Position numbers and translations under genes: made by a program
In this document: positions 1 through 64,000 of the stretch, piece by piece
Layout: each line of letters begins with the position of its first letter
Position numbering within the stretch: position 1 is the first letter of the stretch
From: Chloroflexota bacterium
GTDB taxonomy: Bacteria > Chloroflexota > Anaerolineae > UBA4142
Direction of reading: 5' to 3'
DNA: 64,000 nt
Assembly: GCA_016219275.1 (NCBI GenBank)
Contig: JACRBM010000088.1
Location: forward strand, 62,001-126,000
Notes under the pieces: generated by a model
What the model saw: the letters and a program-made list of their open reading frames with translations, nothing else
What the model was told of the DNA's origin: nothing
The model's database searches: none

Positions 1-821
1 ATGCCAAAGCCGTGATAAACCGACGTGCGTTGAATCTGCTCCGGCGTCATACCTTCGGCGCGCATCCGATTCAACGCGATGCGCCGGTACGACGGCGCTT
101 CGGTTGTCTTGATCGCAAAAGGCGCGTCGCGTGTGAGATCGTACACCCAGTTCATCAACGCTTCGCCGCGCGCGGGCGATACCGGTTGCAACACCTTGCC
201 GCGCCCAACCGCGATGAGAAAAAACAAACTCCATCGCATCACCTTGAGCGATTTGAGCAATTCGTACGTTGCGGGCAAATCGTCCGCGGTCTCTTGCGCG
301 ACGAGCGTGTTGACCTGGATCGGAAAATCGAATTCGGCGGCGAGTTGCGCCGCGCGAATCGTCCAATCGAAACAGCCGGGAATGCCGCGCACCGCGTCGT
401 GCGTTGTCGCGGACGCGCCGTCGAGCGAGAGACCCAGACTCGCGATGCCGTGCTCTTTCAAGCGCGCGAGAATGTCGTAGGTCACGTTTTGGGTTGCGCT
501 CGGCGTAATCGAAACTTGAAGACCCAGGTTGCGCGCCTCGTCAATCAACTCAAACAGGTCGGTGCGTTGGAGCGGGTCGCCGCCGGTGAGAATGAGATGC
601 GGCAACGGTTCGCCGAACGCGGCAATCTGACGAAGCAGGTGTTTGCTCTCGGCGGTGTCGAGTTGAAGCGGATGCGGTAGCGGCATCGCTTCGGCGCGGC
701 AGTGGCGGCACGCCAAGCCACACGCCTGCGTCATCTCCCAGTAAACGATCATCGGTCGGTCGCTGTAATCGCGCGCGACGCGATGCGAATGTGTTTCGGT
801 TGGTTTGATTACGACGGTCAT
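1..821 (-). CDS. Radical SAM protein, heme-type (3' end beyond window)
   Basis: Reads right to left from an ATG at 821; the stop lies outside the window. The visible 273 residues begin MTVVIKPTETHSHRV and hold the radical SAM cluster motif C34-x3-C38-x2-C41 in QACGLACRHCRAEA, followed by the SAM-binding GGDP motif (LILTGGDPL, about residue 79). The opening YSDRPMIVYWEMTQAC resembles the radical SAM/SPASM group related to heme-modifying enzymes (NirJ/AhbD-like, TIGR04053). A GGAG ribosome site precedes the ATG. It starts 20 bases after the stop of the protoporphyrinogen oxidase gene, so the two are probably one operon and the role is probably in heme or heme-derived cofactor synthesis. The exact reaction is not determined, and the SPASM cysteines fall outside the window. 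Confidence 0.85.
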   Translation of the reverse strand, partial: MTVVIKPTETHSHRVARDYSDRPMIVYWEMTQACGLACRHCRAEAMPLPHPLQLDTAESKHLLRQIAAFGEPLPHLILTGGDPLQRTDLFELIDEARNLGLQVSITPSATQNVTYDILARLKEHGIASLGLSLDGASATTHDAVRGIPGCFDWTIRAAQLAAEFDFPIQVNTLVAQETADDLPATYELLKSLKVMRWSLFFLIAVGRGKVLQPVSPARGEALMNWVYDLTRDAPFAIKTTEAPSYRRIALNRMRAEGMTPEQIQRTSVYHGFG

Positions 822-841
822 CGTTTCTCCATTCAATTATT

Positions 842-2239
842 TTACGCGGCAAACGCGGTGAGAATTTGTTCCGCCGCGCGTATGCCATCCTGAATGCAAT
901 CGGGAACGCCCACGCCACGATACGCGCTGCCCACCAGATACAAACCTGGGTGTCGCGCCGCTTGTTGTTCGATCTGTTCCACCCGGCGTTGATGTCCTAC
1001 CGCGTACTGCGGATTGGATTTTTGCCAACGATACACGCGCGTCACCACCGGTTGCGCGGCGATGCCCATCGTCGCGGCGAGTTCCGCACGCGCGATTTCC
1101 GTTAGCGTCGCGTCATCCTGTTCGGCGAATTGTTCCGCGTGTGCGCCGCCGATAAAGACGCGCACCAACGCGTACTCGGCGTGCGCGCGGTGATCGAATT
1201 TGGTGGACGACCACGAGCACGCGATCAATTTGCGCTTTTCACTGCGCGGCACAACAAAGCCAAATCCGTCGAGCGGGTGCGTCAACTCGGCGCGTTTGAA
1301 TCCGAGCGAGACGGTCGCGGTCGAGACGTAACGAATCGCGCGCAAGCCAGTCGCCAGATCGGGATCGAAATTTGAAACGAGGTTGGCGGTTTCATACGCG
1401 GGCGTTGCCAGGACAATCGCATCGGCGTGCAAGGTTTCGCCATCGCGCAATGTGATTTGATAATTACCGTTTCGCGCAAGGTGAACGGCGCTTTGATTCG
1501 TTACGAGCGTGCGTTCGTCCAAACGCGCGACGAGTGTATCAACCAATTCTTGCATCCCACCGCGCAGCGACATGAACATCGGAGTGGCGGGCGTGGTGGG
1601 ACGCGCGCGCGCGCTGGCGCGTCGTTGCGCGATGATCGCGCGCAGCAAACCGCCGTGCTTTTTTTCCATATCGAGAAAACGCGGGAACGTGCTTTGCAGA
1701 CTCAGATATTCGGCGTCCGCCATGTGAATGCCGGCGATCATCGGCTCGGCGATGCGATCGAGCGCCTCCGCACCGAGACGCCGCCGCACGAAATCCGCGA
1801 GACTTTCATCGCCCTCGCCGCGACGCGGCGGAATGAACAGTTCCATACCCATCCGCAGTTTGCCGAGCGGCGAAATCAACGACGACTTGACGAACGGCAT
1901 CACGCGCGTCGGGATGATGAGCATCACGCCGTCCGGCATCGGGCGCAGGCGACCGCGATTCAATACAAAGACGCGGCGCGCCGGATCGTTCGTGCCGATC
2001 AATCGCGCGCCCAGACCCAGGGCGCGACACAGTTCGAGCGCGGCGGGTTTCGTGGTCAGGAATGAATCGGGACCGCCTTCGATCACAAAACCATCCTCGC
2101 GCGTCGAAACGATTTTGCCGCCCACGCGCGGCGCGCGTTCGATCAAGGTATAATCCACCACGCCGCGTCCGCGTTCGCGCAACGCGTGCGCGGTAGCCAG
2201 CCCGGTAATTCCACCACCGATAATCACCACTCGTTTCAT
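842..2239 (-). CDS. hemG: Protoporphyrinogen/coproporphyrinogen oxidase (HemG/HemY type)
   Basis: FAD enzyme of the oxygen-dependent protoporphyrinogen IX or coproporphyrinogen III oxidase family, a late step of heme synthesis. The N-terminus MKRVVIIGGGITGLATAHAL is the Rossmann dinucleotide motif GxGxxG. It is followed by a second FAD element (YTLIERAPRVGGKIVST) and a C-terminal FAD signature near GLYLVGSAYRGVGVPDCIQD. At 465 residues it has the usual family length. A longer frame reaches 2284, but an AGGT ribosome site sits just before the ATG at 2239 and homology begins there. The next gene, a radical SAM protein, follows after 20 bases; such pairs are typical of heme clusters. Whether it acts before or after the decarboxylation step cannot be read from sequence. 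Confidence 0.93.
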   Translation of the reverse strand: MKRVVIIGGGITGLATAHALRERGRGVVDYTLIERAPRVGGKIVSTREDGFVIEGGPDSFLTTKPAALELCRALGLGARLIGTNDPARRVFVLNRGRLRPMPDGVMLIIPTRVMPFVKSSLISPLGKLRMGMELFIPPRRGEGDESLADFVRRRLGAEALDRIAEPMIAGIHMADAEYLSLQSTFPRFLDMEKKHGGLLRAIIAQRRASARARPTTPATPMFMSLRGGMQELVDTLVARLDERTLVTNQSAVHLARNGNYQITLRDGETLHADAIVLATPAYETANLVSNFDPDLATGLRAIRYVSTATVSLGFKRAELTHPLDGFGFVVPRSEKRKLIACSWSSTKFDHRAHAEYALVRVFIGGAHAEQFAEQDDATLTEIARAELAATMGIAAQPVVTRVYRWQKSNPQYAVGHQRRVEQIEQQAARHPGLYLVGSAYRGVGVPDCIQDGIRAAEQILTAFAA

Positions 2240-2270
2240 CACGTTACCTGATTGATCAAGGAATTTCAGT

Positions 2271-2342
2271 ACGCGGATGAACACGGATATTCGCGCAAAA
2301 GAAAAAATCCGCGTTCATCCGCGCGCGAAGCGATCCGCGTCC
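2271..2342. repeat. Family D dispersed inverted repeat (GGACGCGGAT type)
   Basis: Imperfect inverted repeat between the HTH gene and hemG. One arm contains ACGCGGATGAACACGGAT and the other ATCCGCGTTCATCCGCG, with an A-rich centre. Three related copies occur at about 15870, 31528 and 57395. No coding capacity. Confidence 0.8.
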
Positions 2343-2368
2343 AAATGATTTGGTTGCACGATGCTCCA

Positions 2369-2989
2369 TCACGGATACGCGTCCAAAATCGCGAGCAGAA
2401 TTTCGTCGAGGAACGCGCTGACGCGTTGAAACAAGCGCGCATCCTCCTCGTCGCCGGCGCGCGAACCCAGGTGCACGTCGAGCACGGTTTTCAAAATCAG
2501 TTGGCGAAAATAGATCGTCGCGCGCGCGGCATTGCCGGCGGTCAACCCGCTCGCGGTGAGCGCGTTGCCGTACTGCCGCGCGATTTGCCGTCCTTCGTCG
2601 AGCAAGGTTTCGCGCGCATCCGGCGATTCGACGAACGCGATGACGCACGCGAGCAACCGCTGACCGATTTCGCGTTGGTGTTGGCGTTCGGTCGTATCGG
2701 GATGCGCGCCCGTGTGAGAAAATCCGAGTACGGCGTGCGGCGGATGCGCCTGCAATTGCTGACGCACCGCGCCGAGCGCCTGCTCGATGTGAGAAGGAGT
2801 TGTGGGAGATTTGCGTTGTTTGAGGAACACGTCGAGATCGGCGATGACAAAACGGCGATGCCCGCCGGGAGTGCGATAACTGGGGAGGATGCCCGCATCA
2901 GCCCATTCGCGCACCGTGCCGATGTGGACGCCGAGATACTGACTGGCTTGCTGAATGGAAAGCCAATCGTTTGAAAATGTCTTCGTCAA
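2369..2989 (-). CDS. MerR/excisionase-type HTH regulator with helical C-terminal domain
   Basis: About 206 residues. Residues 6-60 form a MerR/excisionase-type helix-turn-helix (LSIQQASQYLGVHIGTVREW...ILPSYRTPGGHRRFVIADL), typical for a winged DNA-binding domain. The remaining 140 residues are mostly helical with no motif I can name; they distantly recall the helical N-terminal domains of RsbR-type sensors. An in-frame ATG exists at 3013, but GGAGGG lies inside that extension 9 bases before a TTG at 2989 (6 before another TTG at 2992), so translation probably starts at TTG. It lies 130 bases upstream of hemG on the same strand, with a palindromic repeat between, so it may regulate the heme genes; this is an inference. 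Confidence 0.75.
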   Translation of the reverse strand: MTKTFSNDWLSIQQASQYLGVHIGTVREWADAGILPSYRTPGGHRRFVIADLDVFLKQRKSPTTPSHIEQALGAVRQQLQAHPPHAVLGFSHTGAHPDTTERQHQREIGQRLLACVIAFVESPDARETLLDEGRQIARQYGNALTASGLTAGNAARATIYFRQLILKTVLDVHLGSRAGDEEDARLFQRVSAFLDEILLAILDAYP

Positions 2990-3153
2990 CAAAATCCACC
3001 CTCCGCAAGGCATTCACGCCATCGTGACGATTATTTGCAGAATACCGCGCACGAGTCTGATTCGGGTCAAAATCAAATGACTTTTCGGTACACATCCTGC
3101 AGATTTATGCGAAAAAATCTACAGAAATCTCAGCGAAATCAACCTTGCGAAGG

Positions 3154-3181
3154 TTGGTCGCGCGCCGGTTTATGTTATAAT
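3154..3181 (+). promoter_or_regulatory. Promoter, probably giving a leaderless mRNA for the FemX gene
   Basis: TTGGTC (3154-3159), a 16-base spacer and a perfect TATAAT (3176-3181). Transcription would begin about 7 bases downstream, on or next to the ATG at 3189. No Shine-Dalgarno sequence is present, so the mRNA is probably leaderless. An AACCTTGCGAAGGTT near-palindrome (3141-3155) overlaps the -35 side. Confidence 0.65.
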
Positions 3182-3188
3182 GCGCGGC

Positions 3189-4184
3189 ATGGATGGATTT
3201 CACATCGTGGAAAATCCGGACGCGGACGCGTGGGACGAATTGATCGCGACGCAGCACGGACATCTGTTGCAAACGCGCGCGTGGGGCGAATTAAAAACGC
3301 GATTCGGTTGGCGCGTGACGCGCTTGGCGCTCGCGCGTGACGACGCGTTGATCGCTGGCGCGCAAATGCTCGTGCGCGATTTGCCGCTCGGTTTGCGCTT
3401 TGCGTACGTGCCGCGCGGACCGGTCGCCGACGCGAACGATCACGCCGCGCTGACCGCGCTGGACGATGCCCTGGTCGCCCATGCGTGCGCGTGCGGCGCG
3501 TTCGTCCTGCGCGTCGAGCCGAACGCGTTCGCGATGCCGAACGAAATCCTGGGTGTGCCCGCGCCGACGATTCAACCGCAGACGACGATTCACGTTGATC
3601 TCACGCGCGACCTCGCGACGATCCTCGCGCAGATGAAACCGAAATGGCGCTACAACATTCGCCTCGCCGAGCGCAAAGGCGTGACCGTGCGCGAGGGTAA
3701 GGTGTGCGACATTGGTTTGTTCTATCATCTCCTGGAAATCACGCGTACGCGCGATCAGTTTGCGATCCATTCGCGCGACTATTATCGCGCCGCGCTCGAC
3801 TTGTTGGGCGAGTGCGCGCAGTTGTTCATCGCGGAGCACGCGGGCGACGCGCTCGCCGCGATATTTGTGACCGCGGTCGGCGACGAAGCGATTTATTTGT
3901 TCGGCGCGTCCTCGAACGAACAGCGCGAACGGATGCCGAATCACGCGTTGCACTGGGCGGCGATGCAGTGGGCAAAAGCGCGCGGGTGCGCGCGCTACGA
4001 TCTGTGGGGTTTGGGCGCGACGACGAACGCGGACGAATCCGCCGCGCACGGCTTGTATCAATTCAAGCAAGGATTTGGGGGAACGTTCGTCCAGTACGCC
4101 GGCGCGCGCGATGTGATTTTTTCGCACTGGAAGTATGCGCTGTACGCGCGCGCGGTCGCGTGGCGACGCGGGGCGCTCGGATAA
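3189..4184 (+). CDS. FemX/FemAB-family aminoacyltransferase (peptidoglycan bridge)
   Basis: 331 residues. The family transfers an amino acid from aminoacyl-tRNA to the peptide stem of lipid II or uses a related GNAT-fold acyl transfer. Family features visible are LQTRAWGELKTRFGWRV near the N-terminus, MKPKWRYNIRLAERKGVTVREG about residue 140, and the C-terminal block NHALHWAAMQWAKARGCARYDLWGLG. An alternative ATG at 3180 overlaps the -10 hexamer, so 3189 is preferred. It faces a lipoprotein gene convergently. Wall crosslinking fits the PBP1A, PBP2 and muropeptide recycling genes elsewhere in the window, but the amino acid transferred is unknown. Confidence 0.85.
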   Translation: MDGFHIVENPDADAWDELIATQHGHLLQTRAWGELKTRFGWRVTRLALARDDALIAGAQMLVRDLPLGLRFAYVPRGPVADANDHAALTALDDALVAHACACGAFVLRVEPNAFAMPNEILGVPAPTIQPQTTIHVDLTRDLATILAQMKPKWRYNIRLAERKGVTVREGKVCDIGLFYHLLEITRTRDQFAIHSRDYYRAALDLLGECAQLFIAEHAGDALAAIFVTAVGDEAIYLFGASSNEQRERMPNHALHWAAMQWAKARGCARYDLWGLGATTNADESAAHGLYQFKQGFGGTFVQYAGARDVIFSHWKYALYARAVAWRRGALG

Positions 4185-4200
4185 AATGTACTCAGCCCAT

Positions 4201-4256
4201 CCTTGTGAAGGTTCCCAATCACTTGGGAGGGATTGCGCTTTCAAACCTTCGCAAGG
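4201..4256. repeat. Family J inverted repeat (CCTTGCGAAGGTT type)
   Basis: CCTTGTGAAGGTTCCCAA pairs with CAAACCTTCGCAAGG across an inner TCCCAA/TTGGGA hairpin. Related short copies lie at 3141-3155 and 36670-36700. Located just after the FemX stop. Confidence 0.7.
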
Positions 4257-4277
4257 ATGAGTAGCGATTAAATAAGA

Positions 4278-4308
4278 ATGCGGCTCTCACCGCGAGAGCC
4301 GCATCGGT
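4278..4308. terminator. Bidirectional terminator between convergent genes
   Basis: ATGCGGCTCTC and GAGAGCCGCAT form an 11-bp perfect stem around a 5-base loop, followed by CGGTTTT on the plus strand. It lies between the convergent FemX and lipoprotein genes and can serve both. Confidence 0.75.
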
Positions 4309-4309
4309 T

Positions 4310-5248
4310 TTACTGAAACGAGTAGATGTTGAAATTCTTGAACGGCACCTTCAGACCTGGGAATGACGTAGACTGGGTGAACGCGCTCCCGATATAGAGA
4401 TCCATCCCAAACGTGTCCGACAAGTCAAATGTGGCGACGAACTGCTCGTTCACATAGAAATAGCCGACCTTGTCCTTGGCGATGACACGCAAATGATTCG
4501 AACCTGTCGGAGACACATTGAAATTACGCAACACGCCGCTCGCCATCACCTTGACCTCGACGCTCGCGGCAAGGTTTTGGGTGGGAATCACGAGGTACCA
4601 CTGGCTGTTTGAGGTGACGACCAAACGACATTGATAGCGCGTGTCGCCCGCGGCGTAGCGAAACACAAAACCATAGTCCCAGGGATGAATCGCGCGATCC
4701 GCTGGATTGAAGAATTGAGCTTCGGCAACAAAGTTGTAGACATTGGCATTCGGCAGAAACGATGCAATGTACGGTCCCGACACTCCGGTGATTTCACCTT
4801 CTTCTTTGGTGTACGATTTACGCGCGGTCTGCATCAACGCGGCGACCTGGCTTTGAACGGCTTGCGCCGTGGCGGTTACGCGCGCCACCGCCGCGCCGGT
4901 TGCTTGCGCCTGCGCGGTCGAGGTCGCCAGCGCGAGTGCGGTGGCGGTCGCCCGCGATTGGGCTTGCGCGGTGGCGGTCGCGTTCGCTTGCGCGGTCGCC
5001 GTCGCATTCGCTTGCGCCGTCGCATTGGCTTGCGCTTGCGCCGTCGCGGTGGCGTTCGCGTTGGCTTGCGCTTGCGCGGTGGCGGTCGCATTCGCTTCGG
5101 CGGTTGCGGTGCGCGGCAGATCTGGTGTGGGCGTGGGTGTCGAGGTCGGCGTGGGCGTTGCGCCAAATGAAACGTTGAACGACTGGCACCCGATCGCGAG
5201 AACGAGGAGTAGAGTAAGCACGATCATCGAAAGAATTGGCGTACGCAT
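4310..5248 (-). CDS. Lipoprotein with Ala/Thr/Gln repeat linker and ConA-like domain
   Basis: 312 residues, function unknown. The signal peptide MRTPILSMIVLTLLLVLAIGC ends in a lipobox (LAIGC), so the mature protein is membrane-anchored by Cys21. Residues about 45-130 are a low-complexity ATATAQAQANAN helix, probably a long coiled or helical spacer. The C-terminal 170 residues (GPYIASFLPNANVYNFVAEAQF...) look like a beta-sandwich of the concanavalin/laminin-G or DUF1080 sort (DYGFVFRYAAGDTRYQCRLVV). The longer frame to 5371 is rejected because GAAGGAGAGAAG precedes the ATG at 5248. Its mRNA has a leader of about 220 bases containing a small ORF with a strong ribosome site. Confidence 0.85.
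   Translation of the reverse strand: MRTPILSMIVLTLLLVLAIGCQSFNVSFGATPTPTSTPTPTPDLPRTATAEANATATAQAQANANATATAQAQANATAQANATATAQANATATAQAQSRATATALALATSTAQAQATGAAVARVTATAQAVQSQVAALMQTARKSYTKEEGEITGVSGPYIASFLPNANVYNFVAEAQFFNPADRAIHPWDYGFVFRYAAGDTRYQCRLVVTSNSQWYLVIPTQNLAASVEVKVMASGVLRNFNVSPTGSNHLRVIAKDKVGYFYVNEQFVATFDLSDTFGMDLYIGSAFTQSTSFPGLKVPFKNFNIYSFQ
4870..5110. repeat. Low-complexity coding repeat (Ala-Thr-Gln-Asn codons)
   Basis: A degenerate short repeat of GCGGTGGCGGTCGC-like units inside the lipoprotein gene encodes the ATATAQAQAN linker. It also opens many false frames on the other strand. Length is likely variable between strains by slippage. Confidence 0.85.
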
Positions 5249-5268
5249 GGTTCTTCTCTCCTTCAAAA

Positions 5269-5297
5269 GGTGGAGCAAGTTGGCGAACTTGCCCGGC
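5269..5297. repeat. Family F hairpin (variant copy)
   Basis: GGTGGAGCAAGTTGGCGAAC then TTGCCCG. It pairs GCAAGTT with AACTTGC and matches the hairpins at 26616-26689 and the tandem array at 53851. Confidence 0.55.
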
Positions 5298-5328
5298 GTG
5301 CGAACAGGGTTATTCGAGCATCGGTGGT

Positions 5329-5403
5329 TCACGCGGGATTGAAGATGTTTGCTCCGCGCCATTTCAAACAAGCGAGATCACTTGCGTGCGATTGTTTTTG
5401 CAT
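5329..5403 (-). CDS. Candidate 24-residue leader ORF ahead of the lipoprotein gene
   Basis: ATG at 5403 is preceded by an unusually strong ribosome site, GAGAGGAGGTG, directly adjacent to the ATG. The ORF encodes MQKQSHASDLACLKWRGANI and four more residues before a TGA at 5329. It lies in the leader between the promoter at 5477-5504 and the lipoprotein start at 5248. It could be a regulatory leader peptide or a small protein. The spacing between ribosome site and ATG is short, which lowers confidence. Confidence 0.35.
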   Translation of the reverse strand: MQKQSHASDLACLKWRGANIFNPA

Positions 5404-5476
5404 CACCTCCTCTCAAACAAAAACGTCCGCGCGGTGCGGCAGAACGCATCCGACATCAGACGCCTAATTCGGATCA

Positions 5477-5504
5477 AGTATACGCCGGTTTGCGGCGTTG
5501 GCAA
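5477..5504 (-). promoter_or_regulatory. Promoter for the lipoprotein transcript
   Basis: On the minus strand TTGCCA (5504-5499), a 16-base spacer and TATACT (5482-5477). Transcription would start near 5470, leaving a leader of about 220 bases that contains the small ORF at 5403. The interval 5249-5579 holds this promoter, the small ORF, a family F hairpin at 5269-5297 and the plus-strand promoter of the next operon. Confidence 0.6.
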
Positions 5505-5519
5505 GTTTGAAAAAAAACG

Positions 5520-5548
5520 TAGATTTTCCAGTCCAGGTGTGGTATAAT
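5520..5548 (+). promoter_or_regulatory. Probable promoter of the first ABC operon
   Basis: A perfect TATAAT at 5543-5548 within GTGTGGTATAAT. The -35 is weak (TAGATT, 5520-5525, 17-base spacer). The start site would be about 25 bases before the ATG at 5580, which has a GAGGAGG ribosome site. Confidence 0.55.
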
Positions 5549-5579
5549 TTTACAAATTGTTTTTTCCTGAGGAGGAGAA

Positions 5580-7247
5580 ATGAAGAGTTCTCTTTTGTAC
5601 CGTTTGCTCGTTGTTCTAGCGTTGTTCGCGGTGATTGCATTGAGCGCGTGCGCGCCCGCCCCTGCCCCGGCTCCGGCGCCAACGACGGCGCCTGGCTCAA
5701 CTGCCGCCGCGCCGGCGCCGACTGCCGCGCCGAAAAGCACCGGACCCAAAGTGCTGACAATCGCACAGACAAGCGATCCCGGCACCGCGGACCCGCAACT
5801 CACGACTGAAGAGTACTTTTTGCCGCTCAACGTCTTTGATCGTCTGGTCGAAGCCGTGACGACCGCGCCCGGCAAATCCGAACTGGTCCCAGGTTTGGCG
5901 GAAAAGTGGGATGTGTCCGCGGATGGGTTGACGTACACGTTCTCTCTTCGCAAGAATGTGAAATTCCACGATGGCAGTCCGTTCACCGCGGACGATGTGA
6001 TCTTTACGTTCGATCGCATGTTGAACCCGGCGACCAAAGCGTTGAACACGGACTTTTTGGACATGATTGGCGGCGCATCCGCACGACTGGATGGCAAAGC
6101 GCCGACGACGACCGGACTTAAAAAGGTTGATGACAGCACCGTCGCGATTACACTCGGCGCGCCGTACGCGCCGTTCCTCGCGAACATTGCCACGCCCGCC
6201 GGTTCGATCTTCCCCAAGGCGTACACCGAAAAAGCCGGGAAAGATTTCGGCATCAAGCCCGTCGGCACGGGTCCGTTCAAAGTAGATGCGTGGACGTACA
6301 ACAGCGACATTCAACTGTCGGCGTACGATGGTTACTTCCGTGGCAAAGCCAAGTTCGACAAGCTCGTGTTCAAGATCGTTCCCGATGCCCAAACGCAATC
6401 GTTGATGTTCAAGAAGGGCGAACTCGACGTGCTCGACCTGGACAATGCGCGTTCGCAGATTCCGGATTTCATGAAAGATCCGCAATGGAAAGACCGCATC
6501 GTCAAAGGTCCGCGCGTCGGCACGTACTACATGAGCATCAACTCGACGCTCAAGCCGTTCGACAATCCCAAAGTACGCGAAGCGTTGGAGTATGCGATTG
6601 ATCGCCAGACCTTGATTGACAAGTTGTACGCCGGCACCGGCATTCCCGCCAAGGGCATTCTCGCCCCCGGTCTCGCCGGCTACAATGCGGATCTGCCCGG
6701 CTTCAAGTACGACCCAGACAAAGCCAAAGCATTGCTCAAAGAAGCTGGTTTCGCCGATGGCATCTCGATGACGATTTTCCAAACGGTGGATTCGCCAAGC
6801 ACGCTCAAGATCAACGAAGCGATTCAAGCGATTCTGTTGAAATCGAATTTCAAAGCCGAGATCAAGCAGTTGGACAGCGCGGCGTATTCTGCCACGCGCA
6901 AGGAAGGCAAACTCGGCAATTACGTGAGCGATTGGTCGGCGGACTTTAACGATCCCGACAACTTTATCTACACGTTCTTCGCGCCCAAGAATGCCGTCGC
7001 GCGTTCGTGGAATTACACGAACAAGACGGTGCAAGACAATCTCGAAAAAGCGCGCGTGATGACCGACATGCAAGCACGTTACAAACTCTACCAGGAAATC
7101 GAGAATACCATCGTCTACAAGGACTTTGCGTTCGTGCCCTTGTTCCACCTGGAGCACTTGTTCGTCGTGCAAGCCAAGGTCAAGAATTTCAAAGTGTCGT
7201 GGAACGGCTGGAGCAACATGCCGTACTATGGAATTGAAATCGAATAG
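5580..7247 (+). CDS. Dipeptide/oligopeptide-type ABC substrate-binding lipoprotein
   Basis: 555 residues, SBP family 5 (DppA/OppA type), exported and lipid-anchored. The signal peptide ends in the lipobox LSACAPAP, followed by a Pro/Ala/Thr linker of about 35 residues. Family blocks include LVPGLAEKWDVSADGLTYTF, FTADDVIFTFDRM, GTGPFKVDAW and NPKVREALEYAIDRQTLIDK. It would deliver a solute to the two permeases that follow; the ligand cannot be read from sequence. It starts after a GGAGGAG ribosome site. No ATPase gene belongs to this operon, so it may share the ATPases encoded at 13836-15867. Confidence 0.93.
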   Translation: MKSSLLYRLLVVLALFAVIALSACAPAPAPAPAPTTAPGSTAAAPAPTAAPKSTGPKVLTIAQTSDPGTADPQLTTEEYFLPLNVFDRLVEAVTTAPGKSELVPGLAEKWDVSADGLTYTFSLRKNVKFHDGSPFTADDVIFTFDRMLNPATKALNTDFLDMIGGASARLDGKAPTTTGLKKVDDSTVAITLGAPYAPFLANIATPAGSIFPKAYTEKAGKDFGIKPVGTGPFKVDAWTYNSDIQLSAYDGYFRGKAKFDKLVFKIVPDAQTQSLMFKKGELDVLDLDNARSQIPDFMKDPQWKDRIVKGPRVGTYYMSINSTLKPFDNPKVREALEYAIDRQTLIDKLYAGTGIPAKGILAPGLAGYNADLPGFKYDPDKAKALLKEAGFADGISMTIFQTVDSPSTLKINEAIQAILLKSNFKAEIKQLDSAAYSATRKEGKLGNYVSDWSADFNDPDNFIYTFFAPKNAVARSWNYTNKTVQDNLEKARVMTDMQARYKLYQEIENTIVYKDFAFVPLFHLEHLFVVQAKVKNFKVSWNGWSNMPYYGIEIE

Positions 7248-7268
7248 CGCTCGCGCGCAGGTTTGAAT

Positions 7269-7297
7269 GTAGGGGCGAGCCGTCGGCTCGCCCCTCG
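7269..7297. repeat. Family B palindrome (GTAGGGGCGA type) between binding protein and permease
   Basis: AGGGGCGAGCC and GGCTCGCCCCT form a perfect 11-bp stem with a 3-base loop, about 22 bases after the stop of the binding-protein gene. The same family occupies the corresponding junction of the second transporter (11898), the TAXI operon (32166) and lies inside the AnmK-MurQ gene (60935). It could stabilise the binding-protein mRNA or partially terminate, as REP-like hairpins do. Confidence 0.8.
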
Positions 7298-7318
7298 TCT
7301 TGATGGCTGGAGTTTTTC

Positions 7319-8239
7319 ATGCTCAAGTTTGTCGTCGCACGTTTTTTGCAATTCATTCCAGTATTGATCGGCACGACCATGCTTACGTTTTTTCTCTTGC
7401 AGGTAGTGCCCGGCGATCCGATCGCGCGGATGATGCGCGAGCACATCGATCCCGATGTCGTCGCACGCGTGCGTTTGCAAATGCGCCTCGACGATCCGCT
7501 ACCGACCCGGTACGTGCGCTATGTGTGGGATGTGCTCAACGGCGATTTCGGCGAATCGTACAAACTGCGGCGCAGTGTCAGCACCCTGTTACTCGACGCC
7601 TTTCCGAAAACACTCGCGTTGACCTTGGCGGCGTTATTGTTCGCGTGGGGCATCGGGATTCCCGCCGGCATTATCGCCGCGCTCAAACATTATTCCACAC
7701 CCGATTACCTCGTCACGGTTTTTGCGTTGCTCGGCGTGTCCGTGCCGGTCTTTTGGTCCGCGCTGATCTTTCAATTGATTTTCGGCTGGAAGTTGGATTT
7801 GCTGCCGATTTCCGGTTACGGCACGATTCAACATTTGATCATGCCCGGCATTGTCCTGGGTTGGTCGTCCGCCGCGATTATCGCGCGGCTCACGCGTTCG
7901 AGTCTGCTCGAAGTGATGAGTTCCGACTATATTCGCACCGCGCGCGCGAAAGGACTCAGGCAGTGGCGAATCATCATGCGCCACGCGCTCAAGAATTCGT
8001 TGTTGCCGGTCGTCACGATCATGGCGATCCAGGTGTCGGGTTTGCTCTCTGGTGCGGTGATTACCGAGAGCGTGTTCGGGATTCCTGGCATCGGGCGGGT
8101 CTCGGTCGGCGCAATTCAAAATCGCGATCTGCCGTTGTTGCAGGGTTCGGTGATTTTGACGGTCGTGCTCGTCGTGTTGGGCAATCTGCTCGCGGATCTC
8201 AGTTACGCGTTTCTCGATCCGCGCATTCGGTACGAGTGA
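7319..8239 (+). CDS. ABC transporter permease, DppB type
   Basis: 306 residues, inner-membrane permease of the dipeptide/oligopeptide/nickel family. It starts MLKFVVARFLQFIPVLIGTT with the typical first helix and PGDPIARMM loop. The EAA coupling motif region is DYIRTARAKGLRQWRIIMRH, which contacts the ATPase. The end VLGNLLADLSYAFLDPRIRYE is typical of DppB. It is followed 10 bases later by the DppC-type partner. Confidence 0.95.
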   Translation: MLKFVVARFLQFIPVLIGTTMLTFFLLQVVPGDPIARMMREHIDPDVVARVRLQMRLDDPLPTRYVRYVWDVLNGDFGESYKLRRSVSTLLLDAFPKTLALTLAALLFAWGIGIPAGIIAALKHYSTPDYLVTVFALLGVSVPVFWSALIFQLIFGWKLDLLPISGYGTIQHLIMPGIVLGWSSAAIIARLTRSSLLEVMSSDYIRTARAKGLRQWRIIMRHALKNSLLPVVTIMAIQVSGLLSGAVITESVFGIPGIGRVSVGAIQNRDLPLLQGSVILTVVLVVLGNLLADLSYAFLDPRIRYE

Positions 8240-8249
8240 GGCGAACACG

Positions 8250-9146
8250 ATGAGCAGTGCATCCATTTCATCACCGACCCAGGTCTTCACGGTTCGTCAA
8301 TCCACGTTCGCGCAAGACATCTGGCGACGCTTTCGCCGCAATCGCTTGGCGTTGGCGGGGCTGGGTATCGTCGTCGCATTGTGCATTTTCGCGACCTTCG
8401 CGCAAAATGTCGCGCCGTACGATCCGATTGAAGTCAACCTCGACATTCAATTCGACCCGCCGTCGCTGCAACATCTTTTCGGCGCGGATTTGTACGGACG
8501 CGATTTGTTCAGTCGCGTGATTTACGGCGCGCGTATTTCGTTGTTGATCGGTTTCATTCCGTCCGCGATTTCGATGATGATCGGCGCGGCGCTCGGCGTG
8601 CTCGCCGCGTTCTACGGTCGTTGGGTGGACACGCTCATCATGCGTCTCGCCGATGTCGTGCTCGCGTTTCCTTCGATCATTCTCGCGATGGTCGTGACGT
8701 ACACGCTCGGCGCGTCGCTGTTCACGCTGTTCATCGCGTTGAGCGTGGTGGGCTGGGCAGGCGCGGCGCGCGTGGTGCGCGCCCAGGCGCTCGCGATTAA
8801 AGAGACCGATTTTGTCACCGCGTCCAAATCGGTTGGCGCGAGCGACCGGCGCATCATGTTCAACCACATTATCCCGAATTGTATCGCGCCGATTCTCGTG
8901 CTGTTTACGTTGAGCATCCCCGAAGCGATCATGGCGGAAGCCGGTCTCAGTTTCCTGGGCGTCGGCGCGCAACCGCCTACGCCAAGTTGGGGCTTGATGG
9001 TGAACGAGGCGCAGCAGTACGTGTTCAACGCGCCATGGGCATCCATCTTGCCGGGCTTGGCGATTTTAGTGACGACGCTGGGATTCAACTTTGTCGGCGA
9101 TGGGTTGCGTGACGCGATTGATCCGTACTTGAAAAGCAAGATGTAA
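8250..9146 (+). CDS. ABC transporter permease, DppC type
   Basis: 298 residues. A cytoplasmic N-terminus (FAQDIWRRFRRNRLALAGLG) precedes the first helix, then APYDPIEVNLDIQFDPPSLQ and HLFGADLYGRDLFSRVIYGA, a hallmark of DppC proteins. The coupling motif is around KETDFVTASKSVGASDRRIM. It forms the heterodimeric membrane channel with the DppB-type protein. The operon ends here without ATPases; a large clover-leaf palindrome follows. Confidence 0.95.
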   Translation: MSSASISSPTQVFTVRQSTFAQDIWRRFRRNRLALAGLGIVVALCIFATFAQNVAPYDPIEVNLDIQFDPPSLQHLFGADLYGRDLFSRVIYGARISLLIGFIPSAISMMIGAALGVLAAFYGRWVDTLIMRLADVVLAFPSIILAMVVTYTLGASLFTLFIALSVVGWAGAARVVRAQALAIKETDFVTASKSVGASDRRIMFNHIIPNCIAPILVLFTLSIPEAIMAEAGLSFLGVGAQPPTPSWGLMVNEAQQYVFNAPWASILPGLAILVTTLGFNFVGDGLRDAIDPYLKSKM

Positions 9147-9160
9147 AGAACACATGCGAT

Positions 9161-9244
9161 TGCCCCTCACCCTGACCTTCTCCCCATAGGGGAGAGGGCA
9201 AATACTCTCTCTCCCTCGTAGGGAGAGGGTTGGGGTGAGGGGCA
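9161..9244. repeat. Clover-leaf palindrome (TGCCCCTCACCC arms)
   Basis: Outer arms TGCCCCTCACC and GGTGAGGGGCA pair perfectly and enclose two smaller hairpins (CTCCCCATAGGGGAG and CTCTCCCTCGTAGGGAGAG). The resulting three-way junction lies between the end of the first ABC operon and the GntR promoter. It may act in termination or as a mobile REP-like element. Confidence 0.75.
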
Positions 9245-9281
9245 ACGCGACTGCAAGCCCTGCCTTTTACTTCGCCCCAAA

Positions 9282-9310
9282 TTGACAAACTCACCGCCCC
9301 GCTGTAGAAT
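9282..9310 (+). promoter_or_regulatory. Promoter of the GntR regulator gene
   Basis: Consensus TTGACA (9282-9287), a 17-base spacer and TAGAAT (9305-9310). Predicted start near 9317, just before a perfect palindrome at 9321-9334. Confidence 0.75.
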
Positions 9311-9320
9311 CGGTCTAGTC

Positions 9321-9334
9321 GTTGGACGTCCAAC
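9321..9334. promoter_or_regulatory. Candidate operator palindrome for the GntR regulator
   Basis: GTTGGACGTCCAAC is a perfect 14-bp palindrome just downstream of the promoter at 9282-9310 and ahead of the GntR gene. GntR-type repressors commonly bind such sites to control their own gene. Binding is inferred. Confidence 0.55.
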
Positions 9335-9361
9335 CTCTTTTGCCGAGGAGCGTTTCTCCCC

Positions 9362-10084
9362 ATGCTCAGATCGCAACTGTACGTGCAAGCGCGTGATCAA
9401 ATCCTCGTCTTGACGCGCCAGCGCAGACTCCAAGCCGGCGATCAATTGCCGAGCGAAACCGAGTTGAGCCAAGCGCTGGGCGTCAGTCGCAACACGATTC
9501 GTGATGCGTTGATGACGTTAGAGCGCGATGGCGTCGTCGTGCGCCAACACGGTATCGGTACGTTCCTCACTCCCGCGCCGCAACACTTGAAGACCGGCTT
9601 GCACCAAATGCTCCCGATCCCCGACCTGATTGTGGCTTCCGGTTTCAAGCCCGCCATCCGCGATTTGAAAATCGTCGCTACGCGTGGACCATCTCAAGCG
9701 CATCAAATTCTCCAGGTTTCCTCAAACGAACCATTACAATCCGTGTCGCTGTTGTACCTCGCGGACAAACGCCCGGCGATTTACATCACCTACTGGTTGC
9801 CTCCATCGTTGAGTCCAGAGCCGCTCAATTGGAACGAATTCGATGGACACATGGTCAACTTTATCGAACGCCAGACGGCGGCGCGCATTCATCACACCGT
9901 CGCGCGCATCCTTGCGGTGACCGCGACGAAAGCATTGGCGGACACGTTGAAAGTGAAACGCGCGAGTCCCCTACTCAAAATGATGCACACGGCATTCACC
10001 GCCAATGGTCAGGCGATTTATTGCAGCACCTCGTTCCAAGATTCGGAACTTTTGGAGGTTAGCGTCACGCGTCAACGAAAATAA
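9362..10084 (+). CDS. GntR-family transcriptional regulator with UTRA domain (HutC type)
   Basis: 240 residues. Residues 1-70 are the GntR winged helix (QRRLQAGDQLPSETELSQAL then GVSRNTIRDALMTLERDGVV). The rest is a UTRA ligand-binding fold (SLLYLADKRPAIYITYWLPP...HHTVARILAVTATKALADTL). UTRA domains bind small effectors that release the protein from DNA. It lies between two dipeptide-type transporters and 46 bases before the second one, so it probably controls that uptake operon and perhaps the phosphorylase and deaminase at its end. The effector is unknown. Confidence 0.9.
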   Translation: MLRSQLYVQARDQILVLTRQRRLQAGDQLPSETELSQALGVSRNTIRDALMTLERDGVVVRQHGIGTFLTPAPQHLKTGLHQMLPIPDLIVASGFKPAIRDLKIVATRGPSQAHQILQVSSNEPLQSVSLLYLADKRPAIYITYWLPPSLSPEPLNWNEFDGHMVNFIERQTAARIHHTVARILAVTATKALADTLKVKRASPLLKMMHTAFTANGQAIYCSTSFQDSELLEVSVTRQRK

Positions 10085-10130
10085 TTCGACCGGCAAAATT
10101 CCCGGTCCAAATTCGAAAGAGGAGGAAAGA

Positions 10131-11888
10131 ATGTCTCGTTCAATCAAACTGCTGTTGGTCTGCGTCGTCTTGGCGTTGATTGTGGTCGGTTGCGCGACGC
10201 CACCACCAGAGCCGACGAAAGCGCCGCCGACCAGCGCGCCCGCGCCGACGGCAGTGCCTGCCACCAAAGCGCCGGAACCGACCAAACCGCCTGCGCCGAC
10301 AACTGCACCCACCGTCGCGCCCGCTCCGACCAAAGCGCCGGAACCGACCAAAGCGCCCGCGCCCACCACGGCAGCCGCGCAACCTGTGCGCGGCGGCATC
10401 GCGGTGATCGCGATGGACTCGGATCCCGAAACGTTGAACCTGGGATTGACAACCGGCTATTCTGCCGGCGATGTCGGCTCCAAAATTTTCAATGGCTTGG
10501 TCTGGCTCGACGGCAATTATCAACCCCAGCCGCAACTCGCCGAGTCGTGGACGATTTCCGCCGACGGCAAGACGTACACGTTCAAATTGCGGAGCGGCGT
10601 GACCTGGCACGATGGCAAACCGTTCACCAGCGCGGATGTCAAGTACTCGTACGACGAAATCCTGCTGAAACTGCATCCCCGCACGCGCACGCTCGCGGCG
10701 CGCATCAAGTCCATCGAAGCGCCTGACGCGCAGACGATTGTGTTCACATTGAACGACGCATACGCGCCGTTTATGATTCAGCAAACTGTTTTCGAAGCGC
10801 CGATTTTGCCCAAGCACTTGTACGATGGGCAAGGCGATGTGACCAAGAACGCGGTGAACCTCAAGCCGGTCGGGACCGGTCCATTCAAATTCTCGGAATG
10901 GAACAAGGGCAGCACGATCAAGCTCGTCCGCAACGACAACTATTTCGAAAAAGACAAACCGTACCTCGACGCGATCGTGTTCCAAATCATCCCGCAGGGC
11001 GCGAACCGTTCGACCGCGCTCGAAACCGGTGAAGTGGATTTCGTCGTGGATTTTTATCTGCCCAAGACCGATGTCAAGCGTTTGGAAGCCAACACCAAGT
11101 TGATGCCCAAGCGCGGACAAGGCGCGCCGGCGATTGATTTCATGATGATGAACACGCGCACCAAAGCGTTGTCCACTGCCGAAGCGCGTCAAGCCGTGGC
11201 GATGGCGATTGATCGCAAACGCATCGTGGATCAATCCATGAACGGTATCGGGCGTGTCGGTCGCGGACCGCTCGGCGATGGTTTCAAATGGTTGCTCAAT
11301 CCCGCGGTAGATTTCGACAAACTGTATCCGCGCGATGTGACGAAAGCCAAAGCCGCGCTCGACAAAGCCGGCGTCGCCGCCGGCGCGGATGGCAATCGCG
11401 CCAAGTTGCGCCTGGTGTATGATTCGGCGCGACCGCAATTCGTGACCGCCGCGCAAATCATCAAGGAAAATCTCAAGGACATTGGCTTTGACGTGGACCT
11501 GCAACCGCTCGAACGCGCGGTGATGATTCAAAAAGTATTCCTGGATTGGGAATTCGATCTCACCCTTCAATCGTTCGTATCGTCCGGCGACCCAGCGATT
11601 GGTTATCATCGGCTCTATCTCACGACGACGACCAAAGCGCAGTTCACCAATCAAACCGGCTATTCGAATCCCAAGGTAGACGATCTGCTTGCCAAAGCCG
11701 CAACCGCGCCGGATGTTAAAGCGCGCGCGGCGGCGTACGCCGATCTGCAAACGATTCTCGCGAATGACATGCCCAGTCTCGTCCTGTTCGATGAAGAAGG
11801 CGTGGACTTTGCCTCCAAGAAATTGAACGGCTTGTGGACGGGCATTGATTCGCGCGATCGTTGGGATTTGGTTTGGATGCCCAAATAA
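10131..11888 (+). CDS. Second dipeptide-type ABC substrate-binding lipoprotein
   Basis: 585 residues, SBP family 5. MSRSIKLLLVCVVLALIVVG ends in a lipobox (VVGCA) followed by a 65-residue Pro/Thr/Ala/Lys linker built from KAPEPTKAPAPT units. Family blocks are QLAESWTISADGKTYTFKLR, TWHDGKPFTSADVKYSYDEI, PVGTGPFKFSEW and EARQAVAMAIDRKRIVDQSM. The frame is open back to 10005, but AGAGGAGGAAAG precedes the ATG at 10131 and the signal peptide starts there. It is the first gene of a five-gene transporter with both permeases and both ATPases. Confidence 0.93.
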   Translation: MSRSIKLLLVCVVLALIVVGCATPPPEPTKAPPTSAPAPTAVPATKAPEPTKPPAPTTAPTVAPAPTKAPEPTKAPAPTTAAAQPVRGGIAVIAMDSDPETLNLGLTTGYSAGDVGSKIFNGLVWLDGNYQPQPQLAESWTISADGKTYTFKLRSGVTWHDGKPFTSADVKYSYDEILLKLHPRTRTLAARIKSIEAPDAQTIVFTLNDAYAPFMIQQTVFEAPILPKHLYDGQGDVTKNAVNLKPVGTGPFKFSEWNKGSTIKLVRNDNYFEKDKPYLDAIVFQIIPQGANRSTALETGEVDFVVDFYLPKTDVKRLEANTKLMPKRGQGAPAIDFMMMNTRTKALSTAEARQAVAMAIDRKRIVDQSMNGIGRVGRGPLGDGFKWLLNPAVDFDKLYPRDVTKAKAALDKAGVAAGADGNRAKLRLVYDSARPQFVTAAQIIKENLKDIGFDVDLQPLERAVMIQKVFLDWEFDLTLQSFVSSGDPAIGYHRLYLTTTTKAQFTNQTGYSNPKVDDLLAKAATAPDVKARAAAYADLQTILANDMPSLVLFDEEGVDFASKKLNGLWTGIDSRDRWDLVWMPK

Positions 11889-11897
11889 TGTTCGTTT

Positions 11898-11925
11898 GTA
11901 GGGGCGAAGCATGCTTCGCCCCTAC
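11898..11925. repeat. Family B perfect palindrome at the second binding-protein/permease junction
   Basis: A 28-base perfect palindrome whose half is GTAGGGGCGAAGCA. It sits 10 bases after the binding-protein stop and 11 bases before the permease ATG, the same relative position as the copy at 7269. Confidence 0.85.
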
Positions 11926-11935
11926 GTGAATCAAC

Positions 11936-12904
11936 ATGTGGCTCTACATCCTTAAACGCGTCGCGCAAGCGATTCCGCTTTTGCTTGGCGTCGTCATCGT
12001 CAACTTTGTGCTGATTCAGCTCGCGCCCGGCGATCCCGTTACGTTGCTCGTCGGCGATTTTCCTGCGCCCGAAGAGTACGTTCGCCAGGTGCGCGCGGAT
12101 TTCGGTTTGGATCGCCCGGTGCAAGAGCGACTCGTGTTGTACCTGGGTCAGTTGGCGCGCGGCAACCTGGGTTACTCATTCGCGAATCGTTTATCCGTCG
12201 CGGAGTTGATCGGCAATCGCATCGGCGCAACGTTGCAACTGATGCTCACCGCGCTCGTCGCCGCGATCGTCATCGGTGTGTCGCTCGGCGTCATCGCCGC
12301 GCGCGGGCGCGGCAAGTTGCCGGACGTGTTCGCGCAAGTCGGCGCGTTGGTCGGCTACTCCGTTCCGGATTTTTGGCTGGGTCAAGTCCTCATCATTCTG
12401 TTTGCCGTCACGCTCGCGTGGTTGCCTTCGCAAGGAATGCGTTCCGCGCGTTCGGTTGCCACCGGGTTCAGCGCGTTTCTCGAAACGCTACCGTACCTGA
12501 TTTTGCCGGCGAGCGCACTCTCGGTGCGTTTCATCGCGCTGTTCTCGCGCATCACGCGCTCGGCGATGCTCGATGTGTTGCACGCCGATTTTGTCCTGGG
12601 TGCGCGCGCGAAAGGTCTGAGTGAGTGGCGCGTGCTCATCGCGCACGTGCTTCGCAACGCGGCGCTGCCGATTGTGACCGTCATCGGCTACAACGTCGGC
12701 TTGCTGATCGCCGGCTCGGCGTTGATCGAAACCGTGTTCTCGTGGCCCGGCATCGGGCGTTTGCTTTTCGATTCGATCACCAAGCGCGATTATCCGGTGA
12801 TGACCGGCATTCTGTTGATGGTCTCGCTCACCGTCGTCGTCGCGAATCTGCTCACCGATCTCGCGTACGCGGCGCTCGATCCGCGCGTGCGATACACGAG
12901 GTAA
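11936..12904 (+). CDS. ABC transporter permease, DppB type
   Basis: 322 residues, first permease of the second transporter. N-terminus MWLYILKRVAQAIPLLLGVV, then LAPGDPVTLLVGDFPAPEEY, coupling region DFVLGARAKGLSEWRVLIAH and end NLLTDLAYAALDPRVRYTR, all standard for this family. It lies in the inner membrane. Confidence 0.95.
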   Translation: MWLYILKRVAQAIPLLLGVVIVNFVLIQLAPGDPVTLLVGDFPAPEEYVRQVRADFGLDRPVQERLVLYLGQLARGNLGYSFANRLSVAELIGNRIGATLQLMLTALVAAIVIGVSLGVIAARGRGKLPDVFAQVGALVGYSVPDFWLGQVLIILFAVTLAWLPSQGMRSARSVATGFSAFLETLPYLILPASALSVRFIALFSRITRSAMLDVLHADFVLGARAKGLSEWRVLIAHVLRNAALPIVTVIGYNVGLLIAGSALIETVFSWPGIGRLLFDSITKRDYPVMTGILLMVSLTVVVANLLTDLAYAALDPRVRYTR

Positions 12905-12928
12905 TCCGAAATGTCATTCCTTTTCTCT

Positions 12929-13007
12929 GTCATTTCGAGCGAAGCGAGAAATCTCCCGCCGCTGTGGTCGAGATTTCTCGTCGCAAAAACCGCTCCTCGA
13001 AATGACA
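12929..13007. repeat. Family E inverted repeat (GTCATTTCGAG type)
   Basis: GTCATTTCGAGCGAAGCGAG at one end and CTCCTCGAAATGAC at the other, with AAATCTC/GAGATTT inside. It fills the gap between the DppB and DppC genes. Related copies lie at 36541-36635 and 28400-28553. Confidence 0.8.
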
Positions 13008-13029
13008 AATCACAAGAGACGACATAACG

Positions 13030-13839
13030 ATGTCGAATCTCCGGACTCTCCTCGCGCTCGGTCTCGTCGCCATCGCGATTGTCCTCGCGGTGTTCGCGCA
13101 ATTCGTCGCGCCGTTCGATCCGTTCAAAGGCGGCGCAGACGCGCTCTTGTCGCCTGGCACGAAAAATTATTTCCTGGGTACCGATCACCTGGGTCGCGAT
13201 ATTTTGTCCGAGTTGATTTTCGGCGCGCGCGTCTCGCTCGCGGTCGGCATCTCCGCCGCGCTCAGCGCGAGCATCCTGGGCATCATCGTTGGCAGTCTCG
13301 CCGGTTTTTTCGGCGGCTGGGTGGATGGCGCACTGATGCGGCTCAGTGAATTTTTTCAAACACTCCCGCGCTTTGTGCTCGCGCTCGTCATCGTCGCGTT
13401 CTTTGGCGGCGGCGTTCTCAAAGTAATCATCGTCCTCGCGATTCTGTCATGGCCCCAAATCGCGCGGCTCGTGCGCGCGCAAATCCTCAGTCTGCGCGAA
13501 GCGACGTTCGTGGATGCCGCGCGCTTGAGCGGCATGAACGCGTTGCAAATTCTCGCGCGCGAGATTCTGCCGAACGCGCTCGCGCCGGTGATCGTGACCG
13601 GCTCGCTCGACATCGCGTCCGCGATTTTGCTCGAAGCAAGTTTGAGTTTCTTCGGCTTGGGCGATGCGAATTTGATTTCGTGGGGCGGCATGTTGAACGT
13701 TGCGCAACCGTACTTGCGCCAAGCGTGGTGGATGGCGCTCTTTCCCGGCTTGGCGATTTCGATTGTCGTGCTCGCGTTCAACGTCCTGGGCGACGCGCTG
13801 AACGATGCGCTCAACCCGCGCTTGCAGGAGACCGCATGA
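13030..13839 (+). CDS. ABC transporter permease, DppC type
   Basis: 269 residues, shorter at the N-terminus than the 8250 paralogue. Typical blocks are FLGTDHLGRDILSELIFGAR, the coupling region ATFVDAARLSGMNALQILAR and FFGLGDANLISWGGMLNVAQ. Its TGA overlaps the ATG of the ATPase gene in an ATGA junction, so the two are translationally coupled. Confidence 0.95.
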   Translation: MSNLRTLLALGLVAIAIVLAVFAQFVAPFDPFKGGADALLSPGTKNYFLGTDHLGRDILSELIFGARVSLAVGISAALSASILGIIVGSLAGFFGGWVDGALMRLSEFFQTLPRFVLALVIVAFFGGGVLKVIIVLAILSWPQIARLVRAQILSLREATFVDAARLSGMNALQILAREILPNALAPVIVTGSLDIASAILLEASLSFFGLGDANLISWGGMLNVAQPYLRQAWWMALFPGLAISIVVLAFNVLGDALNDALNPRLQETA

Positions 13840-14822
13840 ACGAAATCATTTTGGATGTGCGGAATCTCGTCACCGAAATTCATCAACGGCGCGGTTGGCT
13901 GCGCGTCGTGGACGAGGTGTCATTCACGGTCGCGCGCGGCGAAATCGTCGGACTCGTCGGCGAATCGGGGTGCGGCAAGAGCATGACCGCGTTTTCGCTG
14001 ATGCAACTTTTTCCCACCGCGTCGGCGCGCATCGCGCGCGGTCAAGTCGTGTTTGATGGACGCGACCTGGTGAAACTGTCCCAGGATGAATTACGCCGCG
14101 TGCGCGGCGCGCAGATGGCGATGATTTTCCAAGACCCTGCGACGTTTCTCGATCCGTTGATGACGCTGGGCAATCAAATCGCCGAGCCGTTGCGCGCGCA
14201 TGCGTACCCTGGCGATCCGCGCGCGCGGACGCTCGAACTCGTCGAGCAGACTGGGTTGCCCGATCCCGCGCTGATGGTGAATCGTTATCCGCATCAAGTC
14301 AGCGGCGGGCAAAAGCAACGCGCGCTCATCGCCGCGGCGATGGCGTGCGCGCCGAAATTGTTGATCGCGGACGAACCGACGACCGCGCTCGATGTCACAG
14401 TGCAAGCGCAGATTCTCGATTTGATGCGCGACCTACGCGACCAGACTGGCGCGGCGTTGTTGCTCATCACGCACGACCTGGGTGTCATCGCGGAAATGTG
14501 TGATCGCGTGTACGTGATGTACGCCGGCAAGATCGTCGAGGCGAACACGACGCGTGAATTGTTCCGCGCGCCGCACCATCCGTACACCCAGGGTTTGCTG
14601 CGCAGCACCGTCAGTCTCGAAAGCGCGACGACCAACTTGTTCGCGATTCCCGGCACCGTGCCGAACTTGAACGAACTGCCCACCGGTTGTCGCTTCGCGC
14701 CGCGCTGTCCGATTGCATCGGCGCAATGCCAGCAAGAACCTCCGTTCGTGGCAACTGGCGCAAGCGCGGTCGCGTGTTGGAACGTCGCCCGCGCGATGGT
14801 GGAAGAAATCTGGAAGGGATGA
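13836..14822 (+). CDS. ABC transporter ATPase, DppD type
   Basis: 328 residues, cytoplasmic ATPase. Walker A GESGCGKSMT (about residue 43), signature VSGGQKQRALIA, Walker B LLIADEPTTALD, and the C-terminal oligopeptide-transporter cysteine motif CRFAPRCPIASAQC. The start is the ATG overlapping the previous stop; a longer upstream frame is shadow. Together with the DppF protein it should power the second transporter and perhaps also the first, which has no ATPases. Confidence 0.95.
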   Translation: MNEIILDVRNLVTEIHQRRGWLRVVDEVSFTVARGEIVGLVGESGCGKSMTAFSLMQLFPTASARIARGQVVFDGRDLVKLSQDELRRVRGAQMAMIFQDPATFLDPLMTLGNQIAEPLRAHAYPGDPRARTLELVEQTGLPDPALMVNRYPHQVSGGQKQRALIAAAMACAPKLLIADEPTTALDVTVQAQILDLMRDLRDQTGAALLLITHDLGVIAEMCDRVYVMYAGKIVEANTTRELFRAPHHPYTQGLLRSTVSLESATTNLFAIPGTVPNLNELPTGCRFAPRCPIASAQCQQEPPFVATGASAVACWNVARAMVEEIWKG

Positions 14823-14872
14823 CCCCACCCCTTCCCTCCCTTTGCCAAGGGGAGGGTGAAGGAGGGGTTGTG
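14822..14872. repeat. Family A hairpin repeat (CCCTCCC type)
   Basis: ACCCCACCCCTTCCCTCCC pairs with GGGAGGGTGAAGGAGGGGTT through a short centre. It fills the whole gap between the two ATPase genes. Relatives lie at 17898 (inside a gene) and 28433 (nested in a family E repeat). Confidence 0.8.
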
Positions 14873-14880
14873 ATACAATT

Positions 14881-15867
14881 ATGCTTACCGGCACAAACCT
14901 CATCAAAGATTTTCGCGTGCGGCTGGGCTTGTTTCGCGGGAGCGCGACATTGCGCGCGGTGGATCGCGTTTCGATCACCATCAACGAAGGCGAAACGGTC
15001 GCGCTCGTTGGCGAATCGGGATCGGGCAAATCAACCCTGGGACGCGTCCTCCTCGGTTTGCTTCCGCCCACGTCCGGCGACGTGCAGTACCGCAGACGCG
15101 CGTTCGCGTCGTTGCAACGCGATGAGGCGCGAGAGTTCCGCGCGCAGGTGCAAGCCGTATTTCAGGACACGAGCGCGTCGCTCAACCCGCGACGCACAAT
15201 TGCGGACAGCATCGAATCGCCGTTGATGTACAATCGGCGTTTGTCGCGCGCCCAGGCGCGGAACGGCGCGGCGCAACTGCTCGAACGCGTCGGCTTGGAT
15301 CCGAAAAATTTCGCAGCGCGTTTTCCGCATCAACTCTCCGGCGGGCAACGCCAGCGCGTCGGTTTGGCGCGCGCGCTCGCATCACAGCCGCGCCTCATCG
15401 TCGCGGACGAACCCGTGTCCGCGCTCGACGTGTCGGTGCGTGCGCAGATTTTGAAGTTGATGCAGGAATTGCAGGCGCAAGAACAACTCGCCTACCTGTT
15501 CATCACGCACGACCTGGGTGTGGCGCGCTTGATGGCGAATCGCGTGATGGTGATGTACCTCGGCGCGGTCGTCGAAGAAGGATTCGCGGCGGATGTGTTT
15601 GCGCGACCGTCGCATCCGTACACGCACGCGCTTACGCTGTCCGCGCCCATGCCTGACCCGGCGCGTCCGCGTCCCGCGCGGCGTCTTGCCGGCGAGATTC
15701 CCTCGCCGCTCGCGCCGCCATCAGGTTGTCATTTTCATCCGCGTTGCCCATTCGCACAAGACGTGTGCAAGACCGACGCGCCGCCCGTGTGCGAGTTTAC
15801 GAATGCGCATCGCTCGGCGTGCCATTTCGCGGAGCAGGTTCGAGCGGCTGTAAAAAATGAAAAATAA
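14881..15867 (+). CDS. ABC transporter ATPase, DppF type
   Basis: 328 residues. Walker A GESGSGKSTLGR, signature LSGGQRQRVGLARAL, Walker B LIVADEPVSALDVS, and C-terminal motif HFHPRCPFAQDVCKTDAPPV. It starts 8 bases beyond a family A palindrome. A TACAAT lies immediately before the ATG, but it is too close to serve as a promoter for this start. It completes the five-gene transporter. Confidence 0.95.
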   Translation: MLTGTNLIKDFRVRLGLFRGSATLRAVDRVSITINEGETVALVGESGSGKSTLGRVLLGLLPPTSGDVQYRRRAFASLQRDEAREFRAQVQAVFQDTSASLNPRRTIADSIESPLMYNRRLSRAQARNGAAQLLERVGLDPKNFAARFPHQLSGGQRQRVGLARALASQPRLIVADEPVSALDVSVRAQILKLMQELQAQEQLAYLFITHDLGVARLMANRVMVMYLGAVVEEGFAADVFARPSHPYTHALTLSAPMPDPARPRPARRLAGEIPSPLAPPSGCHFHPRCPFAQDVCKTDAPPVCEFTNAHRSACHFAEQVRAAVKNEK

Positions 15868-15869
15868 CT

Positions 15870-15939
15870 GGACGCGGATGAACGCGGACAAACGCGGATA
15901 AAAATAAAAATCCGCGTTCATCCGCGTTTGTCCGCGTCC
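15870..15939. repeat. Family D inverted repeat
   Basis: GGACGCGGATGAACGCGGAC pairs with the reverse arm ending TCCGCGTTTGTCCGCGTCC across an A-rich loop. It separates the DppF gene from the nucleoside phosphorylase gene. Confidence 0.85.
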
Positions 15940-15958
15940 CATTTCCAAAGGAGACACC

Positions 15959-16693
15959 GTGACTGAAATTCAAAAACACATTCGTTGTCAACCCGGCGAT
16001 GTGGCGCGCTACGTGTTGCTTCCCGGCGACCCAGGTCGCGTCGAGCGCATCGCCGCGCAGATGGACGACGCGCAAGAGATCGCGCGCAATCGCGAGTACG
16101 TCGTCGTCACCGGCAAAACAAACGGCGTGGATGTGAGCGTGTGCTCGACCGGCATCGGCGGACCTGCCGCGTCCATCGCGCTGGAAGAATTAGTCAAGGT
16201 CGGGGCGAAGGTATTCATTCGCGTCGGCTCGGCGGGCGGACGCCAGGACGATATTCCGATTGGCACGCCGGTCATTATCACGGCAGCGCATCGCGGCGAA
16301 GGCACGTCGAAGGTGTACTTGCCGGTCGAATTTCCGGCGGTCGGCGATCTCGACGTGACGAACGCGCTCGTCGCAGCGGCGCACGAAACGACCGAGCCGT
16401 ATCGCGTCGGCATCGGTTTCACGCGCGATGCGTACTATGTGCAAGACAAGCCGCTGAACGAATTGTTGAAAAGCGTCGGCATCGTTGCGGCGGAGCAAGA
16501 GGCGTCGTTGTTGTTCATCGTCGGCAGCGCGCGCGGCGTGCGCGTCGGCGCGATTGTCTCGACCGATTCCAACATCTGGTTGCCGGCGCAACCGACGCTC
16601 GAAGAAAAAGAAAAACTGTTTCGCATCGGCGAGAAGAAAGCGATCGCGATTGCGTTGCGCGCGGTGCAGATTCTCGCCGAGCGCGGAATCTAA
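15959..16693 (+). CDS. Nucleoside phosphorylase (uridine/purine phosphorylase family)
   Basis: 244 residues of the PNP/UDP family, which splits nucleosides with phosphate to a free base and (deoxy)ribose-1-phosphate. Visible are the phosphate-site block VLLPGDPGRVERIAAQM, CSTGIGGPAASIALEELVKV, FIRVGSAGG, and VAAEQEASLLF at the position of the ribose-contacting E-M-E motif (here E-Q-E). The layout is closer to uridine phosphorylase than to DeoD, but substrate choice is uncertain. Start is GTG with AAAGGAGA upstream. With the adenine deaminase-like gene that follows, it suggests purine salvage from imported nucleosides. Confidence 0.85.
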   Translation: MTEIQKHIRCQPGDVARYVLLPGDPGRVERIAAQMDDAQEIARNREYVVVTGKTNGVDVSVCSTGIGGPAASIALEELVKVGAKVFIRVGSAGGRQDDIPIGTPVIITAAHRGEGTSKVYLPVEFPAVGDLDVTNALVAAAHETTEPYRVGIGFTRDAYYVQDKPLNELLKSVGIVAAEQEASLLFIVGSARGVRVGAIVSTDSNIWLPAQPTLEEKEKLFRIGEKKAIAIALRAVQILAERGI

Positions 16694-16760
16694 ATTTCCT
16701 TCATTTCCTTCATTTCCCTTTTACACGGAAATGAGGGAAATGAGGGAAATGAGGGAAATT
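16694..16760. repeat. Short-unit inverted repeat (GAGGGAAAT) in the leader of the deaminase gene
   Basis: TTTCCTTCATTTCC units on one side and GAAATGAGG units (four) on the other form a long A/G-C/T stem with loop TTTTACAC. The last GAGGGAAAT can double as the ribosome site of the gene at 16761. Confidence 0.7.
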
Positions 16761-18497
16761 ATGTTCGGTCATTTGGATTTGCTTTTTCATAACGCGCGCA
16801 TCGCGGACGTGTTTCGTTTACGCGTGTTCGAGGGCTGGGTCGGCGTGCGTGATGGGCGATTTGTGTACGTCGAAGAAGGCGCACCGCCGGTGAATATCGC
16901 GGCAAAAGAAAAACGCGACCTGGGACAGCGCGTCATCGTCCCCGGTTTGATTGACTCGCACATGCACATCGAGTCGTCACACCTCACGCCGCGCGGATTC
17001 GCGCAAGCGGTCCTGCCGCACGGGACGACGACGGTGCTTGCGGACGCGCACGAGGTGGCGAACGTCGCGGGCGAAGAAGGCGTGCGGTGGATGATTCGCG
17101 CGTCCGAGAATTTGCCTCTGCGAATTTTTCACGCGATTCCCAGTTGCGTCCCGGCGACCTCGCCCGATCTCGAATGGACGCGCGCGGTGTTCGATGCGGG
17201 CGTCGTCACGCGACTCGCGCGCGAACCCGGTGTGATCGCGCTCGGCGAAGTGATGGATTACGGCGCGGTGCTCGCGGACAGTCCGCGCTTGCGTGGCTTG
17301 GTTGAGGCGGCGCACGACGCGGGCTTGATGGTCGAGGGACACATTCCGACTTTGCGCGGTACCGATTTGTCGCAGTACCTTACGTGGCGCGTGACTTCGG
17401 ATCACACGCTGACGACGCCGGAAAAAATCCGCGAACAAATCTCGAAAGGTCTCGCGGTGATGTTGCAGACGAAATCGTGTACGCGCGAAAATATCTTGGC
17501 GGTAAACGAACTCGCGGACCGCTCGCGCATCCTGCTCGTCACCGACGACATCGAGCCGTCGTTGTTGGTCAAGGGACATCTCTCGCTCATCGTTGCCCTC
17601 GCGATTGACGCGGGTATATCGCCCATCGAAGCGATTGCCGCGGCGACGATTCGCCCGGCGCGCTATCTTGGCTTGCGCGACCTGGGCGGCATCGCGCCGG
17701 GTTATCGCGCAGATTTCGCGGTGATGGATGAACTCGCCGCGTTTCCGCCGCGCGAGGTGTTCGTCGGCGGGGAGCGCGTTGCGATGGATGGTACATTCAT
17801 CGCGCGCGATTTGCCGATGACGCCGCCGGTGCCGGCGAGTGTGATGTTGCCGGGTCCGTTCACCGCGAGCGATTTCCGCTTTGTGTCGAATGGCGCGACC
17901 ATACCCCAGCCCTCCCCTTGGCAAGGGGAGGGGGCGGGAGGGGTCGTGACCGCGAACGCAGTTGTGATCAAAAACGCGACGACGAGTCTCACCGATTTGG
18001 AGCGCGTGCCGGTGCGCGTCGAGAATGGCGAGCTACGACTCGACGACACGCTCGCGCTCGTCGCGGTCATCGCGCGCGATGGCTCGTCGAAATCAATCGG
18101 CGTGATCAAAGATTTCGGTTTGCGAGTGGGCGCAGTCGCTTCGAGTTTCGCGCACGACAGTCACAACCTGCTCGTCGTTGGACACGATACAAACGACATG
18201 GCGCGCGCGGCGAACGCAGTGCGCGAAATGAATGGCGGCGTCGCCGTCGTGCGCGACGGTACACTCATCGCGATGTTGCATTTGCCGGTGTTCGGTCTCA
18301 TCAGCGACGCGCCGCTCGACGAGATCGTGCGTGAATTCGACGGACTCGAAATCGCGTTGCGCGACCTGGGCGTGTCGCATCAACGACCATTCTTGATGCT
18401 GTCGCTTCTTGCGTTGAGCGTCAGTCCGAAATTCAAATTCACGGACAAGGGCGTGATGGATACCGAAGCGCGAGAATTGTTGCCGGCGTGGGAATGA
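16761..18497 (+). CDS. ade: Adenine deaminase family protein
   Basis: 578 residues, amidohydrolase family, normally converting adenine to hypoxanthine and ammonia with metal ions. Metal-binding and family motifs are present: DSHMHIESS, GTTTVLADAHEVANV, ALGEVMDYGAV, EGHIPTLRG, DHTLTTPEKI and LVTDDIEPS. The family usually has NDHE and an arginine/serine-rich segment where this protein has SDHT and TKSCTREN, so substrate specificity may differ. Residues about 380-396 (ATIPQPSPWQGEGAGGVV) come from an inserted family A palindrome. Frames extend upstream to 16485 inside the previous gene; MFGHLDLLFHNA at 16761 is the natural start. Confidence 0.85.
   Translation: MFGHLDLLFHNARIADVFRLRVFEGWVGVRDGRFVYVEEGAPPVNIAAKEKRDLGQRVIVPGLIDSHMHIESSHLTPRGFAQAVLPHGTTTVLADAHEVANVAGEEGVRWMIRASENLPLRIFHAIPSCVPATSPDLEWTRAVFDAGVVTRLAREPGVIALGEVMDYGAVLADSPRLRGLVEAAHDAGLMVEGHIPTLRGTDLSQYLTWRVTSDHTLTTPEKIREQISKGLAVMLQTKSCTRENILAVNELADRSRILLVTDDIEPSLLVKGHLSLIVALAIDAGISPIEAIAAATIRPARYLGLRDLGGIAPGYRADFAVMDELAAFPPREVFVGGERVAMDGTFIARDLPMTPPVPASVMLPGPFTASDFRFVSNGATIPQPSPWQGEGAGGVVTANAVVIKNATTSLTDLERVPVRVENGELRLDDTLALVAVIARDGSSKSIGVIKDFGLRVGAVASSFAHDSHNLLVVGHDTNDMARAANAVREMNGGVAVVRDGTLIAMLHLPVFGLISDAPLDEIVREFDGLEIALRDLGVSHQRPFLMLSLLALSVSPKFKFTDKGVMDTEARELLPAWE
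17898..17950. repeat. Family A palindrome inside the adenine deaminase gene
   Basis: CCCTCCCCTTG, one base, CAAGGGGAGGG form the core, with outer ACCCC and GGGGT. It keeps the reading frame and adds a Pro/Gly-rich peptide. See findings. Confidence 0.85.
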
Positions 18498-18628
18498 AAA
18501 ATCGCGTTGAAATTATTGGAGTAGGGCATCGCGCGCACACGTAAGTGACTTGGGTGGGGATGGCGTCGTCGCAAACGCTTCGCGGCTCCGCGCAATGACG
18601 CCTGAACGCTTGCTGTCCAACAATGCGA

Positions 18629-18657
18629 TTGACAAGAAATTGCAAACGAGATAGACT
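18629..18657 (+). promoter_or_regulatory. Promoter of the FKBP gene
   Basis: TTGACA (18629-18634), 17-base spacer, TAGACT (18652-18657). Predicted start near 18664, 75 bases before the coding region. Of the rest of 18498-18739, 18540-18602 holds only a partial family E-like sequence (GGCGTCGTCGCAAACGCTTC). Confidence 0.7.
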
Positions 18658-18739
18658 CGCATCTATTATTTTGCGTTCGCGCTCGGAGGGCTGAACAACA
18701 GAGTTCTAACCTTCAAACGAAAACAGAAAGGATGTTGAA

Positions 18740-19069
18740 TTGGCTGATCAATTGTTGATCGAGGATTTGCAAGTCGGTACGGGCACGGAAGCAGTGGCGG
18801 GCAAACGCGTCACGGTGCACTATCGCGGCACGTTGACGAATGGCAAACAGTTCGACGCGTCGTACGATCGAATGCAACCGTTCGAATTCGCGTTGGGTGC
18901 GGGACAGGTCATCAAGGGCTGGGATCAAGGCGTCGCCGGAATGAAAGTCGGCGGCAAGCGTAAGCTCACGATTCCGCCAGACTTGGGATACGGCGCGCGC
19001 GGCGCGGGCGGAGTGATTCCGCCGAACGCGACGCTCGTGTTTGAAGTCGAGCTGATAGAGGTGAATTGA
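18740..19069 (+). CDS. FKBP-type peptidyl-prolyl cis-trans isomerase
   Basis: 109 residues, a single FKBP domain with the classical blocks [40 protein letters not shown] and [20 protein letters not shown]. These cover the hydrophobic active pocket, so it should catalyse prolyl isomerisation in the cytoplasm (no signal peptide). Start is TTG at 18740 with AAAGGA seven bases upstream. A second, truncated copy of its last 50 codons lies at 21343-21503. Confidence 0.92.
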
Positions 19070-19074
19070 AAGCA

Positions 19075-19109
19075 AAACCCGCCGAGGATTTGAACCTGGC
19101 GGGTTTCTT
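19075..19109. terminator. Bidirectional terminator after FKBP
   Basis: AAACCCGCC and GGCGGGTTT form a 9-bp stem; T-rich flanks on both strands serve the convergent FKBP gene and the gene at 19161. Confidence 0.8.
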
Positions 19110-19160
19110 GTTCCAATTCTGCAATTGACTCATGCGCTGAATTATCTCGCGCGGCTCGTT

Positions 19161-19802
19161 CTATTTGAATGTCAACTCTAGAACCCTCCAATTCTCAACC
19201 AGCTGATTATCTATACGCACCGTGCGCGCGAGTGGCACGCCAAGTTTGCCGAAGGTCATGTCTGTAATAATTGTCTGGATCGCTGAACATGCTGGATCAA
19301 ATGGATTCCCTCGCGGGTCTTTGGGGCACTGACGGTTCTCTTGCTTGCGGTATTGTCTCTCTCCATCTGGCGAGATGCCGATCTGGATGAAATTCTCGCG
19401 TTGTTTCAAAGTGTCTTCATACCCAGGCATTAACCATTGACCGGGTGACATGACTTTACCTGGTTCGATTTGCTCCCGAGATTGAATTTGACCGGAGGAA
19501 TTCACGACCGAATAAACCCCATTCACAAATTCAGTCTTGAGTCCAGTGTAGTTAATGATGGGCGCGGTTTGGGTAACGTTCCGATGGATTGTGTCGGACG
19601 TAATTTCCATAGACCAATTCGATGTGCTCGTCCACTTCAAGCGCGCTGTAATAGTTTCGGTCGGGATTTCATGTTGATAAATCATTGTGAAAGGAGCCCA
19701 TGTTTGAGCGCGCTGCGCGCTTTGTACCTCTAAGGCAAGGAATAATATGGCGATGACAACCACAAGGGTAACGGATATTTTGAGAAATTGTCCAAATTGC
19801 AT
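19161..19802 (-). CDS. Membrane-anchored or exported protein of unknown function
   Basis: 213 residues, no family recognised. One N-terminal hydrophobic segment (residues 8-27, ISVTLVVVIAILFLALEV) acts as anchor or uncleaved signal. The remainder is polar and beta-rich with one Cys pair region (RQCPKDPRGNPFDPACSAIQ). GGAGGAGGCAGGTT precedes the ATG at 19802, which is preferred over the ATG at 19826. It follows the gene at 19835 by 32 bases and is probably cotranscribed. Base composition is more AT-rich than the surrounding genes. Confidence 0.7.
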   Translation of the reverse strand: MQFGQFLKISVTLVVVIAILFLALEVQSAQRAQTWAPFTMIYQHEIPTETITARLKWTSTSNWSMEITSDTIHRNVTQTAPIINYTGLKTEFVNGVYSVVNSSGQIQSREQIEPGKVMSPGQWLMPGYEDTLKQRENFIQIGISPDGERQYRKQENRQCPKDPRGNPFDPACSAIQTIITDMTFGKLGVPLARTVRIDNQLVENWRVLELTFK

Positions 19803-19834
19803 AACCTGCCTCCTCCGAATTTTCACTCCAATTG

Positions 19835-20338
19835 TCAGTTACAACCGAGTGGTCGAGCAATACTGGAGCCATCCCATAGGTAATGTTCTTGAAGGGGACT
19901 ACACCAATAACTGCATGGATAGGGCGGACAGGTCTCGTACTTATGCTGGAACTGTACTGCGGTGTAATAGTTGACCCAGCGACTTGATCCGATAGTTCGC
20001 CAAGCATCCAAACCACCAGAACCATAGAACCATCCCGTGCAATTTTGACAACTCCACGTCAAATTCCATTGATTGTTGTACAATTCCCAGTCTCGCGCGA
20101 CATGCAACCTATATGCATTGGCACCGCCATAACCCCATCCGCCGATATGCCAGCGCGCGTCTATCCACCAACCACTTCCATTTGGTGAATAGTCTACAAA
20201 ACCGCACCAGTACTTGTATTGAGAATCACATAGCACATATGTCCAATTAGCGGATGCAGTTGGAATGTACAAAATGATCATTCCAACAAAAAGAATGGCT
20301 GCTGATAGGATTGCAAACAGAACCAGTTTTCTTTTCAC
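19835..20338 (-). CDS. Secreted aromatic- and cysteine-rich protein of unknown function
   Basis: 167 residues starting at GTG (20338) with TTTGGAGGTG upstream. A signal peptide with cleavage after TASA is clear. The mature part is unusually rich in Trp, Tyr and Gly (GWWIDARWHIGGWGYGGANA) and contains eight cysteines, several paired (SCQNC, CPPYPCSYWC), consistent with disulfide bonding outside the cell. No family recognised. It resembles small secreted domains that bind carbohydrate or act as toxins or bacteriocin-like factors, but this is only a guess. First gene of a two-gene unit in an AT-rich segment. Confidence 0.75.
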   Translation of the reverse strand: MKRKLVLFAILSAAILFVGMIILYIPTASANWTYVLCDSQYKYWCGFVDYSPNGSGWWIDARWHIGGWGYGGANAYRLHVARDWELYNNQWNLTWSCQNCTGWFYGSGGLDAWRTIGSSRWVNYYTAVQFQHKYETCPPYPCSYWCSPLQEHYLWDGSSIARPLGCN

Positions 20339-20488
20339 CGAACACCTCCAAATAGTGCTATGTGTTTGGTCAGTTCGAGATACGGCTGGTCCAGGACGGA
20401 TTTTACATACCACTCATCGACAAATCTAATTCAGACGTGTATTGTCACGAGCCCCATTTGGGTGTACCGCAGCCGTAGCTCTATCGCG

Positions 20489-20518
20489 AGTATAGCAAGT
20501 TTCCGATTCCTTTAGCAA
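20489..20518 (-). promoter_or_regulatory. Promoter of the two-gene exported-protein unit
   Basis: On the minus strand TTGCTA (20518-20513), 18-base spacer, TATACT (20494-20489). Transcription would start near 20482, about 145 bases before the GTG at 20338. Confidence 0.6.
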
Positions 20519-20522
20519 GATA

Positions 20523-20557
20523 TGCACTGCACCATTTTTTCGTACTGCAATGCACCA
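20523..20557. promoter_or_regulatory. Direct repeat just upstream of the promoter, candidate activator site
   Basis: TGCACTGCACCA (20523-20534) and TGCAATGCACCA (20546-20557) are 12-bp direct repeats with one mismatch, start to start 23 bases, about two helical turns. They lie immediately upstream of the -35 at 20513-20518 and next to the LuxR-type regulator gene, whose product is an obvious candidate binder. Confidence 0.45.
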
Positions 20558-20582
20558 GATATTTCTACTGTATCGTGCCACG

Positions 20583-21197
20583 TCAAATTAACCCCCGTCG
20601 CCGCGCACGTTGAACAGCGTGCTGGCGTGTATGAACTCCAAGTTTTTCCAAAACGCGTTGTGAATGTTTACGAATGGTGTTGACGCTCAAGACCAGTCCA
20701 TCAGCAATTTCCCGGTCAGTTTTTCCGTCCGCCATTAGTTTCAACACGGTGTGTTCTTTGTCAGTGAATTTGATTGGGTCGAACGCCAGTGACAAAATTT
20801 GGCGTGAGAACAGTATGTGTCCTCTCATCACTGCATCTATCGCCACCAAAAATTCTTCGCGCGAGATATCTTGGGGCAAACAGGCAACCGCGCCAGCGAA
20901 AGCGGCGTCTACTTGAAAGATTGGATCATTGGCGTGCGGAGTTAGAAAGACTGGCTTGACAGTCGACTGACGATGTGCAATCTCTCGACAAATGAGGAAG
21001 GCTTCTTGTTCTTCAAGATGTGAACCCAAAAGAACTAGATTAGGTTGGAGTGTAGCAACTTGAGGAAAAATTTCCGCGCGAGTTTGGGCAATACCAAGCC
21101 CACAATGCTTTCCTTCTCTCAGGCATGTGCTCATTCCTTCATGGAAGAGTGGACTGGGATCAGCAATCAGCACACGCGCAACAATCGTTTCGGGCAT
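20583..21197 (-). CDS. LuxR/NarL-type regulator with degenerate receiver domain
   Basis: 204 residues. Residues 5-120 have the fold pattern of a response-regulator receiver (VLIADPSPLFHEGMS...), but the phosphorylated Asp is replaced by Gly58 (LVLLGSHL) and the conserved Lys by Gln109 (ACLPQD). Residues 140-204 are a standard LuxR helix-turn-helix (FTDKEHTVLKLMADGKTDRE then IADGLVLSVNTIRKHSQRVL). It probably senses something other than phosphorylation or is constitutively active. Start at 21197 has AAAGGAGACG. It reads toward the exported-protein genes on the same strand and sits next to their promoter. Confidence 0.85.
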   Translation of the reverse strand: MPETIVARVLIADPSPLFHEGMSTCLREGKHCGLGIAQTRAEIFPQVATLQPNLVLLGSHLEEQEAFLICREIAHRQSTVKPVFLTPHANDPIFQVDAAFAGAVACLPQDISREEFLVAIDAVMRGHILFSRQILSLAFDPIKFTDKEHTVLKLMADGKTDREIADGLVLSVNTIRKHSQRVLEKLGVHTRQHAVQRARRRGLI

Positions 21198-21342
21198 CGG
21201 CGTCTCCTTTCGCGGGAGCAATCCCGTTATCAAAATCGTTTCCGGGTCAAAACCAAGTCCGAATCAAATTGAATGAATTGCATGAAGCGGAGAAATACTA
21301 GAGGATAAACGCAATCCTATCTTATCTGGGTTGGAAACGGAT

Positions 21343-21503
21343 GTCAAGCGGGCTGGGATCAAGGCGTCGCCGGTATGAAAGTTGGCGGCAAGCGCAAGCT
21401 CACGATTCCACCAGACCTGGGATATGGCGCGCGCGGCGCGGGCGGGGTGATTCCGCCGAACGCGACGCTCGTGTTCGAAGTCGAATTACTCGCCGTAAAC
21501 TGA
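21343..21503 (+). pseudogene. Truncated second FKBP copy (3' half only)
   Basis: In the frame GGC TGG GAT CAA the sequence encodes [20 protein letters not shown] and ends [10 protein letters not shown]-stop at 21503. It matches the last 50 codons of the FKBP gene at 18740 at roughly 90% of bases, with mostly silent differences. There is no start or N-terminal half. It marks the far edge of the AT-rich segment. Confidence 0.85.
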
Positions 21504-21508
21504 AATAT

Positions 21509-21542
21509 AAAACCCGAAGGATGTTCAAATCCTTCGGGTTTT
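21509..21542. terminator. Bidirectional terminator
   Basis: AAAACCCGAAGGAT and ATCCTTCGGGTTTT form a 14-bp perfect stem with a 6-base loop, following the FKBP remnant and facing the tyrA stop at 21547. Confidence 0.85.
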
Positions 21543-21546
21543 GATT

Positions 21547-22518
21547 TTACTTGCGTTTCTTTCCGGCATCGGCGAGACCGCCGAGGAAAAATCGCGCGGG
21601 ACTGTACTTGGTGTCCTCCCAATTGACGTTCGTCTGCGACTGATCGAGCGAACCACTCTGCCATTTCGCGCGTTCGGTGGACACGGTTTTGACCAACGCT
21701 TCCAGCGCGGCGGCATCCTCGCGCTCGATCATTTGCCGCAGAGTGTGTAGTTGATCGTTCATTACGTCCAGCCAGCGGAGTACATCATCGCGATGCGCGA
21801 ACAGTTGTTCACGCGCGGTCTTGGGATCGTCGGGCACGATTTCCGTCGCGGCGCGAAAATCGCCGCTCGCGACCTTGCCTAGTTCGCGCCATCCCGCGCT
21901 CGTCATCGTCGCCGCGCCGAACGCGGTCGCGAGGAGCATCGGCAAGTGTTGTACGCCGGTCATCAAGCCATCGTGTTCGGCGGCGTCCATAAAGTACGCC
22001 TTTGCGCCCAGCAGTCCGGCGAAATTCGCGACCGTGTCAATCGCTTCGCCGGTGGCAGACGGCGCGGCAACCAGACACCAGGTCGCTTCTTGAAACAAAT
22101 CGGCGTCCGCCGCGTCAATGCCGCGCTCCGTTTTGGCGCGATTCGGTTTGAGCACCGGATTGCCGCCGATGAATTGCGCGCCGGCAGGCAACCGCGTCGC
22201 CGCATCGAGTACGGACACTTTGGAGGTCGCGGTGTCGGTGATGATCGTGCCGGGCGCGAGGTGCGGCTTGAGCGCGTCGAGCGTGCCCGCGATGCCATCG
22301 AGTGGCAACGCGAGGATGATCAACCCTGCGCCCTCGCACGCGTCAATCAAATTCCACTTGGTCGCATCTACCGCGCCGCGCTTTTGCGCCTTTGCTGACA
22401 CTCCGGGGTCTTTGTCGTGCCCGATGATTTCGACTTCGAGGTTCGCTTTTTTGAGCGCGAGTCCAATCGAACCGCCGATCAGACCCAGCCCGATAATGCT
22501 GATTCGAGATTTTGCCAT
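21547..22518 (-). CDS. tyrA: Prephenate/arogenate dehydrogenase (TyrA)
   Basis: 323 residues. NAD(P)-binding start RISIIGLGLIGGSIGLALKK contains GxGxxG; LIILALPLDGIAGTLDALKP, TDTATSKVSVLDAATRLPAG and FIGGNPVLKPNRAKTERGID match the TyrA nucleotide and substrate regions (the family typically has GxHPMAG here, and this protein has GGNPVLK). It converts prephenate or arogenate to the tyrosine precursor, releasing CO2. The altered G-HP motif removes a usual substrate-side histidine, so a related dehydrogenase role is possible. Monocistronic, with a family G repeat upstream. Confidence 0.8.
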   Translation of the reverse strand: MAKSRISIIGLGLIGGSIGLALKKANLEVEIIGHDKDPGVSAKAQKRGAVDATKWNLIDACEGAGLIILALPLDGIAGTLDALKPHLAPGTIITDTATSKVSVLDAATRLPAGAQFIGGNPVLKPNRAKTERGIDAADADLFQEATWCLVAAPSATGEAIDTVANFAGLLGAKAYFMDAAEHDGLMTGVQHLPMLLATAFGAATMTSAGWRELGKVASGDFRAATEIVPDDPKTAREQLFAHRDDVLRWLDVMNDQLHTLRQMIEREDAAALEALVKTVSTERAKWQSGSLDQSQTNVNWEDTKYSPARFFLGGLADAGKKRK

Positions 22519-22528
22519 GATTTCTTCC

Positions 22529-22609
22529 AGTCGTCAGTCGTTAGTTGTCAGTTGCCAGTAGACAGTCAGCGGCAGACGAATTTGTCTGTTGACTGTTTAC
22601 TGCCTACTG
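22529..22609. repeat. Family G inverted repeat (CAGTCGTCAGT / GACTGTTTACTG type)
   Basis: CCAGTCGTCAGTCG-rich arm against GTTGACTGTTTACTGCCTAC. It fills the gap between tyrA and the propeller lipoprotein. Similar sequences lie at 50588-50632 and 56503-56577. Confidence 0.7.
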
Positions 22610-22612
22610 ATT

Positions 22613-23977
22613 TCACCGCCACGATCCCGGCAGTTTGCCTTCGCCGCTCAACTTGCCGGTGATGGATTGCACGTTGCCGCCGTTCTTGTCCATCATCCAC
22701 ACGTCGAGCCGACCCTGCCCGCCGCGATCGGAGGCGAACGCGATCCAATTCCCGTCGGGCGACCAGGTCGGCGTAAAGTTGTTGCCGGCGTTGGTCAATT
22801 GGCGCGGGTTCGAGCCGTCGGCATTGCGAATCATGATTTGATAACTGCCATTTGTTTGCTTGGAATAGTACGCGAACCGAGTGCTATCGGGACTCCACGT
22901 CGGCGCGCCGTTCTCGCGTTTGTCGTTCGTCAATTGTAGCGGACCGCCGCCATCGGCATTCAATCGCCAAATTTCGTACGCACCGGTTAAATTCGAAACG
23001 AACAACAAATGCGTTTTGCCCCACGCCACGCCGCGATAACTTTCGCCCGCGCGATTTTGCACGTCCACCGGGCTAGTGGGGAAAAAGCGTTCCGCTTTGC
23101 CGCCCTCTTTCGGAATCTTGTAAATGAATTGCGAGCGGAAATCGTTGTCCATGCCGATGTAGACGATGTAGCGGCTGTCCGGCGACCACGTCGGACTCGA
23201 AATACCTTGGTGGGTGTAGATGCTACGATTATCCATTCCCCCGCCATCCACGAACAAGTTGTTCGTATTGCCCGGTCCTTGAACGTACGCGACCATTCCC
23301 GAATTGTCCGGCGCGTACGCAAAGGGCGCTGAATTCGTGAACTGGGCAAGATCGAACGGGCGGGGACCCAACGGACGAAACGCCGCGACGGTCTTGCTGT
23401 CGAATTTATAGTTGTTGAGCAAGAAACTGGTTCCCTCGAACGAAATGAACGCGAGTGTACCCTTTGCCGGCGGGATGACTTGCGTTGGTGTCGCGGCGGC
23501 GGCTTTGGTCGGCGCGGCAGCACCGCGTGTCGGCGTTGGCGGTGTGCCAACTGCAATGACGGGCAGCGTGTCAATCGTGCCGGTCACGGTCACGAATGTG
23601 GTTGCGAGCCAACTCGGAGTCTTGGCATCCGGGTACGCGACTTGAAGCCACGAGCCATCTTCGTTCTTGCCGAGGACGACTGCATTCGTGTTTTGCGGCA
23701 TCCTGCCCGCGATGGCGTACTGGATGCTCGGACCTGTGCGCAAGTTGACTTGCTGTTTGGTCGTTGCTTGCGGTGGAACCGGTGTCGGTGGTATGGGTGT
23801 CGCGGTTGGCGGGAGTGGAGTGGGTGTGGGTGGAAGCGGCGTCGCGGTGGGTGCAAGTGTCGGTGTTGGCGGCAGAGTCGGTTTCGGTGTGGGTGTCGGT
23901 GTGGCGAGCACACCGCAACCGGACATTGTAATTGCAAACAGTACCAACGCGACCAGCGCGAACAAGTGTTGTTTCAT
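22613..23977 (-). CDS. Lipoprotein with SH3-like and TolB-type propeller domains
   Basis: 454 residues. A signal peptide ends in the lipobox MSGCG, followed by a Pro/Thr linker (PTPTPKPTLPPTPTLAP). Residues 75-140 form a bacterial SH3 domain (QQVNLRTGPSIQYAIAGRMP). The C-terminal half carries WD40-like PD40 repeats with the signature SPTWSPDSRYIVYIG, GAPTWSPDSTRFAYYS and FTPTWSPDGNWIAFASDR. It probably binds wall or protein partners at the cell surface. The second of two adjacent ATGs has the better distance from GGAGG. No enzyme site is visible. Confidence 0.85.
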   Translation of the reverse strand: MKQHLFALVALVLFAITMSGCGVLATPTPTPKPTLPPTPTLAPTATPLPPTPTPLPPTATPIPPTPVPPQATTKQQVNLRTGPSIQYAIAGRMPQNTNAVVLGKNEDGSWLQVAYPDAKTPSWLATTFVTVTGTIDTLPVIAVGTPPTPTRGAAAPTKAAAATPTQVIPPAKGTLAFISFEGTSFLLNNYKFDSKTVAAFRPLGPRPFDLAQFTNSAPFAYAPDNSGMVAYVQGPGNTNNLFVDGGGMDNRSIYTHQGISSPTWSPDSRYIVYIGMDNDFRSQFIYKIPKEGGKAERFFPTSPVDVQNRAGESYRGVAWGKTHLLFVSNLTGAYEIWRLNADGGGPLQLTNDKRENGAPTWSPDSTRFAYYSKQTNGSYQIMIRNADGSNPRQLTNAGNNFTPTWSPDGNWIAFASDRGGQGRLDVWMMDKNGGNVQSITGKLSGEGKLPGSWR

Positions 23978-24002
23978 CATAGACCTCCAGGGAATCGTGT
24001 CA

Positions 24003-24650
24003 TCACCTAATTCCGGACAGCACGCCCCACAACGTATTCACCGGCGCGCCGAGCCACATCGAAGTGGCACCCGAAATCAAGAGCAAGAGCATCAGCAATA
24101 TGCCGTACTGCCGAGTTCGTTCGAGCATTTCCGCCCAGTCGAAAGGCAAAACACCCAAGAGCACAGTAAAACCGTCGAGCGGATAAACCGGGATGAGGTT
24201 GAAAAAGCCCAGAATCAAATTATAGTGTCCGATGCTGAGACACAAGTTGATCACCGCAATGAACCACGCAGGGGTGCTCGCATCTATCGTGAACATCAGC
24301 CCGCGTACCACCAACGCGAAGACGAGCGCGATGATAAAGTTCGCGACGGGACCCGCAAACGCGACGAGCGCGGGACCGGTGCGCGGGCCGGCGCGCAAGG
24401 CATACGGATCATAACTCACCGGGCGTCCCCAGCCAAACCCCGCCGCGAGAAACATCAACGAGCCAACCACATCAAGGTGCGCCTGCGGTGCGAGCGTCAA
24501 CCGACCTTGGCGACGCGGGAGTGAATCGCCCAACCAGGTCGCCGCTGCCGCGTGCGCGAACTCATGTACCGTGATCCCCAGCACGAGCGCGATCAGCAAA
24601 CTGAGCAAGGACAGTAGCGGATCAGGACCGGTCAGAATATTGAGCAGCAC
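24003..24650 (-). CDS. Site-2 protease family (M50) membrane metalloprotease
   Basis: 215 residues, short S2P/rhomboid-like zinc protease. HEFAH (residues 29-33) within GITVHEFAHAAAATWLGDSL supplies the zinc histidines and catalytic Glu. The second site is the NLIPVYPLDG region (a form of NxxPxxxLDG). Four to five hydrophobic segments. Start GTG at 24650 follows AAAGGAG. It probably cleaves within membranes; the substrate is unknown. Close homologues lack PDZ domains, as here. Confidence 0.9.
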   Translation of the reverse strand: MLLNILTGPDPLLSLLSLLIALVLGITVHEFAHAAAATWLGDSLPRRQGRLTLAPQAHLDVVGSLMFLAAGFGWGRPVSYDPYALRAGPRTGPALVAFAGPVANFIIALVFALVVRGLMFTIDASTPAWFIAVINLCLSIGHYNLILGFFNLIPVYPLDGFTVLLGVLPFDWAEMLERTRQYGILLMLLLLISGATSMWLGAPVNTLWGVLSGIR

Positions 24651-24680
24651 TCAAACTCCTTTTGGAAACAAGCGGGCGTC

Positions 24681-24709
24681 ATTATACCACAAAAAAATGA
24701 AATGGCGAA
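24681..24709 (-). promoter_or_regulatory. Promoter of the site-2 protease gene
   Basis: Minus strand TATAAT (24686-24681), 17-base spacer, weak -35 TTCGCC (24709-24704). Start predicted at about 24674. Confidence 0.5.
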
Positions 24710-24808
24710 TAAACTCGCGTTGCCATCACGCCGTCGCGTGTCCGCGCGCGCCGCGCGATGATCGTGCGACCTCCGCGCGTCAATATCGCCCGGCAACAAA
24801 ATTTAAGG

Positions 24809-24836
24809 TTCGTTTTTTTCATTCCTAGTGTATAAT
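24809..24836 (+). promoter_or_regulatory. Promoter of the ATP-grasp/GNAT operon
   Basis: TATAAT at 24831-24836 in AGTGTATAATGC, weak -35 TTCGTT (24809-24814, 16-base spacer). About 57 bases of leader precede the GTG at 24900. Confidence 0.5.
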
Positions 24837-24899
24837 GCAAAATAGATTCGCGCAGAAATTTTTTGCTCGCGTGATACGCAAAGAACAGTCGAGGACGCT

Positions 24900-26051
24900 G
24901 TGAACATTTTGGTCGTCTACAATGTCATCGAGGACTCGGAACAAGAAGCCGATGACCTTTTATCCGAACAGGAAATTGTTTTTGTCGAACAAGAAATCGA
25001 AAAAGCTCTGCAAACACATGGACACACCACCGTGCCGGTTCCAGTCCGGGATGATTTGTGGGGTCCCCTTCGTCAGTACGATCCCAACGAATGGTTGATC
25101 TTTAACCTGTGTGAGAGCATCCGCAACAAAACGTATCTCGAACCGTACATCATCTCCGTTTTCGAGCATCTGGGTTTCCGTTATACGGGTTCCGACCGCC
25201 GCACCTTGTCCAACTGCCTCAACAAACCCCGCGCCAAGGAAATTTTGATGGCGCACGGATTGCCGACCGCCGCGTTCCAAGTCTTTACCCCGTGGACGAT
25301 CAATCTGCACATCCCCTTTCCGCTGTTCGTCAAGCCCGCGTCCGAGGATGCCAGCATCGGCATTACCCTCGACTCGGTGGTGCACGACGAACGCGCGTTG
25401 CGCCGTCAGGTGCGTTACATCTGGGACAAGTACCACGAACCCGCGCTCGTCGAAGAGTTCATCGAAGGACGCGAGTTCAACGTGACGGTACTGGGCAACG
25501 ACATGCCGCGCGTCTTGCCGCTCTCCGAGATCAACTTTCGCCGCATCAGCAACCCGTTCGCGCGCATCGTTTCTTTTCGCGCCAAGTGGGTCTCGTCGTC
25601 GCCGGAATACATTGACACGCCGCCCACGTGTCCCGCGCACGTCAGCGATACGCTCAAAGCGCGCATCGAAGACGTCGCGCGCCGCGCGTATCAAGCGATG
25701 GGCTTGCACGATTACGGACGCGTGGATATTCGCGTCAAGAACGGCGTGCCGTACGTCCTCGAAGTGAATCCCAATGCCGATCTGTCGCCGGACGCCGGCA
25801 TCGCGCGCGCGGCGCGCACCGCCGGCATGTCGTACGCCGACCTCGCCGACGAAATTTGCCGGTTAGCCGCGCGGCGTTACCGACTCAAAGGATTCGCACG
25901 ACCGCGCATCGTTAGTTACGAATTGCGCGCGCGCAGCGTCGGCGCGGATGGCGTCTATTCGATTCCGGTCAGTGCGCTTTTACCGACGAACACACGCGAA
26001 CCGCGTCTCAAACGCGCGCCCGCCGTCGCGACCATTCCGGCAAGCGCATAG
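24900..26051 (+). CDS. ATP-grasp ligase, D-Ala-D-Ala ligase-like
   Basis: 383 residues. ATP-grasp pattern: FPLFVKPASEDASIGITLDS (nucleotide-binding strand and loop), EEFIEGREFNVTVLGN, and the metal-binding end DIRVKNGVPYVLEVNPNADL. The N-terminal part MNILVVYNVIEDSEQEADDL resembles D-Ala-D-Ala ligases but is divergent. It probably forms an amide bond with ATP; substrates are unknown. GTG start with GAGGA upstream. The GNAT acetyltransferase gene starts 3 bases after its stop, so the two enzymes probably act on one molecule. Confidence 0.82.
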   Translation: MNILVVYNVIEDSEQEADDLLSEQEIVFVEQEIEKALQTHGHTTVPVPVRDDLWGPLRQYDPNEWLIFNLCESIRNKTYLEPYIISVFEHLGFRYTGSDRRTLSNCLNKPRAKEILMAHGLPTAAFQVFTPWTINLHIPFPLFVKPASEDASIGITLDSVVHDERALRRQVRYIWDKYHEPALVEEFIEGREFNVTVLGNDMPRVLPLSEINFRRISNPFARIVSFRAKWVSSSPEYIDTPPTCPAHVSDTLKARIEDVARRAYQAMGLHDYGRVDIRVKNGVPYVLEVNPNADLSPDAGIARAARTAGMSYADLADEICRLAARRYRLKGFARPRIVSYELRARSVGADGVYSIPVSALLPTNTREPRLKRAPAVATIPASA

Positions 26052-26054
26052 CGT

Positions 26055-26531
26055 ATGATAGAACCGCCCAAACCCTCTGACGCGCCGGCGATCGAGTGCC
26101 TGGCGCGTACCGTCGGCGTCTTTACGCCGGAAGAAGTCCAAGTCGTTCACGAGATGCTCGACGCGTTTCTGCATCCCGCGCCGGGCGACGATTATTCATT
26201 TGTCGTATACCGCAACGGCAACCCGAACGCGATTGACGGCTTTGCCTGTTTCGGTCCCACGCCGCTCACCGACCGCGTATGGGATTTGTACTGGATTTGC
26301 GTAGACCGCGCCGGACAACGGCAGGGCATCGGGACGCAACTTCTCCAGGGCGTCGAGAACGAACTGCGGACGCGCGGCGCGCGCGCGGTGTATCTCGAAA
26401 CGTCCGATTCGCCGCAGTATTGCGCCGCGCGCGCATTTTACCAGCGTCACGGCTACGAGTGCATCGCCCACATCAACGACTTTTATGCGCCGGGCGAAGG
26501 CAAAGTCATGTATCGCAAAAATCTACAATAA
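26055..26531 (+). CDS. GNAT family N-acetyltransferase
   Basis: 158 residues. The acetyl-CoA binding motif is VDRAGQRQGIGTQLLQGVEN (R/Q-x-x-G-x-G/A), followed by YLETSDSPQYCAARAFYQRH and GYECIAHINDFYAPGEGKVM. It would transfer an acetyl group to an amine. Nearly touching the ATP-grasp gene suggests a joint pathway making or modifying a small peptide or amino acid derivative. A terminator hairpin follows directly. Confidence 0.88.
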   Translation: MIEPPKPSDAPAIECLARTVGVFTPEEVQVVHEMLDAFLHPAPGDDYSFVVYRNGNPNAIDGFACFGPTPLTDRVWDLYWICVDRAGQRQGIGTQLLQGVENELRTRGARAVYLETSDSPQYCAARAFYQRHGYECIAHINDFYAPGEGKVMYRKNLQ

Positions 26532-26560
26532 AAAGGGCGGGTCTCTGACCTGCCCTTACT
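26532..26560 (+). terminator. Terminator after the GNAT gene
   Basis: AAGGGCGGGTC, TCT, GACCTGCCCTT form an 11-bp stem with one G-T pair immediately after the stop codon; the downstream T-run is weak. Confidence 0.6.
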
Positions 26561-26569
26561 CATTTATTA

Positions 26570-26598
26570 TTGACGCTCTGTCGTGATTGTGTTACGAT
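26570..26598 (+). promoter_or_regulatory. Promoter of the Tat-protein gene
   Basis: TTGACG (26570-26575), 17-base spacer, TACGAT (26593-26598). The leader of about 105 bases contains two family F hairpins. Confidence 0.6.
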
Positions 26599-26615
26599 GC
26601 CGACACGTATGATTC

Positions 26616-26689
26616 GTGGGGCAAGTTTCCAACTTGCCTATTGTAAACTTGTCATGCTGAAGAAGCGTGGAGCAAGTTCCCAACTTGCC
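26616..26689. repeat. Two family F hairpins in a leader
   Basis: GTGGGGCAAGTTTCCAACTT-GCC (26616-26638) and GTGGAGCAAGTTCCCAACTT-GCC (26667-26689) are near-identical hairpin units, related to the tandem array at 53851. Confidence 0.75.
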
Positions 26690-26711
26690 AAACGTTTTCA
26701 AGGAGGAACGA

Positions 26712-27527
26712 ATGCCGAACAATCCAAACGATTCGATGACGCGCCGCCAATTGTTGATCGCCGCGGGCGCGGGCGCGATTGGTGTCGCCGCTACCGCGTA
26801 CGGCTTGACGCAAACGAGCGACGAAGCCCGCGCCCAATTCGAGCGCGAGTTGAACAAACTACGCACGCTCATCGGTTTGTACGAACAGATGGATCGCATC
26901 GGATTAGACAATATCCTGGCGAATGGATTGTCCTTGATGCGCGGTTTGTTCGAGGCGCTCAAAACCGGCATCCGCTTGATGCGCGATGGCGTGACCATCG
27001 CCGAGAAGGCATGGCAAGGTTTTCAAGCCGCGTTGATCGCGCTCCGCACCACGGTTGACCGCATCGCGCAGATGGCGGGCGATCTACAACAAAAATTCAA
27101 AGCGGCAGAGGGATTGGTCGTCGGCGCGATTGGCGTGGCGCTTCCGCTTGCCGAGTCCATCGCGAGTTTCTTCAACTCGCTCCTGTCGAAAATTCCGTTC
27201 GTCGGCGAAGACCTGCGCCGCACCGCGAACAGTCTGGTCGAGTTGGTGCGCGCGATTCCCGCGTTGATCGAAGCCGTCACCGCGCAACTGCTCAAGCAGT
27301 TGAACGATCTGTTCTTCCAGCCGACCGGCAAAGCACGCATTGACCTGACGCTGATTGATCCGATCACGGTCAACCTGCTCGAACCGCTCAAAAAATTCTT
27401 GGGCGATTTGGATATGCTCATCACCAAGTGGGAAAAAGAATTTGTCTTCCCGGTGCAATCCGCGCTCGACGAACGCCGCGCCGTCAAAAAACAAATCGCG
27501 GAATATCGGCAGCAGTACAACGTGTGA
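26712..27527 (+). CDS. Tat-signal protein of unknown function, helical
   Basis: 271 residues. The N-terminus SMTRRQLLIAAGAGAIGVAA has the twin-arginine pattern and hydrophobic stretch of a Tat signal or anchor. The rest is long amphipathic helices (AIALRTTVDRIAQMAGDLQQ; VQSALDERRAVKKQIAEYRQ), suggesting coiled-coil or membrane-surface association, without a recognised domain. AGGAGG precedes the ATG at 26712; the frame upstream to 26667 is in the repeat leader. Folding before export usually implies a cofactor, but no cofactor motif is visible. Confidence 0.75.
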   Translation: MPNNPNDSMTRRQLLIAAGAGAIGVAATAYGLTQTSDEARAQFERELNKLRTLIGLYEQMDRIGLDNILANGLSLMRGLFEALKTGIRLMRDGVTIAEKAWQGFQAALIALRTTVDRIAQMAGDLQQKFKAAEGLVVGAIGVALPLAESIASFFNSLLSKIPFVGEDLRRTANSLVELVRAIPALIEAVTAQLLKQLNDLFFQPTGKARIDLTLIDPITVNLLEPLKKFLGDLDMLITKWEKEFVFPVQSALDERRAVKKQIAEYRQQYNV

Positions 27528-27569
27528 GCGGGATTGTGGATTTTCGATTTGAACTAGAAGGAATGCAAC

Positions 27570-28385
27570 ATGCGCGCACGAGTGCATGGCGTAGAAATGG
27601 CTTTTGACGATACCGGCGGCGCTGGCGTGCCGCTCGTGTTCGTACACGGTTTCCCGCTCGACCGGACGTATTGGTCGTCCCAAGTCCGCGAACTAGCGGC
27701 GGCTGCGCGCGTCATCGCGCCGGATTTGCGCGGGTTTGGCGAATCGGGATTATCCTCGCTGGCGATGGAGCGGCAAGGCGCGACTGGCGTGACCATTGAG
27801 ACGTACGCGGACGATGTGCGCGGCTTGCTCGACGCGCTCGGCATCAAAAGTGCAATCATCGCCGGACTTTCGATGGGCGGTTATATCGCGTTCGAATTCT
27901 ATCGCAAGTTTTCGCATCGCGTCCGCGCGTTGATTCTCGCGGACACGCGCGCCGCGCCCGATTCACCAGAAGCCAAGCAAACGCGCAACGATCACATCGC
28001 GCTCGTGCGCGAGCAAGGCGCGGGCGCGCTCGCCGAACGATTGTTGCCCAAACTGCTGATGCCGCAAACGCTCGCGACCAATGTCGAGTTGACGAACGCG
28101 ACGCGCGAAATGCTCGCGCGCCAACCGGTCGAGGGCATCGTCGCCGCACTCGGCGCGCTGCGCGACCGATCCGATGCGACGCCGATGCTCGCGGACATCG
28201 CCGTGCCGACGTTGATCCTCGTCGGCGCAGACGACACGCTCATCCCGCCGCGCGAATCGGAAGCATTGCGCGGCGCGATTCGCAATTCGCAACTCGTCAT
28301 GATTCCAAATGCCGCGCATCTCTCCAACCTCGAACAGCCGGACGCGTTCAATCGCGCAGTGCGGGAGTTTCTCAAAACAGTATGA
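27570..28385 (+). CDS. Alpha/beta hydrolase
   Basis: 271 residues. Oxyanion-hole HG (VFVHGFPLD), nucleophile elbow GLSMGG (Ser about residue 97), acid VGADDTLIPP and His in AHLSNLEQPDAF form the full catalytic set. It is similar to 3-oxoadipate enol-lactonase and esterase-type members; substrate unknown. It lies 42 bases after the Tat-protein gene, possibly in the same transcript. Confidence 0.9.
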   Translation: MRARVHGVEMAFDDTGGAGVPLVFVHGFPLDRTYWSSQVRELAAAARVIAPDLRGFGESGLSSLAMERQGATGVTIETYADDVRGLLDALGIKSAIIAGLSMGGYIAFEFYRKFSHRVRALILADTRAAPDSPEAKQTRNDHIALVREQGAGALAERLLPKLLMPQTLATNVELTNATREMLARQPVEGIVAALGALRDRSDATPMLADIAVPTLILVGADDTLIPPRESEALRGAIRNSQLVMIPNAAHLSNLEQPDAFNRAVREFLKTV

Positions 28386-28399
28386 ATTCACAGTCGCAT

Positions 28400-28553
28400 G
28401 TCATTGCGAGCCGCACATCGGCGAAGCAATCTACCCCTCCCCACCCTCCCCTTAACAAGGGGAGGGCAAGGGTGGGGTTGGAGATTGCTTCGTCGCACCC
28501 TTCGACTTCACTCCGCTTCGCTGCGTTCCGCTCAGGATGCTCCTCGCAATGAC
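28400..28553. repeat. Family E repeat with a family A repeat nested inside
   Basis: Outer arms GTCATTGCGAG (28400-28410) and CTCGCAATGAC (28543-28553) are perfect, with GAAGCAATCT/AGATTGCTTC inside. Between them sits a complete family A hairpin (28433-28481, core CCCTCCCCTTAACAAGGGGA). The outer right arm contains the likely start codon of the next gene. Confidence 0.85.
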
Positions 28554-29913
28554 ATTGAGTAAGTTGTTGTCCCCAGTATTGCTCGTCGGACTGATCGCGT
28601 TTGCGGTTCGGCTCACCATCGTCGTCAATGTTCCCAACGCCTTTCCCTGGGATATGGGCGGCTGGATCGAAACGACGCAACGCCTCGTCGTGAATGGTGT
28701 GCCGAACATCTACGCGGAACATTTGCAAGGTAATCTCTACCCGCCCGGTTTTTTTTATCCGCTCTGGTTTGTAGGGCAAACTTATCGCCTCTGCTGTTCG
28801 CCACAATTTGATCCACAATCGCCGACCATCGAGTTTCTTCTGCGCCTCAGTTCGATCCTCGCCGATTCGTTCATCGCGATGACGGTGTATCTCATCGCAC
28901 GCATGTGGCTCGACGCGCGGCGCGCGTTCGCGAGCGGCGTCGTTTACGTGTTCAACCCAGTTGTGCTGACGACGACCGCGTGGATGAGCATGATCGGCGA
29001 TCCGTACTATCTGTTGCTGGTGATGCTCGCGCTGTACGCCGCGCTGAACGAACATTGGCTCTGGGCATCCGCGTTGATCGTGCTCGCGGTAATGATCAAA
29101 CCGCAAGCGATGGCGTTTGCGCCGCTCGTTGGATTCTTGATCGTCACGCGCGCGAATTGGCGTCAGATGATTGCGTCGGGTGTGACGGCGTGCGTGGTAG
29201 GCGTTGGCGTGTGGTTGCCGTTCATTCTCGGCGGCACGCTGGAGCAAGCCGCACAAATCACAACGCGGATGCGACTCGCCTATCCATTTCTCCACGTGTT
29301 CGCCGACAATTTCTGGTTTCTCATTGCCGGCGGACGCGAGCCCTGGGATCCTACTGCGCCGAATGTCAAGCTTCCGGATGCGCTGATTCCGTACGACACG
29401 AATTTATTCCTGGGTGTCATCGCGTATCGCGAAGTCGGTTTGATTGCGTTCGGCGTATTGTGTCTGATCGTACTCTACGGTTTACTTGGGCGTACAAAAC
29501 CGCACACGGTTGTCGCGGCGGGCGCGGCGATGGCGTTCGGATTTTTCATGCTGAGTACGCGGATGCACGTGAACTATGCCTTTCCCGTGTTTGCGTTTCT
29601 CGCGATACTCGTTGCCTCGCGCGAGTGGTGGTATACGCCGATTGGCGCACTGACGATTGTGACCTCGCTCGTAGACTGGGAGTTGTTCGATGAATTCATT
29701 CCGGCGCGCGCGCTGCTCAAAACGATTCACCTGGTCAACGCCGGCTTTTTTGTGCTCGCGTTCGTACTCCTGTTGCTCGCCGTCCGCGCGACCATCGCGC
29801 GCGAGCCGCGCGTTGGCGCATGGCGCGTGCCGATACGAACGCTCGTCGCGGTCGTGCTCATCGCGAGTATTGGCGCGGCGGGAGTCGTGTGGTTGATTTG
29901 GATTCGCGAATAA
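28549..29913 (+). CDS. GT-C type membrane glycosyltransferase-like protein
   Basis: About 454 residues with 10 or more hydrophobic segments. An acidic loop after the first helix (NAFPWDMGGWIETTQRLV) and the loop NLYPPGFFYPLWF are typical of polyprenyl-phosphate-sugar-dependent GT-C mannosyltransferases, related to PIG-M/DUF2029 proteins. It probably adds a sugar on the outer face of the membrane. Two in-frame ATGs (28537, 28549) both lie in the right arm of a family E repeat; neither has a clear ribosome site, and 28549 gives the more natural start MTLSKLLSPVLL. Confidence 0.78.
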   Translation: MTLSKLLSPVLLVGLIAFAVRLTIVVNVPNAFPWDMGGWIETTQRLVVNGVPNIYAEHLQGNLYPPGFFYPLWFVGQTYRLCCSPQFDPQSPTIEFLLRLSSILADSFIAMTVYLIARMWLDARRAFASGVVYVFNPVVLTTTAWMSMIGDPYYLLLVMLALYAALNEHWLWASALIVLAVMIKPQAMAFAPLVGFLIVTRANWRQMIASGVTACVVGVGVWLPFILGGTLEQAAQITTRMRLAYPFLHVFADNFWFLIAGGREPWDPTAPNVKLPDALIPYDTNLFLGVIAYREVGLIAFGVLCLIVLYGLLGRTKPHTVVAAGAAMAFGFFMLSTRMHVNYAFPVFAFLAILVASREWWYTPIGALTIVTSLVDWELFDEFIPARALLKTIHLVNAGFFVLAFVLLLLAVRATIAREPRVGAWRVPIRTLVAVVLIASIGAAGVVWLIWIRE

Positions 29914-29914
29914 A

Positions 29915-29948
29915 AAATCAAGCCCCGGAAATTTCCGGGGCTTGATTT
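29915..29948. terminator. Bidirectional terminator, 34-bp perfect palindrome
   Basis: Half-site AAATCAAGCCCCGGAAA and its exact complement, between the convergent GT-C and LysM genes. T-runs on both strands. Confidence 0.9.
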
Positions 29949-29972
29949 CTGCTGAGAGCGCACCACGCGCGG

Positions 29973-31010
29973 TTAACGCTGGTGAAACTCGACTTCGGCA
30001 TGACCGCCGTTGAGCGTGACATCCGCGTACGTGTTCAAGCCGAGCGGAATCACGCGCCAGGTGCCCGTGCACGAATGCGCGAATTCGACGACGTATGGTC
30101 CGCGCTCGGGCTTGGTGCCGGTCAATTTGGGATCGCTGATGAAACTACCGTCGGTCGTCGCGACGACGACGGGCCAATCAGTTTTGCCGACCACAATCGC
30201 GAGCAAGGAGCAAGGTCCCGTGCCCTTGGTGTTCGTGATGAGCACCGCTTCCCACAAATTCGAATTCGGATTGGGAATTACCGGGGCTGGCAAAACGACG
30301 ACTGGAATTGGCGTCGCGACAGGCGGGTAGTAGGGCGGCGCGGATGGATAGTTCGGATAAATCGGCGGCTCGAATGGCTGGGTCGGGAAATTGTTTCCTG
30401 GCGTTGCGCCTGGGATATATAACCGTTGTCCTGGGTAAACAAAATGCTCATTCGCCAAACGATTCGCGATTTGAATCGAGTAGGGCGTCGTACCGAAACG
30501 ATGTGCGACGTTGGACAGATAATCGCCGGGACGCACATTGTAGTACACGCCGGTTTGCACTGGGCGCAACCCAGGTAGTGGACCGGTCTGAATGACCGGG
30601 AAAGGTGAATAGCCCGACACGCGCAGAACTTGACCCGGATAAATCCAATAGTTGTACAAACCGTTTGCCTGCATCAACGCGTTCACCGTCACGCCGAATC
30701 GTGTCGCAATCGAAAAGAGCGTGTCACCATTTTGAACGGTGTACGTGGATTGCGATGGCGCGGGGCGCGCCGACCCAGGAATCTGCAAGCGTTGCCCGAC
30801 GTAAATGAACTCGGCGTTGCGAAGGTTGTTCGTCTGCATGATCGCGTTCACCGACGTGTTGTAACGATTCGCGATGGAAAAGAGCGTGTCGCCCCACGCG
30901 ACCACGTGATAGAGTGGTGAATCCGCGGCAACGCTAGTTGCTGCCAATCCAGTTAATCCGAGTGTGAGCAAAACGAACAGGATCACGAGCAAACGAATTG
31001 CGTACTTCAT
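29973..31010 (-). CDS. Secreted protein with three LysM domains
   Basis: 345 residues. Signal peptide MKYAIRLLVILFVLLTLGLT ending near VAADS. Three LysM peptidoglycan-binding repeats follow: YHVVAWGDTLFSIANRYNTS, YTVQNGDTLFSIATRFGVTV and YYNVRPGDYLSNVAHRFGTT. A Pro/Tyr-rich spacer leads to a C-terminal beta domain of about 95 residues (LWEAVLITNTKGTGPCSLLA) of unknown function. It probably binds the wall or chitin-like polymers. Its ATG overlaps the TGA of the HTH gene upstream, with AAGGAGGAG inside that gene as ribosome site. Confidence 0.9.
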   Translation of the reverse strand: MKYAIRLLVILFVLLTLGLTGLAATSVAADSPLYHVVAWGDTLFSIANRYNTSVNAIMQTNNLRNAEFIYVGQRLQIPGSARPAPSQSTYTVQNGDTLFSIATRFGVTVNALMQANGLYNYWIYPGQVLRVSGYSPFPVIQTGPLPGLRPVQTGVYYNVRPGDYLSNVAHRFGTTPYSIQIANRLANEHFVYPGQRLYIPGATPGNNFPTQPFEPPIYPNYPSAPPYYPPVATPIPVVVLPAPVIPNPNSNLWEAVLITNTKGTGPCSLLAIVVGKTDWPVVVATTDGSFISDPKLTGTKPERGPYVVEFAHSCTGTWRVIPLGLNTYADVTLNGGHAEVEFHQR

Positions 31011-31393
31011 TCTTTCTCCTCCTTACCCCGCTTGGCGCGGGCTTTCGGCGCGGGAGTAATTGGACGTGCGGCGCGACGCGTTGTCGGCTCTGGATGCGCG
31101 ACGCGTTTGGCGCGCGGCGCGGGACGCGTCGCCGGCTCGACAGTCGCGACGGGTTTGCGGCGCAAGGGTGTTACCGCCAACTCTGGCTCGTCGAGTTCCG
31201 CCAATTCTTCCTCGGTCTCGATTTCGCGCGCGTGAATGAACGTATCGAGGTCCGCGCGGCGCACGCGATAACTGCCCTCCAGTTTCACCGCTTTGAGTTT
31301 GCGTAGTTGGATATAACGGCGGATGGTGAACGGGCTGATGCCGAGAATCTGCGCCACCTCGTTGGTGCTAAAGAATTCACGTTTCGCCGTCAA
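31007..31393 (-). CDS. Excisionase-type HTH DNA-binding protein
   Basis: 128 residues. Residues 6-55 are the MerR/excisionase HTH (FFSTNEVAQILGISPFTIRR then YIQLRKLKAVKLEGSYRVRR). The tail is Lys/Arg/Pro/Ala-rich and basic, probably extra DNA contact. TTG start at 31393 after GGTGGAG. It is translationally coupled to the LysM gene by an ATGA overlap, so it probably regulates that operon. Not a phage excisionase: no integrase is near. Confidence 0.8.
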   Translation of the reverse strand: MTAKREFFSTNEVAQILGISPFTIRRYIQLRKLKAVKLEGSYRVRRADLDTFIHAREIETEEELAELDEPELAVTPLRRKPVATVEPATRPAPRAKRVAHPEPTTRRAARPITPAPKARAKRGKEEKE

Positions 31394-31428
31394 ACTCCAC
31401 CTCGCTTTGTCTTGCTCAATCTTGCTAC

Positions 31429-31457
31429 ATTTTACGATATTTTGGTCGGCGTGTCAA
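31429..31457 (-). promoter_or_regulatory. Promoter of the HTH-LysM operon
   Basis: Minus strand TTGACA (31457-31452), 17-base spacer, TAAAAT (31434-31429). Start predicted near 31422, about 30 bases before the TTG. Confidence 0.75.
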
Positions 31458-31527
31458 TATCTTATCCAACCGAGGCAAATGAAACAGTTCTATTCTGTGA
31501 AATCACTATGCAAAGAGCACAGATTTT

Positions 31528-31593
31528 TTGGACGCGGATTTTCGCGGATTAAAAATATCCGCGATTATCCGCGCGCGCAGCGTCCGCGTCCAA
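31528..31593. repeat. Family D inverted repeat
   Basis: TTGGACGCGGATTTTCGCGG pairs with the arm ending GCGTCCGCGTCCAA. It occupies the middle of the gap 31394-31652, which otherwise holds only the promoter above. Confidence 0.85.
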
Positions 31594-31652
31594 AATTGTA
31601 TTGCTTGTCTCCAGTTTGGTCGAGTAGGGCAGTGGCAAGGTGGAATCTTGCT

Positions 31653-32156
31653 CTATGGAAGATCGCGCACACGCGCGCGATGCGTCGTTAAGGTCACGCG
31701 TCCGCCGAAACCAACTTCGGGCTTGAGCGCGATGACGCGATCGCGAATGTGAAACTGGGGGTTGCCGATTTCGCCGATGCGATACGTAATGCGCGTGAAG
31801 GGCTTGGCGATGCCTCGCACGGCAAAGGGTCCGCCGGTGTGAAATAAATCGTCGAGGTCTTGCGGCGCGGCGACCATCGGCGGCGTGCCGCGCGGATCGG
31901 CGAAAGTGACCGCGTGTTCGATCAGCATTCCATTGGTGGCGGTGAATTCCTCGGTCACGTCGAGATCGAAAATCGAATTGTGCCAGGTCAGCACGACCGG
32001 CTCGCCATCGCGTAACGCGGCGGAAAAAATTGTGCGTCCCGTTTCGGGATCGGTCAGTTCGAGTTGCGTGAATCCTGGCAATTCGGCTTGGAGACCCAGG
32101 ATGACCGCGACGAGGAGGAAGAGGAGTGAAACGAGAATTGGAATTGTGCGACGCAT
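31653..32156 (-). CDS. DUF1850 domain protein, TRAP-associated
   Basis: 167 residues with an N-terminal membrane segment (TIPILVSLLFLLVAVILGLQ). The core LTWHNSIFDLDVTEEFTATN and the end RVIALKPEVGFGGRVTLTTH fit DUF1850, a family repeatedly found next to TAXI-type TRAP transporters. It lies 43 bases after the TAXI binding-protein gene, completing the operon, and probably has an accessory role at the membrane. The ATG at 32156 is preferred over 32180, which lies in a repeat. Confidence 0.82.
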   Translation of the reverse strand: MRRTIPILVSLLFLLVAVILGLQAELPGFTQLELTDPETGRTIFSAALRDGEPVVLTWHNSIFDLDVTEEFTATNGMLIEHAVTFADPRGTPPMVAAPQDLDDLFHTGGPFAVRGIAKPFTRITYRIGEIGNPQFHIRDRVIALKPEVGFGGRVTLTTHRARVRDLP

Positions 32157-32165
32157 AGTACAGTT

Positions 32166-32193
32166 GTAGGGGCGACGCATGTGTCGCCCCTAC
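32166..32193. repeat. Family B palindrome in the TAXI operon
   Basis: GTAGGGGCGACGCA then TGTGTCGCCCCTAC, one central mismatch. It lies between the TAXI binding-protein gene and the DUF1850 gene, and differs by one base from the copy inside AnmK-MurQ. Confidence 0.85.
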
Positions 32194-32199
32194 CGTGTG

Positions 32200-33261
32200 T
32201 TATTTGATCACACCTTTTTCGACAAAGTACTTTTTCGCGCCGGGATGCAGATACTCTTGCGCGTCCGGACTCATTTGCTTGACCGCAAGTTCGGGCGTCA
32301 GTTTGGTGACTTCTTTCGCTACTGCCGTCAGGTCGCTCTTGTTGTCGAACATCGCCTTGAGAATTTGATACAAGCGATCTTCCGGGAAACTGTCCATCAC
32401 GTAGAGCACCGCGGTGATGGCGAGCGTGTCAATATCCGCGTCTACGCTGGAGTACGAACCTTTGGGGAACGTGGTCTTGTGAAAGACGCCGGGATTACCT
32501 TTCATAATTTTGTCCGCGGCGTCGCCCGAAACCGGCAAGAGCACCATCTTCAAACCGGGCGTCGAAGCGAGATCAATGATCGAGGCAGTGGGCACCGCGC
32601 CGCTCCAGAAGAACGCGTCAATCTTGCCGTCGCGCAACGCGGCAACCGATTCGGTCGCGCCCAGTTTTTCGCGCGTGAGGTCCTTGCTCCAATCCATGCC
32701 GAGCGCCTTGAATACGTAATCGGCTTGCTCTTCCGTGCCGCTGTTCGGCGCGCCGGTCGAAACGCGCTTGCCTTTCAGGTCGGTCACGGCTTTGACGTTC
32801 GTCCCTTCCTTAGTCACGATGTGCAAGGGTTGTTCGTAGAAACTGAGCACCGCGCGAATTTTGTGCGCGCCAGTCAACCCAGGCATCGTGCCTTTGTTGA
32901 CCCAGACGCCGTGATAATCGTACGCAAACGACATGCGCGATTTGTTCGCGGTCAACAGTTTCAGATTGTCGAGCGCGGCGGTCGTCGCTTCGACCGACGC
33001 ATCGGTGTTCGGCACGTTCTTGGCGATGACGCCGCTGATCGCGCCGCCGAGCGGATACCACACACCACCCGTGCCGCCCGTCGCAATGCTGAACGAAAGT
33101 TTTTCGGTGGACGCGGCAGGCGCTTTGGTCGGCTCCGCCGCGGGCGCCTTCGCGGTAGCGGGCGGGGCAGATGTGGGCGCGGCGGTTGGCGCGGCGCACG
33201 CCGCGAGCATCGCCACGACGACAACCATCAATACAAGGGCGCTCCATTTTCGTACGTTCAT
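32200..33261 (-). CDS. TAXI family TRAP transporter substrate-binding lipoprotein
   Basis: 353 residues. Lipobox MLAACAAP after MNVRKWSALVLMVVVVA, then a Pro/Ala/Thr linker. The TAXI start SFSIATGGTGGVWYPLGGAI is diagnostic, and AVTDLKGKRVSTGAPNSGTE matches the family ligand-binding region. It captures a solute, often a dicarboxylate or glutamate-like acid, for the fused permease encoded just before it. AGGAGGTG precedes the ATG at 33261; the upstream open frame is shadow. Confidence 0.93.
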   Translation of the reverse strand: MNVRKWSALVLMVVVVAMLAACAAPTAAPTSAPPATAKAPAAEPTKAPAASTEKLSFSIATGGTGGVWYPLGGAISGVIAKNVPNTDASVEATTAALDNLKLLTANKSRMSFAYDYHGVWVNKGTMPGLTGAHKIRAVLSFYEQPLHIVTKEGTNVKAVTDLKGKRVSTGAPNSGTEEQADYVFKALGMDWSKDLTREKLGATESVAALRDGKIDAFFWSGAVPTASIIDLASTPGLKMVLLPVSGDAADKIMKGNPGVFHKTTFPKGSYSSVDADIDTLAITAVLYVMDSFPEDRLYQILKAMFDNKSDLTAVAKEVTKLTPELAVKQMSPDAQEYLHPGAKKYFVEKGVIK

Positions 33262-33311
33262 CAAACACCTCCTAAAGAATTTGGTTTGAACCCAGGGTTG
33301 GAACCCTGACA

Positions 33312-35189
33312 TCATGTTACCGGCACATGGCGATTGAACCAATAATGCCGCCCGGCGACAAGCGCGCCAAACACAATCGGCAGGATACCGATGGGCGTCA
33401 AGTCGAATTGATCCACGACCATCCAAATTGCAACCGCGATGAGCGCCGCGCGTTCGATCAAATGCAACGGCGCGCGATAATATCCGACGATGCCCAGCGA
33501 GAGGAAAAAGAGCGCGAACCCGCTGTTGATGACTGCCATCACAAAACTGGGCAAGGTCGCGCCGACGATGAGTAAACTCGCGCCTTCCTTCGTCGCGGAA
33601 AAGAGGAACGGCACGAGGAATGCCGGGAGCGAATACTTCCACGCTTGCATCATCGAAGCGAACGGATTGCCGCCCGTGACTGCCGCCGCCGCGGATGGCG
33701 ATAACCCCACCGGCGGGGACACCTCCGACAACACCGCGAAATAAAACGCGAGCAAATGCGCGACGTGTTCCGGAATGCCGACCTTGATGAGCGCCGGCGC
33801 AACCATCACGACCGTCATAATGTACGTTGCAGTGATCGGCAAACTCAAGCCGACGATGAACGACGTGAACAACGCGAGCACGAGCGCGAGCAACACGTTG
33901 CCGCCGCTCAACGACATGATGAGTTGCGAAATTTTCAGACCCAGCCCGGTCAACGAAAACACGCCGACGATCAGTCCTGCCGCCGCGAGGAGCACCGCGA
34001 CTGGCAGCATATTCTTCGCGCCTTCAATCGTCGCATCAATCAAGCGTTTGGGTGTGAGCCAGTCTTTGCGATCCTTGCTGAGAAAACTCGTCGCGACGAC
34101 GCAGGCAATCGCATAGATCGCGCAATTTTCCGGCGACAGACCAAAGGCGAGCAGAATGACGAGCAAGACGAGCGAGATCAAGTGATAACTTTTGGTTCGC
34201 ATCACTTGCCAGAACGTCATCCCGGTTGAATCGGGCGGCGCAAAGTGGTACTTTTGCGCCTCCAGGTCTACGACGAAAAACGAGCCGAGATAGTATAACA
34301 ATGTCGGCATCGTCACCATCACGACGACATCCCAAAACGAGACGCGCAGAAACTGCATGATGAGAAATGCCGCCGCGCCCATCAACGGCGGTGAAATCAC
34401 CGCGCCGATGCCGCCGGCGGAAATCAAGCCCGCCGCCAGGTCCGCCGAGTAGCCGGCTTTTTTAAGGATGGGCCACATGATCGGCGTGACGGACATGGTC
34501 GTCGCGACGCCGCTCCCTTGCGGACCACCCAGCAACGCGGTGGTCACGACTGCGCCGCGTCCCGCGCTCGACGATTTGCGCCCCATCACCGCGAGCGCGA
34601 GCTCGAGCCAAAAACTGCCCGCGCCCGCCGCGTCCATCAACACGCCGTACACGACGAACAACATCACGAACGACACGCTCACCGAAATCGGCACGCCGAA
34701 AATTCCTTCGAGCGTCATGTACATGTGCCCGACGATGCGGTCGAAATCGTACCCTTTGTGTCCGAGCGGACCGGGAATGAAATTGCCGAACAGCGCGTAG
34801 AGTAAAAAGCCGATCAGCACGAGCGTGAACGTCATGTCCACCATACGGCGGGAGAGTTCGATCAACAACGCGATGACGAGGATACCAAAAATCAGGTCGG
34901 GCACTTCGGGGAGCGTCGAACGACGGATGAAGTGATCGAGGTCGAAGAGTGCGTAGACGATACTCGCGACGCCAATCACTGCAAGCGCGATGTCGAGCGC
35001 GCTACCCCAGCGACCGGCTTTGGGCGAAAGCGGGTATGCCAGGAATGCCAAGAGGTAAATAAATCCAAGGTGCACCATGCGGAACGTGTACGTGTCTATC
35101 GGCGCAACCGCGCCGTACAACGACCACACCACGAATCCAATGTAGAACGCGCCGACTAGAATGGCGGCGATGCCTTTGAACTCGCGCAC
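33312..35189 (-). CDS. TRAP transporter fused permease (4TM/12TM, DctQM type)
   Basis: 625 residues with about 16-18 hydrophobic segments. The small-subunit part comes first (residues 1-130), then the large permease with VPISVSVSFVMLFVVYGVLM, GGPQGSGVATTMSVTPIMWP and GGIGAVISPPLMGAAAFLIM, and the symmetric VSPPVGLSPSAAAAVTGGNP. It drives ion-coupled uptake with the TAXI binding protein. GTG start at 35189 with CGAGGAGG upstream. The operon order permease, binding protein, DUF1850 is standard. The leader contains a possible terminator. Confidence 0.93.
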   Translation of the reverse strand: MREFKGIAAILVGAFYIGFVVWSLYGAVAPIDTYTFRMVHLGFIYLLAFLAYPLSPKAGRWGSALDIALAVIGVASIVYALFDLDHFIRRSTLPEVPDLIFGILVIALLIELSRRMVDMTFTLVLIGFLLYALFGNFIPGPLGHKGYDFDRIVGHMYMTLEGIFGVPISVSVSFVMLFVVYGVLMDAAGAGSFWLELALAVMGRKSSSAGRGAVVTTALLGGPQGSGVATTMSVTPIMWPILKKAGYSADLAAGLISAGGIGAVISPPLMGAAAFLIMQFLRVSFWDVVVMVTMPTLLYYLGSFFVVDLEAQKYHFAPPDSTGMTFWQVMRTKSYHLISLVLLVILLAFGLSPENCAIYAIACVVATSFLSKDRKDWLTPKRLIDATIEGAKNMLPVAVLLAAAGLIVGVFSLTGLGLKISQLIMSLSGGNVLLALVLALFTSFIVGLSLPITATYIMTVVMVAPALIKVGIPEHVAHLLAFYFAVLSEVSPPVGLSPSAAAAVTGGNPFASMMQAWKYSLPAFLVPFLFSATKEGASLLIVGATLPSFVMAVINSGFALFFLSLGIVGYYRAPLHLIERAALIAVAIWMVVDQFDLTPIGILPIVFGALVAGRHYWFNRHVPVT

Positions 35190-35264
35190 GCAAACCTCCT
35201 CGTTTGAATTCGGCTATGTGCCAGGATTTTTTTCGAGCGCAAACAGACGGTACCGTCGGCAAAT

Positions 35265-35298
35265 AAAAAACGTCTTCGCCAACTTGCAGGCGAAGGCG
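35265..35298 (-). terminator. Intrinsic terminator (or attenuator) upstream of the TRAP operon
   Basis: Minus strand CTTCGCC, 8-base loop, GGCGAAG, then ACGTTTTTTATTT. It can end rodA operon transcripts and also interrupts those from the promoter at 35345-35373. Confidence 0.75.
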
Positions 35299-35344
35299 TG
35301 CGCCACCTTCACGACATCGTGGTCGTCTCATCAGCGTTGGCACA
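35265..35344 (-). ncRNA. Candidate structured leader or small RNA before the TRAP operon
   Basis: From the promoter at 35345-35373 an RNA would start near 35341-35338 and run through a hairpin ACGAC/GUCGU flanked by CUGAUGAG and GAAGG, enclosed by a possible GUGCCA/UGGC outer stem. It then reaches an intrinsic terminator (CUUCGCC, loop UGCAAGUU, GGCGAAG, then ACG and six U). The GTG of the TRAP gene is another 75 bases on. This fits a riboswitch/attenuator or an independent small RNA of about 75 nt. No known class was recognised. Confidence 0.45.
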
Positions 35345-35373
35345 ATTATACCCGGAGCGCAACGAAAAATCAA
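35345..35373 (-). promoter_or_regulatory. Promoter between rodA and the TRAP operon
   Basis: Minus strand TTGATT (35373-35368), 17-base spacer, TATAAT (35350-35345). The -35 nearly touches the rodA stop. Confidence 0.7.
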
Positions 35374-35377
35374 ATTC

Positions 35378-36517
35378 CTACGCATAACGCTTGCCGGATC
35401 CCTCCAATTGCAAACCGGTGTGCCGCAGTAAAATGCTCTGTGCGATGCCCAGCCCTGCCATCAACGTGATGAGCGAACTCCCGCCCGAACTGACGAAGGG
35501 CAAGGGCACTCCGACGGCGGGCACCAGCCCCAAATTCATCGCGAGGTTGACCCAGCTCTGAATGAAGATCACCGCCGCCACCCCCACCGCGATCAGTTTG
35601 CCGTCGGGTGTGCGCGCGAGCCGCGCGATGCGAATCAAGCGCAGGATGATGAACACGATGAGCGCGAGCACGAACAGCGAACCGACGAATCCTAGTTCCT
35701 CGCCGATGACCGAAAAAATGAAATCGGTTTGGCGAATACGGAGAAACCGCAATTGACTTTGCGTGCCGCTGCAAAAACCCAACCCCCAAAAACCGCCCGC
35801 GCCAATCGCGATGCGCGCTTGCGTCACGTTGTAGCCGGAACCGAGCGGGTCGCGCGTCGGATCGAGAAATGCCATCACGCGTTCCACTTGATACGCGCGC
35901 AGATTCGGAAAAACCACAAACGGCGCAACGACGGCGAGCACGCCGGCAATGATCAACACGTTGCGCCAGCGCATGCCGGCGGCAATCGCCATGACGCCCC
36001 AGGTTGCCGCAATCACCATCGTCGTGCCCAGGTCGGGTTGCGCAAAGATCAACGCCATCGGCACGGCGGCGAACAGAAACGAGATGCCCAGGTTGCGCCA
36101 GCGCGCCATTTGCTCCGCGTGGTCGCCCATGTATTTCGCCGAGACCAGGATGAGCGCGAGCTTGGTCGCCTCCGAAGGTTGCAGCAAGGTCACGCCCAGG
36201 TTGATCCAACGTTGCGCGCCAAACCGCACCTCCGCCAAAATCACCACGCCGAGTAGCGCGATGATGCCGCCCCAAATCAACCAGCGCAGCGCGCCCCACA
36301 AGCGATAGTCCACAAACGCGAGCGCGAACAGCACGCCGACGCCGACGACGCCGAACAACATCTGACGCAACGCCGGACTCTCCCAGTCGAGCGACTCGCC
36401 GGTGATGCACGCGGTCGCGCTGTAGATCATCGTGATGCCGATGACGACCAGGAGGAGCGTTGCGCCGAGTAGCCAAAAATCGAAATGCGTAAAACGTGGA
36501 CGCGATAAACGTTCCAT
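35378..36517 (-). CDS. rodA: RodA, rod-shape SEDS glycosyltransferase
   Basis: 379 residues, ten hydrophobic segments. SEDS motifs include VVIGITMIYSATA, LQPSEATKLALILVSAKYMG, AQPDLGTTMVIAATWGVMAI and PLPFVSSGGSSLITLMAGLG. It polymerises lipid II during elongation together with a class B PBP, here mrdA in the same cluster. An ATG at 36517 follows an in-frame GTG; neither has a clear ribosome site. The presence next to mrdA rather than divisome genes favours RodA over FtsW. Confidence 0.93.
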   Translation of the reverse strand: MERLSRPRFTHFDFWLLGATLLLVVIGITMIYSATACITGESLDWESPALRQMLFGVVGVGVLFALAFVDYRLWGALRWLIWGGIIALLGVVILAEVRFGAQRWINLGVTLLQPSEATKLALILVSAKYMGDHAEQMARWRNLGISFLFAAVPMALIFAQPDLGTTMVIAATWGVMAIAAGMRWRNVLIIAGVLAVVAPFVVFPNLRAYQVERVMAFLDPTRDPLGSGYNVTQARIAIGAGGFWGLGFCSGTQSQLRFLRIRQTDFIFSVIGEELGFVGSLFVLALIVFIILRLIRIARLARTPDGKLIAVGVAAVIFIQSWVNLAMNLGLVPAVGVPLPFVSSGGSSLITLMAGLGIAQSILLRHTGLQLEGSGKRYA

Positions 36518-36540
36518 CACTTTTTTGTATCTACTCAGGT

Positions 36541-36635
36541 GTCATTTCGAGGAGCGCACTTTGCGACGAGAAATCTCCCCCTTGGCGCGACAAGAGATTT
36601 CTCCTCGCACACGCTTCGCTGCTCGTCGAAATGAC
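36541..36635. repeat. Family E inverted repeat
   Basis: GTCATTTCGAGGAGCGCACT at one end and TCGTCGAAATGAC at the other, with GAGAAATCTC/GAGATTTCTC inside. It lies between minE and rodA. A family J fragment follows at 36670-36700. Confidence 0.85.
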
Positions 36636-36705
36636 ATAGCTGAGTCACTCTTTTGTGAAAATCTGAAAACCTGACGAAGGTTCAAAACCTTTGCAAGGTT
36701 GCGAA

Positions 36706-36969
36706 TTATTTTTGCGCGCGCCGCGCGCTGGCGAGCGGAATATTGGCGACGAGGCGTTGCGTGCGTTCCGAGCGCGTAATCGAAACCTCGACGCGCGCGC
36801 GATCAATCGCAATGTGTTTGGAGATGACGTTGACGATTTCGTCTTTCAACACTTCCAACGTTTCCGCCGACAAATCCGTGCGGTCGTGCGCGAGCACCAA
36901 TTGCAATCGCTCTTTCGCGGCGTTCGCGCTGCCGGTGGAGCGACCCAGTATTCGGTTGAAGAAATCCAT
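36706..36969 (-). CDS. minE: MinE, cell division topological specificity factor
   Basis: 87 residues, family length. MDFFNRILGR is the membrane-binding amphipathic start, followed by AKERLQLVLAHDRTDLSAET (the MinD-contacting strand/helix) and VISKHIAIDRARVEVSITR. It releases MinD from the membrane to drive oscillation or gradients that keep the division ring at midcell. It lies 12 bases after minD. Confidence 0.95.
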   Translation of the reverse strand: MDFFNRILGRSTGSANAAKERLQLVLAHDRTDLSAETLEVLKDEIVNVISKHIAIDRARVEVSITRSERTQRLVANIPLASARRAQK

Positions 36970-36981
36970 CGCGCTCCTTTT

Positions 36982-37776
36982 CTACGATTTCCACAATCGC
37001 GACAGGCGATCCATGAAACCAGACGACCCGTGGAACACTTGGAACGGCACTTCTTCGCCCATCAGTCGTTGCGCGATGCGCGCGAACGCCATGCCAGCGG
37101 CGGAGTGATCGTTCAATGCGACGGGCTGGCCTTTGTTCGTCGAGGTGATGATCGTTTCGTCTTCCGGCACGATGCCCAGCAAATCAATCGCGAGAATTTC
37201 GAGCACGTCCGAGGTGTCGAGCATCTCGCCGCGTTTGACCATGTCGGGACGCAGCCGATTGATGATGAGTTTCGGCGCGGGTTTTTCGCGCGATTCGACC
37301 AGACCGATCACGCGATCCGCGTCGCGCACTGACGACACTTCGGGTGTGACTACCACGATCACGCGGTCCGCCGGCGCGACCGAGTAATTGAAGCCGCCTT
37401 CGATCCCCGCCGGCGAATCAATCAACACAAAATCAAATTCCTGTTTGAGGTCGGCGCACACTTTGATCATTTGCTCTTCGGTCATCGCGGTCTTGTCGCG
37501 TTTTTGCGCCGCCGGCAAGAGATGCAATTCGGGCAAGCGTTTGTCTTTGATGAGCGCCTGCCGCAAACGCACGCGTCCCTCCGCCACGTCCACCAAATCA
37601 AACACGATGCGATTTTCGAGTCCCATCACGACATCGAGATTCCGCAAGCCAATGTCCGCGTCCACACACGCCACGCGTTTGCCGCGCCGCGCCAATGCCA
37701 CACCCAGGTTCGCCGTCGTCGTCGTTTTGCCGACGCCGCCTTTGCCCGAGGTGACGGTAATCACGTGTCCCTCCAT
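36982..37776 (-). CDS. minD: MinD, septum site-determining ATPase
   Basis: 264 residues. Deviant Walker A TSGKGGVGKTTTTANLGVAL at residue 9, switch CVDADIGLRNLDVVMGLENR, DSPAGIEGGF, and a C-terminal amphipathic membrane-targeting helix (PFQVFHGSSGFMDRLSRLWK). It dimerises with ATP on the membrane, recruits MinC and is discharged by MinE. Located between minC and minE. Confidence 0.96.
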   Translation of the reverse strand: MEGHVITVTSGKGGVGKTTTTANLGVALARRGKRVACVDADIGLRNLDVVMGLENRIVFDLVDVAEGRVRLRQALIKDKRLPELHLLPAAQKRDKTAMTEEQMIKVCADLKQEFDFVLIDSPAGIEGGFNYSVAPADRVIVVVTPEVSSVRDADRVIGLVESREKPAPKLIINRLRPDMVKRGEMLDTSDVLEILAIDLLGIVPEDETIITSTNKGQPVALNDHSAAGMAFARIAQRLMGEEVPFQVFHGSSGFMDRLSRLWKS

Positions 37777-37808
37777 CTATGCCTCCACGACGTTCTGCCG
37801 GAACGTCT

Positions 37809-38474
37809 CTATGTACCCCAGGGTTCGATCAGAATGTGTCCATTGCGTACGCGCGCGATTTCGGCGGGCCAGCGCAGCACGCGGTTCCCTTCCGGCGCGC
37901 GCGCGATATAATGCCCGATCCGCAACTGCGTCGGCATGAGAATCAACGCGCCGACCCAGGCATGTTCGTCGCCGTTTGCGCCGGCGTGGACGACGCCGCG
38001 CAGTTTGCCCCAGACGATCACGTCGCCGTCCGCGATCACTTCCGCGCCGGGGTTGACATCGCCGATCACGATGACGGGGCCGGTGTGGCGCACGACCTGA
38101 CCTGAGCGAATCGTGCGACGCAACACCAGCGGCGCGTGCTCGGCGGCTGCGCCGGGCGCGACTTGCTCCGGGGGCGCTTCGGGCGGCGGAATCGTCGCGC
38201 GCAATTGATCGAACGTGGCTTGCGCGTGCGCTTCGCCCATCACGGACACCAGCGTCATCTCGTGTTGCGCGAGCATCGCGATCAACTCTTCGAGCTGCGC
38301 GACCTCGACCGCGCGTCCGCCGGTTTCAAGCAAGACGCGCGCGCCGCGAAAAAACGATTGCGCGCTGGACCGACTCAGCTGCGCGCCCAGTTCGTTCATC
38401 ATCGCGCGCCAGCCGCCGTTGCCGAGCGTGATGACAATTCCTTCGCGGGTTCCCTTGAATGTGACGTAGCTCAT
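37809..38474 (-). CDS. minC: MinC, septum site-determining protein
   Basis: 221 residues. The N-terminal domain ([20 protein letters not shown]) is followed by the C-terminal beta-helix [20 protein letters not shown] then [20 protein letters not shown], the hallmark of MinC. It blocks FtsZ polymerisation where MinD is present. The frame extends to 38564 only through repeat sequence; the real start is ATG 38474. It is preceded by mrdA in the same direction. Confidence 0.93.
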
Positions 38475-38476
38475 CG

Positions 38477-38566
38477 TTTTGATAGTTGGGTAGTTTAGGT
38501 AGTTGGGTAGTTGTGTAGTTAGGTGGCTAACGACATCCAACCATCTAACCACCAAACTGCCCATTA
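38477..38566. repeat. Family H inverted repeat (GTTGGGTAGTT / CCAACTTCC type)
   Basis: GATAGTTGGGTAGTTTAGG and GTTAGGTGGCTAACGACATC-like units face CATCCAACCATCTAACCACC. It lies between mrdA and minC and overlaps the mrdA stop. Similar sequences are at 55732-55759 and 60284-60380. Confidence 0.65.
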
Positions 38567-40930
38567 CTGGGTAGGGACGAACTGAACGGTGTAGCGTTTG
38601 TAGGGCAACACGTCAATCGCGAGCGGATCGGAATCGGCGGGCGAGAGTGTGCGGACACACCAACGCGAGGAATCGTGCCAGTACACGCCGTTGAAACGAA
38701 ATGCGCCATTGCCATCCGTCGTCGCGCTGAATATCGCGTTGCCGTCGCATTTATCTACCGCGACGCGCACCGCGTTGACTCCGCGTCCGCTGGCGTCTAC
38801 GACGGTGCCGAAAATTCCGGGTAGTTCGCCCCAGTTATCCACCGACAACGCGCGCCCCGCGTACTTGCGCGCGGGCGCGACCGGACCCGTGCTCGCCGCC
38901 GGCGGACGCACGACGACGACTGGCGGCGCGATCGGTTGCGCGGGACCGACGAGCGGCGCATCGGTATTCAAACGAAAATACGCGCGCAAAATATCCGCCG
39001 CCGCGGGTCCCGCGACTTCGGACCCTTCGCCGCCGCCGAACACAAACACGGTGACGACGACTTGCGGATTTTCGTACGGCGCGAACGCGGTGAACCACGC
39101 GTGCGTCGGCAAATGTCCGTTGACCTTGGGTCCGTAAAATTCTGCCGTGCCGGTTTTCGCGGCGACGGTTACATCGGCGAGATTCGCCTTCACCGCGGTG
39201 CCGCGCACCACGGCTTCGCGCATTCCTTCGCGCACAATCGCCAGGTTGTGATCGTTTACCTGGACGCGATGGATGACCGCCGGTTCGATTTGCCGGATGA
39301 TGCGCCCTTCCGAATCCACGATCTTTTGGACGAGTTGCGGTTTGTAGATCGTCCCGCCATTCGCCACCGCAACCGTATACTGCGCCACTTGGAGCGGCGT
39401 TGCCAACACATAGCCCTGACCGATTGCCATATTGTACGTGTCGCCGGTCGTCCAAATGTCGCCAATCGTTTTCCGCTTCCACACTGGGTCGGGCACCAGT
39501 CCTTTGGCTTCACCAGGCAGATCAATCCCGGTCAGCGTGCCGATACCAAACATGCGCGCGTACGCGGCGAGCCGGTTTTCGCCCAAGCCATTCTCAAAAT
39601 CCGGATAACCGCCGGATACTTTGTAGAAAAACACGTCGGACGAATTCGCGATGCCATCGCGAATGGCGAGCGCGCCGAACCCAGGTTTGTACCAGTCGTA
39701 AAATGGTTGCGCGAGCGACGGGTCGTCGGGAAAGTATTTGTTCGGAACCCAGATCACACCCGGCGTCGTGATTTTGGTGTTGATGTCTACGACGGTTTCC
39801 TGCAACGCGGCGCTCGCCGGAATCAGTTTGAACGTGGAGCCGGGTGGGTACTGTCCGGTGATGGCTTGGTTGACGAGGGGATGCAACGGGTCTTGTGCGA
39901 GGTTGGTGTAGTCGTCAATCGAAATACCGGTCGCAAACAAGTTGTTATCGTAGCTGGGGACTGAAACGAGCGCGAGCACTTCGCCGTTGCGCGGGTCGAG
40001 CACGAGCGCGACGCCTTGCTTGGAACGCGCGCCGCGCATCGCTTTTTGCAAAATCGTTAGGACGGTTTTTTGGAACTCGGCGTCTATCGTCAGAATTAGA
40101 TTGTGTCCGGACACCGGCGGGGTCTCGTCGAGCTTGGCGACTTCGCGTCCCGCTACATCCACCGCGATGTGGCGTTCGCCTTTGGCACCGCGCAAATCTT
40201 GCTCGAAGGAATACTCCAAGCCGGTCAAGCCGACTTGATCGGTGGGCGCGTAGCCGGTGTACTGTTCCAAATTTTCGCGTGGGATGCGACCGGTGTATCC
40301 CAGCATGTGGGAAAAGAGCGCGCCGTCCACGTATTCGCGAATCGGTTCCAGTCCCACGCGCACGCCGGGAAAATCGAGATGGTTCTCCTCTAAATAAAAC
40401 GCGACCTCGCGCGGCACGTTCGATTTGATGAGCGCCGGCGCAAACGGATCGCGCTCGGCTTTGGCGATCAGTTCGCGCAATCCTGGTTTTCGTTTGGGCG
40501 GCACGACGACGCGCTCGACACCAATGGGCAAACTGCCCACCGCGTCCGCGACCGTCGTTTCGATCACCGTCTCGATGGGCATGTCGAGCAAGACCGCGAG
40601 TTTGCCGACGATGCGTTCTTCGTCCTCGTCCGGCAAATCTGCCGGCACAATCGAAACGTTGAACGAGGGAATGTTACGGACGAGGATTTTGCCGGCGCGA
40701 TCATAGACGATGCCGCGCAACGCATCGGTTTGAACGATGCGATACCGATTCGCAAACGCGGCTTGGCGAAAGTACTCGCCTTGCGCGATTTGTAAGTTGG
40801 CGAGCTGGAGAACGAGAATGAGAAACGCGGCAATGATCGCAACGCGCAAAAGGCGAAAACTGCCGCGGGGTTTTTCTTCTTCTTCGGTTACACTGCCCGC
40901 TAGGGAATATTCGTGCTCTGGATCGTTCAC
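38564..40930 (-). CDS. mrdA: Penicillin-binding protein 2 (MrdA) with extra C-terminal domain
   Basis: 788 residues. One membrane anchor (residues 28-48), the PBP dimer domain ([40 protein letters not shown]) and a transpeptidase with SxxK in [12 protein letters not shown], SxN as SSDVFFYK and KTG in [12 protein letters not shown]. After the catalytic domain, about residue 700, a beta-sandwich follows ([20 protein letters not shown]...[15 protein letters not shown]) like carboxypeptidase regulatory domains; E. coli PBP2 lacks it. It crosslinks elongating wall together with RodA. GTG start without ribosome site; see promoter. Confidence 0.94.
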
Positions 40931-40937
40931 GCGAAAA

Positions 40938-40966
40938 ATTATACCCTAGTTTGAGCGAATTGGCAA
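40938..40966 (-). promoter_or_regulatory. Promoter of the mrdA-min-rodA operon, probably leaderless
   Basis: Minus strand TTGCCA (40966-40961), 17-base spacer, TATAAT (40943-40938). The predicted start, 7-8 bases downstream, falls on the GTG at 40930, so the message is probably leaderless. Confidence 0.75.
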
Positions 40967-41050
40967 CGCGCTATCAAGTTACTCGCAAAGCCAGCGCGGG
41001 CGAGCGGAACGTTTCGGCGAGCGTTGCTTTCGTAGCGCGTCGAGGTGTTC

Positions 41051-44000
41051 TCATTCGTGCGACCCGTGAACATCTTCTTTACGCATGATGTCTAAAAACA
41101 GGTGGACAACATGCGGATCGAGGTGCGTGCCGGATAACGAGGCGATGTGACTCAACACCTGTTCCACCGACCACGGCTCGCGGTAGGGGCGCTGCGAGAG
41201 TAACGCGTCCCACACATCCACCACCGCAAAGATGCGCGCGGCAAGCGGAATGTCTTCGCCTTTGAGTCCGCGCGGATATCCTTTGCCGTCCCAGCGTTCG
41301 TGATGACAGTACGGAATATCGAGCGAAGGTCGCAGGTACGCAATCGGCGAAATGAATTTGTTCGCATACGACGGATGTCGTTGCATAATCAGCCACTCGT
41401 CATTCGTCAACGGACCGGGCTTGAACAAGATGCGATCGGGAATCGCCATCTTGCCGATGTCGTGCAGCAGCGCGCCGCGCCGGATGTGCTCGATTTGTTC
41501 TTCGCTCAGTTTCATCGCGCGCGCTAGCCGCACCGTCAGATCGGTGACGCGTTGTGTGTGTCCTTTCGTTTCTTCATCGCGCAGGTCGAGCGCGCGCGAC
41601 CAGCCCTCGAGTGTGGCGTCGTACGCGCGTTCGAGCTCGCGCCGCGAATTTTCCGAATCCTGGAACAGGCGCGCGTTCTCCATCGCGACGGCGACCTGAT
41701 TGGCGAACAGCACGAGCAGACGCTCATCTTCCGGCGTGAACGCGTCGGTGTGCGTGCTCAAGACCGCGAGTACGCCAAGCAAATGGTGATCGGTTTCCAC
41801 GGGCACCCACAAACCGGCGCTGACCTCCGGATCCACGCGAATCCAGCGCGGCTCGACGTGAACGTTCGGCAAATACAACGGGAGGCGACTGCGCCCGACC
41901 CACGCGGTAACACCCTGCGGACTGGACAAGGGTAGATTCAGTTTGCTTAAATCGCGTTGGGTTTGTTCGGAAAAACCAATCGCCATCTCGACGCGCAGAC
42001 TATCGGACGTGCGTTCATACCGCAAGAATTCCGCGCGGTCGGCGTGGAGGGCTTGCATCGTGATGTTGAACAGAAATTCGAGTTGCGCTTTCGGCTGGAG
42101 TACGCTGTTGAGCGCCAAGCCGGCGTCGTACACCAACGCCAGTTGTTCGGCGCGTGTGCGCGTTTCCTGGAAAAGCCGCGTGTTGCGAACGACGCTCGCA
42201 GCTAACCCAGCAAAGAGCGCAAGCAGATGCATGTCGGCTTCAGTGAATCGGCGCGACGATGCGCCTAGCTCGACAACGGTGAGCACGCCGATGAGTTCAC
42301 CGCCGTAGAGCATGGGCACGCCCAGGACTGCACGAAGCGATAGCGTGTCTGGGTGGGGGAGGCGCGCGTACCATTTTTGATAATCGTCCACAATCAAGGG
42401 TTGGCGGGTGGCGGCTACTTTGCCAACCAACCCAGTGCCAAGTTTGATGCGAAAATTCGGCGAAAAGAAAAGCCCTTTTTGTGAAACGAGTTCGAGCTCA
42501 TCCCGGGTGACGTTGTACAGGTACGCGGTTCCGCCAGGACAGTTTAACAGTGCGACGGCGCGTTCGATGATGGTTTGCAATAGGAACGCCAGATCGCGTT
42601 GCGGCGCGGCAAGATCGCTTGCGGTGGCGTACAGCGCGGCGAATTGATCGGCGCGCGCCCGGCTTTCGCGCAAGAGGCGCGCGTTCTCCAGCGCGATCGC
42701 GGCTTGGTCGGCAAAGGTTTGCAAGGCGGACGCGTGGTCGGCGTTGAAAAAGCCCGGCGTCGCGCTGTCCAAATTGAGAATCCCTAGCGCGAATCCCTTG
42801 GTGCGGATGGGCGCGGCGAGATGCGACCGAATCCAACGCGATTCCGGTAAATCTACCCAGTCGGCATATTGCCGGACATCGGAAATCAAATCCACCGGAC
42901 CATCGGGCGACGCCGCGTAGTTCATGTTCGGAAAACGTGCGAGGTCAAAGCGTTGCGCGAAAATCCACTCGTCGTCGCCGAACCGATCATAGCCGCGACC
43001 GCGGACGACGCGCGCGGCGCCTCCTTCGAACAGCATGATATTCGCGGTGTCGTACGGCACGACGCGTCCAACATGGTCGAGGATGCGGTCGAGCACCTGA
43101 TCGAAATCGAGCGTGCTGTTGAACGCGCTGGCAATATCGCGCAGACTTTCGGCGAGCGCGCGCTGTTCGCGTTCCGCCGCTTCGGCGCGCGCGCGCTCCC
43201 GGTCGCGCGATTGGAGCGCCTCCGCCAATTCGTCAAAGGCGCGCGCCAACTTGGTGATTTCGCCCGTGCGCGCGGGACCTTCGACGCGCGCGCTCAAATC
43301 GCCGGCGCGCAGGTGTTCCGTCGCGCGAATTAGGCGTCGCACCGGGCGCACGACGAACACGTCGCCAAAACTCCACGCGGCGGCGGAGGCGACCAAACCG
43401 ACCACCGTCAATACCAGCAGACTTTGCCAAAGCAATTGATCGGCTTGCGCGTACGCCGCCGATACCGGAATGCCCAGCCCGATGTACGCATCTTCCGCCG
43501 AACCGGCTTTGGTCCGCACCAGTGAATAGAGTCGCGTGACGTCATCCGGGTCTTGAATATCCGCGGTCAACCCGGCGCGCGTCAGAGTTTGGAGGTGTTG
43601 GTCGGCGGGCGTGTACTGCACCCACACCTCATCCGCGCGCACACGCGTGAGCAGCGTATCACCGTGAATCGCTACCAACAACGTCGAGCCGGTCGGCAAC
43701 TGCTTCATTTGCGCGAAGGTGGCGAACCATGCCGTGTCCAACGTGGCAAAGACGACGCCTTGCGTTTCGTCGAACTCGTCCACCAAAGGAACGCCGATAT
43801 TCACGGTCGGGCGGGTGCCCAGCCAACCCAGTTCAAATTCGCCGATGCTCGAATGGCGAGACTGTAATAGAAATTGAAAGTACGGACGTTCGGTGACACG
43901 GAAGGGCGCGGTCAAAGACGTGGCGCTACAGGAGACAAACCCGGCGCGATTGATGACTCCCAGGTTGGCGTAAAAGGAGTGCGTTTTGACAGCGGTGAGC

Positions 44001-44287
44001 AATTCGTCACAGCGAAGCGGACCTTGCGCGTGCAGGGCAGGTAGACTTTCCAGCGCGAACAGTAATTGGTGCGCGGCGGCGATCAATTCGAGTTGATCGG
44101 ACTGAGCTTGGCGCGCGAGTCGCTTGGTTTGTTGCCGCGCGGCTTCGGTGGCAAGTTGACGCTGCGCGTCGCTGTTGTAGATCGCCAAGCCAAACGCAGG
44201 GATGAGCGCGAGGAGAACGATCAGAAGCAGACGCGCCTGGAGACTCGCGAGCATGTGAACGACGACCAGGCGACGAAGAAATCTCAT
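41051..44287 (-). CDS. Membrane sensor with dCache, HAMP, three GAF and HD-GYP domains
   Basis: 1078 residues. Order seen: TM helix (about 13-32), periplasmic double-Cache region (to about 280), TM helix, HAMP (VVRPVRRLIRATEHLRAGDL), coiled coil, three GAF domains ending in linkers ENARLLRESRARADQFAALY-like, and a C-terminal HD-GYP phosphodiesterase with HD in GALLHDIGKMAIPDRIL and GYP in WDGKGYPRGLKGEDIPLAAR. It probably senses an extracellular ligand and hydrolyses c-di-GMP. TTG at 44305 is possible; ATG 44287 begins MRFLRRLVVV. No partner regulator is adjacent. Confidence 0.92.
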   Translation of the reverse strand: MRFLRRLVVVHMLASLQARLLLIVLLALIPAFGLAIYNSDAQRQLATEAARQQTKRLARQAQSDQLELIAAAHQLLFALESLPALHAQGPLRCDELLTAVKTHSFYANLGVINRAGFVSCSATSLTAPFRVTERPYFQFLLQSRHSSIGEFELGWLGTRPTVNIGVPLVDEFDETQGVVFATLDTAWFATFAQMKQLPTGSTLLVAIHGDTLLTRVRADEVWVQYTPADQHLQTLTRAGLTADIQDPDDVTRLYSLVRTKAGSAEDAYIGLGIPVSAAYAQADQLLWQSLLVLTVVGLVASAAAWSFGDVFVVRPVRRLIRATEHLRAGDLSARVEGPARTGEITKLARAFDELAEALQSRDRERARAEAAEREQRALAESLRDIASAFNSTLDFDQVLDRILDHVGRVVPYDTANIMLFEGGAARVVRGRGYDRFGDDEWIFAQRFDLARFPNMNYAASPDGPVDLISDVRQYADWVDLPESRWIRSHLAAPIRTKGFALGILNLDSATPGFFNADHASALQTFADQAAIALENARLLRESRARADQFAALYATASDLAAPQRDLAFLLQTIIERAVALLNCPGGTAYLYNVTRDELELVSQKGLFFSPNFRIKLGTGLVGKVAATRQPLIVDDYQKWYARLPHPDTLSLRAVLGVPMLYGGELIGVLTVVELGASSRRFTEADMHLLALFAGLAASVVRNTRLFQETRTRAEQLALVYDAGLALNSVLQPKAQLEFLFNITMQALHADRAEFLRYERTSDSLRVEMAIGFSEQTQRDLSKLNLPLSSPQGVTAWVGRSRLPLYLPNVHVEPRWIRVDPEVSAGLWVPVETDHHLLGVLAVLSTHTDAFTPEDERLLVLFANQVAVAMENARLFQDSENSRRELERAYDATLEGWSRALDLRDEETKGHTQRVTDLTVRLARAMKLSEEQIEHIRRGALLHDIGKMAIPDRILFKPGPLTNDEWLIMQRHPSYANKFISPIAYLRPSLDIPYCHHERWDGKGYPRGLKGEDIPLAARIFAVVDVWDALLSQRPYREPWSVEQVLSHIASLSGTHLDPHVVHLFLDIMRKEDVHGSHE

Positions 44288-44346
44288 GCCGTATGAATAA
44301 CACAACTCTGATTAGGCGTCAACCAGCGACATTGGGCTAGAGTGAT

Positions 44347-44375
44347 TTGTGTCTGTCTTGCCTTTATGCTACAAT
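44347..44375 (+). promoter_or_regulatory. Promoter of the S8 protease gene
   Basis: TTGTGT (44347-44352), 17-base spacer, TACAAT (44370-44375) with an extended -10 TG at 44367-44368. Leader of about 100 bases. Confidence 0.65.
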
Positions 44376-44483
44376 GACCACGGTTTATGCCGTGTGGCGA
44401 CCAGATAGAAATAGACGCGCCGCACACGCGCGCGTCACGTTCGAACGTCGGGTACGTTGCAAACAAATTCACAAAGGAGACGT

Positions 44484-47249
44484 ATGCCAAATCCGAACAA
44501 GATTCACCCGGGTCTCGCCGAACAATTGCGCCCGCGCGCGCTGGCGGCGGGGACGCAACAATTGCCCATCATCGTCAAGTACACAACGGGTGCGATGATG
44601 ACGCCCGCGTCTGTCGTTGCCGGCGCGAGCGCACCGCGTTTTACGTACCGACTCATCCATGCCAGCGCGTTCAGCGCGACGCCGGACGCGATCAATCAAT
44701 TGAGCGACCGCGACGATGTGGAAATGATCTGGTTCGACGGTCAGGCGCACACGATGCTCAACACCTCCGTACCGCTGATCCGCGCGCCGCTGTTGTGGCA
44801 AGCTGGGCTTACCGGCAAGGGGATCAAAGTCGGTGTGGTGGACACGGGCTTGGACGCCACGCATCCGGATTTTGCCGGACGCGTCGCGGCGATAAAGGAT
44901 TTCACGGGCGAAGGCGACCTCGACGGTAATGGTCACGGCACGCACGTCGCCGGCACGATTGGCGGCTCGGGCGCGGCAAGCGGCGGAGTGTATCGCGGCG
45001 TTGCGCCGGAATGTACCTTGTACGCCGCCAAGGTGTTGACGAGCAGTGGGTTCGGCTCGATCAGCGGCGTGATCGCCGGCGTCGAATGGGCGGTGGATCA
45101 AGGCGTGCGAACGATGAACCTGTCGCTTGGCATGGACGGTTCGTGCGATGGCACGGACGCGCTCTCCGAAGCGTGCGACGCGGCGGTGGCGCGCGGCGTG
45201 GCGGTGTGTGTCGCCGCCGGCAACGCCGGACCCAGCGCGTACACGGTTGGCTCGCCGGGTTGCGCCAAAAATGTTATCACCGTCGGCGCAACGACCAAGA
45301 ACGATGACGCGATCTATTTTTCGTCGCGCGGACCCACGGCGGATGGGCGCATCAAGCCGGATCTTTGTTTCCCCGGCGTGGACATTATCGCGCCGCACGC
45401 GGTGAACACGCAGATCGGTCAAATCGTCAATCAGTTCTACACGACGCTTTCGGGCACTTCGATGGCGACGCCGCACGCGACCGGTTCGTGCGCGTTATTG
45501 TTGCAAGATAACCCGACCGCGTCGCCGGGTCAAATCAAAAATCTGTTGATGGCGTCCGCCGTCAACCTGGGTCTCGATCCGAACACGCAGGGCAGTGGTC
45601 GCGGCGATGTGTTCGCGGCGTACAAGTTGAACGATATTCAACTCACCAGCGTCACGTTGACGCCTTCGTCGGTGAGCGCCGGTAAATTAGTGGCGGTCAG
45701 TCTCACCGTGCGCAACAACAGCGATGCGGCTCTTCCGACCCAGGGACCCGAACCTGGATTTATCTACGAAGAAGAAGACACGTTCATCAGTCGCGGATTC
45801 GTGGATCAAAAAGGCGCGTTCCGCGTCGCGCTGGATTTTGACGGACGCACAGGCGTAGATCATCCGTACCGCTGGGGTTTGGGTACGCCCTTACAACCCG
45901 GCGAAACGCGCACGATCACCGGCGCGATTCGTTTGAAGAGCATCGGCACACGCAATTTCTGGGGCGGTCTCGTCGAAGAACAAACTGTGTGGATTCAAGA
46001 TCGCGTCGGCGTGCAGAGCGTGCAGGTCTTGCCGCCAGTGCATCTGGTCAGCGCTGTGTTTTCGCCGAGCAGTCTGGGTTCAGGCGGCTTGCTCAACGTT
46101 TCGATTACCGTTCAAAACGACGGTACGATCCCGCTCACCACGCAAGGTCCCGATCCGAGTTTGGTGTACGAAGAAGGGGACACGTTCCTCACGCGCGGTT
46201 ATCCCGATGTCGCGGGCAGTTATCGTGTCGGCGTGGACTTTGATGCGCGCAGCGGCATAGATCATCCGATTCGCTGGGGCTTGGGTGCGCCGCTGCAACC
46301 CGGCGAAACGCGCACGATCACCGGTCAAATCCGGCTCAAGACGATCGCGACCAAAAGTTACTGGGTCGGTCTAGTACAAGAACAAAAGGCGTGGATTCAA
46401 GACAAGGTTGGTGTACAAGTCATCAGCGTCACGCCGCCCAAGCCAGGTCCCAAGATTTCGAACGTCACGTTTACGCCGACCACACTCAGCACCGGCAATT
46501 ACCTTACCGTTACGATGACCGTGCTGAACGACAGCGACGCGGTTCTGGCAACGCAAGGACCCGAACCTGGGTTTATCTACGAAGAAGGCGAATCGTTCGC
46601 GTCGCGCGGCTTTGCCGCCGTCAGCGGCAACTATCGCGTGGGTGTGGATTTCGACGGACGCGGCGGACTCGATCATCCGTATCGGTGGGGCTTTGGCACT
46701 CCGCTCAACCCCGGTGAAACGCGCACGATCAGCGGCGCGATTCATCTCAAGACCGCGCAGACTCAGAATTACTGGGGCGGCTTGGTGCAAGAGTACATCG
46801 CATGGTTGCAAGACCGCCAAGGCACCCGGTTGATCACAGTCAAGCCCGGCATCACGATTACGAATGTCACGTTTGCGCCGACGACGGTGAGCGCGGGACA
46901 ATTGTTGAACGTGAGCATCACCGTGCGGAACGATAGCAACCTCACGCTCGCGACCCAGGGTCCGGATTCTGGGTTCGTCTACGCAGAAGGCGACGACTTT
47001 GCGAGTCGGGGATTCCCGGCGGCGGCTGGCAACTATCGTGTCGGGATTGATTTTACGAATCGTACCGGCGTGGATCATCCGTACCGCTGGGGATTGACCA
47101 CACCGCTGGCTCCCGGCGAAACGCGCACGATCACCGGCGCGATTCGACTCCAGACCGCGCAGTCGCAAGACTATTGGGCGGGCTTGGTGCAAGAATTCGT
47201 CGCGTGGTTGCAGGATCATCAGGGCACGCAGACCATCGGGGTGGCGTAA
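44484..47249 (+). CDS. S8 (subtilisin) family serine protease with four C-terminal repeats
   Basis: 921 residues. Catalytic triad Asp120 (VGVVDTGLDATHPDF), His151 (NGHGTHVAGT) and Ser326 (SGTSMATPHATG), with oxyanion Asn247 (AAGNAGP). A short N-terminal propeptide-like region precedes it (residues 25-95). After residue 390 come four repeats of about 130 residues, each starting with a LTSVTLTPSSVSAGKLV-like strand, containing P-x-TQGP-x-x-GFIYEEGD, DHPYRWGLGTPLQPGETRTI and a WIQDRVGVQ end: beta-sandwiches of the CARDB/Ig sort. No signal peptide is visible. AAAGGAGACGT precedes the ATG. Confidence 0.92.
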   Translation: MPNPNKIHPGLAEQLRPRALAAGTQQLPIIVKYTTGAMMTPASVVAGASAPRFTYRLIHASAFSATPDAINQLSDRDDVEMIWFDGQAHTMLNTSVPLIRAPLLWQAGLTGKGIKVGVVDTGLDATHPDFAGRVAAIKDFTGEGDLDGNGHGTHVAGTIGGSGAASGGVYRGVAPECTLYAAKVLTSSGFGSISGVIAGVEWAVDQGVRTMNLSLGMDGSCDGTDALSEACDAAVARGVAVCVAAGNAGPSAYTVGSPGCAKNVITVGATTKNDDAIYFSSRGPTADGRIKPDLCFPGVDIIAPHAVNTQIGQIVNQFYTTLSGTSMATPHATGSCALLLQDNPTASPGQIKNLLMASAVNLGLDPNTQGSGRGDVFAAYKLNDIQLTSVTLTPSSVSAGKLVAVSLTVRNNSDAALPTQGPEPGFIYEEEDTFISRGFVDQKGAFRVALDFDGRTGVDHPYRWGLGTPLQPGETRTITGAIRLKSIGTRNFWGGLVEEQTVWIQDRVGVQSVQVLPPVHLVSAVFSPSSLGSGGLLNVSITVQNDGTIPLTTQGPDPSLVYEEGDTFLTRGYPDVAGSYRVGVDFDARSGIDHPIRWGLGAPLQPGETRTITGQIRLKTIATKSYWVGLVQEQKAWIQDKVGVQVISVTPPKPGPKISNVTFTPTTLSTGNYLTVTMTVLNDSDAVLATQGPEPGFIYEEGESFASRGFAAVSGNYRVGVDFDGRGGLDHPYRWGFGTPLNPGETRTISGAIHLKTAQTQNYWGGLVQEYIAWLQDRQGTRLITVKPGITITNVTFAPTTVSAGQLLNVSITVRNDSNLTLATQGPDSGFVYAEGDDFASRGFPAAAGNYRVGIDFTNRTGVDHPYRWGLTTPLAPGETRTITGAIRLQTAQSQDYWAGLVQEFVAWLQDHQGTQTIGVA
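45640..47245. repeat. Four tandem coding repeats in the S8 protease
   Basis: Four copies of about 390 bases, diverged but aligned throughout, sharing the coded blocks DHPYRWGL and PGETRTITGAIRLKT. They imply internal duplication. Confidence 0.85.
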
Positions 47250-47256
47250 CGTGAAG

Positions 47257-47290
47257 GTAGAGACGTTCGCGAAGCGTGCAGCGTCTCTAC
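47257..47290. repeat. Inverted repeat of the GTAGAGACG type (family C)
   Basis: GTAGAGACG and CGTCTCTAC flank a centre TTCGCGAAGCGTGCAG. Located 7 bases after the protease stop; may help termination. Single copy seen. Confidence 0.7.
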
Positions 47291-47347
47291 CTATGATTAG
47301 CCAAATCTGCCCAAGTTGTGGTAGAATGGCGCACGCTAGAAACCCAC

Positions 47348-48742
47348 ATGAAGATTACTTTTCACGGCGCGGCGCGCACGACCACTGGCTCGATGCACCT
47401 CTTTGAATCTGCCGGTCACCGCATCCTGCTCGATTGCGGACTCTATCAAGGTCATCGCGCAGAAGCACTTGAACGCAACGCCAATCTACCCTTCGATTCA
47501 AAAACACTCAGCGCGGTCTTGCTCTCGCACGCGCACATTGACCACTGCGGCAACTTGCCCATGCTCGTCAAACGCGGGTTTGCCGGCGAGATCAATTGCA
47601 CGACCGCGACGCAAGACCTGACGAAATTGATGTTGCGCGATAGCGCGCGCATCCAAGAGCAAGACGCCGCGTATCTGAATTATAAACGCGCACGGCAAGG
47701 GTTACCCAAGATCGAGCCGCTCTATTCGACGAGCGATACGGAACTCGCGTTGCGCCACATCGTTGGACACAGTTATCATCAGTGGTTCAAACTCAACGGC
47801 GATGCGCGCGCGATCTTGTACGACGCGGGACACATCCTCGGCTCGGCGCTGACCGTGCTCGAAGCGACTGAAGGCGCGCGAACGGTGCGCCTCGGTTTTT
47901 CCGGCGATCTCGGTCGTCCGGGCGCGCCGATTCTGCGCGATGCGGAAATCTTGCGCGGACTCGACTATCTGATCGTCGAAAGTACGTACGGCAATCGCGA
48001 ACATAACAGTCTCGCGGAGGCGGAAGAAAAATTCGTGCGCGTCGTGCGCGAAACGCTCGCGCGCGGCGGCAAGGTGGTCATTCCCTCGTTTGCCTTGGAA
48101 CGGACGCAAGCGTTGGTCTATGCCTTGCATCGCCACTTTGAAGCCGGCGATCTGCCCGCCGTGCCGGTGTACGTAGACTCGCCGCTGGCGATTGATGTGA
48201 CTGCCGTTTTTCGCGTGCACCTCGATTGTTTCGACGACGAAATCCGCGAGCACATTCTCGCGCACGATGACCCGTTCGGATTCGGCAAACTGCATTACAC
48301 GCGCGCGGTTGAAGAATCGAAAAAAATCAACGAGACACCCGGTCCGGCGGTGATCATTTCGGCGAACGGAATGTGTGAAGCCGGACGAATTTTGCACCAC
48401 CTCAAATACAACATCGAAAGCGCACACAACACGATCTTGTTCGTCGGCTACCAAGCCGAGAATACGTTGGGGCGTCGCATCGTAGACGGCGTCAAGCGCA
48501 TCCGCACATTTGGCGAAGACTATGTGGTTCGCGCGCGCGTCGAAATGATTGACGGATTTAGCGCGCACGCGGATCGGAGCGAGTTGTTGAGTTGGATCGC
48601 CCAGGTTCAACCGACGCTCAAGGGTATTTTCGTCGTCCATGGCGAAGCCGAATCATCCCGCGCATTAGCGGACACGTTGCGCGCGGCGAATCCTCACTGC
48701 AACATTGTCGTGCCCGAGTTGCATCAAACGATTGAACTGTGA
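47348..48742 (+). CDS. Metallo-beta-lactamase fold nuclease, beta-CASP family
   Basis: 464 residues. The zinc motif SHAHIDHCGNLP, DAGHILGSAL and GFSGDLGRPGAPIL, then beta-CASP motifs (YVDSPLAI, ISANGMCEAGRILHHLKYNI, SAHADRSELLSW) identify an RNA-processing MBL protein related to CPSF73/Ysh1-like bacterial nucleases. There is no KH domain. It probably processes or degrades RNA in the cytoplasm. The frame opens at 47318, but MKITFHGAARTTTGSMHLFE at 47348 is the family start. A TAGAAT at 47322-47327 may be the -10. Confidence 0.9.
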   Translation: MKITFHGAARTTTGSMHLFESAGHRILLDCGLYQGHRAEALERNANLPFDSKTLSAVLLSHAHIDHCGNLPMLVKRGFAGEINCTTATQDLTKLMLRDSARIQEQDAAYLNYKRARQGLPKIEPLYSTSDTELALRHIVGHSYHQWFKLNGDARAILYDAGHILGSALTVLEATEGARTVRLGFSGDLGRPGAPILRDAEILRGLDYLIVESTYGNREHNSLAEAEEKFVRVVRETLARGGKVVIPSFALERTQALVYALHRHFEAGDLPAVPVYVDSPLAIDVTAVFRVHLDCFDDEIREHILAHDDPFGFGKLHYTRAVEESKKINETPGPAVIISANGMCEAGRILHHLKYNIESAHNTILFVGYQAENTLGRRIVDGVKRIRTFGEDYVVRARVEMIDGFSAHADRSELLSWIAQVQPTLKGIFVVHGEAESSRALADTLRAANPHCNIVVPELHQTIEL

Positions 48743-48790
48743 CCGTCCGTCGCCACGACCCGCGATTCGTCACATCTCCAAGGAGTACGT

Positions 48791-49804
48791 ATGACTTTTG
48801 AAGAAGCCGAAGGCAAATTCAGAGAACTGCAAGCCCGCGTGCAACGCGGCGAAGCGATCAGTCGCGCTGAGTACGAAGATCAAGTGAGCCGGCTGGCGGT
48901 GCAAGATCAGTTTGGCGTTTTGTGGGAAATCAATCCGCGAACCGGCAAATGGATGTACTTTGACGGCGCTGAGTGGGTGTCGGGTGCGCCCCCCGGTCGC
49001 GAGACCTCGACGGTCATTCCGCTTTCGAGTCTGACGCCCAAGCCGGGCGGACAAACTACGCAGCCCAGCGCGCCGACCACGCCGCCGCAACCGATGCCCA
49101 CGCGCGCGCCGATGCCGACCGCGCGTCCAACGACGCCGGTCTCGGCGCGACCCGCACCGGCTACGCGCGCGCCCACGGCGATGCAACCGACCCGCGCGCC
49201 CGCGCGTCCGGTGCCGGCGCGTCAAGCGCCTCCGCCCGGTCAACCGCAACGCGGCGGTCGTTCGCCGCTGAGTATGTTCGGACCGGGACGCGAGTGGATT
49301 CCACTCGCGATTGCCGCGGGCGTGTTGCTCGTGTGCGCGTTATTGTTGGGCGGCGCGGCGCTCGTGTTGAACAGCGGCGTGCTGGGGACGACGGCGGGAG
49401 CGACGCCTTCGCGCACGGCTACGCGCGTGGGCGGCGGCTTGCCGACTGGCACTCCGACGACACGCGTTGCGTTGCCAACCCAGCCCCCGCCGACCGCGAC
49501 GCCCGCGCCAGTCATCGCCAAAGTGACGCCAAACACGCTCAATGTGCGCGCCGCGCCGGACACGAAAACCGGCAAGGTGATTAGCACGCTGAAAAAAGAC
49601 GCGCAAGTGACGCTGATCGCGCGCAGTGTGGACGCGTTGTGGTACCAGATCAATCTCGCCAGCGGGCAACAGGGTTGGATCTCGGCGGAACTTGTGACGA
49701 TTGCCGGCGGCGATCCGAACACGTTGCCGCAAGCCGGTCCAGGCGCGCCGCCCGCGCCCAAGCCGCAACCCGCCGCGACCCCAGCGACGAAACCGTACCC
49801 GTAA
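48791..49804 (+). CDS. Membrane protein with SH3 domain
   Basis: 337 residues. An N-terminal module of about 70 residues (FEEAEGKFRELQARVQRGEA then YEDQVSRLAVQDQFGVLWEI and KWMYFDGAEWV) is followed by a Pro/Thr/Arg-rich linker. One membrane segment comes next (EWIPLAIAAGVLLVCALLLG), then a linker and a bacterial SH3 domain (TLNVRAAPDTKTGKVISTLK). The SH3 part should lie outside and may bind peptidoglycan peptides; the N-terminal part is cytoplasmic. CAAGGAG precedes the ATG. Function unknown. Confidence 0.8.
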   Translation: MTFEEAEGKFRELQARVQRGEAISRAEYEDQVSRLAVQDQFGVLWEINPRTGKWMYFDGAEWVSGAPPGRETSTVIPLSSLTPKPGGQTTQPSAPTTPPQPMPTRAPMPTARPTTPVSARPAPATRAPTAMQPTRAPARPVPARQAPPPGQPQRGGRSPLSMFGPGREWIPLAIAAGVLLVCALLLGGAALVLNSGVLGTTAGATPSRTATRVGGGLPTGTPTTRVALPTQPPPTATPAPVIAKVTPNTLNVRAAPDTKTGKVISTLKKDAQVTLIARSVDALWYQINLASGQQGWISAELVTIAGGDPNTLPQAGPGAPPAPKPQPAATPATKPYP

Positions 49805-49911
49805 ATCGTATTCTACATGGTGGTTGTTAAGAGCGGAACGTAACATCGCGATCGTGCGCTCCGCTCGAAACGCTATCGCAATAAAATCGTACGAAAGGAA
49901 TTGAAGGTCGT

Positions 49912-50604
49912 ATGCACTTTGATCTCGTCGAGTTCATCAAGACCGTCGGCTATGCCGGCATCTTTAGTTTTGTCTTTGCCGAGTCCGGTTTGTTCTTTGG
50001 ATTCTTTTTGCCTGGCGATAGTCTGTTGCTCACGGCTGGCTTGCTCGCGTCGCGTGGTGTGCTTGACATCGTCGTGCTCATTGTCGGCGTGTTTATCTGC
50101 GCGGTGCTCGGCGACAATGTCGGATATTGGTTCGGCGCAAAAGTCGGTCCGCCGATTTTCAATCGTCCCAACTCGCGATTCTTCAAGCGCAAGAACTTGC
50201 TCAAAGCCAAAGAGTTCTACGACAAGTACGGCGCAATCACGATCACTGCCGCGCGCTTTATGCCGTTCATTCGCACGTTTGCGCCGATTGTCGCCGGCGC
50301 GGTCGCGATGAATTATCGCACATTCATCGTCTTCAATTTGCTGGGCGGCGTGCTGTGGGGCATCGGCATGACGACGCTCGGTTACGCGCTCGGCGTATGG
50401 TTCGGCACGGTCGAAGGGATTGACACGTATTTTTCGCTACTTGTTCTCGCGTTCTTTATCATCCCAGGTTTACCGACGGCGTGGCACTTGTGGCAGGAAA
50501 ACAAGAATACGATTCTCGCGTATGCGAAAGCGATCATCAATCGGCAACCCTTGCCCAGGATTGTGGATGAGGAGGATGAACGGTCGGTGGCAAGTGGGCA
50601 GTGA
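49912..50604 (+). CDS. DedA family membrane protein
   Basis: 230 residues, four to six helices. Family motifs are FFGFFLPGDSLLLTAGLLAS and the conserved ARFMPFIRTFAPIVAGAVAM with GGVLWGIGMTTLGYALG. DedA proteins are thought to flip lipid carriers such as undecaprenyl phosphate or phospholipids. That fits the wall genes around it. ATG with GAAAGGAAT upstream. Confidence 0.93.
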   Translation: MHFDLVEFIKTVGYAGIFSFVFAESGLFFGFFLPGDSLLLTAGLLASRGVLDIVVLIVGVFICAVLGDNVGYWFGAKVGPPIFNRPNSRFFKRKNLLKAKEFYDKYGAITITAARFMPFIRTFAPIVAGAVAMNYRTFIVFNLLGGVLWGIGMTTLGYALGVWFGTVEGIDTYFSLLVLAFFIIPGLPTAWHLWQENKNTILAYAKAIINRQPLPRIVDEEDERSVASGQ

Positions 50605-50632
50605 GTGGTGAGCAGTAAACAGTGAACAGTGC
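50588..50632. repeat. Family G-like short repeats after DedA
   Basis: GTGGGCAGTGAGTGGTGAGC and AGTAAACAGTGAACAGTG units at the end of and after the DedA gene. The remaining 50633-50866 shows a possible -10 TACAAT at 50700-50705 and otherwise nothing recognised. Confidence 0.5.
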
Positions 50633-50866
50633 GAGCGCGGAGTCGTGGTGGCTCTGCGCTTTTGATTTTCGCCATTTCCCCATTTCCCGCGCTCTGTGCT
50701 ACAATAGCGCGCGGAACGATTCACCCTCGCTCAACGTCCTACGAATGAATGTTTCGGTTCGTGTAATCCCACTCTAGCCGATTGGTTATAGACCACCATA
50801 GCCCGATTCATCGTGCTTGCCATATTTAGGCGGGCGATTTTATCGCTTGACGAAGGAATTATTTTC

Positions 50867-53797
50867 GTGAGTCATCCTGCTTCTGCTTCCGTCGCGCCGC
50901 GCGGCTGGCGTTACACGCTGATGCGTATGCTGACGATCACCGCTATCGTCGCGCTCGTTGTTGCCGTCGCGCTCGTCGTCGGCGCGGTTAGCGCGTACAC
51001 GTACTATGCGCGCGATTTGCCGCCGCCCGAACAACTCGCGGCGCGTCCCATCGCGCAATCCACCAAACTGTTCGACCGCAACGGCGAACTGCTGTACGAA
51101 ATCTTCGACCCGAACGGCGCGCGGCGCACCGTCGTGCCGAGCGCGCGCATCCCCCTCGTGCTCAAGCAAGCAACCATCGCGACCGAGGACAAATCGTTTT
51201 ACACCAACCCCGGCGTAGATTGGTACGGCATTGCGCGCGCGGCGTACTATTACATTCGGTACGGGCGCCCCGTGTCCGGCGGCGGCAGCACCATCACGCA
51301 ACAATTGATCAAGAGCGCGCTGTTGACGCCGGAGCAAACATTCGAACGCAAAATCCGCGAAGCGATTCTCGCGCTTGAGGTCGCGCGCAAATATTCGAAA
51401 GAGCAAATCCTCGAATGGTACCTGAACACGATTTGCTACGGCAATCTCGCGTGCGGCATTGAAGCCGCGTCCGATGCGTACTTTGGCAAACGCGTACAAG
51501 ACCTGAATCTCGCCGAGGCATCGTTGCTCGCCGGGTTGCCGCAACTCCCGGCAGTGTACGATCCGTGCGCGCATCCCGATGCCGCGCTCGCGCGCCAAAG
51601 CGATGTGCTCGGCTTGATGGTCGAACAAAAATACATCACGCCCGAGCAAGCCGCGTCTGCGCTTGCCGAATCGCGCAAGACGATCAACTCGGACGTGTTC
51701 GATAAACGCTGTGACCAAGGCATCGGCATCAAAGCGCCCCACTTTGTCGTTTACGTGCGCGAGGAACTCGAAAAACAATACGGACCCGAAGTCGTCTACA
51801 AGGGCGGCTTGCAAGTGACGACGACGATTGATCTCAAATTGCAACGACTCGCAGAGGAAGAAGCGCGCAAACAAATCAACGCGCTCGCCGGCAAGAACGT
51901 CACGAACGCGTCGCTCATCGCGCTTGATCCGAAAACCGGCGAGATTTTGACGATGCTGGGCAGTGTGGATTTCTTCGACAAGAAAATTGACGGGCAGGTG
52001 AACGTCGCGGTGCGCTTGCGCCAACCGGGGTCTTCGATCAAACCGCTCACGTACCTCACCGCGTTTCAAAAAGGGTGGACGCCCGCGACCGTTATCGCGG
52101 ACGTGAAAACCGTGTTCCCAATCCCAGGTCAACCAGACTATGTGCCGGAAAATTACGACACGCGCGAACATGGTCTCGTGCCCATCCGCACGGCGCTCGC
52201 CTCGTCGTTCAACATTCCGGCGGTCAAGGCGTTGCAGTTCATCACCGTTACCGCGCTGATTGACACCTCGCGCAAATTTGGGATGACGACATTCCGCGAT
52301 CCGCGCAACTATGGCTTGTCGCTCACGCTCGGCGGCGGCGATGTCAAGTTGCTCGAATTGACCGGCGCGTACGCAGTCTTGGCGAATCAAGGTGTGCGCG
52401 TCCCTGTGACGCCATTCCTTAAGGTGACGGATCCGAACGGCAAAGTATTGTTTGATTTGAAAGCGAATCCACCAAAGGGTACCCAGGTCGCGGACGCGCG
52501 CCATGCGTACCAAATCACGAGCATCCTCAGCGATGTGAGCGCGCGCGCGCCGGGCTTTGGAACGAGCGGGGCGCTGCGTTTGTCGCGACCGGTTGCCGTG
52601 AAAACCGGGACGACGAACGATTGGCGCGACAACTGGACGATTGGGTTCACGCCGGATTTTGTCGTCGGTGTGTGGGTGGGCAATTCGAATAACACCGAGA
52701 TGGAACACATCAGCGGCGTCACCGGCGCGGGACCGCTGTGGCACAACTTTATGGAGCGCGCGCTCGCCGGCACGCCGCCCAAAGATTTTCTCGTGCCGCC
52801 GGGAATGGTCAAACTCGAAGTGTGCGTCGAGTCGGGTCTGTTGCCGACCGAGCTGTGTCCGTTGGATCATCGCGCGCAGGAAATTTTTCTCGCCGACAAC
52901 GCGCCGGTGCAAACCGACCACGTGTGGCAAAAAATCAAGGTTGATCGGACGAACGGCTTGATCGGATCGGACGTGTGTCTGGAACTCGTGGACGAAAAAG
53001 TTTTCGCGGTATATCCGCCCGAAGCGCGCCAGTGGGCGATAGATCACAACATTCCGCAACCGCCGACGGAGCGTAGTCCGAATTGTCCCGACCCGGAGCC
53101 GACGCCCGTCGCCGGCGCGCAACCGACGATGAGCGTCGCGTCGCCGCGCGATGGCAGTGTGATCGGCGGCGTGGTGCAGATCATCGGCACGGTGCAAATG
53201 CCGGATTTCGACAACTATACCGTGCAGATCGGGCAGGGCAATGATCCGCGCGATTGGACGTTGCTCGCGCGCAGTACGTCGCAAATCAAAGACGGCAATC
53301 TCGCGACCTGGGATACGCGCCGATTCGCGGACGGCGTGTACACGATTCGGCTCGCGATGGCAGACCGCAGCGGCAGATCGTTCGGCGGACGCGTGCGCGT
53401 GACGATCGCGAACGCGCCAATCGTACCGACCGCGATTATTATCGTGCCGACCGCGACGCGCACGCGCACCGCGACACTCGTTCCGACCCAGGTCATCCTG
53501 CCGACCGCGACGCGCACGTCCACGCCCGCGCCGACCTTGACGCCAACCCGCACCATCACGCCGACGGTCGCGAGTACAGCGACGCCGACGCGCACGGTGA
53601 CGCCGCTCACGCCGGTCGCATTGCCGACCGCAACGCCGACCAAGACCGCGATTCCAACTGCGACGGCGACGCAAACTCTAGTCGCGCCGACCGCGACGCG
53701 CACCGCCACGCCGACTGCGACGCGAACGCTGGTGCTTCCGACGGCGACCCCGACAATCACACCGACGCGCACGACAACGAGTCCAACCAAGCCATGA
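50867..53797 (+). CDS. Class A penicillin-binding protein (PBP1A type)
   Basis: 976 residues. TM anchor (about 20-50), glycosyltransferase family 51 with [20 protein letters not shown] and [16 protein letters not shown], and a transpeptidase with SxxK in GSSIKPLTY, SxN in [11 protein letters not shown] and KTG in [14 protein letters not shown]. An Ig-like beta domain follows ([20 protein letters not shown]...[16 protein letters not shown]). The end is a Pro/Thr/Ala-rich tail of 130 residues ([14 protein letters not shown]-like), a probable wall-spanning stretch. GTG at 50867 with GAAGGA is chosen over an upstream GTG at 50813. It polymerises and crosslinks peptidoglycan. Confidence 0.93.
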
Positions 53798-53802
53798 CGA
53801 AA

Positions 53803-53838
53803 AACGAACCCAGGTTTCTTCAAGAAACCTGGGTTCTG
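53803..53838 (+). terminator. Terminator-like hairpin after PBP1A
   Basis: GAACCCAGGTTTCTT and AAGAAACCTGGGTTC form a 15-bp stem with one base between. No T-run follows, so it may stop the opposite strand or stabilise RNA. Confidence 0.6.
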
Positions 53839-53850
53839 CAATGAAGTAGC

Positions 53851-53965
53851 GTGGGGCAATTTTCCAAATTGCCAAAAACCGTGGGGCAATTTTCCAAATT
53901 GCCAAAAACCGTGGGGCAATTTTCCAAATTGCCAAAAACTGTGGGGCAATTTTCCAAATTGCCCT
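53851..53965. repeat. 30-bp tandem repeat, family F hairpins (about 4 copies)
   Basis: Unit GTGGGGCAATTTTCCAAATT plus GCCAAAAACC, repeated exactly three times and a fourth partial. Each contains the hairpin GGCAATTT-TCC-AAATTGCC. The array separates the convergent PBP1A and UbiX-fusion genes. Confidence 0.95.
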
Positions 53966-55022
53966 ACAAACTCATTTCCTCTTTGTGTCCGAATCCTTCC
54001 GCGTTATCAATCCAGCGAATCCACTTGGGTACGATTTTGTGCATTTCGATCACCCCCAGTTTGTCCAGCGCGCGACCCAGCATCGCGGCGGCGGGCAACC
54101 ACTGTTTCACAAACGGGAATTTGCGAACGTACAGTTCGTACCCGCGCGCGCGTTCGTCGTCTGGCACGCGCTGCGCGTCGCCGGCGATTTGCAAGCCGCG
54201 AATCGTTTGCCAGCCGCGCGTCGCCGCGTGCACCGTCGCGTGGACGCGCGCATCGCGCTGCAAATTTTGAATGTGCCGCGTTTTCGGATCGGAGAGAAAG
54301 TAGAGCGCGCGCGCATCGTCGTGCGCGTAGAACACATCGCACGCGTGCGGCGAACCGTCCGCGTTCGTCGTCGCGAGTGTCAGTGTGGTTTGCGCGGCGA
54401 GAAACGCGATGATCTTGTCTTGGGTGCTCGTCTCGGTTGGCGCGGCGACGGCGTCGCGCATCCCCGCCCACTGCGTGAACAACGCGTTATCGAAGCCGAG
54501 TCGCGCGAGCACGCGACCGACCGTGCCGTCAATCATTTCGGCGAGCGTTTGCGGGCGACTATAAAACGTGGGAATTGGCGGCGCGATAATCGCGCCCATT
54601 TCCGCGGCGCGTTCCATCAAGCGCAAGTGTCCCAGGTGAAACGGCGTCTCGCGCACGACGAGAATGAGCGGGCGACCTTCTTTCAACGTGACGTCCGCCG
54701 CGCGCGCGATCAAATCGGCGGAGAATGAATTCGCAATCGCGGAAAGTGTTTTGATGCTGCACGGCATCACGATCATGCCGCGCGTAGCGAAACTGCCGCT
54801 TGCAATCGTCGCGCCGATTTGCCGATCGTCGTGCGTGACGTGCGCGAGTTGTTCAACTTGCTGAATCGTCCAATCGGTTTCGGCGGCAATCGTTTGCTTT
54901 GCCGCCGCGCTCATCACGAGATGTGTTTCGACGTTCGGCAGATCGCGTAATACTTGCAACGCGCGAATGCCGTAGATCACGCCGCTTGCGCCGGTAATCG
55001 CGATCACGATTCGTTCGTTCAT
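53964..55022 (-). CDS. ubiX: UbiX flavin prenyltransferase fused to a PNPOx-like FMN domain
   Basis: 352 residues. Residues 1-190 are UbiX: IVIAITGASGVIYGIRALQV, MPCSIKTLSAIANSFSADLI, AADVTLKEGRPLILVVRETP and AEMIDGTVGRVLARLGFDN. UbiX makes prenylated FMN for UbiD-type decarboxylases. After a short linker, residues 205-352 are a pyridoxamine-phosphate-oxidase-type split-barrel (DKIIAFLAAQTTLTLATTNA then DGSPHACDVFYAHDDARALYFLSD), which binds FMN or a related cofactor. Its ATG overlaps the ubiE stop (ATGA). A frame reaching 55367 is shadow of ubiE. Confidence 0.9.
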   Translation of the reverse strand: MNERIVIAITGASGVIYGIRALQVLRDLPNVETHLVMSAAAKQTIAAETDWTIQQVEQLAHVTHDDRQIGATIASGSFATRGMIVMPCSIKTLSAIANSFSADLIARAADVTLKEGRPLILVVRETPFHLGHLRLMERAAEMGAIIAPPIPTFYSRPQTLAEMIDGTVGRVLARLGFDNALFTQWAGMRDAVAAPTETSTQDKIIAFLAAQTTLTLATTNADGSPHACDVFYAHDDARALYFLSDPKTRHIQNLQRDARVHATVHAATRGWQTIRGLQIAGDAQRVPDDERARGYELYVRKFPFVKQWLPAAAMLGRALDKLGVIEMHKIVPKWIRWIDNAEGFGHKEEMSL

Positions 55023-55738
55023 CTTATCCCAACATAAACTGCCATCGTTCCCAGCATCAGCCAGCGAAATGATACGTCGCGGAAACCGACCGCGCGCATC
55101 AGCTCGCACACTTGCTCCGGTTTGTAAAACGCGCGCACCGATTGCGGCAAATACGTGTACGCGTCTGGCTTGCCGCTCAACACTCCACCGATGCGCGGCA
55201 TGGCGTAGTCGAAATAGATTCCAAAAATGTTTTTCCACACCGGCGCGCGCGGCGTCGTGATTTCGAGCGAGACCGCGCGTCCACCTGGCTTGAGCACGCG
55301 ATACATTTCCGCAAACGCGATTTGCACGTCCGCGACATTGCGGAGAACGAAACCGTTGACGGCGCAATCAAAAGAGGAATTGGTAAATGGCAATTGGAGC
55401 ATATCCCCGGCAATAAAATTTGTCGTGGGATATTTTTTTTGCCCGCGCCGCATCATCTCTAGCGCGAAATCTACGCCGACGACGCGCACGCTGGGTTCGA
55501 CCTCGCGTAGTGCGAACGCGAAATCGCCGGTGCCGGTGGCGAGATCGAGCGCGCGTCCGTCGCGCGGCGGTTGCGCGAGACGCGCGGCGACGCGGCGCAT
55601 TTGTTGATGCTGCCCCAGCGTCATCACCGCGTTCATCAAATCGTACCGATGCGCGATTCCGTCGAACATCTTTTGGACGTAGGCGGCTTTATCGGCAGAT
55701 TTTTGATTTTTGATTTCTGGTTTCTGATTTACCGACAT
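55019..55738 (-). CDS. ubiE: UbiE/MenG-type quinone C-methyltransferase
   Basis: 239 residues. SAM-binding ALDLATGTGDFAFALREV, VGVDFALEMM, GDMLQLPFTNSSFDCAVNGF, LRNVADVQIAFAEMYRVLKP and SLEITTPRAPVWKNIFGIYF follow the UbiE/MenG pattern, methylating demethylmenaquinone or a ubiquinone precursor. The first residues, MSVNQKPEIKNQKS, are encoded by a dispersed GAAATCAAAAATC repeat, so the N-terminus is a recent addition or the true start is further in. Neighbours UbiX and UbiA support a quinone role. Confidence 0.92.
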   Translation of the reverse strand: MSVNQKPEIKNQKSADKAAYVQKMFDGIAHRYDLMNAVMTLGQHQQMRRVAARLAQPPRDGRALDLATGTGDFAFALREVEPSVRVVGVDFALEMMRRGQKKYPTTNFIAGDMLQLPFTNSSFDCAVNGFVLRNVADVQIAFAEMYRVLKPGGRAVSLEITTPRAPVWKNIFGIYFDYAMPRIGGVLSGKPDAYTYLPQSVRAFYKPEQVCELMRAVGFRDVSFRWLMLGTMAVYVGIR

Positions 55739-55759
55739 CCAACTTCCAACTTCCAATTT

Positions 55760-56500
55760 CTACTTGGCGAACAGATACGGACACAACGCGCGTTCGAGAT
55801 AGTCTACGACAAAGTACAACAACAAACCCAGGAGACTCATCGCAACAACGCCGGCGTACATTTCCGGATACGCGATACGTTGGAAGGTGTCCACGATAAC
55901 GTAATAGCCCAGCCCCGCGTTCGTCGCGAACGATTCGGTGAGGAAGAGTACCGCGACCGCGGTGCCGATGCTAAGGCGGACTGAAGTGAGTACGGCAGGC
56001 AGCGTCGCCGGCAAATAGACAAAGCGCAACAATGCGCGCCGCCCCGCGCCAAGCGAGCGCACCGAGTAGAGCAGTTCGGGGCGGAGCGCCATCGCTTGAT
56101 CGCGCACGACGACGAGGACTTGGAAAAACAGAATTAAAAAGATGATAAAAATTTTCGACGCGTCGCCGATGCCGAGAAAGAGCAATACAATCGGCAGCAA
56201 AACGATTTTCGGGATCGGGTACGTCAGGTAAATGACCGGCGCGAAAAAGCGATTGAGTTTTTCGGACTGTCCTAGCACGAGACCGGCGGGCGTTGCAAGC
56301 AGAACTGAAAGCGCAATGCTCGCGACGACGCGCCACGCGCTCACGACGAAATGCCAGCCGAGCGAACGCGGCACCTGGGTCGCAAACGCGACGAGTACCT
56401 CGGTCGGCGCGGGTAAAATATCGCGGTTCAAAACGAGCGCCGCAATTTCCCACGCGGCAAAGAGCGCGAGGGTGGCAAAGAGGATGTCGCGTTTTCTCAT
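55760..56500 (-). CDS. ABC transporter permease, taurine/nitrate type
   Basis: 246 residues, SsuC/TauC/NrtB-like. MRKRDILFATLALFAAWEIA, six hydrophobic segments, YPIPKIVLLPIVLLFLGIGD (a typical motif) and the coupling region YSVRSLGAGRRALLRFVYLP. It transports an unidentified organic solute with the ATPase and binding protein encoded just upstream. Start lies beside a family G repeat. Confidence 0.92.
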   Translation of the reverse strand: MRKRDILFATLALFAAWEIAALVLNRDILPAPTEVLVAFATQVPRSLGWHFVVSAWRVVASIALSVLLATPAGLVLGQSEKLNRFFAPVIYLTYPIPKIVLLPIVLLFLGIGDASKIFIIFLILFFQVLVVVRDQAMALRPELLYSVRSLGAGRRALLRFVYLPATLPAVLTSVRLSIGTAVAVLFLTESFATNAGLGYYVIVDTFQRIAYPEMYAGVVAMSLLGLLLYFVVDYLERALCPYLFAK

Positions 56501-56502
56501 CT

Positions 56503-56577
56503 CAGTCGTTAGTCGTCAGTCGTCAGTCGTCAGTCGCCAGAAAATCTGTTGACTGTCTACTGTTGACTGTTGACCAT
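56503..56577. repeat. Family G inverted repeat
   Basis: CAGTCGTTAGTCGTCAGTCG and further CGTCAGT units face GTTGACTGTCTACTGTTGAC. It fills the ATPase-permease gap. Confidence 0.8.
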
Positions 56578-57387
56578 CTACTTTTCCTTTAGCATCTCGC
56601 GCAACAAACGCGCACGGTCGCCAAATTCCGGCGAGTCGCGGTACTCGGCGCGCCCCGCGCCGGGATTTTCGACGATGCGTGGCGCGCGGTGCGGCGGCGC
56701 GCCCAGCACGAGAATCGTGCGACCCAGGAAGACCGCTTCTTCGATATTGTGCGTCACGAACACCGTCGTCGTCTGCGTTTCGTTCTGCAATTCGAGCGTC
56801 ACCTGCTCTAGGTCTTCGCGCGTCACCGCGTCGAGCGCGCTGAACGGTTCGTCCATCAACAACACGTCCGGCTCGAGCACGAGCGTGCGCGCAATCGCGA
56901 CGCGTTGGCGTTGTCCGCCGGAAATCTGCGCCGGATATTTTTGCGCGAGCGCGCTGAGACCGAAACGCTCCAACCAAAAATCAACCACGAGCGGCGTGTG
57001 GTGTTTGGCGTGTGGCGAATTGCCCTCTGCCATTTGCCATTTGCCATTCGCTATTTGCGGTCGTTCCTGTCCATAGAACTCGCGAATCTGCAAACCCAGT
57101 TCGACATTCTCGCGTACCGTCGCCCACGGCAGCAAACCGTATTCCTGCAACACCAACCCGGTCTTGCCGCGATTTTTCTTGCGCGGCACGGTCTCCCCAT
57201 TCACCACAATCGTGCCTGTGTCCATCGCGCGCACGCCGACGATGAGATGCAACAATGTGGACTTGCCACAGCCGGACGCGCCAATCACCGACCAAAACTC
57301 GCCGCGTTCGACGCACCACGTAAAGTGATCGAACAGCGGCGTGGTTTGGGCTGGGTAGGTGAAGGTGAGGTCTTGAATCGCGATCAT
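56578..57387 (-). CDS. ABC transporter ATPase, taurine/nitrate type, with repeat-derived insert
   Basis: 269 residues. Walker A GASGCGKSTLLHLI, Q-loop LVLQEYGLLPW, signature ISGGQRQRVAIART, Walker B VLLMDEPFSALD. Residues about 108-134 (ERPQIANGKWQMAEGN SPHAKHHTPLV, in the helical subdomain) are absent from typical relatives and match a TTTGCCATTTGCC repeat in the DNA. Part of the ABC set placed between ubiA and ubiE. Confidence 0.92.
   Translation of the reverse strand: MIAIQDLTFTYPAQTTPLFDHFTWCVERGEFWSVIGASGCGKSTLLHLIVGVRAMDTGTIVVNGETVPRKKNRGKTGLVLQEYGLLPWATVRENVELGLQIREFYGQERPQIANGKWQMAEGNSPHAKHHTPLVVDFWLERFGLSALAQKYPAQISGGQRQRVAIARTLVLEPDVLLMDEPFSALDAVTREDLEQVTLELQNETQTTTVFVTHNIEEAVFLGRTILVLGAPPHRAPRIVENPGAGRAEYRDSPEFGDRARLLREMLKEK
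56995..57061. repeat. ATTTGCC short-unit repeat inside the ATPase gene
   Basis: TGCCATTTGCCATTTGCCAT followed by degenerate units and TGTGGTGTTTGGCGTGTGGC. In frame within the ATPase gene; related fragments (GTGGTAAATGGTAATTACC) occur around 62450. Confidence 0.65.
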
Positions 57388-57394
57388 TTTTTAT

Positions 57395-57458
57395 TGGACG
57401 CGGATTGACGCGGATAAACGCGGATATTTCGTTTTTCATCCGCGTTTATCCGCGTCCT
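57395..57458. repeat. Family D inverted repeat
   Basis: TTGGACGCGGATTGACGCGG against an arm ending ATCCGCGTCC, abutting the stop codon of the binding-protein gene at 57457. Confidence 0.85.
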
Positions 57459-58482
57459 ATTTTAGGAAGTTGCCGTCCACTGACGACGCGAACGTGACCG
57501 GCGCGTTGATGAGTTTGCGATCGAGCGCCCACTTGACCACGTCGTCCCATTGCGCTTGGCTGGGAATGGCGGGGTCGGGGAACGGTGGAAATTGGTACTT
57601 GTCTTTGAGTTGGTCCGGCACGCGTCCGACTTCGATCAAAATGTTGCGAAGCGGTTCGGGCTTGGCGCGAATGTCGCCAATTGCCTTGTCGTACGCCGCG
57701 AGCAATTTCCTTACATCATCCGGTCGTTTCTCCACAATGTCGGTCCGAAAACTAATCACGCTCATGCTGTACTCGGTATACTTGGTGTCGTCCACGACGA
57801 TGCGCGCGCCCTGCAAAATCGCGAGCGAGGCAAGCGGATCGGGCAGCGTCGCCGCGGCGACCTGACCTTGCTGCAGCAATTGCAAGCGCGTCGGAATCGC
57901 CGGCACATTCGTCGTCTTGATGTCGGCGGCGGCGAGACCTTCTTTTTCGAGCAAGCGTTGCGTGACGTACTCGATCACCGAGTTTTGCGAGATCGCGATT
58001 TCCTTGCCTTTCAAATCCTGCGCGGTTTTGATTGGACTATCTTTCGGCGTGAGGATCCAGTACTCGGCGGCGTTCTTGAACGCGATGCGCGCCTGGCGCA
58101 CGATCTTGATGCGCGGCTGATCCTTATTGAACAGCACCGTCGAAACCAGGTCGTTCAACTGTCCGTCAATCTGCGAGGTGAGCATCATCTGGTCGCGCTC
58201 TGCCGCGCTCGATGCCGGCACCAGCTCGACGGTGATGCCGTTCGTTTTGAAATAGCCCTGTTGTTGCGCGACGTAAAACGGCACAACGTCCGTGATCGGC
58301 AGAACGCCGATGCGAAGCGTGCCCGAACTCGTCGGCGGCAAGGGCGCGCGTGTCGCAGTTGCGCCGGCTTGCGGCGCGGATGTCGGCGCGCTCGTCGGCG
58401 CGGCGGTCGGCGTTGCCGGCGCGCACGCGGCGAGCAGCGCGAGCGCAAGAACGAGCAAAATAACAATGCGTGGTGAAATCAT
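57457..58482 (-). CDS. ABC transporter substrate-binding lipoprotein, taurine/nitrate/thiamine-precursor type
   Basis: 341 residues, NMT1/SsuA-like. Signal and lipobox LLAACAPA, Pro/Ala/Thr linker, then LRIGVLPITDVVPFYVAQQQ then GYFKTNGITVELVPASSAAE, and PIKTAQDLKGKEIAISQNSV. The fold also occurs in the MqnA/MqnD menaquinone enzymes, but the lipobox marks this as a transporter component. GAGGGAAAA precedes the ATG at 58482. The solute may be related to quinone biosynthesis because of its neighbours. Confidence 0.92.
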   Translation of the reverse strand: MISPRIVILLVLALALLAACAPATPTAAPTSAPTSAPQAGATATRAPLPPTSSGTLRIGVLPITDVVPFYVAQQQGYFKTNGITVELVPASSAAERDQMMLTSQIDGQLNDLVSTVLFNKDQPRIKIVRQARIAFKNAAEYWILTPKDSPIKTAQDLKGKEIAISQNSVIEYVTQRLLEKEGLAAADIKTTNVPAIPTRLQLLQQGQVAAATLPDPLASLAILQGARIVVDDTKYTEYSMSVISFRTDIVEKRPDDVRKLLAAYDKAIGDIRAKPEPLRNILIEVGRVPDQLKDKYQFPPFPDPAIPSQAQWDDVVKWALDRKLINAPVTFASSVDGNFLK

Positions 58483-58489
58483 TTTCCCT

Positions 58490-58560
58490 CCAAGAAATTT
58501 TCGATTTTGGATTTTCGATTGGACAAGACGCAAATCGCAAATCGAAAATTGCAAATCAAA
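58490..58560. repeat. AAATC-type short-unit inverted repeat
   Basis: TTTCGATTTTGGATTTTCG faces GCAAATCGCAAATCGAAAAT. It separates the binding-protein gene from ubiA. A similar sequence at 55702-55735 encodes the first residues of UbiE. Confidence 0.65.
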
Positions 58561-59407
58561 AATGAACTAGTCCGAACAGCGCGCTTAAAAACACAATCAC
58601 GCTGATGTATCCGTTCACGTTAAAGAACGCGAGGTCGAGTCGCGACAAATCATTCGGTTTCACGATCGCGTTTTCGTACGCGAGCAACGCGGCGACGACG
58701 AGCACGCCGAGCCAGAACAGGATCCCCAGGTTCGCGATGATGCCGACCGCCGCAAGCGCGAGCACGGTGATTGTGTGATGTACGCGCGCGAGTATGAGCG
58801 CGGTCGGAATCCCAAAGCGCGCGGGCACCGAGTAGAGTCCTTCGCGTTGGTCCACCGCGACATCCTGGCACGCGTAGATCAAATCGAACCCCGCCATCCA
58901 CACGATCACGACGAACCACAGCAACAACGCGAGCGGGTCGAGCGAGCCGCGCACCGCGACCCAGCCGCCCGCCGCCGCGATGCCATCGGTGAAACCGAGC
59001 ACCCAGTGGCACAGCCAGGTAAACCGTTTGGTGTAGTGATAGCCGACCAGAAAAATCAGCGCGAGCGGCGACAGGACGAGACAGGTTGTGTTCAACTGCC
59101 ACGCGGAAAATTCGAACACGCCGAACGCGACGAACGAAATCGCGATGACCGCGCGCGGCGAGATCAAGCCGCGCGGCAGCGGGCGATTCAGCGTGCGCGG
59201 GTTGCGCGCGTCCAGTTCGCGATCAATCAGCCGGTTGAGCGACATGGCGAGCGTTCGCGCCGACGCCATCGCGAGTGTAATCCAAACGAACTGCGCTAGA
59301 GTTGGCAAACCATTCGCGGCGAGCACCATGCCCAGGTACGCAAAGGGGAGGGCGAAGATGGTGTGTTCGAATCGGATGTTGTCGAGGAGTATTTTGAGTT
59401 GGCGCAT
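58556..59407 (-). CDS. ubiA: UbiA-family prenyltransferase (MqnP/UbiA type)
   Basis: 283 residues, eight to nine helices. First Asp-rich motif NRLIDRELDARNPRTLNRPL (residues 58-77), second DLIYACQDVAVDQREGLYSV (residues 178-197). Attaches a polyprenyl chain to an aromatic acid. With UbiX and UbiE here this is consistent with the futalosine menaquinone pathway, where a UbiA member prenylates the naphthoate, but 4-hydroxybenzoate use cannot be excluded. It starts the minus-strand operon that diverges from the GntR gene at 59541. Confidence 0.92.
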   Translation of the reverse strand: MRQLKILLDNIRFEHTIFALPFAYLGMVLAANGLPTLAQFVWITLAMASARTLAMSLNRLIDRELDARNPRTLNRPLPRGLISPRAVIAISFVAFGVFEFSAWQLNTTCLVLSPLALIFLVGYHYTKRFTWLCHWVLGFTDGIAAAGGWVAVRGSLDPLALLLWFVVIVWMAGFDLIYACQDVAVDQREGLYSVPARFGIPTALILARVHHTITVLALAAVGIIANLGILFWLGVLVVAALLAYENAIVKPNDLSRLDLAFFNVNGYISVIVFLSALFGLVHF

Positions 59408-59468
59408 AGAACCAGACGGATTTTACCACAAAACTCGCCACGCGGCTAGTGCGGCAGAAATCGCCTAA

Positions 59469-59496
59469 TTGACAACCTGCCGGAATCCGGTATAAT
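59469..59496 (+). promoter_or_regulatory. Promoter of the muropeptide recycling regulator
   Basis: Consensus TTGACA (59469-59474), 16-base spacer, TATAAT (59491-59496). Start predicted near 59503, inside the operator palindrome. Confidence 0.8.
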
Positions 59497-59497
59497 C

Positions 59498-59519
59498 ATA
59501 ACCGGTCTAGACCGGTTAT
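59498..59519. promoter_or_regulatory. 22-bp perfect palindromic operator, NagR/DasR-like
   Basis: Core ACCGGTCTAGACCGGT extended by ATA and TAT on both sides gives a perfect 22-bp palindrome over the transcription start. The GGTCTAGACC core is the one bound by GntR-HutC regulators of amino-sugar use (DasR/NagR dre sites). A further ACCAGT follows at 59521-59526. Confidence 0.7.
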
Positions 59520-59540
59520 GACCAGTCATCAGGAGACACG

Positions 59541-60287
59541 ATGGTGCGTCTCAAGCGGAATCATCCGCAACCCCTCTACGCGCAACTCAAAGAATCACTG
59601 CGTTCCGATATCCTCGCCGGGCGTTTGCGCGCCCATCAACAATTGCCCTCCGAGCGCGAACTGTGCGCGCGTTTTCGCGTCAGCCGCATGACCGTGCGGC
59701 AGGCGTTGCTCGACCTGACGCGCGAAGGACTGATCTACAGCCGCGCCGGCAAGGGCACGTTCGCCAGCGAACCCAAGATTGATCAGCAACTCAAGGCGCT
59801 CTCCGGCTTTAGCCAGGACATGCAATCGCGCGGCAGCAAACCCTCGTCGCGCGTGCTCGAAGCGAAAATCGAACGCGCCAAAGACGACGTCGCAAAAATG
59901 CTCGGCGTCCTGCCGGGCGCAGAAATCGTTTTGCTCACGCGCGTGCGTCTCTCGGACAATATCCCGCTCGCAATTGAGACCGTGCATCTTCCGCACGCGC
60001 TCTGCCCCAATCTGCTCCGGCATAATTTTGCGACCGAATCGCTCTACGCGGTGCTCGAACACGAGTACGGCTATCGGCTCACGCGCGCGGAGCAAACGAT
60101 TGAAGCCGCGCTCGCGCGTTCGCGGGAAGCCGCGCTCTTGCGGCTCGCCGCGCCCGCGCCCGTCCTCGTGATGGAGCGCGTGACGTACACCGACCAGGGT
60201 ATCTTGATCGAACACGTGCACTCGATTTATCGCGGCGACCGTTACAAGTTCCATTCGACGCTTGCGCCGCAAGGAATTGCAAGTTAG
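59541..60287 (+). CDS. GntR-UTRA regulator of amino-sugar or muropeptide recycling (NagR/DasR-like)
   Basis: 248 residues. GntR winged helix (DILAGRLRAHQQLPSERELC then RFRVSRMTVRQALLDLTREG) and UTRA domain with LLTRVRLSDNIPLAIETVHL and YRLTRAEQTIEAALARSREA. In this subfamily the effector is an amino-sugar phosphate such as GlcNAc-6-P; MurNAc-6-P is a plausible effector here. A perfect operator overlaps its own promoter, and it is followed by the AnmK-MurQ fusion and NamZ genes. Confidence 0.9.
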   Translation: MVRLKRNHPQPLYAQLKESLRSDILAGRLRAHQQLPSERELCARFRVSRMTVRQALLDLTREGLIYSRAGKGTFASEPKIDQQLKALSGFSQDMQSRGSKPSSRVLEAKIERAKDDVAKMLGVLPGAEIVLLTRVRLSDNIPLAIETVHLPHALCPNLLRHNFATESLYAVLEHEYGYRLTRAEQTIEAALARSREAALLRLAAPAPVLVMERVTYTDQGILIEHVHSIYRGDRYKFHSTLAPQGIAS

Positions 60288-60380
60288 ACGTTGGAAGTTG
60301 GATGTCGGATGTCGGAGTAGCCACGCGCGCTCCAACTTCCAACCTCTAACTTCTAACTTCCAATTTCCAACTTCCAATCA
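60284..60380. repeat. Family H inverted repeat
   Basis: TAGACGTTGGAAGTTGGATG against CCAACTTCCAACCTCTAACT and further TTCCAA units. It overlaps the regulator's stop and fills the gap to the AnmK-MurQ gene. Confidence 0.75.
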
Positions 60381-60394
60381 CCAGGATTGAATTC

Positions 60395-62449
60395 ATGCTT
60401 ATCGTCGGAATGATTTCAGGAACGTCAGCAGATGGCATTGACGCGGTGGTCGTCGAGATCACCGGCGCGCCGCCCGCGCTCAAGTGGAAACTCGTCCAGC
60501 ATCATCACGCGAATTTTGCGCCGGAACTGCGCGACGAAATTCTCGCATGCTTTCGTCCGGCGCACGGTACGGTAGATCGCTTGTGCGCGCTCAATTTTCA
60601 ACTCGGCGAAACGTTCGCGCGCGCCGCGCTCGACGCAATTCAACTTGCCGGACTTGTGCCGACCCAGGTGGACTTGATTGGCAGTCATGGTCAAACGCTA
60701 TGGCATATTCCGAGTGGTCCTGACGCGTCCACCTTGCAACTGGGTGAAGCCGCGGTGATTGCCGAACGCACCGGCATCACAACCGTTTCCAATTTTCGCA
60801 CCCGCGATATGGCGGCGGGCGGGCAGGGCGCGCCGCTTGTGCCGTACCTCGATTTGCTCTTGTTCGCGCATCCGGTTTTGACTAGAGCCGCGCAGAATAT
60901 CGGCGGCATCGGGAATGTGACGTACCTTCCGCCCGTAGGGGCGACGCATGTGTCGTCCCTACAACCATTCGCCTTCGACACCGGTCCCGGCAACATGCTG
61001 ATGGATTACGCGGCGCAACGCACCACCAACGGCGCGTGGTCGTTTGATCGCGATGGCGCGCTCGCAGCGCAAGGGCGCGTGAACGAAACGCTTCTGCACG
61101 AGTTGATGCAAGAACCGTACCTGCGTGAGCAACCGCCCAAGACAACGGGGCGCGAATTGTTCGGCGCGCAATTCGGCGCGCCGGTTTGGGAGCGCGCGAA
61201 ATCGCGCGGCATCTCCGACCATGACCTGGTCGCGACGTTCACCGCGTTCACCGCGCATTCCATCGCGCAGGCGTACCGCGATTTTCTGCCAACCGGTGTG
61301 GACGAGGTGATCGTTTCCGGCGGCGGCGCGCTCAATCTCACGTTGATGCAAATGGTGCGCGATCTGCTCGCGCCCGCGCGCGTCATCGCGATTGACGAGA
61401 CCGGCGTCAAGAGCGAAGCGAAAGAAGCGCTCGCATTTGCGATGCTCGCGTACGAGACCTGGTTCCAGCGCGCGGGCAACTTGCCCGCGGCGACCGGCGC
61501 GCGCCATCCGGTCGTGCTCGGCAACATTACGCCCGGGCGAGTGCATTTGGTACACGACGATACGGAATCGCTGACCGAGTCGCGCAATTCGCATTCCGAA
61601 AACATTGACACGCTCGACACGCTCGATATCGTGCGGTTGATGAACACCGAAGAGGAACGCGTCGCGCACGCGGTTGCCGCCGAACTGAAATCTATCGCGC
61701 AAGCCGTGGACGCGATTGCGGAACGCATGAAACGCGGCGGGCGTTTGATTTATCTCGGCGCGGGAACGTCGGGACGCCTGGGTGTGCTCGACGCGGCGGA
61801 ATGTCCGCCGACGTTCAGCACCTCGCCCGACCAGGTTATCGGACTGATTGCCGGCGGCGCGCGCGCGATCACGCACGCGGTCGAAGGCGCGGAGGACAAT
61901 GCCGATGCCGGCACGCGCGATATCGCGTTGTTGAATGTTACCGAGCGCGATAGCGTCGTCGGCGTCGCGGCGAGCGGGCGCACGCCGTACGTGCTCGGCG
62001 GAATGCGCGAGGCGAAACGGCGCGGCGCGTTCGTCGCGAGCGTCGCGTGCAATCGTCCTTCGCCGGTCGAGGAACTCGCGGACGTGGGCATCGCGGTGCT
62101 CGTCGGTCCCGAAGTCGTTACCGGTTCGACGCGGCTCAAAGCCGGCTCCGCGCAAAAGATGGTGTTGAACATGTTGAGCACCGGCGCGATGATTCGACTC
62201 GGCAAGACGTTTGGCAATTTGATGGTGGACGTGCAAGCGACGAACGCGAAACTGCGCGACCGCGCGCGGCGCATCGTTGCCGCCGCGTGCGAGGTTTCGC
62301 TGCAAGACGCGGACGCGTTGCTCGTCCAGTGCAACGACGAAGTGAAAACCGCGATTGTCGTCGCGCTCACGCGCGTGTCCCCGGACGACGCGCGGCGAAG
62401 ATTACGTGAGGCGGGCGGTGCGGTGCGAGGGGCGTTGGAAAGAAAGTAA
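60395..62449 (+). CDS. anmK-murQ: Bifunctional AnmK-MurQ: anhydro-MurNAc kinase and MurNAc-6-P etherase
   Basis: 684 residues, a fusion of two consecutive steps. Residues 1-385 are AnmK ([58 protein letters not shown]), which opens and phosphorylates 1,6-anhydro-MurNAc to MurNAc-6-P. Residues 393-684 are MurQ ([40 protein letters not shown] with catalytic Glu469; [27 protein letters not shown]), which removes lactate to give GlcNAc-6-P. Residues 181-190 ([10 protein letters not shown]) derive from a family B palindrome. No internal ribosome site is evident. Confidence 0.95.
60935..60962. repeat. Family B palindrome inside the AnmK coding region
   Basis: GTAGGGGCGACGCA then TGTGTCGTCCCTAC. 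It differs at one base from the intergenic copy at 32166. It preserves the frame and encodes a surface-loop insert next to the conserved FDTGPGN. Confidence 0.9.
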
Positions 62450-62456
62450 GTGGTAA

Positions 62457-63611
62457 ATGGTAATTACCGGTCTTGAAATTCTGCTCAACGAAAAACTCGA
62501 TCTGCTCAAGAACCAGCGCGTCGGTCTCATCACGAATCCGACCGGCGTCACGCGCACTCTGCGTTCGAACGTGGACGTGTTGCGCGACGCGGGTGTGAAT
62601 CTCGTCGCGTTGTTCGGACCCGAACACGGCTTTGCCGCGTCGGCGGCGGATGGCGCGGCGGTCGAATCCGGACACGACGCGCGGACGGGATTGCCGGTCT
62701 ATTCGCTCTATGGTAAGATTCGCAAACCGACGCGCGAGATGCTCGCCCATGTGGACGTGCTCCTCTTCGATTTGCAAGATGTCGGCGTGCGTTTCTACAC
62801 GTACACCGCGACACTCGGACTCGCGCTCAATGCCTGCGCGGAGCACCAGGTTCCGCTCATCGTCCTCGACCGACCGAATCCGATCAACGGCAACATCGTC
62901 GAAGGCGCGGTGCTCGACCCAGGATTGCAATCGTTCATCGGTCACGGTCCTCTGCCGATTCGTTTTGGCATGACGCTTGGCGAACTCGCGCAATTCTACA
63001 ATCGCGAGTTGAGCATCAACGCCGAGTTACGTGTGATTGGACTGCGCGGTTGGGATCGCGCGATGTGGTTCGATGAAACCGGCTTGACCTGGGTGACGCC
63101 TTCGCCGGGAATTCCAAATTTCGCGACGACGATTCCATACCCCGGAATGTGTTTCATCGAAGGGACGAATCTTTCTGAAGGACGCGGCACGGGCTTGCCA
63201 TTCGAAATCGTCGGCGCGCCGTTCCTCGATGGGTACGTGCTCGCCGATTTTCTCAACGCACAAAAACTTGATGGGGTAATTTTTCGTCCCATCGCGTTTA
63301 CGCCGTGTTCGAGCAAACACGCGAACGTCGAATGTTACGGCGTTCAGCTGCACATCACCGACTGCAACGCGTTCCGCGCGATTCCAGCCGGCTTGCATGT
63401 CATCGCCGCGTGCCGCGCGCTTGCGCCGACCCAGTTTGAATTTTTGCCGACGAGTTGGGAAGGTCGCCCGCCGCATTTCGATTTGCTCACCGGCGATGTG
63501 CGTGTGCGCGAAGGTTTGCTCACGAATCAATCCATCGAATTGTTGACGCGCGCGTGGGCGGATGATCTCGCGCGATTTGATGAAAAGCGAAAGAGCTATT
63601 TGTTGTATTAA
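62457..63611 (+). CDS. namZ: DUF1343 protein, NamZ-type exo-beta-N-acetylmuramidase
   Basis: 384 residues of the DUF1343 family; its founder NamZ removes terminal MurNAc from peptidoglycan fragments. Family blocks are GLITNPTGVTRTLRSNVDVL, LVALFGPEHGFAASAADGAA, GLPVYSLYGKIRKPTREMLA, DLQDVGVRFYTYTATLGLAL and DRPNPINGNIVEGAVLDPGL. There is no signal peptide, unlike secreted relatives, so it should act in the cytoplasm on imported fragments, supplying sugar to the AnmK-MurQ and salvage steps. It starts 8 bases after the fusion gene. Confidence 0.92.
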   Translation: MVITGLEILLNEKLDLLKNQRVGLITNPTGVTRTLRSNVDVLRDAGVNLVALFGPEHGFAASAADGAAVESGHDARTGLPVYSLYGKIRKPTREMLAHVDVLLFDLQDVGVRFYTYTATLGLALNACAEHQVPLIVLDRPNPINGNIVEGAVLDPGLQSFIGHGPLPIRFGMTLGELAQFYNRELSINAELRVIGLRGWDRAMWFDETGLTWVTPSPGIPNFATTIPYPGMCFIEGTNLSEGRGTGLPFEIVGAPFLDGYVLADFLNAQKLDGVIFRPIAFTPCSSKHANVECYGVQLHITDCNAFRAIPAGLHVIAACRALAPTQFEFLPTSWEGRPPHFDLLTGDVRVREGLLTNQSIELLTRAWADDLARFDEKRKSYLLY

Positions 63612-63672
63612 CCGAATCAACATAATCAATCAGTTCAGGCACAATCTAATTTTCTCAAAGGAGTTTGGATTC

Positions 63673-64000
63673 ATGAGTTACACACCGCGTTCACTTTTTA
63701 GACTTCTTGAAGATATTGATGCACATCGCTTGCTACTCCCACATATCCAACGGCCATTTGTGTGGGAAAGAGAGCAGATGGGCAGACTTTTCGACAGCCT
63801 CATGCGTGAGTATCCGATACAAACCTTCTTGTTTTGGCGTACCAAAGAAGAAATCCGAGCGCGTCATTTTATGCCTGCTATTGATTTTGACGCGGATTTA
63901 TCTGCTTTATATGACATACAACGTTCAGCCAAAGATGTAGAGAAAGTTTTTGTTCTTGATGGGCAACAACGACTCCAAACCCTTCATGCTATTTTTCGTG
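63673..64000 (+). CDS. DUF262 domain protein (GmrSD-like), 3' end beyond window
   Basis: 109 residues visible from ATG 63673, with AAAGGAG upstream. LLPHIQRPFVWEREQMGRLF and FVLDGQQRLQTLHAIF are the two signature motifs of DUF262 (ParB/Srx-like NTPase fold, as in GmrS of GmrSD type IV restriction systems). The frame continues past the edge, so a nuclease domain (DUF1524 HNH) cannot be seen. Codon use is AT-richer than neighbours, suggesting acquisition. Possible defence gene. Confidence 0.75.
   Translation, partial: MSYTPRSLFRLLEDIDAHRLLLPHIQRPFVWEREQMGRLFDSLMREYPIQTFLFWRTKEEIRARHFMPAIDFDADLSALYDIQRSAKDVEKVFVLDGQQRLQTLHAIFR

Follow-up and report, generated by a model that had tools for sequence, protein, structure and literature searches.

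Does the DNA between rodA and a TRAP transporter operon in this Chloroflexota bacterium encode a riboswitch or a small RNA, or does it carry a terminator of a plainer kind? We addressed this question in a 64,000-nt stretch of the genome, hereafter the window. All features of the leader region lie on the minus strand, and the coordinates below are those of the window.

35378..36520, minus strand: rodA (FtsW/RodA/SpoVE), the gene upstream of TRAP (Pfam PF01098, E 2.9e-93)
35380-35378, minus strand: TAG stop codon of rodA (sequence)
35345..35373, minus strand: TRAP-operon promoter TTGATT-17-TATAAT (sequence; conserved before the TRAP orthologs in G002, G006 and G012), with the -35 TTGATT at 35373-35368, the -10 TATAAT at 35350-35345 and a 17-nt spacer
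35311..35341, minus strand: leader segment GCCAACGCTGATGAG plus the ACGAC/GTCGT hairpin (sequence); ACGAC at 35326-35322, GTCGT at 35315-35311, flanks CTGATGAG at 35334-35327 and GAAGG at 35310-35306
35292..35310, minus strand: possible alternative hairpin GAAGGUG-gcgca-CGCCUUC, overlapping the 5' arm of the terminator (minimum-energy fold of the 50-mer)
35265..35299, minus strand: intrinsic terminator, hairpin at 35299-35270 and TTTTTT at 35270-35265 (-15.3 kcal/mol)
35246..35257, no strand assigned: perfect palindrome of 12 bp, GACGGTACCGTC, located past the terminator and ahead of the TRAP ribosome-binding site (RBS) (sequence)
35195..35200, minus strand: Shine-Dalgarno AGGAGG of the TRAP gene (sequence; context TTCAAACsAGGAGG also found in G006)
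33312..35189, minus strand: TRAP fused permease (DctM), GTG start at 35189 (Pfam PF06808, E 1.2e-61)
32200..33450, minus strand: TAXI-type solute-binding protein (NMT1_3; Pfam PF16868, E 1e-64)
31653..32180, minus strand: third operon gene, a small protein in a position typical of DUF1850, without a Pfam match

The genes of the TRAP-TAXI operon are intact. The initial annotation had placed a near-consensus promoter between the rodA stop and the TRAP GTG, and this holds: TTGATT-17-TATAAT agrees with the consensus at 10 of 12 bases (1 such site found against 0.4 expected), and the exact form TTGATT-16/18-TATAAT occurs 7 times in the 6.16-Mb genome, with no occurrence in the reversed control. In the consensus promoters of this genome, TTGATT serves as the -35 element in 7 cases versus 84 for TTGACA. 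Transcription is expected to start near position 35338. A scan of the leader revealed no promoter of comparable quality downstream of the terminator, the best candidate matching at 7/12 positions, so transcripts from the TRAP promoter must pass the terminator, as had been claimed. The conservation of the promoter ahead of three TRAP orthologs, described below, supports its assignment to the TRAP operon. The palindrome GACGGTACCGTC further downstream is possibly an operator, or a product of chance.

The terminator itself, UUUUUUAUUU, is also confirmed. Its stem ACG-c-CTTCGCC / GGCGAAG-a-CGT closes an 8-nt loop, TGCAAGTT, and is followed directly by six U, with a hairpin energy of -15.3 kcal/mol. 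Among dinucleotide shuffles, 0.6% of those made from the 155-nt leader and 1.1% of those made from the 188-nt gap between rodA and TRAP had a terminator of such strength, so that this GC-rich hairpin before a U-tract is stronger than chance would give. A looser terminator scan did not rise above chance (1 found versus 1.5 expected). This is the only terminator in the 188-nt gap, and it lies between a real promoter and the RBS of the gene, which is the layout of a leader attenuator. Given the C-A mismatch in the stem and the 8-nt loop, the terminator may be weak.

We compared the locus with a family of 14 genomes, among which the window genome is the sole representative of its genus. True orthologs of the TRAP permease, with 73-82% identity, are present in G002, G006 and G012. 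In all three, TTGATTT-TATAAT with a 17-nt spacer stands directly ahead of the TRAP gene, the start codon follows about 44 nt after TATAAT, and there is no terminator in between. Since TTGATT is scarce in these genomes (5 to 9 promoters versus 74 to 95 with TTGACA), the common -35 element of the TRAP promoters does not reflect a general preference of the family. In the window genome, this promoter is present as well and lies 155 nt from the TRAP start; in the alignment, about 105 additional nt, terminator included, stand between promoter and RBS in the window genome only. The three orthologs all having a short, terminator-free leader, we regard the extra block as private to the window genome. 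When 20 further TRAP homologs, mostly from Deltaproteobacteria-type metagenome-assembled genomes (MAGs), were searched, none had a terminator between promoter and start; two weak terminator matches among them, in L081 and L084, are situated either at the apparent promoter or upstream of it. On a separate note, Syntrophaceae-type MAGs (L078, L083, L084 and L087) have parts of a long TRAP leader in common, without a terminator, with CGGTATTCCATC in three of them and a GAATACGGAGGC-like stretch before the start.

Regarding the upstream gene, rodA orthologs were found in 13 of the 14 family genomes, and in none of the relatives examined does rodA lie beside TRAP, so this adjacency is unique to the window genome. 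By a strict rule, a terminator follows rodA in 2 of the 10 other genomes with readable flanks, and rodA of G001 and G003 carries a terminator at a similar distance. That rodA requires a terminator is therefore plausible, not general.

The initial annotation had also described a 50-base segment able to fold, built on ACGAC/GUCGU with CTGATGAG and GAAGG at its flanks. These elements are indeed present, but the fold does not stand out from shuffled sequences. The inner fold gave z = -0.79 for the 50-mer and z = +0.10 for a 62-mer, and 19% of the shuffles equalled or exceeded the stability of the leader fold. As for a pairing that could compete with the 5' arm of the terminator, its energetic gain was equalled or beaten by 69% of the shuffles; no mutually exclusive antiterminator stronger than chance was found in the leader.

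The xanthine-I riboswitch, formerly the NMT1 motif, was named for NMT1-like genes, stands upstream of some genes in the family of the TAXI binding protein and is included in Rfam. Rfam gave no match to this or any other aptamer class, nor to any small RNA family: nothing was found in the window at the gathering score, and at relaxed E values (up to 10) only implausible plus-strand matches appeared, with none on the strand of the leader. Searching for the leader DNA itself yielded no second copy in its own genome, which speaks against a repeat element, and weak matches in 74 of 396 genomes of the class. The best 19 non-self matches were examined; their lengths range from 19 to 45 bases, and almost all of them fall inside long open reading frames, for which reason we read the weak matches as chance. 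No homolog of the leader was thus obtained in its own genome, in the 396 class genomes or upstream of 23 TRAP homologs, and the sequence is not conserved as a discrete small RNA would be in those 396 genomes. Together with the chance-level structure and the empty Rfam search, this leaves the proposed ligand-sensing leader for a TAXI-TRAP transporter unsupported, with nothing beyond the layout in its favour.

Several other identities for the leader were considered and rejected. A hammerhead ribozyme, suggested by core-like CUGAUGAG...GAAG and assessed by hand, lacks the closing pair of stem II, a fitting cleavage site and an Rfam match. No relative of a 37-aa reading frame turned up in the family (best E 0.11), which speaks against a gene remnant, and no Shine-Dalgarno sequence precedes any start in the leader, as a leader peptide would need. 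Finally, the similarity of the first 45 nt to the leaders of the orthologs was not convincing (p 0.03 to 0.49).

To contextualize the terminator, we sampled 90 consensus promoter regions of the window genome (L132-L221), defined by TTGACA or TTGATT plus an exact TATAAT, on which the following statistics rest. Under the strict rule, 22 of the 90 promoters were followed by a sense terminator within 200 nt, compared with 6 antisense terminators and 5.0 +/- 2.1 in shuffles; counting only up to the called start codon, the values were 21 sense versus 3 antisense. The cases with a terminator include an rRNA leader, two tRNA units and two riboswitches, one of the glycine and one of the c-di-GMP-II class, showing that the scanner finds real cases. 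Most of the remaining leader terminators have no Rfam match, as in those before cysK-like, panB-like, hisZ-like, proton-pumping-pyrophosphatase-like and threonine-dehydratase-like genes (names assigned by reading the translations). In the relatives, a small sample of 29 promoters gave 3 sense versus 2 antisense terminators, and we do not claim this habit for the whole family. Among the unmatched cases, the leader of the hisZ-like gene (L142, at G000:C7:48414 on the minus strand of the window genome) looks like a candidate attenuator: the 5' arm of its terminator, AACCAAGT, is duplicated upstream and then followed by a T run.

The explanation that we consider somewhat better than even is that of a leader terminator, species-specific as far as the compared genomes show, which would end rodA transcripts, stop most of those started at the TRAP promoter and let part of them read through. 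RNA polymerase would start at the ancestral TRAP promoter just past the rodA stop codon and, after about 75 nt, meet the hairpin and U6, where most transcripts would end. A fraction would continue about 75 nt further to the RBS and the GTG of the TRAP-TAXI operon. Transcripts of rodA would be ended by the same terminator, it being the sole one in the 188-nt gap. Partial premature termination would lower, and possibly gate, the expression of the TRAP operon, and an RNA of about 75 nt would be released from its leader as a by-product. The same layout is widespread in this genome (22/90 promoters), which is consistent with this explanation. The promoter and its conservation, the terminator, the order of the two and the lack of a terminator in the orthologs are seen in the DNA, and from these we infer the efficiency of termination, the read-through and the low TRAP expression; the terminator is known from one genome, and its presence does not imply selection for it.

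One could argue that the terminator is a plain rodA terminator, and that the TRAP promoter came to lie in front of it as TRAP arrived behind rodA, leaving TRAP to leaky read-through or silence. The single terminator in the gap, those at a similar distance behind rodA in G001 and G003 and the unique rodA-TRAP adjacency would all fit. However, the extra block of about 105 nt lies inside the TRAP leader, between the conserved promoter and the RBS, and not upstream of the promoter; this is not the order that a mere insertion after rodA would leave, and we judge such an origin unlikely. Quite unlikely, in our view, is a regulated attenuator or riboswitch, in which a ligand, a protein or an uncharged tRNA would bind the 5' 50 nt and toggle GAAGGUG/CGCCUUC (or GCCAAC/GUUGGC) against the terminator. 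Such alternative pairings do exist and overlap the arms of the terminator, and this genome has more leader terminators than expected by chance, some of them being known riboswitches. Yet the pairings are no stronger than in shuffles, Rfam is silent on the leader strand, the leader has no homolog anywhere searched, the orthologous TRAP leaders are short and without such a segment, and 50 nt is short for an aptamer. A bolder version seems to us highly doubtful: these 50 nt would be a very small, recently evolved sensor gating read-through into the TAXI-TRAP operon, and would join many other uncharacterised attenuators in the leaders of a Chloroflexota lineage whose consensus promoters show the layout in roughly a fifth to a quarter of cases.

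The other possibility raised at the outset was a small RNA of 75 nt. Under this reading, the TRAP leader would release an RNA of about 75 nt that has a function of its own, as the product of an independent gene. Promoter and terminator do bound a 75-nt unit, and leader-derived small RNAs of similar size are known in Escherichia coli, where ChiZ and IspZ were detected on Northern blots and serve as sponges (PMC7815308). The likeness lies in a short RNA of 60-90 nt that arises from a 5' UTR by premature termination (PMC7815308), while the RNA of the window is predicted from its sequence. This sequence is not conserved in any genome searched and matches no small RNA family, which makes such a gene very improbable. 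The closest known systems to the leader terminator that we favour are the intrinsic terminators and transcription attenuators of 5' UTRs, which have the same order of promoter, short leader, hairpin with U-tract, RBS and gene. Unlike them, the window leader is found in one species only and without a homolog, and the likeness is one of layout, not of switch or ligand.

As it stands, the site represents a common type of regulatory element, here in an organism that is unstudied. Little has been reported on leader RNAs that regulate TAXI-TRAP transporters (of 7 papers that mention TRAP transporter and riboswitch in their full text, none has either term in title or abstract), and a terminator in the leader would offer a direct way to learn when a TAXI-TRAP operon is expressed. 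More important may be the wider result, namely the enrichment of leader terminators in this genome and, in the family, a separate conserved leader with a proposed pseudoknot ahead of binding-protein genes. The window leader does not belong to the latter, scoring 2.3 bits on the wrong strand versus 40.7-50.8 bits for the members.

Seven members of this second leader follow promoters of the type TTGATTTATTT-N11..13-TATAAT, which occur once each in 9 of the 14 family genomes versus 1 of 382 other class genomes, always ahead of a transporter gene in those nine, and which may be bound by a common regulator. Of the nine, those in G002 and G012 drive TRAP orthologs, and the other seven drive binding-protein genes, of the ABC type in G000, G001, G005, G007 and G010 and of the TAXI type in G006 and G013. 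Those seven leaders measure about 150 nt and carry AAAGRGGUGAUGA...GGGUUYGCYGCCC. A covariance model built from them detected an eighth member before a TAXI gene of G011 (46.2 bits, E 6e-9), a sequence outside the set used for building the model. Eight of the 14 family genomes thus have the conserved block of about 50 nt (AAAGRGGUGAUGA..N..GGGUUYGCYGCCC) ahead of a binding-protein gene of the ABC branched-chain type or the TAXI type, its members being L133 (in the window genome at G000:C40:281393-281508, minus strand), L257, L258, L259, L260, L261/L032, L263 and L264.

The block can be drawn as a pseudoknot, with a hairpin GGGN/NCCC whose loop pairs with an upstream RGC; 95.9% of the cells are paired, and 2 of 500 shuffles reached its covariation score. 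In the eighth member, the variable pair of the hairpin is U-A. The pseudoknot was chosen after viewing the alignment of the seven sequences, once a nested alternative had scored lower, so this structure has moderate support. The block matches no Rfam family. Its 5' part resembles an extended Shine-Dalgarno sequence, but the ATG is not conserved (ATC in G007), which speaks against an upstream open reading frame. We regard the block as a candidate for a new cis-regulatory RNA.
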